Source: Spirochaetales bacterium Spiro_12
GTDB lineage: Bacteria; Spirochaetota; Spirochaetia; Treponematales; Rectinemataceae
Assembly: GCA_001603165.1 (NCBI GenBank)
Contig: LVBN01000009.1
Span: forward strand, 1 to 43,494
Length of the DNA: 43,494 nt
Reading direction: 5' to 3'
The notes below the pieces were generated by a model. The model searched no databases and was not told where the DNA came from. It saw nothing but the letters and a program-made list of their open reading frames with translations. Below are positions 1-43,494 of the stretch, in pieces (within the stretch, counting starts at the first letter, position 1; each line of letters opens with the position of its first letter). A program made the translations under genes and the position numbers.

Positions 1-1
1 A

Positions 2-87
2 TGCCGGGGACCGGTCTCGAACCGGCACGCCGCTCGCGCAGCAAGGGATTTTAAGTCCCTGGTGTCTACCAATTCCACCACCCCGGC
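2..87 (-). tRNA. tRNA-Leu (anticodon UAA)
   Basis: Read on the minus strand, the segment folds as a class II tRNA. The 7-bp acceptor stem GCCGGGG/CCCCGGC uses bases 81-87 and 3-9, with discriminator A at base 2. The anticodon stem-loop contains TTAA, giving anticodon TAA for leucine. A long variable arm and a TTCGAGA T-loop are present. No CCA is encoded, so CCA would be added after transcription. A good promoter lies just upstream. Confidence 0.95.
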
Positions 88-98
88 GACGATGAACT

Positions 99-128
99 AT
101 GATACCTGTGGCTCTTGGCCAAGGTCAA
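99..128 (-). promoter_or_regulatory. sigma70 promoter of tRNA-Leu
   Basis: On the minus strand TTGACC (bases 123-128) and TATCAT (99-104) are separated by 18 bases. Transcription would start about 5 bases before the mature tRNA 5' end, as expected for a stable RNA gene. Confidence 0.7.
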
Positions 129-136
129 GGAAGCGG

Positions 137-273
137 GCCGATTTCAAAAGTCTCTTAGCTTTTGAAATCGGCTTTGTAGTTTCGTCTATTTTTATGCTAG
201 AAGCATGAAAACAGACGAAACGTACGCATCTCTAGGGTAGCTTTTTCACAACTCGCCTGAGTTTTGAAAAAGC
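137..273. repeat. cluster of three perfect hairpins between tRNA-Leu and the HAD gene
   Basis: Three separate inverted repeats follow one another. The first has a 14-bp stem (137-150 with 159-172). The second pairs 180-187 with 213-220 and contains an inner stem ATGCT/AGCAT (194-198 with 202-206). The third pairs 240-248 with 265-273 and contains ACTC/GAGT. They lie between the end of the leftward HAD gene and the tRNA promoter. One or more may end HAD transcription, but none has a long clean T-run right after the stem. Function not assigned. Confidence 0.6.
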
Positions 274-299
274 CTCAAGCCCTAAAAAAAATATTGCCC

Positions 300-1100
300 C
301 TAAAGTCTGAATAATTGTTCCAGAAATACCGCCACCCCGTCTTCATCCACCGAAGGAGCAATCGCCGCCGCTTTGGCTTTGAGTTCTTCCGAAGCGTTGC
401 CCATGGCTACTCCCATGCCGGAAGCGAGGAGCATCTCCTCATCGTTCTCGGCATCGCCGAAAGCGATCACCTGGTTAAGGTTTCCGCCAAATTGTTCGAC
501 ACAGTACTTCAATCCCGTGGCTTTGCTGACCCCGGCTATGACTATCTCGAGCATGAAGGGAGCCGAGTATACGATCTGAATCGATGCGCCGAAACGTTCG
601 GCAAGCCTTATTCTGATGGGTTCCAATTTTTCGTGATCGTCCATGAACATGAACTTGGTGAACTCCAGGGTTCCATAGCTGTCGAAATCAAGCTTCAAGC
701 CTTCTTTGCCCGCCCTTTTTACATAGTAATCAGTGTATGCGTTGCGGCGCTCGTAGCACCACGAGTCGCCCAGGTAGGCGTGGTAGTGGGAGTCGAAGCC
801 CCGGGCCAGGAGATACATTTCCCGGGAAAGGTTCTTATCCATATGGAAATGGGCGATACTCTTGCCCGAACCCTGGTAGATATCGGCTCCATTGGAACAG
901 ACATAGCCGTCCACGCCTTCCAGGGCGCCTAGCTGACCCTTGGCTGAGGACAGAACCCTGCCGGTGGAGATGATCAGTTTCTTGCCGATTTTTCTGCAAG
1001 CATTGAGGGTGTCCCTTACGCGGGGCGAGAGGACATAGTCGGCGTTCAGAATGGTTCCGTCCAGATCCAGAGCTATATAGCCGTAATCTTTTTGATTCAT
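300..1100 (-). CDS. Cof-type HAD-IIB family sugar-phosphate phosphatase
   Basis: A 266-residue cytosolic Mg-dependent phosphatase of the Cof/YidA type, which usually dephosphorylates sugar phosphates or similar metabolites. The nucleophile motif DLDGTIL is near residue 12. Motif II is IISTGR, and the metal-binding motif GDAENDEEM is near the C-terminus. The large central segment is the C2B cap typical of the subfamily. The start at ATG 1098-1100 is chosen because GGAAG lies just upstream and HAD proteins begin shortly before DLDGT. An in-frame extension to 1196 has no family match. The gene diverges from nagA with about 110 bases between starts. Substrate cannot be read from sequence. Amino-sugar phosphate is possible given the neighbour, but that is speculation. 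Confidence 0.88.
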   Translation of the reverse strand: MNQKDYGYIALDLDGTILNADYVLSPRVRDTLNACRKIGKKLIISTGRVLSSAKGQLGALEGVDGYVCSNGADIYQGSGKSIAHFHMDKNLSREMYLLARGFDSHYHAYLGDSWCYERRNAYTDYYVKRAGKEGLKLDFDSYGTLEFTKFMFMDDHEKLEPIRIRLAERFGASIQIVYSAPFMLEIVIAGVSKATGLKYCVEQFGGNLNQVIAFGDAENDEEMLLASGMGVAMGNASEELKAKAAAIAPSVDEDGVAVFLEQLFRL

Positions 1101-1170
1101 CGGGCTTCCTTTTCTTTTGTGCCGGCATGGTACTCTAAAAGCTCGACTCTTGTCATTGCCGAGACGCTCC

Positions 1171-1199
1171 TTTACATGAATCCGGCGTTCGTTCACAAT
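1171..1199 (+). promoter_or_regulatory. putative nagA operon promoter, leaderless
   Basis: TTTACA (1171-1176) is followed after 17 bases by CACAAT (1194-1199). The ATG at 1209 is only 9 bases further and has no Shine-Dalgarno sequence, so the transcript may start at or beside the start codon. The promoter also argues against the alternative ATG at 1176, which lies inside the -35 box. Confidence 0.4.
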
Positions 1200-1208
1200 G
1201 CCTTAGCT

Positions 1209-2417
1209 ATGACCGATGGATTTATTCTCTCTGACGTCGGAATACTTCTCCCCGAAAGGCTTTTATATGAGGGCAGTCTCGTTGTAGAGGCTGGAATCAT
1301 CCGATGGATCGGCGAGGGCGAAATTCCCCAGGAATGGGCTGGCGGAGCGCGGATCGGAGACCTGCCTGTAGTCGAGTGTGGTGGAGTATGGATCAGTCCG
1401 CCTATTATCGAGCTGCATATACATGGAGCCTTCGGCTATGGCTTTGAGACAGCCATTGATGGAGCGGCTTTACGGGATTTAGCTGCGAAGCTGGAAACAA
1501 AGGGCGTGGGGCGCTTTTTACCCACGATTTTATGGGATGAGGCTGCGGTAAAAAACCTCCTGACTGCCATCGACGACTCCGGACTCTACGGATCGGTCAT
1601 TCCTGGAATTTACCTGGAAGGGCCTTTCATCAATTCCAAGCGAAGGGGGGGGATAGGCCTCGAGCAGATCTGTCAGGTTGAGGTGTCATTACTGGAGAAG
1701 GTGCTCGAAACCTGTGCGGGCAAGCTGAGGATCATGACTCTCGCTCCTGAATTGCCGAATATTGAAAGCCTTTATCCGCTTTTAAAAAAGGCGGGGGTTA
1801 TGATCGCTCTCGGTCATTCCGATGCTAAAGCATCGGCGAAGCTGCCGCCAGAACCTTTTTCGATTACGCATCTGTTCAACGCGATGAGCGGATTCGACCA
1901 TAAAGAAGGCGGACTGGCCAACATTGCATTGGACGGTGGCGCCGGCTGGGTCGAACTTAATGCGGATGGTGTGCATGTGAGCCCTCAGGCGATGCGCAGC
2001 GCCCTACGCTGCATAGACCCCGCTTCACTGATATTGACTAGCGATGCGGTGGCTCCCGCAGGGCTGGGGTACGGGGATTACAGTTATTTCGGCAAGGCTG
2101 TGCGCTCCGATACCTCGGGGGTCAGGTATGCGCAAGAGGGAACGTTGATCGGATCGAGCTTGCTGGGCATCGATATAGTGCGTTCATTTGCCGCCGCGAC
2201 CGGCTGCGGGCTGCCGCAGGCCTTTTCCTGCATGAGCGCCAATCCGGAAGCTCTTCTCGACTGTGCAGGGGGGGCCGGCGGAAGCCGGCTTGAGTCTGGG
2301 GAAAAGGCTGATTTCTTTATATGGAACAGGGATTTTAGCGCTTGCAGGAGAATCGATGGCCGCATTCCCCGGGACTTGAGTCTTGGCGGCGCAGCTTCGT
2401 TACTCGAAAGGTTATAG
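1209..2417 (+). CDS. nagA: N-acetylglucosamine-6-phosphate deacetylase
   Basis: This about 402-residue amidohydrolase removes acetate from GlcNAc-6-phosphate to give glucosamine-6-phosphate, feeding amino-sugar catabolism and cell-wall recycling in the cytosol. The family motifs appear in order: ELHIHG (metal-binding HxH), YLEGPFIN with the metal-binding Glu, ALGHSDA, ITHLFNAMS, and ILTSDAVAPAG with the catalytic Asp. Length is close to the usual 380-400. The start is uncertain: ATG 1209 fits a promoter just upstream, while ATG 1176 would add 11 residues. Neither has a clear ribosome site. The alr gene begins 4 bases after the stop, so nagA heads a five-gene operon with wall and lysine genes. 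No nagB is present here. Confidence 0.93.
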   Translation: MTDGFILSDVGILLPERLLYEGSLVVEAGIIRWIGEGEIPQEWAGGARIGDLPVVECGGVWISPPIIELHIHGAFGYGFETAIDGAALRDLAAKLETKGVGRFLPTILWDEAAVKNLLTAIDDSGLYGSVIPGIYLEGPFINSKRRGGIGLEQICQVEVSLLEKVLETCAGKLRIMTLAPELPNIESLYPLLKKAGVMIALGHSDAKASAKLPPEPFSITHLFNAMSGFDHKEGGLANIALDGGAGWVELNADGVHVSPQAMRSALRCIDPASLILTSDAVAPAGLGYGDYSYFGKAVRSDTSGVRYAQEGTLIGSSLLGIDIVRSFAAATGCGLPQAFSCMSANPEALLDCAGGAGGSRLESGEKADFFIWNRDFSACRRIDGRIPRDLSLGGAASLLERL

Positions 2418-2421
2418 ATCG

Positions 2422-3534
2422 ATGATACACAGAAAGGCTTCGGCCTATATACACAAGGGAAATCTCGAAAACAACCTGCGACAACTCAGGGCAATCGCGG
2501 GTAGCTCGAAAATTTGCGCGGTCATCAAGGCCGATGCCTATGGGCATGGGGCGGTTATAATCTCACGTGTCCTGGCTGATGCGGGGGTGGATTTTCTCGC
2601 CGTCGCCTACCTTGAAGAGGCATTGGAGCTGCGGGAGGCTGGAATAAAGACTCCCTTGCTCGTTCTGGGCACGACTGATCCGGGCAATGCGGACATAATC
2701 GTGTCCAACCGCATAAGCCAAACCGTGTTTACCCAGGACCTGGCCAAGGCCTTGTCCGAATCGGCGCTCCGCCTGGGCAGACCGGCCTTTGTGCATGTAA
2801 AGATTGATACGGGCATGCACCGCCAGGGTATCGAACCCAGACAGGCGGGCTCCTTTGTCAGTTTTGTGTCCCGGCTCGGCGGGGTAAGAATCGAAGGCTG
2901 CTATTCCCATTTTACCGAAGCAGACAACCCTGATTCGGATTTCTCTACCCGTCAGATCGAGGTATTCAATAGGGCATTGGATGCGATACGGGCGGAAGGA
3001 ATCGAGCCGGGGATCAGGCATATGGCCAATAGCGCGGCGTTATTGCGGATTCCCGAATCCAGAATGGACATGGTAAGACCGGGAGTGCTCCTCTACGGCT
3101 TGTCTCCCGACGCGGATCATCGGCTACCCGGGGGCTTTAAGCCCGTGATGGAATTCCGCGCCGCAGTGACTAGCCTCCGGGATATCGGCGAAGGGGAGGG
3201 GGTGAGCTACGGGAGGATATTCACCGCCTCTAGGCCTACCCGCATCGCTCTGCTGCAGGTAGGCTACGCCGACGGCTACTCGCGCCACCTTTCCAACAGG
3301 GCGGCGGTGGTGATACGGGGAAAGAGGGCGCCGGTGGCCGGCAGGGTATGTATGGACCAAATCATGGTGGATGTAACCGATATTCCCGAAGCCCGGGTCG
3401 GCGATGAGGCGACTCTCTTCGGCCTGCCCGAGCTGCCCGCCGGGGAGCTGGCCGAGATCATGGGGACCATAGACTATGAGGTCAGTTGCGGAATATCCAA
3501 GCGGGTACCGCGCGTGCTTATCGAGAGGGGCTGA
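2422..3534 (+). CDS. alr: alanine racemase
   Basis: This 370-residue PLP-dependent fold-type III enzyme interconverts L- and D-alanine for peptidoglycan. The PLP lysine sits in VIKADAYGHG (about K36). The catalytic tyrosine of the second half is in VGYADGY, and the C-terminal domain has RVCMDQIMVDVT and GISKRVPR. The ATG at 2422 is chosen because family members begin close to the first beta strand, and AAAGG lies about 10 bases upstream, inside the end of nagA. The stop TGA overlaps the next ATG by one base, so alr and dapF are probably translationally coupled. A role in racemising another amino acid cannot be excluded, but the motifs are those of standard Alr. Confidence 0.94.
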   Translation: MIHRKASAYIHKGNLENNLRQLRAIAGSSKICAVIKADAYGHGAVIISRVLADAGVDFLAVAYLEEALELREAGIKTPLLVLGTTDPGNADIIVSNRISQTVFTQDLAKALSESALRLGRPAFVHVKIDTGMHRQGIEPRQAGSFVSFVSRLGGVRIEGCYSHFTEADNPDSDFSTRQIEVFNRALDAIRAEGIEPGIRHMANSAALLRIPESRMDMVRPGVLLYGLSPDADHRLPGGFKPVMEFRAAVTSLRDIGEGEGVSYGRIFTASRPTRIALLQVGYADGYSRHLSNRAAVVIRGKRAPVAGRVCMDQIMVDVTDIPEARVGDEATLFGLPELPAGELAEIMGTIDYEVSCGISKRVPRVLIERG

Positions 3535-4442
3535 TGAGCGTTCAGTTCAGAAAATACCAGGCTCTGGGCAATGACTATATCGTTATCGATCCCCGGGAAT
3601 TTCCCTTTATCCCCGAAGCCAAGGCCATCAGGGCTATCTGCGACCGAAACTATGGCGCGGGGTCGGACGGCATTTTGTTAGGTCCCTTGAGCGGCTTTTC
3701 CGATCTTGGCGGGCTGCCTGCGGGACACATCGCGCAAGGCGCGAGTCCCTGGGTGAGAATATTCAATCCCGACGGCTCGGAGGCCGAAAAAAGCGGGAAC
3801 GGATTGAGAATCTTCTGTCTGTACCTGGCCGAAGAGGGCTATGTGGAAGACCGTCCTTTTTATGTCGAAACGAAGGGGGGAAGGGTCTCGGCCCAGGTGG
3901 AGAGCATCAATCCTCCTAGTATTCGAATCGATATGGGAAAGCCTTCCTTCTCCGCGAGGCAAGCCGGCTTGGCTACCGATGCAAAGGAGCTGCTGCTCGC
4001 CAAGCTCGAACTGGCCGGTGAAAGCTTCGAGGCGAGTTTCGTTTCCATGGGTAATCCCCATTGCGTGATTTTCGTGGAAGAACCAACGGCGGAGCTCGCG
4101 AAACGCTATGGTCCCTTGGTGGAGCGTCATCCGCTTTTCCCCAAGGCTACGAACGTGCAGTTCGCCAAGGTCCTGGACAGGCATTCCATGCGGATCGAAA
4201 TATGGGAGCGGGGCGCGGGGTACACCCTGGCCAGCGGTTCTTCTTCCTGCGCCGCCGCGTCGGTGGCCAAGAAGCTAGGGTTGGTGGAGGGCCCGGTGAC
4301 GATGAACATGCCGGGGGGGCGGCTCGAACTTGATGTGTCCACCGATTCGGTGACGATGAAGGGCCCCGCGTTGCGCGTTTTCGACGGCTGTTTTTCCGGC
4401 GCCTTACTAGCGACTCTCGGTTCGCTGGGCGCTCTGCGGTAA
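3534..4442 (+). CDS. dapF: diaminopimelate epimerase homologue with both catalytic cysteines replaced by serine
   Basis: This 302-residue protein has the two-lobed DapF fold signatures: the N-terminal KYQALGNDY, then NPDGSEAEKSGNG, then WERGAGYTLASGSSSCAA. Canonical DapF interconverts LL- and meso-diaminopimelate with a cysteine pair in CGNG and ACGTG. Here both are AGC serine codons, Ser87 and Ser234. The change is paired and the rest of each motif is intact, so sequencing error or random decay is unlikely. A segment of about 20 residues before VRIFNPDG also looks inserted. The start uses ATG 3534 with GAGAGGGG upstream. It lies between alr and an M20 deacetylase/lysA pair, so a lysine or wall role is likely. 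Whether it is a working epimerase, a slower variant or acts on another substrate is open. Confidence 0.82.
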   Translation: MSVQFRKYQALGNDYIVIDPREFPFIPEAKAIRAICDRNYGAGSDGILLGPLSGFSDLGGLPAGHIAQGASPWVRIFNPDGSEAEKSGNGLRIFCLYLAEEGYVEDRPFYVETKGGRVSAQVESINPPSIRIDMGKPSFSARQAGLATDAKELLLAKLELAGESFEASFVSMGNPHCVIFVEEPTAELAKRYGPLVERHPLFPKATNVQFAKVLDRHSMRIEIWERGAGYTLASGSSSCAAASVAKKLGLVEGPVTMNMPGGRLELDVSTDSVTMKGPALRVFDGCFSGALLATLGSLGALR

Positions 4443-4457
4443 AGCGAAGGGGATGTT

Positions 4458-5645
4458 ATGAAGGATCGCAAGGCTATTCTGGCTGAGGCCGAGGCTATGA
4501 AGGATTGGCTGGTGCGGATACGAAGGGATTTGCACGCCATTCCCGAACCGGGGGATGAGGAATACAAAACCCAGGAATACCTGTGCAAAACCCTCGAACA
4601 GTTGGGTATTCCCTTCCGCAAAATGCGGACAGCCGTGGTGGGCCTCGTGGAAGGCGCCGCGCCCGGGGCCGTCGTGGCCCTGCGCGCCGACATGGACGCC
4701 CTGCCGGTCCAGGAGCCGGATGACAGGCCCTACCGTTCCCGTCACGATGGGTATATGCACGCCTGCGGGCACGACGCGCACATGACCGTGGCCCTGGGCG
4801 CGGCGCGCTACTTTTCGGCGCACAGAGACGATTTCGCGGGGACGATAAAACTCCTGTTCCAGCCCGCGGAGGAAACCACCGGCGGGGCTGCGCCCATGAT
4901 CGCCGACGGGTGCCTGGAAAATCCCCGGGTCGATTACGTGCTGGGACTCCATGTCATGCCCGACGTTCAGGCGGGCATGATCGAGCTGAAACACGGGGCG
5001 CTCAACGGGGCTTCCGATTTCCTGGGGATAAAAATAAAAGGCAAGGGCGCCCATGCCGCCTATCCCAGCACCGGAATCGACGCGATAATGATCGCCGCGA
5101 AAGTCGTTGACGCCCTGCAGTCAGTGGTGTCGCGCAACGTTTCTCCCTTGGAGGAAGCGGTAATAACCGTAGGTACGATAAATGGCGGCCAACGCAACAA
5201 CATAATCGCCGACGAAGTATACATGACGGGCACCATAAGAACGACAAGCCCTGATGTGAGATCTAGAATCGCGCAACGCGTCAATTCCATAGTTGAAAAT
5301 ATTTCCGCCGCCCTTGGGGGCTCCGGCGAAGTGGAAATACGCCCGGGATACACTGCCCTGATAAATCACAAGGCTGTAGTGGACCTGGTCGAAAAAGAAG
5401 CGAAGGCTTTATTCGGGGATAAAAACCTCCTGTGGCGGGAAAAGCCCAGCCTTGGCGTGGAGGATTTCGCGTTTTTCCTGCAGGAGCGACCGGGCGCCTT
5501 TTATCATCTGGGCTGCGGGAATGGCGAAAAAGGCATAAGGGCGCCGCTCCATTCGAAGCTCTTCGATATCGATGAGCGTTGTCTACCCGTCGGCGTCGCC
5601 CTGCAAATATCCGCGGCCCTGGGCTTGTTGAAGGAGGGATGCTGA
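4458..5645 (+). CDS. M20 family amidohydrolase, candidate N-acyl-diaminopimelate or N-acyl-amino acid deacetylase
   Basis: A 395-residue zinc peptidase-fold amidohydrolase of the M20D/hippurate hydrolase type. Metal and catalytic motifs are seen in order: ALRADMDALPVQE, MHACGHDAHM and LFQPAEETTGGA. A dimerisation (lid) domain occupies roughly residues 180-290, and the C-terminal metal ligand lies in GVEDFAFF. GAAGGGG-like spacing before ATG 4458 supports the start. Family members remove acetyl or other acyl groups from amino acids, including N-acetyl-diaminopimelate in the acetylase branch of lysine synthesis. Position between dapF and lysA makes that substrate the leading guess. The family is promiscuous, so the assignment is tentative. 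Confidence 0.85.
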   Translation: MKDRKAILAEAEAMKDWLVRIRRDLHAIPEPGDEEYKTQEYLCKTLEQLGIPFRKMRTAVVGLVEGAAPGAVVALRADMDALPVQEPDDRPYRSRHDGYMHACGHDAHMTVALGAARYFSAHRDDFAGTIKLLFQPAEETTGGAAPMIADGCLENPRVDYVLGLHVMPDVQAGMIELKHGALNGASDFLGIKIKGKGAHAAYPSTGIDAIMIAAKVVDALQSVVSRNVSPLEEAVITVGTINGGQRNNIIADEVYMTGTIRTTSPDVRSRIAQRVNSIVENISAALGGSGEVEIRPGYTALINHKAVVDLVEKEAKALFGDKNLLWREKPSLGVEDFAFFLQERPGAFYHLGCGNGEKGIRAPLHSKLFDIDERCLPVGVALQISAALGLLKEGC

Positions 5646-6950
5646 ATGGACATCGGCGAATTCAATTCCCATGCCAGCGTACGGTTCAATCACCTGTTCT
5701 ACGACGGAGTCGATACCGTGGAACTCGCCTCCCATTACGGGACGCCTCTGTATGTCGTTTCCGAATCCGCCGTCAGAGAACGTTGTTCGAGCGTGAGGAA
5801 AGCTTTTCTCGAAAAATACCCCAATACGCGCGCGGTTTACGCCTCCAAGGCGTTCCAAACCCTGGACATGTGCAGGATCATCGACCAGGAGGGGCTGGGG
5901 ATCGACGTGGTTTCGGGCGGCGAATTGTTCGCCGCCTTGAAAGCGCAAGTAAATCCCGGGGCGATCGTCTTCCACGGGAACGCGAAAACCCTGGACGAAC
6001 TCGAATACGCCATAGAAAACGATGTCGGACGAATCATTTCCGACAACCTGCGGGAGATCAGCGAAGTAGAGCGCATCGCCGCCCGCCTGGGCAAGAAGGT
6101 AAAACTCCTTTATCGGATAACCCCCGGCGTGGACAGCCACACCCATCGCTTCATCTCGACCGGAAGCCTGGATTCGAAATTCGGCATTCCCCTCGATTCC
6201 TCGGTGCGGAACGATTATATGCGCGCCGTCCTCAACTCCCCTCACATCGATTTTAGAGGCTTCCATTTCCATATAGGCTCCCAGATCAGGGACAATTTTT
6301 CCCACCTCGCCGCCCTCGGCGTCGCCCTGAAACTCATCGTGGATGTTCATACGGATTACGGATTCGATGTGTCGGAACTCAACCTCGGCGGCGGTTTCGG
6401 CATCCGCTATCTTCCCGGCGATCCGGAAACGGAACTCGGCTATTTCCTGGATCCCATGATGCAGCTTATCCGCTTCGAAATGGAAAAGGCTAAAATCCCC
6501 ATGCCCATGGTAACCATCGAACCAGGACGGTGGATCATCGGCGAAGCAGGCATTACCCTCTACGAGCTCCGTTCCGTCAAGACTATTCCCGGGATTCGAA
6601 CCTATGTGGGCGTGGACGGAGGAATGACGGACAATATAAGACCGGCCCTCTACGAAGCCAGGTATCACGCCATCAGCGCGAACAAGGCCGACTGGAGCCA
6701 CGATACCGTCGTTACCATAGCCGGAAAATGCTGCGAATCGGGGGATATCCTCGTCAAGGATGTGGGACTTGCCGAGCCGAAGCCCGGCGATATCGTCGCC
6801 GTTTTTTCCACCGGCGCCTACAATCACTCGATGGCTTCCAACTATAACAGAATTCCCCGTCCGGCGGTGGTCATGACCACCGGGGAGGGGAGGCATCGCC
6901 TATCGGTGCGGCGCGAAAGCTACGAGGATATGCTGATCCGGGAGTTTTAG
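5646..6950 (+). CDS. lysA: diaminopimelate decarboxylase
   Basis: This 434-residue PLP enzyme of alanine racemase fold type III decarboxylates meso-diaminopimelate to L-lysine. Family signatures are the PLP-lysine region AVYASKAF, HFHIGSQI, the glycine-rich loop LNLGGGFGI, EPGRWIIGEAG, and the substrate-binding CCESGD followed by an AYNHSMASNYN segment. GGAGG lies about 9 bases before ATG 5646, and the M20 stop codon abuts it. It is the last gene of the nagA operon and is followed by a GC-rich hairpin. Other fold III decarboxylases (D-ornithine/D-lysine, carboxynorspermidine) are possible. CESGD and the length favour LysA, though the odd DapF upstream justifies testing. Confidence 0.9.
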   Translation: MDIGEFNSHASVRFNHLFYDGVDTVELASHYGTPLYVVSESAVRERCSSVRKAFLEKYPNTRAVYASKAFQTLDMCRIIDQEGLGIDVVSGGELFAALKAQVNPGAIVFHGNAKTLDELEYAIENDVGRIISDNLREISEVERIAARLGKKVKLLYRITPGVDSHTHRFISTGSLDSKFGIPLDSSVRNDYMRAVLNSPHIDFRGFHFHIGSQIRDNFSHLAALGVALKLIVDVHTDYGFDVSELNLGGGFGIRYLPGDPETELGYFLDPMMQLIRFEMEKAKIPMPMVTIEPGRWIIGEAGITLYELRSVKTIPGIRTYVGVDGGMTDNIRPALYEARYHAISANKADWSHDTVVTIAGKCCESGDILVKDVGLAEPKPGDIVAVFSTGAYNHSMASNYNRIPRPAVVMTTGEGRHRLSVRRESYEDMLIREF

Positions 6951-6971
6951 CCCTCGATCGGCCGACCCGGA

Positions 6972-7008
6972 GGCTTCGCCCCGGCGCCCCGACACCGGGG
7001 TCGGAGCC
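6972..7008. terminator. probable bidirectional terminator between lysA and the TauE-like gene
   Basis: GGCT...CCCCGG (6972-6984) pairs with CCGGGG...AGCC (6995-7008) through a small internal mismatch. The hairpin separates two convergent genes. A clear U-tract is missing, so the call is moderate. Confidence 0.45.
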
Positions 7009-7740
7009 TTAAAAGAGCAGCTGCAGGCCCGCCAAAATCGACAAGCCCTGGATAATGAAGGTGAATGTTTTTTGGGGCACCCGCTTCACGAACCTGATTC
7101 CCAGGGCCAGGCCGGCCAGCGACAGGGGAAAGATAAGGGCGTCCAAGCCGAAATGACTAACCGTGATCGTGCCGAGGGCAAGGCTGAAGGGAAGCTTGAG
7201 CATGTTCGTCGTCATGAGAAACCATGCGTTGGTGCCGGCGAAATCTTCTTTTTTGAGATCTATGGCCAGGAAATAAATCGCGATGATCGGCGCCGAGGCG
7301 TTGGCGAGCATGGCGAAAAAACCGGCGAACAGACCCGCCAGCAAGGGAAGGCTTTTCGTTTCGCCCTTTATCTTGAACTTGAAATATTTAAGACCCATAC
7401 CGATCAATGTGATGAAGACGATAAACAAACCTAGTATCGGCTTGAAGGTCTCATCGTCGATGTTCTTCAGAAGAATGAAACCGAGAGTCAGGCCGCTGAG
7501 CGAGCCCGGAAGCACCCACCTGAGTGTCTCCCATTTTGCCTTGCGCCGCCAATACAAAACGGCGACGATATCGCTGGCGATCATGAGGGGAAGCATAATA
7601 CCGGTGGCCATTCTCGAGGGCATGGTCATGGCCACGAAAGGGGTGAAAAAAGTCACGATTCCCGCGATTCCGCTCTTGGCGACACCTATGGCAAAGGCGG
7701 CGAGGCACATGACGGCTATCGCCGCCGGGCTGAGTTCCAT
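7009..7740 (-). CDS. sulfite exporter TauE/SafE (TSUP) family membrane protein
   Basis: A 243-residue polytopic inner-membrane protein with about eight hydrophobic segments. The N-terminal helix pair contains AIGVAKSGIAG, and the second half repeats the pattern (LAGLFAGFFAMLANASAPIIA), as in the TSUP family. Members export sulfite, sulfoacetate or other small organic acids, or move sulfur compounds. ATG 7740 is chosen because the protein then begins at the first membrane helix and a promoter-like pair lies directly upstream. A TTG at 7794 would add a non-membrane 18-residue tail. It follows the ribose-type ABC transporter genes on the same strand but seems able to be transcribed alone. If the locus handles a sulfonated sugar, this would be the sulfonate or sulfite exporter; that is inference. 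Confidence 0.8.
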   Translation of the reverse strand: MELSPAAIAVMCLAAFAIGVAKSGIAGIVTFFTPFVAMTMPSRMATGIMLPLMIASDIVAVLYWRRKAKWETLRWVLPGSLSGLTLGFILLKNIDDETFKPILGLFIVFITLIGMGLKYFKFKIKGETKSLPLLAGLFAGFFAMLANASAPIIAIYFLAIDLKKEDFAGTNAWFLMTTNMLKLPFSLALGTITVSHFGLDALIFPLSLAGLALGIRFVKRVPQKTFTFIIQGLSILAGLQLLF

Positions 7741-7747
7741 GGGAGGG

Positions 7748-7777
7748 ATACTACAGGGAAAGGCGGCGGAAGGACAA
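7748..7777 (-). promoter_or_regulatory. putative promoter of the TauE-like gene, leaderless
   Basis: On the minus strand TTGTCC (7772-7777) and TAGTAT (7748-7753) are 18 bases apart. The ATG begins 7 bases after the -10 box, and there is no ribosome-binding site in between. Confidence 0.35.
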
Positions 7778-7833
7778 GCGGAATGAGAATCCAATGCCTT
7801 TTCAGGGTATGGATTTGAGGCCGACAGCCTTTA

Positions 7834-8787
7834 TCACGCCTGCTTTCGTTTTAGATAACGGTCCAGGAGCACGGCGAGGAGGATGATTATCCCCTTGGCG
7901 ACCAACTGGAAATGGGCGTCCACGGCCATGAGGTTGAAGCCGTTGTTCAGAATGCCGATGATGAAGGCTCCGACCAGGGTGCCCCAAATCGTCCCCCTGC
8001 CTCCCATGAGGCTGGTGCCGCCTAATATCACCGTCGCGATGGCGTCGAGCTCGAAGCCTTCTCCCGTATTGGGTTGGGCGGAGGAGAGCCTGCCCATGAG
8101 CACCATGCCCGCCAGCGCCGTGAGCATCCCTCCCATTACATAGACCTGGAATTTGACCTTTCCCACCTTGATCCCCGAGAGACGGCTCGCCTCTTCGTTC
8201 CCGCCCACCGAATAGACGTGGGTCCCGAAGGCTGTCCGGGTGAGGAGGAAATGCATAAAAAGGACGACGATGAGCATGATGATCACAGGCACGGGTATGC
8301 CCAGGAGGGCGCCCTGCCCGAGGGCGCGGAAGCCCCCTTCGAACCTGATGATCGGCGTTCCCCCCGTTATGATCAGCGCGATTCCCCGGTAGATGGTGAG
8401 GCCGGCCAGGGTGACGATAAAAGGAGGAATCCCCGCCCAGGCCACGAAGGCTCCGTTAAAGGCTCCGGCCGCGCCGCCGATGAGGATGCCTGTGCATATC
8501 CCTAGCAGCGAGGATCCGGTGGCTTCGATGATAATCATCGCCACGCAACTGGAAAGCGCCACCAGGGATCCCACCGAGAGGTCGATGCCGGCGGTGATGA
8601 TGATGAAGGTCATGCCGGCTGAAATGATGGTATTGATAGAGACCTGCCGGGCCACGTTGACGAGGTTGGGAAGGGTGAGAAAGGATTTGTTCGCCAAGGA
8701 CATAGCAAGGCTGATGACGAAGAGGACGCCGAACGAGCCGTAGCGGGACATAAACATCGAAAGACCGCTTCGTGACAGCATTTTCAT
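7834..8787 (-). CDS. ribose/sugar ABC transporter permease (RbsC type)
   Basis: A 317-residue inner-membrane permease of the BPD_transp_2 (RbsC/XylH/AraH) family with about 8-10 hydrophobic segments. Recognisable stretches include NTIISAGMTFIIITAGIDLSVG near the N-terminus, GNEEASRLSGI in the cytoplasmic loop that contacts the ATPase, and LGGTSLMGGRGTIWGT in the C-terminal half. It would form the channel for the sugar captured by the binding protein at 10336-11241. Its ATG overlaps the ATPase stop by 4 bases (ATGA), showing translational coupling. A 93-base gap separates it from the TauE-like gene. The sequence does not identify the sugar. Confidence 0.92.
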   Translation of the reverse strand: MKMLSRSGLSMFMSRYGSFGVLFVISLAMSLANKSFLTLPNLVNVARQVSINTIISAGMTFIIITAGIDLSVGSLVALSSCVAMIIIEATGSSLLGICTGILIGGAAGAFNGAFVAWAGIPPFIVTLAGLTIYRGIALIITGGTPIIRFEGGFRALGQGALLGIPVPVIIMLIVVLFMHFLLTRTAFGTHVYSVGGNEEASRLSGIKVGKVKFQVYVMGGMLTALAGMVLMGRLSSAQPNTGEGFELDAIATVILGGTSLMGGRGTIWGTLVGAFIIGILNNGFNLMAVDAHFQLVAKGIIILLAVLLDRYLKRKQA

Positions 8788-10358
8788 ATTCCTTCACTCC
8801 CATTCCTGATTGTTTGGCCATAGTTGAGTCCCGAGGCGTACTCGAGGATTTTTTCCTGGCTGGCCTCTTTTTTGTCCAGCGAGGCTACGAATCTTCCTTC
8901 ATGCATGACATAGAGCCGATCGCTCATCGAGAGGAGTTCGGGGAGATCGGAGGATATGAGGATGATTCCCTTGCCTTCCCGGCATAGGGCGTTCATTTGC
9001 TGATACATTTCCAGCTTCGCCCCCACGTCTATCCCCCTGGTGGGTTCGTCCAGGATAATGATCTTCCCTTTTCGGGCGAGCCACTTGGCCAGAACCGCTT
9101 TTTGCTGATTTCCGCCGCTTAAGGTGGAGATATCCACGGTATCCGAAGGACATTTAATGGATAGCTTCCCGATATACTCGGAGGAAACGGCGGACTGGCG
9201 CTTCCGATCGACGATGCCGAATCCCGAAAGCCAGTCCATAATGGTGATCGTTATATTGTGAAGCACCGACCTGCCTAAAATAAGCCCATGCTCCTTCCGG
9301 TTCTCCGGCACCATGCCCATTCCCAAATCCCGGCCCTGCCGGGGAGAGGAGACCGAGACCTCGGTTCCGCAAATCCTGAAACGCGTTTTAGGATCGGGGT
9401 CGGCGCCGAAAAGCTTGCGGGCCCATTCGGTTCTTCCCGCCCCCACCAGGCCGGCCAGGCCGACCACTTCTCCTTGGCGAAGCGACAATGTAAGCCCTTC
9501 TTCGCCCGAAACGCCGTCTTTCGCTTCCAATAGGAGTTCTCCGGGCTCGATAGCCTCTTTCGGATAGTGATTGCCGATGGATCGCCCCACCATGCGGGCG
9601 ATGAGTTCGGGAAGCGAGAGTTCGCCAGCGGCGCCGCTGTAGACGCTTTTCCCGTCCCTCATGACGGTTACGCGATCGGCGATGCGAAAAATCTCCTCGA
9701 GCCGATGGGAAATGTAGAGTATGCCTACCCCGGCCTTCTTGAGGGTTTCGATTTTTCCGAAAAGAAGGTTTATTTCCGTTTCCGTGAGGGAGGCTGTGGG
9801 TTCGTCCATGAGGATAAAACCCGCGTTGCGCGAAAAAGCCCGGGAGATTTCCACCAGTTGTTGTTCCGCCATACCCAGGTTCCCTGCAATGGCGCTCGGA
9901 TCGAGAGAAAGGCCAAGGAGGGAAAAAACTTCATCGGCTTTTTCTTTTAGCTTCTTTTTGGACATGAGGAATCGGCCCACCATCCATTCCCTGCCCAGGA
10001 AAAGATTGTGAGCCACCGAGAGCCAGGGCACCAGGCTGAGTTCCTGGTAGATCGCCGCGATTCCCACCTGCGAGGCGGCTCCCGGGGTCCTGAGGAAAAT
10101 TTCTTTTCCGTCCAAGAGAATCCGGCCCGAGTCGGGCTGGAGGGCTCCGCTCAGAATTTTGAGTAAGGTGGATTTGCCCGCGCCGTTTTCGCCCAGGATC
10201 GCGTGAACCTCGCCTCTTCGTATGGAAAAGGAGACCTCATCCAGGGCCTGGACGCCGGGAAAGCCTTTCGATATACCCAGGACAGAAAGCCCCGAGGCCC
10301 CTTGGGGAGTCTCGAGGCTGTCCTTTGTTTCGGCCTTACTTTCTGAACTGCCCGACAT
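8784..10358 (-). CDS. sugar ABC transporter ATP-binding protein (RbsA/MglA type, two ATPase domains)
   Basis: A 524-residue cytosolic ATPase with two tandem nucleotide-binding domains. Domain one has Walker A GENGAGKST (about 56-64), a signature-like LGMAEQQLVEISRAFS and Walker B FILMDEPTAS. Domain two has the usual degenerate Walker A GLVGAGRTEWA, signature LSGGNQQKAVLAKWLARK and Walker B IIILDEPTRGID. This pattern is characteristic of ribose, galactose and xylose importers. The start at 10358 overlaps the end of the binding-protein gene by 23 bases and has only an A-rich stretch before it. The exact start could be a little downstream. Members of this ATPase class energise uptake of unphosphorylated monosaccharides. 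Confidence 0.93.
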   Translation of the reverse strand: MSGSSESKAETKDSLETPQGASGLSVLGISKGFPGVQALDEVSFSIRRGEVHAILGENGAGKSTLLKILSGALQPDSGRILLDGKEIFLRTPGAASQVGIAAIYQELSLVPWLSVAHNLFLGREWMVGRFLMSKKKLKEKADEVFSLLGLSLDPSAIAGNLGMAEQQLVEISRAFSRNAGFILMDEPTASLTETEINLLFGKIETLKKAGVGILYISHRLEEIFRIADRVTVMRDGKSVYSGAAGELSLPELIARMVGRSIGNHYPKEAIEPGELLLEAKDGVSGEEGLTLSLRQGEVVGLAGLVGAGRTEWARKLFGADPDPKTRFRICGTEVSVSSPRQGRDLGMGMVPENRKEHGLILGRSVLHNITITIMDWLSGFGIVDRKRQSAVSSEYIGKLSIKCPSDTVDISTLSGGNQQKAVLAKWLARKGKIIILDEPTRGIDVGAKLEMYQQMNALCREGKGIILISSDLPELLSMSDRLYVMHEGRFVASLDKKEASQEKILEYASGLNYGQTIRNGSEGI

Positions 10359-11241
10359 TTTTTTCGGTCACGAAGTTGACATCCATGATCTTCATCGCCT
10401 GAACCTGCTTGCCGGCGAGGACATCCCTGGCGAACTGGACACCGATTCTTCCTATATCGTAGGGGGGCAGGGCAATGGTCATATAGAGCTTGCCCTCCGC
10501 CACCGCCTTGAGGGCGTCGGGGTTGGCGTCCATGCCGGTGATTTTGATGCGCTTGTTCATAGAGGAAGCGGCCGCCAGGGCGCCCATGGCCATTTCGTCG
10601 TTAAGGCAGAGGATGGCTTCGGCCTCGGGGAATCGCAGCAGCATGTTTTCGGCCACCGGCAATGATTTGGCCCTGTCGTAGTAACCGGTCTGGGAAGCCA
10701 GTACCTGGATGTTCGGATACTTGGGAAGGGTGGCGTTGATGCCCTTGATCCGGTCTTCGGACGATGCCGCTCCGGGGGTTCCGGTGAGAATAAGGACCTT
10801 GGAAGGCCTACCTCCCAGGGTGCTCGCATACCAATGGATAAGCTGCTCGCCCAGAACCACGTTGTTTGTGCCGATAAAGGCGGTCATGTTGCCTGGGTTG
10901 AGATTCCGCTGCAGGGCCATGACGGGGATACCCTTGCCCAGGGCTTTCTGGGCCAGGGGTATGGCTCCGTCGTCCACCCCGTTTATGAGTAAAACTTTGA
11001 TATTCTTGGTCAGCGCATCCTCCACGTCGGCCACCTGCTTTTCGATCTTGTTCTGGGCATCCAGGATGATCACATCGAAGCCGAGAGCCGCTGCCTCGTC
11101 TTTTACCCCCTGGGCCATGGTTGCGTAGAACGGATTGCTGGTGGTGGAGACGCTGAAGGCGATGAGCACCGGCGCGGCGAACAACTTGGGAACGACCAAC
11201 AGCAGCGCAGCCGCAATCAATAGAAGCTTCTTCCCCTTCAT
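10336..11241 (-). CDS. periplasmic sugar-binding protein (RbsB type)
   Basis: This 301-residue type I periplasmic-binding protein (Peripla_BP_4) delivers a sugar to the RbsC/RbsA transporter encoded downstream. The first 22 residues are a signal peptide (basic MKGKK, a leucine/alanine-rich core, cleavage probably at LFA/AP). Family features include FSVSTTSNPFYATMAQG, VDVEDALTK-like helices, LINGVDDGAIPLAQKA, GTPGAASSEDRIKG and AILCLNDEMAMGAL. A strong ribosome site AGGAGG precedes the ATG at 11241. It is the first gene of the leftward arm, driven by a consensus promoter, and diverges from the IolD-like gene. Binding residues do not allow a substrate call. Rbs-type proteins bind pentoses, hexoses, polyols and AI-2. 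Confidence 0.93.
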   Translation of the reverse strand: MKGKKLLLIAAALLLVVPKLFAAPVLIAFSVSTTSNPFYATMAQGVKDEAAALGFDVIILDAQNKIEKQVADVEDALTKNIKVLLINGVDDGAIPLAQKALGKGIPVMALQRNLNPGNMTAFIGTNNVVLGEQLIHWYASTLGGRPSKVLILTGTPGAASSEDRIKGINATLPKYPNIQVLASQTGYYDRAKSLPVAENMLLRFPEAEAILCLNDEMAMGALAAASSMNKRIKITGMDANPDALKAVAEGKLYMTIALPPYDIGRIGVQFARDVLAGKQVQAMKIMDVNFVTEKNVGQFRK

Positions 11242-11323
11242 TTGATTACCTCCTAAAGCTTTAGACCATCTATACGGTCTTTCGGTTAAGAAAATGAAAC
11301 TAAAATATCCGCCAATAGTTGTA

Positions 11324-11335
11324 GATTGTACAATC
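11324..11335. promoter_or_regulatory. 12-bp palindromic operator over the -10 box of the rbsBAC-like promoter
   Basis: GATTGTACAATC is a perfect palindrome that contains the leftward -10 TACAAT. A shortened copy, TTGTACAA, lies at 11391-11398, and a related GTATACAAT lies at the iclR start. Repeats in both arms and at the regulator gene suggest binding by the local IclR protein. Confidence 0.5.
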
Positions 11336-11353
11336 CTATTGCTTAGATGTCAA
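11325..11353 (-). promoter_or_regulatory. sigma70 promoter of the rbsBAC-like operon
   Basis: On the minus strand the consensus -35 TTGACA (11348-11353) and -10 TACAAT (11325-11330) are exactly 17 bases apart. Transcription runs left to the binding-protein gene, whose ribosome site is AGGAGG. Confidence 0.75.
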
Positions 11354-11370
11354 ATTCTTTCTTCATTTTG

Positions 11371-11399
11371 TTGACTAATAATAAATACACTTGTACAAT
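11371..11399 (+). promoter_or_regulatory. sigma70 promoter of the IolD-like/RpiB-like/transketolase operon
   Basis: TTGACT (11371-11376) and TACAAT (11394-11399) are separated by 17 bases. The -10 overlaps the TTGTACAA palindrome at 11391-11398, so one bound repressor would block RNA polymerase. The leader to the ATG at 11480 is about 75 bases. Confidence 0.75.
11391..11398. promoter_or_regulatory. TTGTACAA operator half of the divergent control region
   Basis: This 8-bp palindrome is a copy of the core of the site at 11324-11335, placed in the same way over the -10 box of the opposite promoter. Centre-to-centre distance is about 65 bases, which would allow looping or independent repression. 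Confidence 0.45.
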
Positions 11400-11479
11400 A
11401 GCCAATAATGACATCGCGCGCTTTGGCGGCCTTGGGATTGAGACCGGCCGGGGGCGCGCTTATAAAAGGTGGCAGTACA

Positions 11480-13363
11480 ATGAATTCGGAAACGAAGGAC
11501 ATAGAAGCCCGCGCCCGGGCAATCGTAAAAAACGGCGGCGTTCGATCCGCGGTCGAAAGGGGAGATATACCGCAGTTCCAGTCTGTTTCGACAGTGGAGG
11601 CCTTGGTTTTGGGGCTCTTGAACCAGGGGGTGAGAAAATTCCTGGGCGTTTTCGGCCATGGAAGCACCGCCCTCGGGGAAGTGCTCTCCTGCTACGAGGC
11701 TGCGGGAGCGCTACGGATGTGGAACCTCCGCAACGAGACCGAAGCGGCGCACTGCGCTACCATGTTGAAATGGCATTACGGGGAAACTGCGGCTGTCGTA
11801 ACCTCCATAGGCCCTGGGGCCCTCCACGCCTTCGCCGGCTCTCTTGCCGCTGCCTCTAACGGGATCGGTGTCTACCATATTTATGGCGATCAGACCACCC
11901 ACGGCGAAGGACCCAACATGCAGCAGATTCCCATCGCGCGACAGGGGGGCTTTCTTTCCCTGGTGAATACCATGGGGTCGGGCTACCAGATCCATACGCC
12001 GGAATCGCTGTTCACAGCCCTCAGAATGGGCGCCGCGACGGTCTTCAATCCCGATTTTCCCGGTCCGTTTTTTTTGCTTTTGCCCATGAATACCCAATCG
12101 GCGGTGATGGAAGCCTGCAATTTATTGGAGATTCCCGAGCCTCCCCGCTGCGCTCCGGCAGCCAGTATGGACCGAAAGGCCTTTATCCAGGCTACCGCCC
12201 TGGCCCGCCAAGCTCGTGCCGTGACGATCAAATTCGGCGGCGGCGCGGCCTCCTGTGGGCCCGAGATACTGGAATTGGCCGAGCTTTTGGATGCCGTGAT
12301 CGTTCCGGGGGCCAAGATGAGCGGGGTGGTTCCCTATTCCTCCAGACGCTGCATGGCGGTAGGCGGTTCCAAGGGGAGCATCTGCGGAAATTTCGCAATG
12401 AACGAAGCCGACCTGGCGATCGTTATCGGCGCCAGGGCCGTATGCCAGTGGGATTGCTCGGGAACGGCATGGAAGAAGGCCAGGGCTGTCGTCAATTTTA
12501 ACACCAGGGCTGTGGACGCGGGACACTATAACCGCACGGTGGCGGTCGTCGGGGACGCGAAACTGAACTTACGCGCCTGGATCGAAGTCCTTAAAAAGGA
12601 AGGGTTTGCGGCAAAAACCGCACCATCGCCCTGGCTTGAGATAAATCTGGCTAAAAAGCGGGAATGGCAGGAATTCAAGAAAAAACGTTTTGAAAATCCC
12701 ATCCTTTTCGACCCCCTGTGGGGGAGGGAAGTCCTCAGCCAACCGGCGGCCATAGAGGCCGCCTATCGCTTCGCCCTCCGCAAGGGCGCCGCCCGCTACT
12801 TCGACGCGGGCGACGTCCAGGCGAACGGCTTTCAGATAGCGGAGGACGAAGCCTATGGCCTGACGTTCTCCGACACCGGAGCCTCATACATGGGGCTGGC
12901 CGCCAGCGCTCTTCTCTGCACCGCCCTGGCCGACCGGCCCGTCTACACCTTCGCCTTTTCGGGCGACGGCAGTTTTACCATGACCCCGCAAATCATCCTC
13001 GACGGGGTGGAGCATGGGGCGAGGGGATGTTTAATCATTTTCGACAACCGGAGCATGGCGGCCATAGCCGGGCTCCAAAAAGCCCAGTACGGCAATGTCT
13101 ACCGGACGAAGGATTCCGTGAATATCGACTACAGGGCGCTGGCCGGGGCAGTCGAGGGTGTTAACGCCCTGTTCGGCGGCTACGATATCGCCTCGTTCAC
13201 TAAAGCCCTCGAACAGGCCTACGCCTATGATGGCCTTTCGGTGATTACGGTGCCGGTTTATATGGGCGACGATGAACTCGGCGGTCTGGGAGTCTTTGGA
13301 AGCTGGAATGTCGGGCCCTGGTGCGACGAAGTACAGAAGGAACACCACCGGATCGGACTTTGA
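11480..13363 (+). CDS. ThDP-dependent enzyme of the IolD (trihydroxycyclohexanedione hydrolase) family
   Basis: A 627-residue thiamine-diphosphate enzyme of the acetolactate synthase superfamily. The N-terminal pyrimidine domain carries GVFGHGSTALGEVL, closely like the GIFGHGN of IolD, and the catalytic glutamate in NETEAAHC (Glu86). A central domain follows. The C-terminal pyrophosphate domain has GDGS (495-498) and the matching Asn in FDN (523). IolD cleaves a cyclic dione in myo-inositol catabolism, but no iolB, iolC, iolE or iolG-like set is nearby except an oxidoreductase, so another diketone or ketose substrate is likely. ATG 11480 is chosen because AAGGTGG lies 8 bases upstream. It heads the rightward operon. 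Substrate is unknown. Confidence 0.82.
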   Translation: MNSETKDIEARARAIVKNGGVRSAVERGDIPQFQSVSTVEALVLGLLNQGVRKFLGVFGHGSTALGEVLSCYEAAGALRMWNLRNETEAAHCATMLKWHYGETAAVVTSIGPGALHAFAGSLAAASNGIGVYHIYGDQTTHGEGPNMQQIPIARQGGFLSLVNTMGSGYQIHTPESLFTALRMGAATVFNPDFPGPFFLLLPMNTQSAVMEACNLLEIPEPPRCAPAASMDRKAFIQATALARQARAVTIKFGGGAASCGPEILELAELLDAVIVPGAKMSGVVPYSSRRCMAVGGSKGSICGNFAMNEADLAIVIGARAVCQWDCSGTAWKKARAVVNFNTRAVDAGHYNRTVAVVGDAKLNLRAWIEVLKKEGFAAKTAPSPWLEINLAKKREWQEFKKKRFENPILFDPLWGREVLSQPAAIEAAYRFALRKGAARYFDAGDVQANGFQIAEDEAYGLTFSDTGASYMGLAASALLCTALADRPVYTFAFSGDGSFTMTPQIILDGVEHGARGCLIIFDNRSMAAIAGLQKAQYGNVYRTKDSVNIDYRALAGAVEGVNALFGGYDIASFTKALEQAYAYDGLSVITVPVYMGDDELGGLGVFGSWNVGPWCDEVQKEHHRIGL

Positions 13364-13436
13364 ACGACCATGCGGCGCGCGCTATCAGAAGCATCGGCCG
13401 ATGATGCCCGCCTGCCGCGCGAGTAAGGGGGATGCA

Positions 13437-14072
13437 ATGAGAGTGGCGGTAATAAGCGAAGTCAGCGCCGCGGACAAAAACCCTGCCATCATGGCGGCGC
13501 TGAGCGGACGAGGCCTCGAACTCATCAACGCGGGGATGAGGAGCAAAAGCGACGAGCCTCAATTGCTCTATACCCATACGGGTTTCATGTCCGCGCTTCT
13601 TATTCATCTGGACATCGCGGACCTGGTGATCGGAGGGTGCGGCACAGGCCAGGGATATCTTAATGCCGTGATGCAGTACCCGGGGATGACCTGCGGTCAT
13701 TTGCTTTCTCCGCTGGACGCCTGGCTCTTCGCCCGGATTAACAGCGGCAACTGCGTATCCTTGGCCCTCAACCAGGGATACGGCTGGGCGGGGGAGCTTA
13801 ATCTCGGCTTTATCTTCGATCGCCTTTTTTCGGTCGAGTGGGGCTCCGGATACCCTGAGGAGCGCCGCGAGCCTCAGCGAGAGTCCCGGGAGGCTCTTAA
13901 GTCCATTTCGGAAGCGACCCACAAGAGTTTTCCGGAAATACTCCTATCGCTTCCCGGGCAGATCGTTCTCCCCGCCCTGAAGCACCTTGTCTCGGAGGGG
14001 ATACTGAACCTGGAGTCCCCGGGAAGGGAAACGATCAAGGAAGCGGCGAGAAAACGGCTGGGGAGGGAATGA
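13437..14072 (+). CDS. RpiB/LacA/LacB family sugar isomerase, long divergent form
   Basis: A 211-residue member of the RpiB/LacAB isomerase fold, longer than the usual 140-150. The N-terminus MRVAVISEVSA is the first strand, and the catalytic cysteine lies in GGCGTGQGY (Cys68). The following NAVMQYPGMTCGH and the LNQGYGWAGE region correspond to the anion-binding and dimer parts of the family. Residues after about 150 form an extra charged C-terminal tail. RpiB enzymes interconvert aldose and ketose phosphates. A related protein serves the sulfo-transketolase pathway. GGGGG lies about 7 bases before ATG 13437. A standard RpiB is encoded elsewhere in the window (41583-42014), so this copy is likely specialised for the sugar handled here. 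Confidence 0.8.
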   Translation: MRVAVISEVSAADKNPAIMAALSGRGLELINAGMRSKSDEPQLLYTHTGFMSALLIHLDIADLVIGGCGTGQGYLNAVMQYPGMTCGHLLSPLDAWLFARINSGNCVSLALNQGYGWAGELNLGFIFDRLFSVEWGSGYPEERREPQRESREALKSISEATHKSFPEILLSLPGQIVLPALKHLVSEGILNLESPGRETIKEAARKRLGRE

Positions 14073-14073
14073 T

Positions 14074-16128
14074 ATGGAAGTCGGCAACATGAATGAAGGC
14101 TTTGTATCCCTGTTGCGGATCAAGGATTCGGAGATACGGATTCTCTGCCTCGAACAGGGTCGGGACGCGGTGGATAGGGGAATCCACATCGGCGGTGCTT
14201 TTTCTGCGGTCGTTCCTCTTGTGGCGCTCTATTACGGCGGGTGCATGCGGTATTCGGTGGAGGAACCGACCAAGCTCGGACAGGACATGTTCGTGCTCAG
14301 CAAGGGGCACGCCGTGGCCACCCTGGCTTCGATCTATGCCGATCTAGGCTACTTCGATAAGAACCTGCTCAAGAACTCCCGCTCCCAGGAAAGCCTATTG
14401 AATGGGCATCCCGGTCCCCTGCTGCCCGGTATCCATATCGCGACGGGGCCGGAGGGACATGGATTGGGCGTCGCCCAGGGCTTTGCCTTGGCGGGCAAGG
14501 AAGAACCCCGATTCGACGTGTTCTGCCTGACCGGAGACGGAGAGATCCAGGCGGGCATGATCTGGGAGGCTGTCATGTATGCCGGGGCCAAAAAAGTGGA
14601 CAACCTCTGCCTTCTGGTGGATGTCAACGGCGGCCAGTTGGACAATCCGCGGGCTACGGCTTTTCCCATGAACAATATGGAAGGCTGGTTCGAATCCTTC
14701 GGCTGGAAGGTGGTCTCTGTGGACAGTACGGATTATCCGGCCCTCCTACAGGCCCTGGGCGATTTCAAGCAAAGCCCCCGGAGCGGAAAGCCCACCGCCA
14801 TTCTTTGTCGCGCCCGTAAGGGCTTTGGCGGCTATTCGAGCTTTTGCGTCAGCCACAAGGGCGAAATTCCTCCCGAGCTCGCAGCCCAGGAAATCCAGTT
14901 CCAGGAACGGCGAAAGAAGCTGCGTACCGAACGCTACCAGGAGATTCTCGCCTCTCTTCCTTCCGAGGAAGCCGCCTCGCTGGCCGGGCGGGGCAGGGCG
15001 ATGGGAATCGGAGGCGAAGGGACCGATACCCACGGTGTATCGTTGAAGGACGTATCGGAAGCCGGCCCCAAGGTACGGAAAGCCCCGCCGCGGGACAAGC
15101 GGATTCCCTACGATCCCGATCGGCTACCTGTCCTCGATCCCTCCCGATCCTACATGGCCAGCTGGGTGATCAGCGAGTGCATGAAGGAATTCGGTCGTTC
15201 GGGAAAAATCGCTACGGTCGACGCCGATCTGGCTTCCACCAGCGGTTTGGAAGCCGGTCTTGCCTGGGCGGATTCAACGAAGGCTTTCAATGTCGGGGTG
15301 GCGGAATCGAACATGATAAACATAGGCGAAGCTCTGGCCGCGCTCGGCTACAACACCTGGGTGAGCACCTTCTGCCCCTTCTTCGACTGGAGGGTGATGC
15401 GGAGGATTGCCATAGGCTATCAGGAGCGCCAGGAGGTGATCGAATCTTCCGGCTGGCTCTCCAGCGGCCACAACCTCGACTTGGTATTCCTCGCCGCCGC
15501 CCCCAATTTTGAGACTAAAACGAACGGCTCCACCCACATGGGCAACGATGACGCGCTCCTGTTCGGCGAACTGGCCCATCTTAAAATAGTCGATATCTCC
15601 TGCCCCAACCAGCTCATCGGGTTTATGCGGTGGGTTATGGAGGGAAACAAGGGACTCGTCTACGCCAGAATCATGCGTTCCGCTTCGGCGCTGCTTTACG
15701 GCTCGGATTTCGTCTTCGGCTATGGACGGGGATATCGGCTCAAGGGGGGACAGGATGATGAGGCGGTCATCGTCTCCGCCGGTCGGGGCGTGCACGAGGC
15801 GCTGTCGGCGGCGGCTCTTCTCGAAAAGGAAGGTATCCGGGCAGGGGTGGTCGACATGCCCTCCTTCGACCCTGAGATGATGACGACCCTCGTGAAAGAC
15901 GGAAGACCCATCATCCTGGCGGAGCACAATAACGGGTTTTTATATAAAATGGCCAGGGAAAGCCTTTTTGGTAAGGATCGCGCCGGCCGCATAATCGCCC
16001 TTAATACCCTCGATTCGAAGGGAGAACGTCAGTTTATCCATTCCGCGACCTATGATCAGCTCCTGGAGCGCTTTATACTATCCCCTAAAGGAATAGCCCA
16101 AAGGATACAAAGGGAACTCGGGCGATGA
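14074..16128 (+). CDS. transketolase, single full-length chain
   Basis: A 684-residue ThDP transketolase-like protein that moves two-carbon ketol units between sugars. The N-terminal half shows KGHAVATLASIYADLG, NGHPGPLLPGIHIATGPEGHGLG, GDGEIQAGM (154-162) and a VDVNGG metal loop. The C-terminal half shows the catalytic Glu in GVAESNM (Glu411), VSTFCPFFDWR and a final ligand domain. The HQP-type substrate loop is replaced by STHMGNDDAL, suggesting a changed sugar preference. GGAGG lies 7 bases upstream, and the start is one base after the RpiB-like stop. As no sugar kinase is present, the substrate may carry a pre-existing charged group such as phosphate or sulfonate. DXPS-type or pentose-phosphate roles seem less likely. 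Confidence 0.87.
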   Translation: MEVGNMNEGFVSLLRIKDSEIRILCLEQGRDAVDRGIHIGGAFSAVVPLVALYYGGCMRYSVEEPTKLGQDMFVLSKGHAVATLASIYADLGYFDKNLLKNSRSQESLLNGHPGPLLPGIHIATGPEGHGLGVAQGFALAGKEEPRFDVFCLTGDGEIQAGMIWEAVMYAGAKKVDNLCLLVDVNGGQLDNPRATAFPMNNMEGWFESFGWKVVSVDSTDYPALLQALGDFKQSPRSGKPTAILCRARKGFGGYSSFCVSHKGEIPPELAAQEIQFQERRKKLRTERYQEILASLPSEEAASLAGRGRAMGIGGEGTDTHGVSLKDVSEAGPKVRKAPPRDKRIPYDPDRLPVLDPSRSYMASWVISECMKEFGRSGKIATVDADLASTSGLEAGLAWADSTKAFNVGVAESNMINIGEALAALGYNTWVSTFCPFFDWRVMRRIAIGYQERQEVIESSGWLSSGHNLDLVFLAAAPNFETKTNGSTHMGNDDALLFGELAHLKIVDISCPNQLIGFMRWVMEGNKGLVYARIMRSASALLYGSDFVFGYGRGYRLKGGQDDEAVIVSAGRGVHEALSAAALLEKEGIRAGVVDMPSFDPEMMTTLVKDGRPIILAEHNNGFLYKMARESLFGKDRAGRIIALNTLDSKGERQFIHSATYDQLLERFILSPKGIAQRIQRELGR

Positions 16129-16173
16129 CAAAGGGAAGGAACAAGAGAAAGAGTGCGGCAGGAAGGTTTGGGG

Positions 16174-17676
16174 ATGGATAGTATAGGAATCGGAATCATC
16201 GGATGCGGAAGGATTGCCGATATGGCGTACGAAGGATACCGGGCGATACCGGCGGTCCATATTGCCGCCGTCTGCGATTCCGATGAAAAGACAGCCCTGC
16301 GCCGCTGCGCCGAATGGGGGGCGCAAAGACACTACACCGACTACCGGAGGCTGTTGGAAGATCCCGCCGTGGACGCGGTGGAAATACTCACCCCCCATAC
16401 CTCCCATGTCGATATCAGTCTGGATGCCATGGCAGCCGGAAAGCATCTGGCTTTGCAGAAACCCATGACCATCGATAGGGTAAGCGCAGAGCGGCTTGTC
16501 CGCGCCGCCGCCTCGGCCGCGACAGTGTGCAAGGTTACGGAAAACTACCTCTTCCACCCACCTGTCCGATTCGTTTCCCGAATAATCGGGGAGGGGTACA
16601 TAGGCAAGCCCTCGTCTCTATCGATCAAGCTGATAGCCGGCGGCAAGGGGGGCTGGCCGGTTCCCCCTTCGGCCTGGGCCTGGAGGCTCAGGGAATTTGC
16701 CGAAGGCCGGGGAATGCAGACCTTCGATCACGGGCATCACCTTTGGTCCACCGCGAGATTTCTCCTGGGGCCGATAGAAAAAGTATCAGCCTGGATCGGG
16801 ACAACAGCGTCGGTGATCGATTCCCCCGCCGCCGTCATGTGGAAGTACAGGGGGCGGGAAGCCTTCGGTCTCTGCGAATACGTGTACAGCCAGGAAATGG
16901 AAATACCTTCCCGTTATTACGCTAACGACGAATGGATACAGGTTTCTGGTTCGGCCGGCCTCGTCACGATAAATCGCTGCACGGGAAATCTCCTCGCGGG
17001 TCCTTCGGTGAGCCTCTATTCCGGAAACGAATGGCGGCATTTTCAAATTCCCTCGGATTGGAAATTGGGATTCGTCGGTTCGGCATGGAATTTTGTCAGG
17101 GCGATTCGGGGTGAAGAGAAGCCCCGGCTCAGCTTTCCGGAGGCGATGGAAGTCCTCTCGATCGACCTGGCCATCGCCCGCTCGGCTGAAACGGGAAGGG
17201 AAGTGCGCCTTAGGCCGGATGGCGCCATCCTCTCGCCCCTGAAGGCTTATGTCGAAAAGCGGGGCGAACTCCGGGAGGCCCGGGCGGCGAAGCGCCTGCT
17301 GGCAAAAACGGAGAGCCTGGAGAATTCCGAGAAATCCTGCCTTCTGGCGGTTCAGCTCACCCGAGGGCTTCCTTCCAGGATGAGCTCCCCGGCGCTCGTG
17401 CGGGAGGATATGCGGATTGGTCTGGAACTGGCCGGGGCCGCATTTGCCGGAGGCGTAAAGCGAATGTCCGTCTTCTTTATGCGGGGAGGGGAGGTTCGTG
17501 TCGAGGAAGACCGGCTTCCGGCCGATCCGAATCTGGTAATTACAAGCTCCGCCAGCGCCTGGGCCGATGTTCTATCGGGAAAGCAAACGATCGAGTCGAC
17601 CTATTTGCATGGGAAATTGAAACTGACCGGAGCTATAGAAACTGCGCTCAGCCTGAAGAAGCTGCTCCGTTTGTAG
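16174..17676 (+). CDS. Gfo/Idh/MocA oxidoreductase fused to a C-terminal SCP2-like domain
   Basis: This is a 500-residue protein. The N-terminal Rossmann part has the NAD(P) loop IGIIGCGRIAD (residues 6-16), and the usual EKP catalytic motif reads QKP (95-97). The C-terminal substrate domain has FDHGHHLWSTARFL. This part ends near residue 370, about the normal family length. The remaining 120 residues resemble the SCP2/sterol-carrier fold: a charged first helix, then strands and the typical ending WADVLSGKQTI...GKLKLTGAIETALSLKKLL. Such a fusion is not one I recognise. ATG 16174 follows GGAAGG by 7 bases. It is the last gene of the rightward operon and its end overlaps the convergent iclR gene by 29 bases. 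Probable NAD-dependent sugar dehydrogenase or redox-assisted glycosidase; substrate unknown. Confidence 0.82.
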   Translation: MDSIGIGIIGCGRIADMAYEGYRAIPAVHIAAVCDSDEKTALRRCAEWGAQRHYTDYRRLLEDPAVDAVEILTPHTSHVDISLDAMAAGKHLALQKPMTIDRVSAERLVRAAASAATVCKVTENYLFHPPVRFVSRIIGEGYIGKPSSLSIKLIAGGKGGWPVPPSAWAWRLREFAEGRGMQTFDHGHHLWSTARFLLGPIEKVSAWIGTTASVIDSPAAVMWKYRGREAFGLCEYVYSQEMEIPSRYYANDEWIQVSGSAGLVTINRCTGNLLAGPSVSLYSGNEWRHFQIPSDWKLGFVGSAWNFVRAIRGEEKPRLSFPEAMEVLSIDLAIARSAETGREVRLRPDGAILSPLKAYVEKRGELREARAAKRLLAKTESLENSEKSCLLAVQLTRGLPSRMSSPALVREDMRIGLELAGAAFAGGVKRMSVFFMRGGEVRVEEDRLPADPNLVITSSASAWADVLSGKQTIESTYLHGKLKLTGAIETALSLKKLLRL

Positions 17677-18445
17677 GCTCGGTCCCGGTAAGGAGCTTGT
17701 TTATCGCCGCCGCGGCTTCCTGTATGATGCCGATATTCCGTTCAAGGTCCGGCAGCCCTCTGTCCTTGGTTCCGGAGATGCCGATGGCGGCGATGATCTT
17801 ACCTTGGTAATTGATTATCGGGCAGGCGAGACAGACCACGTTCGGTTCGTATTCTTCGATATCCGTTCCGTACCCTTTGGCTTTTACCTCGTCGAGTTCC
17901 CCGCTTAAGGCGTCTAGGTCGGTGATAGTCCGTTCCGTGAAGCGCCTCAGCGTCTGTCCGCCGAAAAGAATATCCAGCTCTTCCCGGGAATAGTCGCAAA
18001 TAAGGCACTTGCCGACCGCGGTGCAATGAAGCTCCTCCGTGTCTCCTATGTTCGTGTTGGTCAATATCCGGTTCGTTCCCTGCTCTCTGTCAATGAATAC
18101 GGCCTGGGTACCCGATTTAACCGCAAGATGGGCATTTTCCTGGGTTTTCCTCGCTATTTCCCGCAGATAGGGCGAGACGACCACGGGAAGCTTCATTTGC
18201 TCGTAGATCGACGAGGCCAGGCCGAAGATTCCGAACCCCGGTTTGTAAAGCTTTTTCCCCTCCTCCTGCCTGACTAATCCGTGCCTGGACAGGGTGGTGA
18301 GGATGCGGAATACAGAGCTCTTATCCAAATCCATCACCTCGGCGAGCTCGGTCAGCGTAAGTTTTTTTTCCGGATGCGAAATGATGTATTCGAGGAGAAG
18401 GAGAGCCCTGTCCACCGATTGGATGACCGTGTATTCTTCTTTCAT
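17648..18445 (-). CDS. IclR family transcriptional regulator
   Basis: A 265-residue regulator. Residues 5-70 form the IclR winged helix (SVDRALLLLEYI, TLTELAEVMDLDKSSVFRILTTLSRHGLV). The ligand-binding domain follows, with HLAVKSGTQAVFID, ELHCTAVGKCLI and ACPIINYQGKIIAAIGISG. IclR proteins are usually local repressors or activators of sugar, aromatic or organic acid genes. It converges on the oxidoreductase gene and is the only regulator of the locus, so it probably controls both divergent promoters at 11325-11399. A TATACT box lies 9 bases before the ATG and overlaps a palindrome like those at the two promoters, suggesting self-regulation. No clear ribosome site is seen. Confidence 0.93.
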   Translation of the reverse strand: MKEEYTVIQSVDRALLLLEYIISHPEKKLTLTELAEVMDLDKSSVFRILTTLSRHGLVRQEEGKKLYKPGFGIFGLASSIYEQMKLPVVVSPYLREIARKTQENAHLAVKSGTQAVFIDREQGTNRILTNTNIGDTEELHCTAVGKCLICDYSREELDILFGGQTLRRFTERTITDLDALSGELDEVKAKGYGTDIEEYEPNVVCLACPIINYQGKIIAAIGISGTKDRGLPDLERNIGIIQEAAAAINKLLTGTEPTNGAASSG

Positions 18446-18454
18446 TATAACCTA

Positions 18455-18464
18455 AGTATACAAT
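18455..18464 (-). promoter_or_regulatory. -10 box and operator-like site of iclR
   Basis: On the minus strand TATACT (18455-18460) lies 9 bases before the ATG, within AGTATACAAT. The GTATAC palindrome followed by AAT resembles the TTGTACAAT sites at 11324-11399. The -35 is poor. An mRNA from here would be nearly leaderless. Confidence 0.4.
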
Positions 18465-18579
18465 AATAATTGGAATTTGTTGTTCGGTAATTAAGGCCGA
18501 TTGGGGTTTATTTCGAGATATATGCCTATAAAAAAGCCGACAGTCATAAAGAAAAGAACCAATCGCATGGGCGCTTTGC

Positions 18580-18609
18580 TTGACATTTCCCCGTTTTCAG
18601 CCTGATAGT
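18580..18609 (+). promoter_or_regulatory. promoter of the cobalamin riboswitch-sucCD transcript
   Basis: A consensus -35 TTGACA (18580-18585) is followed 17-18 bases later by TGATAGT (18603-18609). Transcription would begin a few bases before the riboswitch P1 stem. Between iclR and this promoter (18465-18579) nothing else was recognised. Confidence 0.55.
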
Positions 18610-18611
18610 AA

Positions 18612-18812
18612 GACGTCGCAGGTTTCCGTCCCGCCCCCTTTCAGCAGGGAAGCGGCGCGGAATCAAAAGGGAATCCGGCGAGAATCCGGAACTGCCCCGC
18701 AGCGGTATGCGAGAACGAACGCCGTTTATGGCACTGGGAGCGCCACGCCCCTGGGAAGCTTCGGCTAGTAGGAAAATGACAAAAGGGCTCGCGAGTCCGA
18801 AGACCTGCCTGC
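18612..18812 (+). ncRNA. cobalamin (B12) riboswitch aptamer
   Basis: The conserved core is easily read: AAGGGAATCCGG, then GAATCCGGAACTGCCCCGC, then GCACTGG...CTGGGAAG, and finally the B12 box AGTCCGAAGACCTGCCT (18794-18810). The closing stem P1 pairs GCAGGT (18618-18623) with ACCTGC (18803-18808). The order and spacing match the adenosylcobalamin riboswitch class. It precedes a sucCD pair, not a B12 transport or synthesis gene. It would sense B12 and adjust expression of the downstream genes. Confidence 0.93.
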
Positions 18813-18814
18813 GA

Positions 18815-18868
18815 TCCGTCCTCATCGAAGAGGACGGAATTCATCGACTCGCCCGAGGGGGCGGAAGG
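18815..18868 (+). promoter_or_regulatory. riboswitch expression platform (hairpin plus Shine-Dalgarno hairpin)
   Basis: A perfect 9-bp hairpin (18815-18823 with 18830-18838) follows the aptamer. It has no U-tract, so it is not a standard terminator. A second small hairpin, CGCCC with GGGCG (18850-18854 with 18859-18863), runs into the ribosome site GGAAGG (18863-18868). Control of translation initiation by masking the ribosome site is the likelier mode. Confidence 0.5.
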
Positions 18869-18874
18869 CGAACC

Positions 18875-20071
18875 ATGAACATCCACGAATACCAAGCCAA
18901 GGAGATTCTTGGTCGTTACGGCATTGCTGTGCCCAGGGGAAGACTGGCGGTATCGGCGCGCGACGCGGCGATTACCGCCGACGAGTTTGGCGGCCATGTC
19001 GTCGTCAAAGCGCAGATCCACGCAGGCGGACGAGGCAAGGCGGGCGGCGTGAGGTTTGCCGCGACGCGCGATGAGGCTGCTAGCCTGTACGAGGAATTCC
19101 TGGGTATGCGCCTTATAACAAGGCAGACCGGCCCCGAAGGGGCACGCGTCCGTCGTGTCTATATTGAGGAAGCCCTCTCCATAGCCAAGGAATATTACCT
19201 ATCGTTGTCCATCGATCGGAAGCACGCGCGGATCGCCCTCCTCGCCTCGGCGGCGGGCGGCGGCGATGTTGAAGAGGCTTCGCAGGGAGCATTCGCCCGG
19301 GTACTCATCGACCCCTGCCTCGGTCCGACGGCGCATTCGATGCGTGCCCTCGCTGTATCGCTTGGGCTCGAAAGCGCTTGTCGTCGGATGTTCTTCGGTA
19401 TGGTTCAAAAACTCTACGAAGTCTTTACTTCCTGCGATTGTTCCCTTCTTGAGATCAACCCGCTGGCCCGGCTCTCCGACGGCAGGCTTCTTCCTCTGGA
19501 CTGTAAGATTTCTTTCGATGACAACGCCCTCTTCCGACATTCCGAACTCTTGGCGTACCGAGATATCGAGGAGGGCGCGCCGGAGGAGTTCGAGGCATCC
19601 AAGTATGGGCTTACCTATGTGAAACTCGACGGCGATATAGGATGCATGGTAAACGGCGCCGGACTTGCGATGGCCACCCTCGACGCCCTCTTGCTCAGGG
19701 GAGGGACGAGCGCCAATTTTCTTGATTTAGGAGGAGGGGCGAGCAAGGAAGCGGTAAGAAAAGCTTTCTCGCTTATTATCGAGGATCGCCGCGTCAAGGT
19801 GATTCTTATCAACGTGCTCGGCGGCATAGTGCGCTGCGACGTGGTGGCGGCGGGCGTCGCCGAGGCGATCGCGGAGGCTTCGACGGCGAGTTACGCCCTG
19901 CCGAAGCGCCACATACCCATCGTGGCGCGGTTCGCGGGGAATCGGGCAGGGGAGGGGCGTTCTCTCCTCGAAGCGATCAAAGACGACGTCTTCCCGATTC
20001 GATTCGCCGAAACCATGGATGCCGCGGCGACGCTGGCGGCAGAGGCGGCTGGCGCCGAAGGAAGGAGGTAG
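18875..20071 (+). CDS. sucC: succinyl-CoA synthetase beta subunit homologue (ATP-grasp)
   Basis: This 398-residue ATP-grasp CoA ligase subunit, with the SucD-like partner, would make succinyl-CoA (or a related acyl-CoA) from the acid, CoA and a nucleoside triphosphate. Family features are MNIHEYQAKEIL at the start, KAQIHAGGRGKAGGV, EINPLARLSDGRLLPLDCKISFDD, and GCMVNGAGLAMATLD followed by FLDLGGGAS. The length is close to the normal 388. ATG 18875 follows GGAAGG by 6 bases; longer in-frame starts would run into the riboswitch. A cobalamin riboswitch controls it, which is unusual. A link to B12-dependent methylmalonyl-CoA mutase is possible. Related malate or other dicarboxylate CoA ligases share these motifs, so substrate is not certain. 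Confidence 0.86.
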   Translation: MNIHEYQAKEILGRYGIAVPRGRLAVSARDAAITADEFGGHVVVKAQIHAGGRGKAGGVRFAATRDEAASLYEEFLGMRLITRQTGPEGARVRRVYIEEALSIAKEYYLSLSIDRKHARIALLASAAGGGDVEEASQGAFARVLIDPCLGPTAHSMRALAVSLGLESACRRMFFGMVQKLYEVFTSCDCSLLEINPLARLSDGRLLPLDCKISFDDNALFRHSELLAYRDIEEGAPEEFEASKYGLTYVKLDGDIGCMVNGAGLAMATLDALLLRGGTSANFLDLGGGASKEAVRKAFSLIIEDRRVKVILINVLGGIVRCDVVAAGVAEAIAEASTASYALPKRHIPIVARFAGNRAGEGRSLLEAIKDDVFPIRFAETMDAAATLAAEAAGAEGRR

Positions 20072-20076
20072 GTTCC

Positions 20077-20967
20077 ATGTCGATTCTCGTCGATAAAGAT
20101 ACGAAACTCATTGTGCAGGGGATAACGGGAACCGAAGGACTGTCACACGCCCGGGCGATGCGCGACTATGGTACCAGGGTGTTGGGGGGGGTGTCACCGG
20201 AGAAGCCCGGCGAAAGGATAAACGGGTTTCCCGTCTACAGGAGCGTAACGGAGGCGAAGGCTGAGACAGGGGCAAATACTTCGGCGATCTTCGTCCCACC
20301 TGCAGGCGCCGCCGATGCCATTCACGAAGCGCTTGAAGCCGGGATTGAGCTTATCGTCTGTGTTACGGAAGGCATTCCCGTGGCCGATATGATTCGCATC
20401 CGCAGAGTCCTTCCCGATTATCCCGCATCGCGCCTGATCGGCCCCAACTGCCCGGGCGTGATCAGTCCCGGCAAGGCGAAGGTGGGGATCATGCCCGGGG
20501 CTATTCATGCCCAGGGCTGCGTGGGCATCGTCTCGCGCTCCGGAACGCTTATGTATGAGGCGGTGGCGCAGCTTGGAGCGCTCGGGCTCGGCGAATCGAC
20601 CTGCGTCGGAATAGGGGGAGATTTTCTTGTCGGGATGGATTATAGGGAAGTTCTTGCTCTTTTCGAGGGCGATGACGAAACCAATGGAGTGTTGCTCATC
20701 GGGGAGGTCGGCGGTATGTCTGAGATCGAAGCCGCGGAATACGTTCGCTCGACTATGACGAAACCGGTGGCAGCGTTCGTCGCGGGAAAATCGGCACCCA
20801 GGGGGCGCAGAATGGGGCACGCCGGAGCGATTGCCGAAGATTCGGCGAGCTCGGCTGCCTCGAAAATGGAAGCGCTTCTTTCAAGGGGGCTGACTGTCAT
20901 CGAGGACCCCGCTTGCATGGGGCAAGTGCTGAGCTGGATGCTTCAAAACTCTCCAATTCTATTATAG
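20077..20967 (+). CDS. sucD: succinyl-CoA synthetase alpha subunit homologue
   Basis: This 296-residue CoA-binding subunit pairs with the SucC-like protein. Seen are SILVDKDTKLIVQGITGTEG (CoA-binding Rossmann part), RLIGPNCPGVISPGKAKVGIMPG, SRSGTLMYEA, and RRMGHAGAI with the phosphohistidine His248. The usual GGDPFIG loop reads GGDFLVGMD, and the normal GGTTAPPGRRMGHAG reads GKSAPRGRRMGHAG. The nucleotide or acid specificity may therefore differ. An AGGAGG site precedes the ATG, 6 bases after sucC. The last few codons are AT-rich and the base composition drops sharply here. The C-terminal end may have been altered when the adjoining island inserted. Confidence 0.86.
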   Translation: MSILVDKDTKLIVQGITGTEGLSHARAMRDYGTRVLGGVSPEKPGERINGFPVYRSVTEAKAETGANTSAIFVPPAGAADAIHEALEAGIELIVCVTEGIPVADMIRIRRVLPDYPASRLIGPNCPGVISPGKAKVGIMPGAIHAQGCVGIVSRSGTLMYEAVAQLGALGLGESTCVGIGGDFLVGMDYREVLALFEGDDETNGVLLIGEVGGMSEIEAAEYVRSTMTKPVAAFVAGKSAPRGRRMGHAGAIAEDSASSAASKMEALLSRGLTVIEDPACMGQVLSWMLQNSPILL

Positions 20968-21220
20968 GGCCACAGTGCGACGAGCAGGGTCGAATCGTCT
21001 ATAGTGAAATGCATAGTAGCGTTTCTGTTTCATTGGGAGTTTTAGGACCATCATTTTATTTAGACATTGATTCTGTCAAAGGTGTAGCACCCTCTGGTTT
21101 TCAGACCATTGTGTTGCTGATTTATTCTTGGCCTCCGGTTGAACCGCATGTTTAGTCGAGAAAATGGATGAGTACTCTTATTTCTCAACACGAAAACTGA
21201 CAAGGTGTATATAAGCCATA
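20968..21220. other. gene-free AT-rich junction after sucD
   Basis: There is no convincing gene, only a short open frame continuing from the sucD region that resembles nothing I know. It marks the change from GC-rich to AT-rich sequence and separates two convergent transcripts. No terminator hairpin was recognised. Confidence 0.4.
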
Positions 21221-21586
21221 TTAGGTTTCTTCTTTCTGATCGTAAAGTTGAAGGTTTACTCCATTAAGGCCATCGAAGAAAGCTATCTTAAGGCCTAAAC
21301 CGCGATCAACAGGTTCTTTTATAAATTTTACGCCTTTCGCTTTCAAATCACTGGCTGTCTTTTCAATATCATCTGTTTTAATAGATAAGTGATGCACCCC
21401 AAGCCTACCCAACCTTTCATCATCTTTGTATACTTCTTTTGCGATCAACTCAATCCGGACATTTCCTGCGTCCAGATGAAGCGATTTCGCTTTTCTACGA
21501 ATTACAGACATCCCTAACACGTTTGTATAATAATCAATTGCTTCGTCAAGATTATCGACTAGTATTGCGACTTTCCAAATTTCCAT
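21221..21586 (-). CDS. VOC (glyoxalase/bleomycin resistance fold) family protein
   Basis: A 121-residue single VOC module. It starts with WKVAILVDNLDEAIDYYTNVLGMSVI and ends with GVHHLSIKTDDIEKTASDLKAKGV and FFDGLNGVNLQLYD. The His in GVHHLSI and the Glu in IELIAKE are candidate metal ligands. Proteins of this size act as lactoylglutathione lyases, dioxygenases, epimerases (such as methylmalonyl-CoA epimerase) or isomerases. AAGGAG lies about 11 bases upstream. It is the last gene of the leftward operon and its AT-rich codon use matches the rest of the island. The role in the pathway, perhaps epimerising a keto-acid intermediate, is guesswork. Confidence 0.8.
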   Translation of the reverse strand: MEIWKVAILVDNLDEAIDYYTNVLGMSVIRRKAKSLHLDAGNVRIELIAKEVYKDDERLGRLGVHHLSIKTDDIEKTASDLKAKGVKFIKEPVDRGLGLKIAFFDGLNGVNLQLYDQKEET

Positions 21587-21616
21587 AATCTTAAAACTCC
21601 TTAAGATAAGTATTAA

Positions 21617-22378
21617 TTATCCACGCGCATCTGACAGATGATTTTTTGCCGCGCTAATTAAAAGAGCCTTTAAATGAACTCCGATGATTCCGAATCCTTT
21701 ATTAATCATTGACTTCGGATCCTCACCATTTTTTAAAGTAATTCCAATAGTCTTGCCTGTCTTTTTTCCTACGGCAAGGATTTTGTTCATAGCATCTTGC
21801 ATGAGAGGATGATCAGGTTGGCCGGTAACTCCCAACGCTTTGGATAAATCCGTAGTGCCTATTATTACTGCATCCAAGCCTTGAGTGCTTAATATTTCTT
21901 CTATATTATCAATTCCAATTGCACTTTCAACTATACCTATTGCCATGGTTTCACAATTAGCGGAAACGGCATATTTTGCCAAGGGTTCTGTTAAGCCGAA
22001 ATCGGAAGCATGAACGGAAGCAAGGCTTCTTTTGCCTTCAGGCTCGAATTTGACAGCATCTACCAAACGTCGTGCAGTTTCGGCGTTATCCATCTCGGCA
22101 ACAATAATTCCATGGACTCCAGCATCGAGGTAAGGAAGTATTACTTCCGCACGGTTCTCCGGAACCCTGACCAGCGTTGTAATTCCACGCAACTCAGCAG
22201 CAAGGACCATCGGTACGACACTTTCGACGTTAAGGGAAGAGTGGAGGCAGTCGATATTGATATAATCAAATCCAAGCAGGCCAAGAATCTCAGCACTCTG
22301 AAGCGAAACTTCTTGTAATGTAACACCTAGGGCAGGTTCTCCATTAGCCAGTTTGGATTTCATTTTGTTAAATCTCAT
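21617..22378 (-). CDS. HpcH/HpaI family class II aldolase
   Basis: A 253-residue metal-dependent pyruvate (or oxaloacetate) aldolase of the HpcH/HpaI/GarL type. It cleaves 2-keto-3-deoxy sugar acids or 4-hydroxy-2-oxo acids. Family features: FDYINIDCLHSSL with the catalytic His, TLVRVPEN with the pyruvate-binding Arg, MAIGIVESAIG with a metal-binding Glu, and DAVIIGTTDLSKALG. The usual acidic residue before the His (in DGEH) is Leu here, a small departure. ATG 22378 has GGAGGG upstream; an upstream ATG at 22405 has none. It lies between the SMP-30 lactonase and the VOC gene and is probably the step that yields pyruvate. Confidence 0.88.
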   Translation of the reverse strand: MRFNKMKSKLANGEPALGVTLQEVSLQSAEILGLLGFDYINIDCLHSSLNVESVVPMVLAAELRGITTLVRVPENRAEVILPYLDAGVHGIIVAEMDNAETARRLVDAVKFEPEGKRSLASVHASDFGLTEPLAKYAVSANCETMAIGIVESAIGIDNIEEILSTQGLDAVIIGTTDLSKALGVTGQPDHPLMQDAMNKILAVGKKTGKTIGITLKNGEDPKSMINKGFGIIGVHLKALLISAAKNHLSDARG

Positions 22379-22415
22379 ATTATATTCCCTCCACTCTTTC
22401 ATCAAACAAATATAA

Positions 22416-23294
22416 TCAAGGTATAGCGATACCCTTCACCCCAAGTCTAATACGATAAAGAGATGTTGAAGCACATAGATATAAGGTCTTCCAATCGTCG
22501 TCACCCCACGCGAAATTAGCTGCTTTTTCTGGAGGAAGAATAGTACCAAGATGGTCGCCGGATGGATTGAATACCCAAATGCCAGGACCGGGGCCAGAGC
22601 AATAGACATTCCCCTCGGAATCGACTTTTAAACCATCAGGTACTCCCGGCTGTTCACCTTCAAGCTTTGCGAAAAGCCTGCCGTTAAAAATGGTTCCATC
22701 TTTTCTCACATCATAAACTCTAATGAGCTTGTCTTTTGTATCGTTGATATAAAGCAATGATTCATCCGGAGAAAAAGCCAGGCCATTAGGTTTAGTAAAC
22801 TCTTTTGTTAAAAGGATGAGTTCTTTTCCATCGGGATCAACTCTAAAAACACCAGAAAAATCTAATTCTTGAGGTCTGATTTTCCCGGCTTTATCGGAAA
22901 CAATTCCGGAAGTAGGATCAGTAAAATAAATATTGCCATCTGTTTTAATCACAACATCATTAGGGCTATTTAAGCTTTTGCCTTCAAAATGGGAAGCGAG
23001 TGTAGTCACACTTCCATTTAATTCATAACGTAAAACACTTCTAGCCATATGATTGCAGGATACTATTCGGCCTTGTTTGTCTAAAGCATTCCCATTCGCT
23101 TTGCCGCTAGGATCGCGGAAAACCGTATGCCCTTCCTTGCTAGACCACTTATGCATCTTATCACCATAAATATCGCTAAAAATAAGATATCCGGCATTAT
23201 GGAACCAAATGGGGCCTTCGATGAACTGAAAACCCTCGGCGAGTTTTTCGAAAACTAGAGGGCTTGGAACGATACGCTCGAATTCTTTACTCAC
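22416..23294 (-). CDS. SMP-30/gluconolactonase family lactonase
   Basis: A 292-residue six-bladed beta-propeller of the SMP-30/gluconolactonase/LRE family, likely a metal-dependent sugar-acid lactonase. The metal-binding Glu is in EGPIW, the metal Asn in LNSPNDVVI, and TKPNGLAFSPDE is the typical fourth-blade motif with a nearby conserved Asp. No signal peptide is seen, so it is probably cytosolic. The start is GTG at 23292-23294, preceded by AAAGGAGAAG. It sits between the TctA permease and the aldolase and probably opens a lactone formed from the imported compound. Confidence 0.87.
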   Translation of the reverse strand: MSKEFERIVPSPLVFEKLAEGFQFIEGPIWFHNAGYLIFSDIYGDKMHKWSSKEGHTVFRDPSGKANGNALDKQGRIVSCNHMARSVLRYELNGSVTTLASHFEGKSLNSPNDVVIKTDGNIYFTDPTSGIVSDKAGKIRPQELDFSGVFRVDPDGKELILLTKEFTKPNGLAFSPDESLLYINDTKDKLIRVYDVRKDGTIFNGRLFAKLEGEQPGVPDGLKVDSEGNVYCSGPGPGIWVFNPSGDHLGTILPPEKAANFAWGDDDWKTLYLCASTSLYRIRLGVKGIAIP

Positions 23295-23381
23295 AGGCTT
23301 CTCCTTTTATCATTCTTAATGTTGTCATATAAATACGACATATAGATTCAACTAATTAGTAATAACAAAAAATCAATACTA

Positions 23382-24896
23382 TTACACTTCAATGTCATCC
23401 CTCCTAAGAGTTTTGCCCTTTCCTAACTGCATGACTATTCCTAAAATCAGTGAAAAAAGGGTAGCGATAAGGAATCCAACGCAGAGAGGATTTTTTATGA
23501 ATATGTCGAGACTCCCATCGGAAATTGTCAGTGCCATTCGAAGATTATGTTCTATATTTGAGCCAAGGATGATACCAAGAATAACAGGGGCTTGAGGGAA
23601 ATCCATTTTTTTCATCAAATAACCAACGATACCCGCAATGGTCATTATCAATATGTCGGTCGAAGAACCACGAAAACTGTAAACCCCAAAAATTGAAAGA
23701 AACAAAACAACAGTAGAAAGATAAGGGCGTATCTTATCCATCACCCAGACTAAAACAGGAACGAATGCCATATTGATAACTACAAGCATAACATTACCGA
23801 TATACATACTCGCTATAAGTCCCCAGACAACATTGGACTGTTCGGTAAAAATAGTTGGCCCAGGATGAAGCCCGAACATAAGTAGAGCTCCAAGAAGTAA
23901 TGCCGATACGGCGCCAGCAGGAATACCCATACTAAGCATTGGAACGAAAGCTCCACAAGTAAGGGCATTATTAGCGGTTTCAGGTCCAGCGAGCCCAGCA
24001 ATAGAGCCTTTGCCAAATTTTTCTGGGTGTTTGGAAAGCAACTTTTCGGTACCATAGCTTAGAAATGAAGCCAAAGTAGCTCCAACACCTGGCAGAGTGC
24101 CGGAAAGGAATCCAATTACCGTACCACGTGCCATAGGGCCTGCGGCTTCCTTGATTTCGCTTTTGGACGGAAACATTTTAGAAAGACGCAAATCGGCTTT
24201 TATTAGTGTTCCATTTTCCGGATTTTCGAAGTTTAGTATTATCTCACTTAAGCCAAACAAACCCACGACTATAGGAAGAAAATCTATTCCTCCGTAAAGA
24301 CTGGGATGCCCGAAGGTAAATCTAGGTAAGCCAGTAATGACATCAAGGCCGACAAGACTAATTGAAACACCAAGGCAGAGAGAAATAAAACCACGAACCA
24401 TTGATTTACCAGCGAAAGAGGTAACCATAGAAAATGCCATTAACAGTACAGTAAAGTATTCGGCTGGGCCAAATTTCAAAGCCATATTTGCAAGCGCTGG
24501 GCCGAGAAACATAAGCCCAATTACCCCAACAGTTCCACCGATAAAAGAACCTATAGCCGCTATGCCGAGTGCTTTACCGGCTTTACCTTGCTTAGCTAAT
24601 GCATAGCCATCGAATATCGTTACTACCGAAGATGCTTCCCCAGGTAAGCCCATGAGGACTGCAGTAATAGTACCACCATATTGTGTGCCGTAATAAATAC
24701 CTGCAAGCATAATCATTGCTGCCGTAGGACCCAATTTATAAGTTGCTGCTAGAAGCATAGCAATCGCGCCTGTGGGACCAATACCAGGAAGCGCCCCTAC
24801 CAAAGTACCGACAATTACACCAAAGGCACAAAAAGCTAAATTTGCAGGCTGTAAAGCAACCCCAAAACCCTGTATTAGGAATCCAAATACATCCAT
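23382..24896 (-). CDS. tctA: tripartite tricarboxylate transporter large permease (TctA)
   Basis: A 504-residue integral membrane protein with about 12 hydrophobic segments. Diagnostic TctA stretches include [43 protein letters not shown], the second copy [20 protein letters not shown], and [16 protein letters not shown]. TctA pairs with TctB and a periplasmic TctC-type protein to import carboxylates using an ion gradient. ATG 24896 has AAGGGGG upstream; a GTG two codons earlier is less likely. TctB ends 10 bases before it. The operon context suggests a sugar acid or other hydroxy acid, not citrate, but specificity lies in the binding protein. Confidence 0.93.
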
Positions 24897-24906
24897 CAAC
24901 ACCCCC

Positions 24907-25380
24907 TTATCGTACTAATAGCCATGTAAATAATCCTGCAGGAAGGTTGATTCCAAGTACTCGCTGGAAAAGTACATAGGTAAATACACTCATAACTAAA
25001 GATGCAATAATAGTTTTTTCCCATGACAGGCTTTCGATCACTCGAAACTGAAATAGTCCTGTAATGAGAATTGTCGGCACTGCACCAAGACGTTCCCAAA
25101 GGAGAACAATAACGAATGCCGATCCTACGTATAGATATGGCTTAAGTACTTTGGGGAAAATGATCGCTGAATTCGAAGCGTGTTTGGAAAAAAAACGCTC
25201 GAGTAAATAAAGCAAATCCAAAACAGCAAATGCAATTGCTAATATCAATGGGAAAAACCTTGGCCCGGGAGAACCTTCGTCCATGATTGGCATACCCCGG
25301 GTTAATACAAGCAGTGCGATAGCAAATATGAATATAACAGCCGTTGTTATAAGCTCGGGCAAGGTAACTCTTATTCGCAT
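24907..25380 (-). CDS. tctB: tripartite tricarboxylate transporter small permease (TctB)
   Basis: A 157-residue membrane protein with four hydrophobic segments, the normal form of TctB. It begins at MRIRVTLPELITTAVIFIF, has a periplasmic loop TRGMPIMDEGSPGPRFFPLILA that is common to this family, and ends in VLFQRVLGINLPAGLF. It stabilises or assists TctA during transport. The start is taken as ATG 25380, with AGGTG upstream; a GTG at 25386 is an alternative. It lies between TctC and TctA as in most TTT operons. Confidence 0.9.
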   Translation of the reverse strand: MRIRVTLPELITTAVIFIFAIALLVLTRGMPIMDEGSPGPRFFPLILAIAFAVLDLLYLLERFFSKHASNSAIIFPKVLKPYLYVGSAFVIVLLWERLGAVPTILITGLFQFRVIESLSWEKTIIASLVMSVFTYVLFQRVLGINLPAGLFTWLLVR

Positions 25381-25482
25381 ATTCACCTACTTATTTATAC
25401 TTAAAAAGGTTACTTTGCATTGGGTTCTGATTGGCCTAACCGGTGAAAAAAGATCAATAGGACCCAAACAAAGACACACTAA

Positions 25483-26457
25483 CTATTGCTGTAGTAAAGG
25501 AAGGATATTAACGTAACTCTCATATGAATCTATAATATTTGCTTTAAAATCAGATGAGTTTTTATATACAATAGGCAATCCTAATTCGTTATATCTTTTT
25601 TGAAGTTCTGGACTGTCTAAAGCTTTTTTAAAAGCATCATGCAAGGCCCTAATGACCTCAGGAGGAGTGCCTTTAGGTGCGGCTATTCCACGCCAAACAC
25701 CACCTAAAACATTATAACCTTTTTCTTTGAATGTAGGCACATCAGGCAATCTCGGATCTCTGGAATCAGCCATAACTCCAATTACCTTCATTTTTCTCTG
25801 TTCAGTCATAATCCTAAAATCTGCCCAAGGACCGACGCCAGATGCAACATGCCCACCTGCAACCATGGTTGATACTTCAGCAACACCCTTTGTATGAATA
25901 TACTTAAAATTAAGGTTATACTTGTTTTCCAGAACCAAACAGGCTACATGATTGGCAGTGCTATGACCTGCTGTGGCTATTGATATTTTCGTTGTTTTTG
26001 CTGCATTTAGGAATTCATCTAAATTAGCATACGGACCATTAGCATAAACAGATAATGTTGCCGGATCGTAGGTAAACATTATAACCGGATCGAATGAATC
26101 AATCTGATAATCGACTTTTTTTGTAACAATATTGGTTATAGCAGCAGATGTGAGCGCCAGGAGTTGATAGCCATCAGGTTTTGCTTTTGATACTTGAATA
26201 ATTCCTTCTGTACCACCCCCGCCTGTTTTATTGGTAATTAGTATTTTTTGGCCAAAATACTTTTCCGCTTCTGATGCGAGAACTCTAGTACTAGTATCGA
26301 CAGCACCTCCAGCGGCAAAAGTAACAATTATTTCTACAGGTTTGGTGGGGAAAATGGTTTGCGCACTTAAAGAAATCAAAATCGAAAATAAGAGAATTAA
26401 AATGAAGAAGATTGATTTTGAAAAAGTCGAAATTCCTTTCTTTTTAAAATTACACAT
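25483..26457 (-). CDS. tctC: tripartite tricarboxylate transporter substrate-binding protein (TctC/Bug type)
   Basis: A 324-residue periplasmic protein. The first 32 residues form a signal peptide (basic start, long isoleucine/leucine core, cleavage around LSA/QT). The mature part shows FPTKPVEIIVTFAAGGAVDTSTRV, a glycine-rich TNKTGGGGTEG loop and GVWRGIAAPKGTPPEVIRALHDAFKKAL, all typical of Bug/TctC receptors. It captures a carboxylate for TctAB. ATG 26457 is chosen because GAGGAGGGTGG lies directly upstream and the signal peptide then begins correctly. A longer frame overlaps the GntR gene. Ligand not assigned. Confidence 0.92.
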   Translation of the reverse strand: MCNFKKKGISTFSKSIFFILILLFSILISLSAQTIFPTKPVEIIVTFAAGGAVDTSTRVLASEAEKYFGQKILITNKTGGGGTEGIIQVSKAKPDGYQLLALTSAAITNIVTKKVDYQIDSFDPVIMFTYDPATLSVYANGPYANLDEFLNAAKTTKISIATAGHSTANHVACLVLENKYNLNFKYIHTKGVAEVSTMVAGGHVASGVGPWADFRIMTEQRKMKVIGVMADSRDPRLPDVPTFKEKGYNVLGGVWRGIAAPKGTPPEVIRALHDAFKKALDSPELQKRYNELGLPIVYKNSSDFKANIIDSYESYVNILPLLQQ

Positions 26458-26477
26458 TTCCACCCTCCTCAAGAAGC

Positions 26478-27200
26478 TTAAAATTCTATATAGCTTTGCC
26501 ATTTGAAACGATCGGCCCTGTAAAAAGAAATGCCAAAAATAATCGCCTCACTTTTATCCTTGCCAAACAGTACTGTCTTGCGTAACACTACCGGACTACC
26601 TTCCATAATATTTAAGCAAGAGGCAATTTCAGGAGAAGCGCCTATCGCCTCTATCTGATTTGACATCCCAGTCCATACGACATTGGTTTCTGCTTCAAGA
26701 ATTTTCCTAAGTACGCCTGTTTGAAGCTTGCTTTCAGTTATTACGCTAGCCCAAGGTAAACGAATATACTTGTAATCAAGTGTAAGGGGGACATCATCGG
26801 CGGTACGAAGTCGTTCAAGAAAAAGAACTTTAGTGTCCTCGCGAATCATTAAGTTACTTGATACTTCATCGACCGCACGAATCCATTCCATTTTTCTTGT
26901 TTTGATTGTCGCATTTCTCCCTTCTTTAGAATAACGATAGATATAATTGGAAGGCTCATCGATGTTTTCGATAATCTGTTGAGGAGGAGAAGCAAAAAGT
27001 CCCACACCTTTAATGGAACGAATGATACCTTCCTGAATAAGACCTTCTATTGCATGCCTCGCCGTAAGTCGGTTTACGCCAAACCTTGCAGCGATTTCCA
27101 TAACCGTAAAGTGCATCCCTTCGTCTTTGCCTTTTAGAATCTCATTGCGGATGCTTTCTCTGATTAACACATATTTTGGCAGACTGCTTTCATTATCCAT
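26478..27200 (-). CDS. GntR family regulator of the HutC type (UTRA domain)
   Basis: A 240-residue regulator. Residues 5-70 form the GntR winged helix (YVLIRESIRNEIL, TVMEIAARFGVNRLTARHAIEGLIQEGIIRSIKGVGLF). The rest is a UTRA ligand-binding domain with VLFLERLRTADDVPLTLDYKYI and a C-terminal FGISFYRADRFKW. HutC-type proteins usually repress a nearby catabolic operon and release when a pathway metabolite binds. It is the second gene of the leftward operon, so it likely controls itself and the transporter. A 14-bp palindrome at 28026-28039 near the operon start is a candidate operator. ATG 27200 with GGTG upstream is preferred to 27212. Confidence 0.91.
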   Translation of the reverse strand: MDNESSLPKYVLIRESIRNEILKGKDEGMHFTVMEIAARFGVNRLTARHAIEGLIQEGIIRSIKGVGLFASPPQQIIENIDEPSNYIYRYSKEGRNATIKTRKMEWIRAVDEVSSNLMIREDTKVLFLERLRTADDVPLTLDYKYIRLPWASVITESKLQTGVLRKILEAETNVVWTGMSNQIEAIGASPEIASCLNIMEGSPVVLRKTVLFGKDKSEAIIFGISFYRADRFKWQSYIEF

Positions 27201-27228
27201 TTTAATCACCATTTATGTATGCATTTAA

Positions 27229-28014
27229 CTATTTGTATCGTTTTCTAAACAAAGGCTTTATCTCAGATATAGGGGCTTTCTTGCGTATAAGCTCACGCAT
27301 CACTTCTTCATCAGCGCAGATTTGACGAACTTCATCAAGAACAAACTGGACTTTATCAGCAGGCACAACACAGACACCAGAATCATCCGCAATAATCAAA
27401 TCACCAGGAATAACTTGAATATCATGCAAGGTAACAGGTCCATTGACTTCGATAGCCTCAATGCGACACTTGCCGGTAATGGGTGTCCTGCCTTTGGCCC
27501 ATACGGGGAAATTAAGTTTTTTTATTGAACCGATATCCCTTACAGCGCCATTGACAACTAATCCAGCTACTCCTTGCTCAACCGCAACAGCCGCAGCCTG
27601 TCCTCCCATGTTGGAGATGTCAAGGTTGCCTCCCATATCGGCAACAAGAATATCGCCAGGTTCAGCAAGATAATAAGCTTCTCTAGAGGCCATTCGTATA
27701 AAGTCTTTGTCATGCAGTCCTTGGGTAACTGTTTTTCGTTCGGGGATGCTTCTTAAAGTAATAGCCGTTCCAATAACTGTTTTCCCTGGTATTATCGGCT
27801 GAAGATAGGTCGCAGCTACAGCCGAATGTAAGCCCATTTTATCTAGTAGATCGGATACTGTTCCTGTTAGATCTTCAAAACCATGTAATTCTTCGATAAT
27901 TTTTTTGTCTATACGAGGAAATTTAAGTTTTTTTATTCTCTCTTGAGGAACAACCCCCCAAATACGACCCGCTTTCAAGTACTCTTCATATTCTTGTTTC
28001 AGAGTTTGCGACAT
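27229..28014 (-). CDS. RraA-like family protein, candidate hydroxy-oxo-acid aldolase or oxaloacetate decarboxylase
   Basis: This 261-residue protein has the RraA/HMG aldolase fold. Motifs include GTVSDLLDKMG, GTAITLRSIP, GDILVADMGGNLDISNMGGQAAAVAVEQGVAG, and VNGAVRDIGSI with the substrate-binding Arg and the metal-binding Asp. Members cleave 4-hydroxy-4-methyl-2-oxoglutarate or decarboxylate oxaloacetate; the E. coli relative inhibits RNase E. Lengths near 220-260 with N-terminal extensions are common for the enzyme group. AGGAG precedes ATG 28014. It is the first gene of the island operon, ahead of gntR and tctC, and is probably a carbon-carbon-cleaving step of the pathway. Confidence 0.87.
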   Translation of the reverse strand: MSQTLKQEYEEYLKAGRIWGVVPQERIKKLKFPRIDKKIIEELHGFEDLTGTVSDLLDKMGLHSAVAATYLQPIIPGKTVIGTAITLRSIPERKTVTQGLHDKDFIRMASREAYYLAEPGDILVADMGGNLDISNMGGQAAAVAVEQGVAGLVVNGAVRDIGSIKKLNFPVWAKGRTPITGKCRIEAIEVNGPVTLHDIQVIPGDLIIADDSGVCVVPADKVQFVLDEVRQICADEEVMRELIRKKAPISEIKPLFRKRYK

Positions 28015-28025
28015 GTCTACTCCTA

Positions 28026-28039
28026 TATAGATATCTATA
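28026..28039. promoter_or_regulatory. 14-bp palindrome, candidate GntR operator
   Basis: TATAGATATCTATA is a perfect inverted repeat 11 bases upstream of the first island-operon ATG, touching the ribosome site. Its position is right for repression by the operon's own GntR protein. Confidence 0.4.
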
Positions 28040-28078
28040 CATCTATTCTTAGTAAAAGCTTAATACATTATTTGGATT

Positions 28079-28084
28079 TGTCAA
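28079..28084 (-). promoter_or_regulatory. possible -35 element of the island operon
   Basis: A consensus TTGACA is present on the minus strand, with AT-rich sequence downstream. No single good -10 stands out at 17 bases; TATTAA is only 13 away. Confidence 0.25.
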
Positions 28085-28189
28085 GGTATAAAATGACTAT
28101 TGGGGAAAATTATTAAAAACCTACAATAAAATACAGCTCTCAAAGGGTTTACACTTTTTCTTGCTCGATAAGTCAGAGATTGATGCCAA

Positions 28190-28336
28190 TCAAATAACAA
28201 TTCCTAATGCTTTGAGACGTGTGGTGAACGTTAGTGATGATTTTCGTTTGTCCCAGTTCTCCCTCAGAAGGTAGCAGCCGGCAACGGCCAGGAACTTATC
28301 GATGATGTCCGGGAAATTGCTCTTCTTCCATTCTTA
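28190..28336 (-). pseudogene. unidentified C-terminal coding remnant
   Basis: On the minus strand one frame reads about 47 residues without a stop, including FPDIIDKFLAVAGCYLLREN, and then ends. A stop precedes it and no start is visible, so it looks like the tail of a lost gene. Base composition here is higher in GC than the neighbouring operon. I do not recognise the family. The stretch from 28040 to 28190 holds nothing else recognised. Confidence 0.3.
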
Positions 28337-28375
28337 AAGCGTATGATGCGAGGGACCACCCCGAGCAGGGCTTGA

Positions 28376-28606
28376 GCCCTGGAGGTTCGTGGCGATTCGA
28401 TGACTGGCGTCCACATATTCGACGGTGATATGATCGTATTCGTACCCGGGGAGATCCGCGGGGATGGTATCTATGTCCTCAGGGTAGGGGACGAGCTTAT
28501 CGTCAAACGGGTTGAATTTGATCCCATTTCTCGAAAGCTCCGGATACTGTCTGAGAATCCCTGGTATCCGGATCGTATTGAGTCGGCCGACGGGCAAATG
28601 GTTTAA
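28376..28606 (+). pseudogene. truncated S24/LexA-type phage repressor (C-terminal domain only)
   Basis: About 76 residues of the self-cleaving S24 peptidase domain remain. VRGDSMTGVHIFDGDMIVF contains the catalytic Ser in GDSM. GDGIYVLRVGDELIVKRVEF contains the catalytic Lys, and LRILSENPWYP is the usual ending. A stop codon lies directly upstream of the readable part and there is no DNA-binding domain, so the gene is a remnant and probably silent. It supports a prophage or integrative-element origin for this part of the window. Confidence 0.75.
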
Positions 28607-28773
28607 ATAAGTATAATATCCGAGGCTCGTGAGAATTTGAAAATGATGAAATAAGATTTTTTCTGGTTCAATTTGAGGATCATCTCGAGGAGTACGTGAA
28701 GAAAAGCACCGGGGCGCTGATGTTCAGGATGGGTAGATTTGCATAAAAAGCGCAAACAAAGTATCTCAATTAA
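28607..28773 (+). other. intergenic remnant, possible coding tail
   Basis: One plus-strand frame (about 28665-28746) reads QFEDHLEEYVKKSTGALMFR before a stop, which looks protein-like, but it has no start and no family I can name. It is probably another decayed piece of the island. Confidence 0.2.
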
Positions 28774-29397
28774 TCAGTAGCGAATATGCTCTTTCGAAAG
28801 AAAATTGGAAAGGGTACTTTCGGCGACTCCAAAATATGCCGCTGCTTCGCTCCTTGCTAAATCATTAAGGTACTCACTAGATCTAATTCTTATCAAAGGG
28901 TCTCCACTTGCTCGAAGTCGTTCTTTTATTTCTGCAAGCACCTTTGTCAGCTCCTTTACGGGCATTAGTAGATGAACAGCAAATATGTTCGCTTGTGATT
29001 CATACCAACGATACGCTCGATCAGATTTTGACATATGAAACGATAAGTAAGATTCTTTGTCGTGAAAATCTTGTCGTCTGTAGAGTTCTGCATGAAGTAC
29101 GAGATGGCTAATTTCATGGGCAAAGGAAAACCTAAGTTTATTCTCGAACCTATCACTCATATATTCATATTCATCAACATAGAGTATGCGGAAATCACTT
29201 GAGATAAATGCATCTATATTTATAGAGCTACGTAATCCCCTAATCGGCTGAATCGATATGCCAAGATCTTGTTCTATCAACGCTTCAATATCTACTGGAA
29301 ATGTGTTGAGTTTCGGGAAACGTGCTCGAAAAGAAGCTACTTTTTGTTTTATTTCTGAAATCTCTAAAAACGGCGGGCAAAGATCATCACTGAGCAT
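28774..29397 (-). CDS. ImmA/IrrE family metallo-endopeptidase
   Basis: A 207-residue zinc peptidase-like protein with HEISH (residues 94-98) inside FSFAHEISHLVLH and a likely third ligand Glu in YESQANIFAVHLLMP. ImmA of ICEBs1 cleaves the ImmR repressor, and IrrE cleaves DdrO, to induce target genes. Such proteins typically sit beside an XRE regulator, as here: its ATG overlaps the end of the XRE gene by 11 bases, and AAGGGGAAG lies upstream. A longer start at 29421 lacks support. A C-terminal SEAAAYFGVAESTLSNFL segment is helix-turn-helix-like, as in some family members. It is a likely de-repressor for the partner regulator and a mobile-element gene. Confidence 0.9.
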   Translation of the reverse strand: MLSDDLCPPFLEISEIKQKVASFRARFPKLNTFPVDIEALIEQDLGISIQPIRGLRSSINIDAFISSDFRILYVDEYEYMSDRFENKLRFSFAHEISHLVLHAELYRRQDFHDKESYLSFHMSKSDRAYRWYESQANIFAVHLLMPVKELTKVLAEIKERLRASGDPLIRIRSSEYLNDLARSEAAAYFGVAESTLSNFLSKEHIRY

Positions 29398-29752
29398 CAC
29401 TTCCCCTTTGCAAAAGATCAATAATCTTTCTAAAATCTTCTTCCGACGGTTTTATGTTATCAACAGTTCTCAAAAAAGCAGGAAGTTGATCGAGGAGCAC
29501 ATCGTTCGTCATCACAAACTTTGGAATAGATCCTGCGGCAATCTCAGCCTTTGATATGAAGTCATTAATTTCTTCTTTTTTTACTTTTAAGACTGCCGCA
29601 ATCTTTTTAAGCCTTTGATGGTCAACCGGTGGCGGCATCAAACCGCGCTCTATCTTACTCCAGTTACTTGGATCCTCTTCAGCTGTCTTACAGAAGTCTC
29701 TTAAAGAGAAGCCGCTGGAGAATCTTAGGGCTCTGAGCTCATCACCAAACAT
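29387..29752 (-). CDS. XRE family transcriptional regulator
   Basis: A 121-residue protein. The N-terminal helix-turn-helix (about 4-65) reads LRALRFSSGFSLRDFCKTAEEDPSNWSKIERG and then HQRLKKIAAVLKV, a Cro/CI-type fold. The acidic C-terminal part may bind the partner. GGAAGGAA precedes the ATG. With the overlapping ImmA gene it forms a repressor/protease pair like ImmR/ImmA; antitoxin action is an alternative. A 7-bp inverted repeat directly upstream probably is its own operator. Confidence 0.9.
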   Translation of the reverse strand: MFGDELRALRFSSGFSLRDFCKTAEEDPSNWSKIERGLMPPPVDHQRLKKIAAVLKVKKEEINDFISKAEIAAGSIPKFVMTNDVLLDQLPAFLRTVDNIKPSEEDFRKIIDLLQRGSDAQ

Positions 29753-29775
29753 TTCCTTCCCCTCCGTTTTTTCGT

Positions 29776-29828
29776 GTGGTATATAAATACCACAACCTTA
29801 ATATTATTTCAATAATGGTAGTTGTCAA
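29776..29828 (-). promoter_or_regulatory. promoter and inverted-repeat operator of the XRE-ImmA pair
   Basis: On the minus strand TTGACA (29823-29828) and TAATAT (29801-29806) are 16 bases apart. Just downstream, GTGGTAT and ATACCAC (29776-29782 and 29787-29793) are inverted around 4 bases. A bound XRE dimer would block transcription start, as expected for self-repression. Confidence 0.55.
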
Positions 29829-29844
29829 GAAAAATCGTAATATT

Positions 29845-30650
29845 TTAGGTTCTGTCCCAAAACTTCCCGAAAGCACTCCGTTGATCTTTAAGCTGCATAA
29901 GCCGCTCTATCATATGAGGTCGATCATAATGGGAGGTCATATTCTCGGACTTGTGCCCGATCACGGCCTGAAGTGTCTTTTCTGATACTAGCATTCGCAT
30001 CCTTGTATTGAAGGTGTAACGCATAGCATGTGGTGTCATCCGGCGTCCTTCTAGGTTGATCCCCGTCTGGCTGAGTCCTGCTTTCCATCTTCGGCCGAGT
30101 GTTTTTTTCCGAATTGGTGTCCCGCGGTGAAGAAAAAGCAACCCTTCGCGGGGCGGCACGGAAGCAAGGAACATATCGAGGATCTTCATCATTTTCTCCA
30201 TCAATACAACCGCCCGGACGCGCAGATCCTCGTCAGTGGCCTTCTTGAGGCCAACGGTTTCCTGTTTCGAATTGAGGCCTTATCGACGATAAGCCCATAA
30301 AGCATTTCGCCGTTGGGAAGCTTGTGCCGTACTATTTGATCATCTGATACCGCCCTGAGTTCTCCTGACCGGAGCCCCGCAGAGACTCCAAGACAGCACA
30401 TCGCCCCAAAGAGGATTCCTGTCCCGTGATCGCGGCCGTCCTTAAGCTGCCATATCTTCTCCAGTTCGTCACGGTCTTCGGGGAAGAGCTTTGCGAACTC
30501 CTCATCGGTCAGCGTATCCTGATGCTTCGAACCTCGTTTAAATCGATCAAACTTCGGAACTATTCGAATATACCGCGATCGTTTTGCCTCCCTGAGCGCG
30601 ATTCCCATGGTTTCTATAATGGCGTTCCTTAACGAGTTAAGTGTAAATAT
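29845..30650 (-). pseudogene. tyrosine recombinase (integrase), frameshifted and 5'-truncated
   Basis: Two adjacent frames carry one integrase. The upstream part (to 30201) has a core-binding helix like SLRNAIIETMGIALREAKRS and the first catalytic Arg in GLRSGELRAV. The downstream part has the second Arg box TPHAMRYTFNTRM, a His in VIGHKS and the candidate nucleophile Tyr in SHYDR. The frames join if one base change is allowed near 30265-30280, where NSKQETVGLKKATDEDLRVR restores the reading. The N-terminal arm-binding domain is missing: the readable part ends at a stop at about 30650, next to the tRNA-Pro terminator. It is therefore a dead integrase beside a tRNA, which explains how the island may have entered and why it now seems fixed. 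Confidence 0.8.
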
Positions 30651-30668
30651 TTACTTTATTACATAAAA

Positions 30669-30692
30669 ATAGCCGCCATTTCTGGCGGCTAT
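30669..30692 (-). terminator. rho-independent terminator after tRNA-Pro
   Basis: A perfect 10-bp stem (30669-30678 with 30683-30692) with a 4-base loop is followed on the minus strand by TTTTTA. It lies 8 bases after the tRNA 3' end. Confidence 0.8.
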
Positions 30693-30700
30693 GCTATCTT

Positions 30701-30773
30701 TCGGGCTGAGAGGATTTGAACCTCCGACATCTTGGTCCCGAACCAAGCGCGCTAGCCCCTGCGCTACAGCCCG
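30701..30773 (-). tRNA. tRNA-Pro (anticodon CGG)
   Basis: A standard cloverleaf on the minus strand: acceptor CGGGCTG/CAGCCCG with discriminator A, D-arm GCGC/GCGC, anticodon stem CTTGG/CCAAG with loop TTCGGGA (anticodon CGG), and T-loop TTCAAAT. CCA is not encoded. It lies downstream of a terminator-like hairpin that follows tRNA-Asp, with no room for its own promoter. Its 3' end faces the decayed integrase, a typical attachment site. Confidence 0.94.
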
Positions 30774-30781
30774 ATAATGAA

Positions 30782-30808
30782 AAAACCCGTCAGTGAATGA
30801 CGGGTTTT
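30782..30808 (-). terminator. terminator-like hairpin between tRNA-Asp and tRNA-Pro
   Basis: An 11-bp perfect stem (30782-30792 with 30798-30808), 5-base loop, is followed by a T-run of six on the minus strand. It should end most transcription from the tRNA-Asp promoter before tRNA-Pro. Partial read-through or processing would be needed for tRNA-Pro. Confidence 0.75.
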
Positions 30809-30823
30809 ACGCCCTCAGGCGAT

Positions 30824-30897
30824 CGGGAGCGACGGGGCTCGAACCCGCGATCTCCGGCTTGACAGGCCAGCGCGATAACCAGCTTCGCTACGCCCCC
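30824..30897 (-). tRNA. tRNA-Asp (anticodon GUC)
   Basis: Minus-strand cloverleaf: acceptor GGGGGCG with CGCTCCC (one G-T pair), discriminator G, anticodon stem CTGGC/GCCGG with loop CTGTCAA (anticodon GTC), and T-loop TTCGAGC. CCA is not encoded. Confidence 0.94.
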
Positions 30898-30919
30898 GTG
30901 TCATTGCTGACGAAGTTGG

Positions 30920-30949
30920 AATATACCGGGAAAAGGAGGCGTTAGTCAA
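30920..30949 (-). promoter_or_regulatory. promoter of the tRNA-Asp/tRNA-Pro unit
   Basis: On the minus strand TTGACT (30944-30949) and TATATT (30920-30925) are 18 bases apart. The -35 overlaps the stop codon of the Rsm22-like gene. Confidence 0.65.
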
Positions 30950-32442
30950 TAGGAGAGGAGTATCGCCCCGGACTTTTCGTCCTTCTCTTCCTTTGTTCCC
31001 GCGGCTTTGGCTTGGGGCAGCGGAAGAAGGTCTCCGCTGGAAAAAAAGACGCGCAGGGAAGAGTAGCGCAGCAGGGTATAGCCTTTTGGCGAACAGCAGT
31101 AGCGACCCGACAGGCCGTTGGGCAGGGCGAAGCTTTCGGAGAGCACCCTGAGGTTTGCCTTGCCGTCTTTGAGCTTTGCCGTCGCAGCCAGGGGGTCGGG
31201 GATAGCGGAGAGAAGGAAGGAGAACACCAGTTTTTCCTTGCTCAATCCCGCTTCCGCGGATAGGGCTTTCAGCCAGCCCGGGGCCATATCGGCGCCGATG
31301 GTGAAGTGGCACCATGGATACTTTTCCCTGTGCTTGGGCATTACCACCGCTTGGGCGTTCTTAGGTTTGAATCTGGCGCCCCCATCGCTGCCGGGACCTT
31401 CGAGGCTCCTGAATATTCCTGGCATGGGGCAGTCGTTGACGTGGGGACAGGGCGAGAGGGGCGGGGCGCCGAAGGACGACAAGGCGGCTCTCAGGGCGCT
31501 GATAAAGGACCCGGAGCGGGGGTCCCCGGGTTCGACCAGGAGGACTGAGCCGGTATCCTTCAGGTAGCCGAGCAATTGCCTGGCCGTAAGGCTGGCGCGT
31601 ATGCCCAAGGGGACCTTGCTCTTCCAGAAAAATTCGTTGAATACATTGGCCGCCGTCAAAAGATCGGCCTTTTCCGGCAGCGCGATGCCGAACTGATGGC
31701 GCCGCAGGGTTATCGTCCAGGGGGGAAGAGAGCCGCCTAAGCGGAGGCAGAGGCTCTCGAAGAGCGTCAGTCCGACCTTGAGTATCCGCTCGGTTCTGTC
31801 GGTGCAGATGATGCCGAGCTTCTTCGTTCTAAGGTCGGGGCGGGAGAGATAGAGCGCTATAGGAAGGGTGAGGGGGCCTGAGCCCAAATCGACGATGGTG
31901 GCTTCGTCGTCCAGGCGGAGCTTCAGGGTCGGTAAAAACGATGAGAGGCGCAGAAGGTTCCAGGGGAGGAAATAGCGCAGGTAGGCGGAGTAGTACGCCG
32001 GGGCGCTCAGGTATTCCGAGGCTCTGTGCTCGCGCTCCGAGGTGAGATCCTCCCAGAGGGACCGTATATTCCTGCCCAAGCCGAGCCTATGGTTCCGGGA
32101 GAGGGGGACTATCTCGTCGAGAATTCCAGGAAGGATACCCAGGGCGCGAAGGCAGTCCGGCGCTATCGAAAAGCTTTCCAGCGGGGAGGGGCTTTTCTGC
32201 GCGGGCGCCGAAGGGCCGGTGCCCGATGGGGTTGTATTGGAATGACCGCGGCGTGGAGCGCCCGGGTTTGAACGTTGCGGCTTCGATCTTTCGGGTTTTG
32301 TGCGGCCGAACTCCGAAGGTTGTGGCTTCGGCCGGCCTGGCTTAGGCGAGGCCGGAAGCGCCGGTCTTTTCCCCGGTCCTTCGCCCCGGGCTTTCCCGGG
32401 CTTGAAGCTCCGACCTCTGTCTTCGTGCGTATTTTTCGGCAT
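30946..32442 (-). CDS. Rsm22-family ribosomal small-subunit methyltransferase-like protein with disordered N-terminus
   Basis: A 498-residue class I SAM methyltransferase-fold protein. Residues 1-88 are rich in Pro, Lys, Arg and Ser and probably disordered, perhaps binding RNA. The SAM loop reads IVDLGSGPLTL (about 183-193). A four-part metal motif follows: CPHVNDCP (Cys332, Cys338) and then PWCHF (Cys378), the signature of Rsm22/METTL17, which carry an iron-sulfur cluster and act in small-subunit assembly. In bacteria the family is called small ribosomal subunit Rsm22 protein, but its target is not known. The start is ATG 32442, just after the tdh stop, without a clear ribosome site, so it is probably coupled to tdh. 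Confidence 0.82.
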   Translation of the reverse strand: MPKNTHEDRGRSFKPGKARGEGPGKRPALPASPKPGRPKPQPSEFGRTKPERSKPQRSNPGAPRRGHSNTTPSGTGPSAPAQKSPSPLESFSIAPDCLRALGILPGILDEIVPLSRNHRLGLGRNIRSLWEDLTSEREHRASEYLSAPAYYSAYLRYFLPWNLLRLSSFLPTLKLRLDDEATIVDLGSGPLTLPIALYLSRPDLRTKKLGIICTDRTERILKVGLTLFESLCLRLGGSLPPWTITLRRHQFGIALPEKADLLTAANVFNEFFWKSKVPLGIRASLTARQLLGYLKDTGSVLLVEPGDPRSGSFISALRAALSSFGAPPLSPCPHVNDCPMPGIFRSLEGPGSDGGARFKPKNAQAVVMPKHREKYPWCHFTIGADMAPGWLKALSAEAGLSKEKLVFSFLLSAIPDPLAATAKLKDGKANLRVLSESFALPNGLSGRYCCSPKGYTLLRYSSLRVFFSSGDLLPLPQAKAAGTKEEKDEKSGAILLSY

Positions 32443-32444
32443 CG

Positions 32445-33470
32445 TCAATTGAAACTCAGGACAACTTTGCCCGATTCGCCCGACAGCATGGCCTGAAATC
32501 CTTTTTCAAAGTCCTCGAAGCCGAATCGGTGGGTGATGACCGGGCTGATATCCAGTCCGGAAAGGAGCATCGCCTGCATCTTATACCAGGTTTCGAATAT
32601 TTCCCTGCCGTAAATTCCTTTGAGAAACAAGCCCTTGAAAATCACCCGGCTCCATTCGATGCCGGCATCGTCGGGTAGAAGACCTAAAAGGGCTATCCTG
32701 CCGCCGTTGTACATATTGTCGATCATCTGCTCGAAGGCTTGGGGGTTGCCGGACATTTCGAGCCCTATGTCGAAACCGCCCACCATGCCCAGCTCATGCT
32801 GCACATCCTTGAGAGATTCCTTGGAAACGTTCACCGTCCGGGTGGCTCCCATGCGCAGGGCTAATTCCAGGCGCCAGGGATTAATGTCGGTGATCACCAC
32901 ATTTCGAGCGCCCACGTGCTTGGCGATGGCGGCGGCCATGCAGCCGATGGGGCCGGCTCCGGTTATGAGCACGTCCTCGCCGATCATGTCGAAGGAAAGG
33001 GCCGTGTGGGTGGCGTTGCCGTAGGGGTCGAAAATCGAAGCGATTTCGTCGGGTATGGAGCTATGCAGGTGCCAGGCGTTGGAAGAGGGGATGGAGATAT
33101 ATTCGGCGAAACAACCATCCCTGTTTACGCCGATACCGACCGTATTTGGACAGAGGTGGCGCTTGCCCGCCCTGCAGGCCCTGCAGAGGCCGCAGACGAT
33201 ATGGCCTTCGCCCGAAACCCGTTCCCCAACCTGATACCCCATCACGGATCTTCCCATATCCACTATTTCCCCGACGAATTCGTGGCCGATGATCGTGCCG
33301 GGTTTGATAGTGCGCCGGGCCCAGGGGTCCCATTTCCAAATATGTATGTCGGTGCCGCAAATGGCGGTCTTTTTTACCTTGATGAGCAAATCGTTGTCGC
33401 CGACCTGGGGCATGGGAACTTCTTCCATCCAGAGCCCGGCGTCGGGCTTGCTTTTTACGAGAGCTTTCAC
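32445..33470 (-). CDS. tdh: L-threonine 3-dehydrogenase
   Basis: This 341-residue zinc medium-chain dehydrogenase oxidises L-threonine to 2-amino-3-ketobutyrate with NAD. The catalytic zinc motif is [15 protein letters not shown] and GHEFVGEI. The structural zinc cysteines are in [15 protein letters not shown], the NAD loop is [12 protein letters not shown], and [14 protein letters not shown] is typical of Tdh. GTG 33470 is chosen because AAGGAGGGCGGC lies directly upstream and the product then equals the E. coli Tdh length of 341. An upstream ATG at 33518 would add 16 atypical residues. No kbl (2-amino-3-ketobutyrate lyase) is next to it. Other polyol dehydrogenases are similar, but the WKWDPWA and GNATHTAL stretches favour Tdh. 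Confidence 0.9.
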
Positions 33471-33491
33471 GCCGCCCTCCTTATTATGCCG

Positions 33492-33497
33492 AGTATA
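33492..33497 (-). promoter_or_regulatory. -10 box candidate for tdh
   Basis: TATACT on the minus strand lies about 20 bases before the GTG start, with a normal ribosome site between. The -35 is weak. Confidence 0.3.
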
Positions 33498-33547
33498 TCC
33501 TAAAAACTGTTTTTCCACGAGTATTCGCGGATCCGCCCCGATTCGAT

Positions 33548-34450
33548 CTAGAGCAAAAAGAATAAAGCGGCGCCGCCGACCGCAACCGCCGCCCCGATGA
33601 ACTCGGAAGCCGTAACCTTTTGTTTTAAGATGAAAATGGTGGGGGGAATGATGAGCACGGGGGTAAGGGCCATAAGGGTCGAGGCGGTGCCTGCCTGGGT
33701 GTAGCGAACGGCGAGCAGGGAAAAGGAAACGCCGAGAAAGGGGCCGAATACGGCGCCGGCCGCGATGTTCCTGAAGGCGAGCCGCTCCTTCGGAGTCTGT
33801 ACGAATACCGCGCGATGTTGCCCGAGGATCAGCGTCTGGGCGGCAAGCCCGACGATGGCCGCCACGATGCGGATCTGGCTACCCGAGATTACATCGTAGT
33901 TTTTCACCCCTATCTTGGAAAATATCAACCCGGCGGCCTGGAAGAGCGATGCGAGCAGGGAGTAGACATAGCCCTTCGTCGATTCCTGCCTCTTCCCCTG
34001 TTCCGGAACGGTGGTTCTCCGCCTGGAGGAAACGACTATCAGAATGCCGGTAACGACGACCAGCATTCCCAATAACCGGGAGGGTAGCATTCGCTCTCCG
34101 AGAAAGATCAAGGCGAATGTGGCTGTGAATAGGGGAGTGAGGGCCTGGAATACCACCGCTACGCGGGAACCCACGAGAATGTAAGCGTTGAAGAGAAAGA
34201 AATCGGAGATGACAAAGCCGATGAGGCCGGAGACCAAAAGATAAAACCAGGTTCCCAGCGGCGCGTCCAGCGGGAAGGGCATGCCTCGGGTGATGAGCCC
34301 TGCCAGCGATAAAAGGAAGAAGGCGAAAATGACTTTCCAGAAATTGACCGCGAGGGCGCCCACTTTTCTCGATGCGCTTTCGAAAAAGATGGGCGAAATC
34401 GACCAGCATAGGGCGGTGGCGAACGCGGCGAGGGCGCCCAGTTTTTCCAT
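33548..34450 (-). CDS. DMT superfamily (EamA) transporter
   Basis: A 300-residue inner-membrane protein with ten hydrophobic segments in two EamA repeats. The first begins at [17 protein letters not shown] and the second near [20 protein letters not shown]. Motifs near the ends of the repeats include [22 protein letters not shown] and a terminal [26 protein letters not shown]. Members export amino acids, nucleosides or drugs; the substrate here is unknown. The start is at 34450. A palindromic GGAGTATACTCC only 7 bases upstream holds the -10, so the message may be leaderless. The gene is leftward with tdh but has its own promoter. Confidence 0.87.
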
Positions 34451-34456
34451 AGGAGC

Positions 34457-34468
34457 GGAGTATACTCC
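34457..34468 (-). promoter_or_regulatory. 12-bp palindrome carrying the -10 of the DMT permease gene
   Basis: GGAGTATACTCC is a perfect palindrome, and TATACT (34459-34464) lies 8 bases before the ATG. It is a possible repressor site. The -35 TGGAAC is weak. Confidence 0.35.
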
Positions 34469-34535
34469 CGGGCTGGGTTTTGTTCCAGTGAGCCGGCGTC
34501 ACGACGAAGCCCTCCCATGGCAAAGGCGAAAAAAT

Positions 34536-34564
34536 TTGACTTTGTTTCCGGATAACTATACAGT
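34536..34564 (+). promoter_or_regulatory. sigma70 promoter of the cytidylate kinase-like/rlmB unit
   Basis: TTGACT (34536-34541) and TACAGT (34559-34564) are 17 bases apart, with the ribosome site GGAGGG about 10 bases further on. Confidence 0.65.
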
Positions 34565-34586
34565 AGAAAATAGATAGGAGGGACAA

Positions 34587-35408
34587 ATGGCAATAATCAC
34601 TATAGCGCGCGAGTTGGCATCCCTCGGTGAAGAGACTGCCCTGGAGCTGACGAAAATCTCCGGGTACAGCCTGATCGATAAAGACTATCTGGAGGAGAAG
34701 CTCAACTCCATCGGCATAAGCGCCGAGAAACGGGAAAAATATGACGAGAAGAATCCTGGTTTTTGGGCATCGTTGTCGCAGCAACGGGATAATTACCTCC
34801 ATTATTTGAAGACAGCGATTCTCGACGCGGCCCAGGAGAACAATTGCGTGATCATGGGAAGGGGGGCTTACGCGATCCTGAGGGGGGTGCCCCACGCCGT
34901 ATCGGTCAAAATCACGGCGCCCATAGCGGTGCGGGTGGAGAGGGCGCGGAAGCTCTATAATTGCGACAACAAGAGGGCGTTGCAGATCCTCGAGGAGAGC
35001 GATCACGATCGGGGCGGTTTTCATAAGTATTTCTTTTCGACCAACTGGGTGGACGCCAGGGAATACGATCTCACCATCAACACGGGAAGTACGGATCCGA
35101 TCCACGCCGCGGTGGCCATCGATTCCCTGCGAAAGGCCTATATCGACAAGGAAAAGGAAGAAGCGGGGGTGCAAAAAATCGCCGATCTTGTGCTCGCCCA
35201 GAATGTGGTGACCGAGATCATCTATGCGCGGAAAATCCCGGTGCATTTTCTGGAAGCCACGGTCGAACGGGGATCGGTGGTATTGCACGGAGTGGCGAAT
35301 GCCCAGTCCTCCATCGATTCGGCCCTCAACGCCGCCCATGAGGTATCCGGTGTCAAACACGTGGAGAGCGCGATTCAGCTGGTCCAAGAATTCACAGTGA
35401 TGCCCTGA
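34587..35408 (+). CDS. cytidylate kinase-like protein fused to a BON domain
   Basis: This is a 273-residue protein. Residues 1-190 resemble the cytidylate-kinase-like (AAA-type) family: ITIARELASLGEETALELTK in place of the usual ISRQFGSGG..IA loop, GYSLIDKDYLEEKL, NNCVIMGRGAYAIL and VRVERARKLYNCD. The P-loop lacks the normal glycine pair and has no lysine, so kinase activity is doubtful. Residues about 208-268 form a BON domain (PVHFLEATVERGSVVLHGVA... VSGVKHVESAIQLV), usually a phospholipid- or ligand-binding module. The pairing suggests a regulatory nucleotide-binding protein. GGAGGG precedes the ATG, and a consensus promoter is upstream. It shares a transcript with rlmB, 4 bases downstream. 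No signal peptide is visible. Confidence 0.8.
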   Translation: MAIITIARELASLGEETALELTKISGYSLIDKDYLEEKLNSIGISAEKREKYDEKNPGFWASLSQQRDNYLHYLKTAILDAAQENNCVIMGRGAYAILRGVPHAVSVKITAPIAVRVERARKLYNCDNKRALQILEESDHDRGGFHKYFFSTNWVDAREYDLTINTGSTDPIHAAVAIDSLRKAYIDKEKEEAGVQKIADLVLAQNVVTEIIYARKIPVHFLEATVERGSVVLHGVANAQSSIDSALNAAHEVSGVKHVESAIQLVQEFTVMP

Positions 35409-35412
35409 TCCG

Positions 35413-36147
35413 ATGAGCTACATCTCAGGTCTGCATGGAATCCTCGAACAGCTGCGTAAGGGCGCCGACGGCTGTAGCCTTCTGGTGGCCGAAGGCCCTG
35501 ATGCGAAACGCAAGGGACCGAGGGTTCGGGATATCCTCGAGTTTGCGGCTAAAAATAAACTGCCTTTGCAAACACTGGGCCAGGAATCGCTGGACGCCAT
35601 AGATCCGGAGAATAAGGGCATCATTTTACGATGCGCCGACAGGGGGACAGGTCAGAAGGCGAGCCTGGACCAACTGCTGGCCGAGGCGCCGGAATCCTGC
35701 CTGGTACTGATACTGGACCATATCGAAGATCCCCAGAACCTGGGAGCCATCCTGCGTTCCGCCGACGCCTTCGGTGCCTTTTTCGTCGTGGTTCCCACCA
35801 GGCGGGCCTCGCCCATGAGCGACGCCGTGGCCAGGGCCAGCGCCGGCGCCTCGGCCTGGGTGCCGCTGGTCATGGTGCAGAATCTCGCCGACGCCCTGGC
35901 TAGAATCAAGAAAGCCGGTTTCTGGACCTACGGAGCCGAGATGGGGGGCGCGGCGGTGGAAAACTGCGACTTCGCCGAACGATCCTGTCTTGTTTTAGGT
36001 AACGAGGGGGAGGGCTTATCCCGCCTGCTTTCGGAAAGGGTGGACAGTCTGGTTTCCATACCCATGCGAGGTCATGTGGACTCGCTCAATGTATCCGTGG
36101 CAGCCGCGATTCTCATGCACGAGTATCGGCGCTCCCGCCGGGAATGA
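35413..36147 (+). CDS. rlmB: 23S rRNA 2'-O-methyltransferase of the RlmB/TrmH (SPOUT) family
   Basis: A 244-residue SPOUT methyltransferase. The N-terminal substrate-binding domain begins YISGLHGILEQL. The catalytic domain has the three TrmH motifs: LILDHIEDPQNLGAILRSA (motif 1), LVLGNEGEGL (motif 2) and SIPMRGHVDSLNVSVAAAIL (motif 3), forming the trefoil knot. RlmB methylates G2251 of 23S rRNA; other TrmH types act on tRNA, but the length and N-terminal domain favour RlmB. It follows the kinase-like gene by 4 bases and ends at a strong bidirectional terminator. Confidence 0.9.
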   Translation: MSYISGLHGILEQLRKGADGCSLLVAEGPDAKRKGPRVRDILEFAAKNKLPLQTLGQESLDAIDPENKGIILRCADRGTGQKASLDQLLAEAPESCLVLILDHIEDPQNLGAILRSADAFGAFFVVVPTRRASPMSDAVARASAGASAWVPLVMVQNLADALARIKKAGFWTYGAEMGGAAVENCDFAERSCLVLGNEGEGLSRLLSERVDSLVSIPMRGHVDSLNVSVAAAILMHEYRRSRRE

Positions 36148-36178
36148 AAAGGCGCCGAGCCAGGACTCGGCGCCTTTT
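36147..36178. terminator. bidirectional rho-independent terminator between rlmB and pyrBI
   Basis: AAAAGGCGCCGAG (36147-36159) pairs perfectly with CTCGGCGCCTTTT (36166-36178) around a 6-base loop. The A- and T-runs on either side serve both convergent transcripts. Confidence 0.88.
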
Positions 36179-36197
36179 CATTGCGTGATCCTTCCTC

Positions 36198-37778
36198 TTA
36201 AATATCCCAGATCTCCCTGAACGTGTGCTCCTTTTCGCAGTAGCGGCACACGAAGGTGGAACCGGACTTGCGCAGGAATTCGGTGGGGACTCCCTCGTTG
36301 TGCCTGGGATTGGATATGCAGTTTTCATTCTTGCAGGATATCTCGTCAAAGCCGTAGATCCTGGGGGGCATCGAAAGCCTGAATTTTTTGGCCACCTTCG
36401 AACCTCGTATGAGATTGAGGGTGCAGCCGGGGGCTATGGCCGCCAGCTTCTTCAGATCCTTTTCACCGAAACTGGTTATATCGGGCAGGGATATGATTCC
36501 CTTGTACACTTCAGGCCCCTTGAAAGAATGATAGACCCCCTGGCTGGAGCGTACGTTGAGCTTGAGAATCTTCCGCACCGCTTCGATATTGCTCCAGATA
36601 TCCTCCACCGTCTGGCCCGAGGCGATGTGATCTATGACGATACCCTCCTCCACGGGTTTGATGCCGACCTTGTATTCCGGCTTTCGGTGTTCCAGCACCG
36701 CGGCTTCGAGGATGAAATCTTCGACGATCTCGGGCTCCATGGCGAAGGCGCCCTCGAAGTCCTGGCCGAGGAGGCCCGAAACCATGCCGATTTCCACGAT
36801 CCTGGTCCAGTAACCGTTAGCGGACTGGGCGTCCCATCCGTTGAGCGGCAGATCGTCCAGGAAGGAGGGGATTGTGGGATGCATCCGGTCCCTGGGAAGA
36901 GGATGGTAGAAGCGAGTGCCCTCGGGAAGGAGTCCCAGCATATCCTTTCTGAAGGTTACGCTGCGCCTCAGACTGGGCGCCCGTTCGAGGACCGACTCGC
37001 CCATCCGTTCGAGTTGGAGGCGGGTGAAATACCAGATCGGGGCCACCTTGCCGGAGGCCAAGTATTCGTCCAGGGACTGGAATTGTCGCACCGAAAAGCC
37101 GTTGTTCTTCATTTTTTCCACATAATAGGGAGGCATGGATAAGAGTTCGGGCGCTATGAGATCGACCTCGACGTTCTTGAATATTCGCAACCCATCGGCC
37201 TTGGAGTGAATGGTGCGGCCGTGGTAGAGGTCCCCGGTCAGCGCCAGGTGAATATGGTCTTCCTTCCATTGCGTGTGCTCGAGAAAGGAAAACTCGTCCA
37301 GTAATTCCTGGGTTGGGTGCTCGTGCTTTCCGTCGCCCCCGTTGATGAAGCCGGGTCGGGGTTTTCCCGAAAGCTCGGCGTAGCGGGCCAGGGCTTGCTC
37401 AAGCCAGCGGCAGGTCCCTTCCAGCTTGGTGCGCATTACGAAACAGGAATCGGCGGAATAGCCGTAGAGCATTTTTATCGCGTCCGTGATGGATTCGTTT
37501 TTATTGAAGGAGCTGGAAGCGGCGTCGAAGACGTTCGTCCTGGCGCCCAGGAATTTCGCGGCGTTGCGAAAGGATTCCCTGGTCCTCGTAGAGTCTTCCA
37601 TGAAAATGAGATAAACCTGATAATCCCGGTCGTTGATCTTGAACGCGCCGCAATCGCCGCCGGCCATGGCGAGGGACTTGAGTTCCCGGGATTTGCGGTA
37701 CAGATACCGCTGTTCGTCCAAGGAAAGGTCGTTGACCACGGAAATCGTTCTTCCCTTGAATGGTCCGCTTCGCTTCAT
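36198..37778 (-). CDS. pyrB: aspartate carbamoyltransferase, fused catalytic and regulatory chains
   Basis: A 526-residue single protein that joins PyrB and PyrI. The PyrB part (about 1-345) has the carbamoyl-phosphate motif STRTR (63-67), GDGKHEHPTQELLDEF and HPLPRD. The PyrI part (about 370-526) has VIDHIASGQTVEDIW, the nucleotide-binding domain and four zinc cysteines (CKNENC and CRYC, Cys482, 487, 511, 514). It carries out the first committed step of pyrimidine synthesis in the cytosol; the fused regulatory domain probably responds to nucleotides. AGGAGG precedes ATG 37778. It lies one base after the preceding rlmD-like gene, suggesting one transcript. The fusion is known in Treponema and Thermotoga and supports the taxonomic guess. 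Confidence 0.95.
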   Translation of the reverse strand: MKRSGPFKGRTISVVNDLSLDEQRYLYRKSRELKSLAMAGGDCGAFKINDRDYQVYLIFMEDSTRTRESFRNAAKFLGARTNVFDAASSSFNKNESITDAIKMLYGYSADSCFVMRTKLEGTCRWLEQALARYAELSGKPRPGFINGGDGKHEHPTQELLDEFSFLEHTQWKEDHIHLALTGDLYHGRTIHSKADGLRIFKNVEVDLIAPELLSMPPYYVEKMKNNGFSVRQFQSLDEYLASGKVAPIWYFTRLQLERMGESVLERAPSLRRSVTFRKDMLGLLPEGTRFYHPLPRDRMHPTIPSFLDDLPLNGWDAQSANGYWTRIVEIGMVSGLLGQDFEGAFAMEPEIVEDFILEAAVLEHRKPEYKVGIKPVEEGIVIDHIASGQTVEDIWSNIEAVRKILKLNVRSSQGVYHSFKGPEVYKGIISLPDITSFGEKDLKKLAAIAPGCTLNLIRGSKVAKKFRLSMPPRIYGFDEISCKNENCISNPRHNEGVPTEFLRKSGSTFVCRYCEKEHTFREIWDI

Positions 37779-37779
37779 T

Positions 37780-38967
37780 CTAGCCTCCTGTTTTAGGGGC
37801 TTTGGGCGGCGACAGGCGCGCCAAAGCCTCGATATGTCCTGTTTGCGGATAGAAATCGAATACAGTCAGAGAATCGATTTTCCAACCGGAGGAACAGAGA
37901 TCGCCCAGATCCCTGGCCATGGTGGCATGGTTGCAGGAAATATAGCTCATGCCGCCGACAGCGGCGTTTTTCAGCCATGTTCTGGTTGACGGAGAAAGGC
38001 CGCTTCGGGGCGGATCAGCGACGATCCAGTCTATAGGCGCCGCCGCGCCACGGCGGGATCGGGCCGATTCGGCCCGGATCCACTCCTCCACCTCGGTGGG
38101 AACGAACCGGGCCTTGCGGGCGTTTACGTTTTCCCTGGCGGCTTCCAGGGACAGCGTGTCGCTTTCGACCAAGGTGACTTCGTCAAAGGATTCGGCGAGC
38201 CCGGCGGCAAAAAGGCCGGCCCCGGCGTAGAGATCCAGCGCCCGGGTACCGGAAATTCCCGATAAGGCTTCGCGCAGCAGAAGCTCGGTCATCGTAAGAT
38301 TGCTCTGAAAAAAATGGCTCAAGGGGAAGCGGTAGGAGCGGCCGCCCACGAGAGCCTGAGCTTTCGCATCGAGCCCCTCGATCTTAAGGGGCCCGGACTG
38401 GGCAAAGAGCACAAACCGTTCTTTCGGTCCTATTCGGGCTTGAAGCTCTTTCGAGGGTTTGCCCTTTCTGTTCTGGGTTTTTAGCCAGTCCGAAATGGGC
38501 TTGGCGGCGATCGGGCACCCCGGAGCCCGTATGGCATTGCCCGAGCTGCGTTTCATATAACCGAAGCCCTGGTCCACGGTTACGTGAAGTTCCACCCTAT
38601 TCCGATAGGCATAGGGAGCCGATGCCCGAAGGCTGAACTCTTGTTCCGGAAGTTTGGCTATTCTGCTGAGGGATTCCGCGAAAATTTGTCCCTTCAATTC
38701 CAGCTGCCGGGAGTATTCGATGTGTTGAAGATCGCAGCCTCCGCAATCGCCAAAAAGCGGGCAGGGGGCTGCGACCCGATATGGGGAAGCCGAAAGGTTT
38801 TCCAGGATTTCCGCCCGAAGAAAATCCGCAGTCTCTTCGGTAATATGGCAGAGAAGCCGCTCGCCGGGGATGCTGAAAGGGATAAAGACGACCTGACCAT
38901 CGGAAAACGCGATGCCGTCCCCGCCCGAGGCGAGCTTTTCGACGTTCAGGATTCTCCGATCGGCCAT
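37780..38967 (-). CDS. TrmA/RlmD-type class I SAM-dependent RNA (uracil-5) methyltransferase
   Basis: A 395-residue RNA methyltransferase. The N-terminus (about 1-60) is a TRAM domain. An iron-sulfur cluster motif has CPLFGDCGGC (Cys69, 75, 78), with another Cys in APGCP near residue 150. The SAM domain has ALDLYAGAGLFAAGLA, WIVADPPRSGLS and the catalytic Cys in YISCNHATMARDL. The family makes m5U in 23S rRNA (RlmC/RlmD) or tRNA (TrmA); the site cannot be read, and RlmD-type is the best fit. The ATG at 38967 has no ribosome site, but TACTAT lies 10 bases upstream, so it may be leaderless. pyrBI follows after one base. Confidence 0.87.
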   Translation of the reverse strand: MADRRILNVEKLASGGDGIAFSDGQVVFIPFSIPGERLLCHITEETADFLRAEILENLSASPYRVAAPCPLFGDCGGCDLQHIEYSRQLELKGQIFAESLSRIAKLPEQEFSLRASAPYAYRNRVELHVTVDQGFGYMKRSSGNAIRAPGCPIAAKPISDWLKTQNRKGKPSKELQARIGPKERFVLFAQSGPLKIEGLDAKAQALVGGRSYRFPLSHFFQSNLTMTELLLREALSGISGTRALDLYAGAGLFAAGLAESFDEVTLVESDTLSLEAARENVNARKARFVPTEVEEWIRAESARSRRGAAAPIDWIVADPPRSGLSPSTRTWLKNAAVGGMSYISCNHATMARDLGDLCSSGWKIDSLTVFDFYPQTGHIEALARLSPPKAPKTGG

Positions 38968-38977
38968 GCTGAAAAAG

Positions 38978-39007
38978 ATAGTACGCCGAGAATGGCGAAT
39001 TCTGCAA
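38978..39007 (-). promoter_or_regulatory. putative promoter of the rlmD-like/pyrBI unit
   Basis: On the minus strand TTGCAG (39002-39007) and TACTAT (38978-38983) are 18 bases apart. The ATG starts 10 bases after the -10, without a Shine-Dalgarno sequence between. Confidence 0.35.
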
Positions 39008-39028
39008 GTACAAGAGCGCTATCGGTGA

Positions 39029-39034
39029 TATAGT
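39029..39034 (+). promoter_or_regulatory. -10 candidate of the MBL-ROK unit
   Basis: TATAGT lies 6 bases before the ATG, and no ribosome site is present. No good -35 is seen at 16-18 bases. Confidence 0.25.
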
Positions 39035-39040
39035 AAGCGT

Positions 39041-40459
39041 ATGGATGTACATATCAGATCACAGGGAGCCGCGGGCGAGGTCACGGGCTCGAAACACCTG
39101 GTGGAGTTCGAGGGTAAAAGGATCCTCGTGGATTGCGGAGCTTTCCAAGGAAGGAGGGCGGAATCGGACGCGAAAAACCGAGCCCTTCTTGGAGATGTCG
39201 AGCCTGGATCGGTGGACGCGGTGGTGCTCACCCATGCCCATTACGATCACTGCGGACTTTTGCCGTACCTGGTCAAGAAAGGTTTTTCCGGCAACATCTT
39301 CGCCACGGCCGCCACCAGGGATCTCGCCAACCTTGTCATGATGGATTCGGCTCACATCCAGGCCCGGGACGCGGATTATCTTTCCCGTCAGGCGGCCAAG
39401 AGGAACGAAAAATTCGACTGGAAACCTCTCTATAACGATCTGGACGTGGTGAAAACCATGGGTCAGTTTGTAACGATCAATTACCACAGACCGATCAATA
39501 TCGCGGAGGGGGCGAGCGTGGAGTTCCGGGATGCGGGGCATATCCTGGGTTCGGCGCTGGTTCGCATGACGTTGAAGGCGAAAAACGGCGCTCAGCGGGT
39601 GCTTGGCTTTTCCGGCGACCTGGGGCGGAAGAACAAGCCGATAATCCGCGACCCCGAACAGCTGGACGGCTTGGATCACCTTGTGCTGGAGAGTACCTAT
39701 GGTGACAAGCTGCATGAAAACACCAGCGACGCGGTCGAAAGGCTTGCCGAAGTCGTCAGGTCCACCGCCGAGGCCGGGGGGAAGGTGATTATTCCCGCGT
39801 TCGCGGTGGAACGAACTCAGGAGCTTGTCTTCACCCTCCATTTGCTTCTGGACCAGGGGAGAATCCCGGATATTCCCATTTGGGTGGATTCGCCCATGGC
39901 GGTGGACGCCACGGGAATCTTCCGCATTCACCCCGAATGCTACGATAAGGAGACCCATGAGGCCTTTACCACCCACTCGAAAAATCCCTTCGGCTTCGCC
40001 AGTCTGCATTTTTCCCGGAGCGTGGAGGATTCGAAAGCCCTGAATGAGGCGAAGGAGCCGATGATCATTATCTCGGCGGATGGAATGTGCGAGGTGGGGC
40101 GGATTCAGCATCATCTGATCCATAATATTTCCAAGCCCCAAAACACGATCCTCATCGTAGGCTATATGGCCGAGGGCACCCTTGGGCGCAGGATCATGGA
40201 TGGGGCAAAGGAAGTAAGGATACACGGCGATTTTTATAAGGTGGCCGCCAATGTCAAAACCATCGATGCGTTCTCGGCCCATGCCGACTGGCGGGAGACC
40301 TTGGATTGGCTTTCGGCGACGGATACGAAAAACCTCAAAACCATATTCCTGGTCCACGGCGAGTCCAAGGCGCTGGAATCCTTGAAGGGCAAACTTCAGG
40401 GGGCGGGATTCCCTTCGGTGGAAATTGTCAGGGTGAATCAGCATTACGCGCTGGTATAA
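39041..40459 (+). CDS. MBL-fold/beta-CASP RNase-like metallohydrolase
   Basis: A 472-residue zinc hydrolase of the CPSF73/YSH1-like beta-CASP family found in many bacteria. The metal-binding motif is THAHYDH (64-70: His65, His67, Asp69, His70). The next His is in DAGHILGSA and the Asp in GFSGDLGRKN. The beta-CASP part has VIIPAFAVERTQELVFTL and IIISADGMCEVGRIQHHL, and the RNA-metabolism domain ends in AFSAHADWRETLDWL and VHGE. Members are exo- or endoribonucleases. There is no signal peptide, so it is cytosolic. The ATG at 39041 lacks a ribosome site and may be leaderless. A ROK kinase gene follows after 15 bases. Confidence 0.9.
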   Translation: MDVHIRSQGAAGEVTGSKHLVEFEGKRILVDCGAFQGRRAESDAKNRALLGDVEPGSVDAVVLTHAHYDHCGLLPYLVKKGFSGNIFATAATRDLANLVMMDSAHIQARDADYLSRQAAKRNEKFDWKPLYNDLDVVKTMGQFVTINYHRPINIAEGASVEFRDAGHILGSALVRMTLKAKNGAQRVLGFSGDLGRKNKPIIRDPEQLDGLDHLVLESTYGDKLHENTSDAVERLAEVVRSTAEAGGKVIIPAFAVERTQELVFTLHLLLDQGRIPDIPIWVDSPMAVDATGIFRIHPECYDKETHEAFTTHSKNPFGFASLHFSRSVEDSKALNEAKEPMIIISADGMCEVGRIQHHLIHNISKPQNTILIVGYMAEGTLGRRIMDGAKEVRIHGDFYKVAANVKTIDAFSAHADWRETLDWLSATDTKNLKTIFLVHGESKALESLKGKLQGAGFPSVEIVRVNQHYALV

Positions 40460-40474
40460 GCCAGGGGTCCGTGG

Positions 40475-41524
40475 ATGGAAAAGTACTATGCCGGCATAGA
40501 TATTGGCGGCCAGGGTCTGAAAGGGATCGTCCTGGATCAAGCCGGGATTTTGCGGATCGAGGCGATGCGAAGCACCCCGGCCGGCGAAGGAAGGGACGCG
40601 GTGCTTCGCATCGTCGCCGATCTGGTGAAAGAGCTTTCAAGCCTCGGCCCTCTCTCTTCGATGGGTGTGGGCAGCCCCGGCGGCGTGGACAGAGCCGGGG
40701 TGGTCGTTGGAATGGCGGCGAATATCTCCGGCTGGGCCGGAACGGGTTTGGGGGAAGCCGTCGCGGCGATGGCGGGGGCTCCCTGTGTAGTGCGGAACGA
40801 CGCCAACCTGGCCGCCTACGCCGAATGGGTCGCCCGATCGGACAGCTCCTGGGCGCTTCTCTTCATCGGTCTCGGAACCGGTATAGGCGGAGGTTTCGTG
40901 GAGGATGGCCGAATACTGGGCGGTTGCAACGACAGGGCGGTGGAGATCGGCCACAGCGTCATCGAACCCGGAGGAAGACGCTGCGCCTGCGGCGTTGCCG
41001 GCTGCGCCGAAGCCTACGCTTCGGGGCCATCGATGGGAAGGATCGCGGCCGATCTGGCTTTAGGCAGAGACGCTGGACTGGGCAGCTTGGAGCCCCGGGG
41101 CTTGGGCGAATCCTTGGAGGGCTCCGCGTTGGCGGCCCGCGCGCGCGCCGGGGAGCAGCTCAATGCGCACGATGTGTACGCCGCCTACGCGCGGGGCGAC
41201 TCTTTGGCAAAGCTCGTCGATTCCATCGCCGCGGCGGCGCTTGCGCGGGCCGCCGCTATCGGGATGGCCCTCCTGGCCCCGGATACCCTGGTTTTGGGCG
41301 GCGGTGTTATTGAAGGAGCTCCCCATCTCTGTTCGAGGGTCCAGGAGCTTTTGCCGAAGCTCGTCTACCACGATGGATGGAAGGATTGCCGGGTGGAAAA
41401 GGCCCGTTTTTCACATAAGGCCGGGCTCTATGGAGCCGCATTTTACGGAGCTTCCCAGGTCGAGGACCCTGAGGGTTTGGCCGCTTTGGCAACTAAAGCA
41501 TTGGCGTGTTTCGCTTCGCCCTGA
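40475..41524 (+). CDS. ROK family sugar kinase
   Basis: A 349-residue ASKHA-fold protein. YYAGIDIGGQGLKGIVLD is the phosphate-1 region, RNDANLAAYAEWVA contains the catalytic Asp, and GLGTGIGGGFVEDG is the ROK glycine loop. The zinc site is EIGHSVIEPGGRRCACGVAGCAEAYAS, with CxCGxxGC. The motifs indicate glucokinase-like activity on glucose, mannose, N-acetylmannosamine or similar; there is no N-terminal helix-turn-helix, so it is not a ROK repressor. Start ATG 40475 has GGGG about 10 bases upstream. It follows the MBL gene closely and probably shares its transcript. Confidence 0.88.
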   Translation: MEKYYAGIDIGGQGLKGIVLDQAGILRIEAMRSTPAGEGRDAVLRIVADLVKELSSLGPLSSMGVGSPGGVDRAGVVVGMAANISGWAGTGLGEAVAAMAGAPCVVRNDANLAAYAEWVARSDSSWALLFIGLGTGIGGGFVEDGRILGGCNDRAVEIGHSVIEPGGRRCACGVAGCAEAYASGPSMGRIAADLALGRDAGLGSLEPRGLGESLEGSALAARARAGEQLNAHDVYAAYARGDSLAKLVDSIAAAALARAAAIGMALLAPDTLVLGGGVIEGAPHLCSRVQELLPKLVYHDGWKDCRVEKARFSHKAGLYGAAFYGASQVEDPEGLAALATKALACFASP

Positions 41525-41582
41525 GGGTAGTCCTGCTTCTCGCCGCGACGGGTCCTCGAATGGCGAACGATAACGGACAGGC

Positions 41583-42014
41583 TCAAAGTTTGTCGATTTT
41601 TTCCACCCGTTCCTCATGCCGGCCCCCCTGGAAACGGGCGTTCATGAATACCTCCAGAAGATCCTCGGGCCTCTCCCTGTACTGGACCCTGCCGCCCAGG
41701 GCGATAAAGTTGGCGTTGTTGTGCTCCTTGGCCATGAGCGCGGTAAAGCTGTCGTGAACGAGGGCGCAGCGAATGCCGGGCTGCCTGTTGGCCGCAATGG
41801 AGATGCCTATTCCTGTTCCGCAGAGAAGGATGCCGAAGTCGAATCCCCCTTGCTTGAATTCTTGCACCGCCATCCTGGCTATGTCCGGATAATCCACCCG
41901 TTCTTCGCTATCGACTCCGAGATTTCTGACTGTATGGCCTTTCTGGGATAACCACAGCTCGATTCTTTTTTTGAGATCGACCGCGCCATGGTCGTTGGCT
42001 ATTAGGATATTCAT
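41583..42014 (-). CDS. rpiB: ribose-5-phosphate isomerase B
   Basis: A 143-residue RpiB of standard length. MNILIANDHGAVDLKKRI is the phosphate-binding start, the catalytic Cys is in LLCGTGIGISIAANR (Cys65), and an anion-binding HDS follows. It interconverts ribose-5-phosphate and ribulose-5-phosphate. ATG 42014 is preferred because GGGTAAG is about 8 bases upstream; ATG 42020 would add two residues. The gene stands apart from the carbohydrate locus, so it is probably the housekeeping isomerase. Confidence 0.93.
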   Translation of the reverse strand: MNILIANDHGAVDLKKRIELWLSQKGHTVRNLGVDSEERVDYPDIARMAVQEFKQGGFDFGILLCGTGIGISIAANRQPGIRCALVHDSFTALMAKEHNNANFIALGGRVQYRERPEDLLEVFMNARFQGGRHEERVEKIDKL

Positions 42015-42105
42015 TGACATATCTTACCCGCGAAAAAGGGTCCGCGGCAATATTGAAGCAAGAGTCTCGGCGTGGGGCGTTACAGGCATGGGAGGTTCGT
42101 TGCCA

Positions 42106-43128
42106 ATGTGGAAGGTCCTGGCGCTTTGTCTCAGCCTGTGGGCTTGCTCGCCTAAAGCGTCGGAGCTTCTCTTGCCACTCGGGGATATCCGCCCTCCATC
42201 GGTCGTGGACGCAGGGCAAACAGACGCCCACAGCTTCACAATCCTCTTCGACGAAGATGTCCTTCCGGTACTGGGCAGTTTTTCCTTCCATCCTGCGGAG
42301 ATTTCCGCCACTCCGAGCGCTGAAGGCCCGTTGCTGAAGGTCGGGCTGAATCCCGAGGCCGAACCTGGGAGGGAATGCAGCCTTTTAGGGGAGGTTAAAG
42401 ATGCCGCAGGCAACAGCACAAGATTTCTCTTCGGTTTTGTCGGTTTTAACCCTATTCCGGCAAAGCTGCGGCTCAACGAGGTCCAGCCATGCAAGAACAC
42501 GGCGGCAAGCAACTTCCATAGGGATTATATCGAGCTGCTGGTGGAGGAGGCCGGCAATCTGGGCGGGATCCAGTTGCAGTGGAGCAGCACGGTCAAAGTA
42601 GTCAGCTATTCTTTTCCGCCCTGCTTCGTGCGTGTCGGTGAGCTGATAGTGCTCCATTGTCTGCCGGAGGGGGTTCCGGAAGAAAAAGACGAATGCGGCG
42701 ACGATCGCGGTCTCTCGGGCGGGGTGGACGCGCATCCCGGGGGGAGAGACTTCTGGGCTTCCGGCGGGGGAATCCCCGATGCCACAGGCGTCATCGTCCT
42801 GCGCAGCCGAGCCTCCGATCCCGTGGAGGACGGTGTGTTCTTTGCCGAAAAAGGAAAGCTTGGCGAGGTCGATTCTTCGAAAATCTCAATGCTTCTTGGC
42901 GAAATGGCTTCCCGGGGAATCTGGGACTGTTCCGAGCCACCCCTTTGGGAGGAGGCGCTGCTGTGGAAGAGCTCAAGCTCCAGACCTCTTCACTGTCTCA
43001 GAAAGGAGTCGAAAGGTAAGGGTTCTTGGTATATAGGCGAAAGCGGGTCCCAGAGTCCCGGTAGCCTGGAGCCGGGGGTCCTGGCCGCAAAGGGCGGCCG
43101 AAAAGCCGGCAAGCCCGGTTCTCCGTAA
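42106..43128 (+). CDS. lipoprotein with lamin-tail-like region
   Basis: A 340-residue secreted lipoprotein. MWKVLALCLSLWAC is a signal peptide with a lipobox ending in Cys14. It is followed by an Ig-like segment (SVVDAGQTDAHSFTILFDEDV to about residue 110) and a lamin-tail-like part starting LRLNEVQPCKN and continuing DYIELLVEEAGNLGGIQL. The rest contains several cysteines and a Gly/Lys-rich tail. No catalytic motif is seen. The ATG at 42106 has GGAGG 10 bases upstream; earlier in-frame starts overlap rpiB on the other strand. It is probably anchored to a membrane, but its role is unknown. Such proteins occur in spirochaetes. Confidence 0.72.
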   Translation: MWKVLALCLSLWACSPKASELLLPLGDIRPPSVVDAGQTDAHSFTILFDEDVLPVLGSFSFHPAEISATPSAEGPLLKVGLNPEAEPGRECSLLGEVKDAAGNSTRFLFGFVGFNPIPAKLRLNEVQPCKNTAASNFHRDYIELLVEEAGNLGGIQLQWSSTVKVVSYSFPPCFVRVGELIVLHCLPEGVPEEKDECGDDRGLSGGVDAHPGGRDFWASGGGIPDATGVIVLRSRASDPVEDGVFFAEKGKLGEVDSSKISMLLGEMASRGIWDCSEPPLWEEALLWKSSSSRPLHCLRKESKGKGSWYIGESGSQSPGSLEPGVLAAKGGRKAGKPGSP

Positions 43129-43155
43129 CTCCGGAAAATCCCGGGCCGGCTACGC

Positions 43156-43473
43156 TCAGGCCTTGATAAAGTTTTCGATCTCGTGCTTGGGCAGGGCTCC
43201 TACCTTTTGCTTAATCATTTGACCGTCCTTGAAGTAAAGAAGGGTGGGAATGGAAATAATGCCGTACTGAGAAGCGATATCGCCCTCGTCGTCGACGTTC
43301 ACCTTGCCAACTTTGACTTTGCCTTTGTACGCCTCCGCGATCTGAGCTATGGAGGGGGCTATCATTCTGCAGGGCATGCACCACTCGGCCCAAAAATCCA
43401 CAAGAACAGGAATGGTGGACTCCAGCACTTCCTTTTGGAAATTCGCTGATGTCAGGGTGACTTCGACGCTCAT
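43156..43473 (-). CDS. trxA: thioredoxin with a WCMPC active site
   Basis: A 105-residue cytosolic thioredoxin. The fold features are VLVDFWAEWCMPC (Cys32 and Cys35), the cis-Pro in ISIPTLLYF, and KVNVDDEGDIASQYGI. The second active-site position between the cysteines is Pro as usual, but the first is Met instead of Gly, which may shift the redox potential or partner choice. AAGGAG precedes the ATG. It converges with the lipoprotein gene; no convincing terminator was found between them. Confidence 0.94.
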   Translation of the reverse strand: MSVEVTLTSANFQKEVLESTIPVLVDFWAEWCMPCRMIAPSIAQIAEAYKGKVKVGKVNVDDEGDIASQYGIISIPTLLYFKDGQMIKQKVGALPKHEIENFIKA

Positions 43474-43494
43474 GATTGCTCCTTGGTATATGGT

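Follow-up and report, generated by a model that had tools for sequence, protein, structure and literature searches.

A DapF-family clade with serine at both catalytic cysteine positions, probably a diaminopimelate epimerase that works without the thiol pair

Textbooks present cofactor-free racemases as thiol/thiolate enzymes, and the exchange of a catalytic cysteine for serine is a standard way to switch them off. Ordinary diaminopimelate (DAP) epimerase, DapF, uses such a thiol/thiolate pair as acid and base.

Two lines of published evidence speak against an epimerase that uses serine. Engineered Cys-to-Ser mutants lose nearly all activity: those of PddB retain <0.1% (PMC8225329), a similar loss in Mt-DapF is cited in the same article, and the activity of HisR mutants is greatly reduced (PMC11602996). 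Furthermore, the natural Ser/Thr pair of the proline racemase superfamily belongs to a dehydratase, although a natural Ser/Cys pair in the same superfamily makes a working epimerase (PMC4113996), indicating that one serine can work. A search of the open literature, with most subscription journals outside its reach, returned no paper on a Ser/Ser DapF and no precedent for a two-serine pair.

The window analyzed here is a stretch of 43,494 nucleotides from Spirochaetales bacterium Spiro_12 (contig LVBN01000009.1). The genes around its dapF and the codons at the two catalytic positions are as follows.

2422-3534, + strand: alr, alanine racemase (TIGR00492, 376 bits, over the cut-off)
3534-4442, + strand: dapF of the Ser/Ser type, 302 aa (PF01678, 167.6 bits; TIGR00652, 216 bits)
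3792-3794, + strand: Ser87 codon AGC, replacing the first catalytic cysteine (Cys73 of Haemophilus influenzae DapF)
4233-4235, + strand: Ser234 codon AGC, replacing the second catalytic cysteine (Cys217)
4458-5645, + strand: M20 amidohydrolase, candidate N-acyl-DAP deacylase (TIGR01891, 370 bits, over the cut-off)
5646-6950, + strand: lysA, diaminopimelate decarboxylase (TIGR01048, 429.8 bits against a cut-off of 297.9)

The score against TIGR00652, the curated DapF model, exceeds the cut-off of 114.65 and identifies the window protein as a full-length DapF; the protein matches PF01678 alone and not PF05544, the proline racemase superfamily. A rereading of the two codons bears out the claim of the first-pass annotation that both catalytic cysteines are serine. 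The first stands in the context AAA-AGC-GGG-AAC (motif KSGNG) and the second in CTG-GCC-AGC-GGT (motif LASGSSSC), and pairwise alignment with solved DapFs places Ser87 and Ser234 opposite the catalytic cysteines (KSGNG vs MCGNG; ASGSSSC vs ACGTGAC). The cysteines of the protein are found at positions 36, 95, 177, 239, and 286, and the catalytic positions hold none. Judged by its sequence, the window protein is a member of the DapF family that lies outside the two-cysteine mechanistic class. An AlphaFold2 model (pLDDT 94.1) displays the DapF fold over the entire chain, with Ser87 directly preceding helix 88-100 and Ser234 directly preceding helix 235-247. The best PDB matches of the model are DapFs, led by a cyanobacterial DapF (9mro, Z 37.2, 2.0 Å over 272 residues).

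The start of dapF is overlapped by alr by one base, and the stop codon of the M20 gene is followed immediately by the start of lysA. The operon order proposed earlier (nagA-alr-dapF-M20-lysA) holds for the last four genes but not for nagA, since the NagA-like protein scores 157.7 bits against a NagA cut-off of 225.65. This protein (window positions 1146-2417) has no Pfam match at 1e-3 and is a diverged amidohydrolase. Elsewhere in the genome, contig 16 carries aspartokinase, dapB (121.9 bits, cut-off 122), and dapD (260.8 bits, cut-off 204) together, which with the adjacent lysA places dapF in a DAP/lysine pathway setting. A whole-genome profile search found no second PF01678 protein, leaving this dapF as the sole DapF found. 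The DapL route was considered and rejected for this genome (best match 256 bits against 593), DapD being present instead.

The MurE proteins of the window's family (L149, L150, L153-L156, L158-L161, and L163) carry DEDPR instead of the meso-DAP-type motif DNPR, a sequence difference that suggests a different third residue in the wall peptide of this family. Ornithine in the cell wall is a known trait of spirochaetes. Based on the MurE motif and the wall ornithine of spirochaetes, DapF in the window's organism probably serves lysine and a cell-wall role is doubtful, so that of the working cell-wall or lysine route suggested by the first-pass annotation the DAP/lysine setting stands and the cell-wall part is in doubt here.

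The finding is far larger than one gene. Within the window's own family, which belongs to the Spirochaetota as judged by its named members, serine is present at both sites in 20 out of 20 typable rows including the window (one row of the alignment ends after the second site), and the lysine before the first serine is invariant in all 20. In a scan of species genomes, 80 out of 80 nearest loci were Ser/Ser (for one locus the typing covers the first site alone). They are distributed over the Spirochaetota, Verrucomicrobiota, Nitrospirota, Aquificota, Planctomycetota, Cyanobacteriota, Pseudomonadota, Bacillota, Bacteroidota, Chloroflexota, and others; as the best matches to a Ser/Ser profile, these loci measure breadth and not frequency among all DapFs. 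Overall, serine is invariant at both sites across 156 Ser/Ser rows from many phyla, with single genomes repeated in some rows. All 52 Ser/Ser clade members compared with the profiles match PF01678, and seven of them also match PF05544 weakly (best E 1.2e-5).

A clade that combines SGNG with ASG, which had been put forward as something to look for, does exist: in the alignment and in a tree with Cys/Cys DapFs (short search, LG+G4) the Ser/Ser rows form a single group (SH-aLRT 99) that requires one change of state. AGY and TCN serine codons are both used at each site and all four combinations were seen. Serine has thus been kept through codon turnover, indicating that serine itself is under selection.

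A second variant, with serine first and cysteine second (EFSGNG / ACGTG), was observed in Nitrospiraceae (L211, L213, L215-L218, and L220-L224) and is apparently the sole DapF in 11 genomes of the Nitrospiraceae sample. It resembles the Ser/Ser clade in being a sole-copy DapF-family protein with a first-position serine and differs in the retained second cysteine and in tree placement, because the single row included in the tree groups with the Cys/Cys DapFs. On this placement, the first catalytic cysteine was probably replaced more than once. In genomes of the same order, four DapF homologues (L023, L025, L026, and L031) carry glycine or alanine at the first position and cysteine at the second, and L031 has seemingly lost both motifs; these homologues are possibly decayed or doing something else.

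Other members of the fold provide partial parallels. The Ser/Cys 4-hydroxyproline 2-epimerase (B9JQV3) shares with the clade the fold and a natural first-position serine in a working two-base epimerase (PMC4113996), but only one of its cysteines is replaced, it belongs to PF05544, and it acts on another substrate. The Ser/Thr trans-3-hydroxyproline dehydratase (B9K4G4), like the clade, has cysteine at neither acid/base position; unlike the Ser/Ser clade as proposed here, it is a dehydratase and not an epimerase, and its second-position threonine adopts a non-catalytic pose. The DapF-fold racemases HisR, CntK, and PddB share the fold and two-base chemistry but are Cys/Cys enzymes with other substrates.

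The residues that bind DAP and the positions that became fixed with the serines were compared between the 156 Ser/Ser rows and 16 Cys/Cys rows. The structure of Anabaena DapF supplied the list of far-end ligands, and the offset in numbering relative to the two serines agrees with that protein (PMC12039745).

3576-3578, + strand: Tyr15, candidate helper; Tyr throughout the clade rows, Phe in most of the Cys/Cys set
3639-3641, + strand: Cys36, invariant in the clade; with Cys177 the only fixed cysteines
3765-3767, + strand: Asn78, far-end DAP ligand (Asn66 of Anabaena DapF), invariant in 156 rows
3789-3791, + strand: Lys86, adjoining Ser87 and a candidate helper of it, in 153/156 clade rows
4053-4055, + strand: Asn174, DAP ligand, invariant in 156 rows
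4062-4064, + strand: Cys177, invariant in the clade
4152-4154, + strand: Asn207, DAP ligand, invariant in 156 rows
4158-4160, + strand: Gln209, two residues past ligand Asn207, invariant only within the Ser/Ser clade
4206-4208, + strand: Glu225, DAP ligand, invariant in 156 rows
4209-4211, + strand: Arg226, DAP ligand, invariant in 156 rows

Asn174, Asn207, Glu225, and Arg226, like Asn78, hold the far end of DAP, and the near-end ligand Asn13 is likewise invariant in the 156 rows. Lys86, Tyr15, Gln209, Ser237, Cys36, and Cys177 are fixed or nearly so together with both serines, and Lys86 and Ser237 are missing in three rows only (two Lachnospiraceae loci and the second copy of one). In the 16 Cys/Cys rows, position 86 is Met, Gln, or Asn, position 209 is Glu, Gly, Asn, or His, Ser237 is replaced by Gly, and Ile93 by Cys. 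Tyr15 follows ligand Asn13 by two residues on a shared strand (residues 13-18 of the model), and both Tyr15 and Gln209 may face the active site, each being two residues past a ligand asparagine on one strand. The window protein therefore resembles the DapFs of H. influenzae, Anabaena, and Arabidopsis in sequence family, two-domain fold, lysine pathway context, all DAP-binding residues, and the helix N-termini at both acid/base positions, and differs from ordinary DapF in the serines for both catalytic cysteines, the lysine before the first serine, the serine for glycine three residues after the second serine, Tyr15, Gln209, and isoleucine for cysteine at position 93.

The strongest argument for function comes from genome content. 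Among the 31 genomes behind the loci, 13 contain a single PF01678 protein, the Ser/Ser one, and 18 contain further DapF copies, of which all 17 typed second copies are Cys/Cys. The Ser/Ser protein is the sole DapF found throughout the Hydrogenothermaceae and in part of the Nitrospiraceae. A DapF, apparently one per genome, is present in 37 out of the 41 genomes of the family to which a Sulfurihydrogenibium genome belongs, and all typed rows are Ser/Ser. A lysA gene over the cut-off was found in 20 out of 22 genomes checked, and the MurE proteins of Aquificota, Nitrospira, and Opitutaceae have the meso-DAP motif DNPR. A bypass through meso-DAP dehydrogenase was rejected, as the enzyme scored over the cut-off in 0/22 and 0/14 genomes (36 checked). 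DAP-dehydrogenase-like proteins scoring 110-117 bits against a cut-off of 180.6 were seen in three Nitrospira-family genomes at the following positions.

G157:C1:3800626-3801489: DAP-dehydrogenase-like protein
G165:C6:2376049-2376921: DAP-dehydrogenase-like protein
G087:C9:46491-47363: DAP-dehydrogenase-like protein

Aquificales are autotrophs (PMC4227106), and an obligately chemosynthetic life is described for Persephonella (PMC3635849), so that these bacteria must make their own lysine and cell-wall precursors. Where the Ser/Ser protein is the sole DapF beside lysA and no DAP dehydrogenase scores over the cut-off, epimerisation of DAP by anything but the Ser/Ser protein would call for a further, unknown enzyme.

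The gene neighborhood was rejected as a clue to another function, because no neighbor family shared across phyla was found among the Ser/Ser loci and the sharing was mostly Opitutaceae synteny. A comparison with 116 plasmid records, by sequence identity alone, found no copy over 60%. In the 18 genomes with extra DapF copies, the Ser/Ser copy could have another job. In Rahnella (L103:5001-9746), which also has a Cys/Cys DapF elsewhere, the Ser/Ser DapF is followed ~300 bases downstream by genes for an aromatic-acid transporter, a gallate dioxygenase, and an amidohydrolase, which points to a possible new use for the extra copy.

As the sole DapF found in many bacteria that need meso-DAP, the Ser/Ser protein probably does the chemistry of the Cys enzyme with serines, and we judge it probable that the dapF of the window specifies a functional enzyme for the epimerisation of LL-DAP to meso-DAP, with Ser87 and Ser234 taking the place of the thiol/thiolate acid/base pair. 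In the proposed mechanism, the two serines, each at the N-terminus of one of two helices that face each other, would act as acid and base and perform the proton transfers that turn LL-DAP into meso-DAP. The helix dipoles and the clade-fixed residues Lys86, Tyr15, Gln209, and Ser237 would jointly make the serine basic enough. The product would feed LysA, and hence lysine, in the window's genome, and would feed the cell wall as well in Aquificota and Nitrospira. On balance, we also lean towards the broader interpretation that the clade represents a natural thiol-free, cofactor-independent amino-acid epimerase whose serine pair, aided by a fixed Lys and Tyr, takes off the alpha-proton, and which evolved once from a Cys/Cys DapF, is spread over >10 phyla, and is the one DapF on which several autotrophic lineages rely. 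That serine carries out the same reaction is the simplest reading because the far-end DAP ligands are invariant and the protein is in many genomes the sole DapF beside lysA, with no DAP dehydrogenase; the ligands and the sole-copy genomes also argue against the changed substrate that the first-pass annotation had entertained.

The chief alternative, which we regard as unlikely, is a Ser/Ser protein that has DAP or a different diamino acid as its ligand but catalyzes some other reaction, for instance an elimination, a tautomerisation, or the slow racemisation of a substrate other than DAP; meso-DAP would then come from a racemase of unrelated type, perhaps PLP-dependent, with the neighboring Alr as an example. 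The dehydratase activity of the Ser/Thr members of the proline racemase superfamily (PMC4113996) and the position of alr directly upstream of dapF fit this alternative, as do the varied neighbors in genomes that also have a Cys/Cys copy (the gallate dioxygenase gene in Rahnella; SstT and a urea-transporter-like gene in Pseudomonas). However, the full set of far-end DAP ligands is invariant, and there are autotrophic lineages with lysA and a DNPR-type MurE in which the Ser/Ser protein is the sole DapF. We know of no other epimerase candidate in the autotrophic lineages that have only the Ser/Ser protein.

It is quite improbable that the protein epimerises DAP with bases other than the two serines, be they further cysteines such as Cys36 and Cys177 or other residues. 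These two cysteines are invariant in the 156 clade rows and present in only 7/16 and 6/16 Cys/Cys rows, but Cys177 is the cysteine of the GNPHC motif, which many ordinary DapFs have in addition to their catalytic cysteines, and in the model the helix N-termini facing the alpha-carbon appear to hold Ser87 and Ser234 and not Cys36 or Cys177. We give very little credence to a catalytically dead DapF kept for binding or regulation: both acid/base residues are lost and E. coli DapF binds RppH (PMC4227774), but many DAP-pathway genomes have no DapF besides the Ser/Ser protein, its ligand residues are invariant, and it shares an operon with lysA. Sequencing or assembly error at two codons, which had already seemed hard to reconcile with a paired replacement, is effectively refuted by the Ser/Ser pair common to independent genomes of >10 phyla (20/20 family rows and 80 loci) with serine codons of both families.

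If the proposed serine epimerase is correct, a clade that has the Ser/Ser protein as its sole DapF would show that racemase chemistry is possible with alcohols, and the co-fixed residues would point to how. The DapF annotation model would then say nothing on the catalytic residues of the proteins it identifies, and the Ser/Ser clade would be missed by thiol-directed DapF inhibitors.
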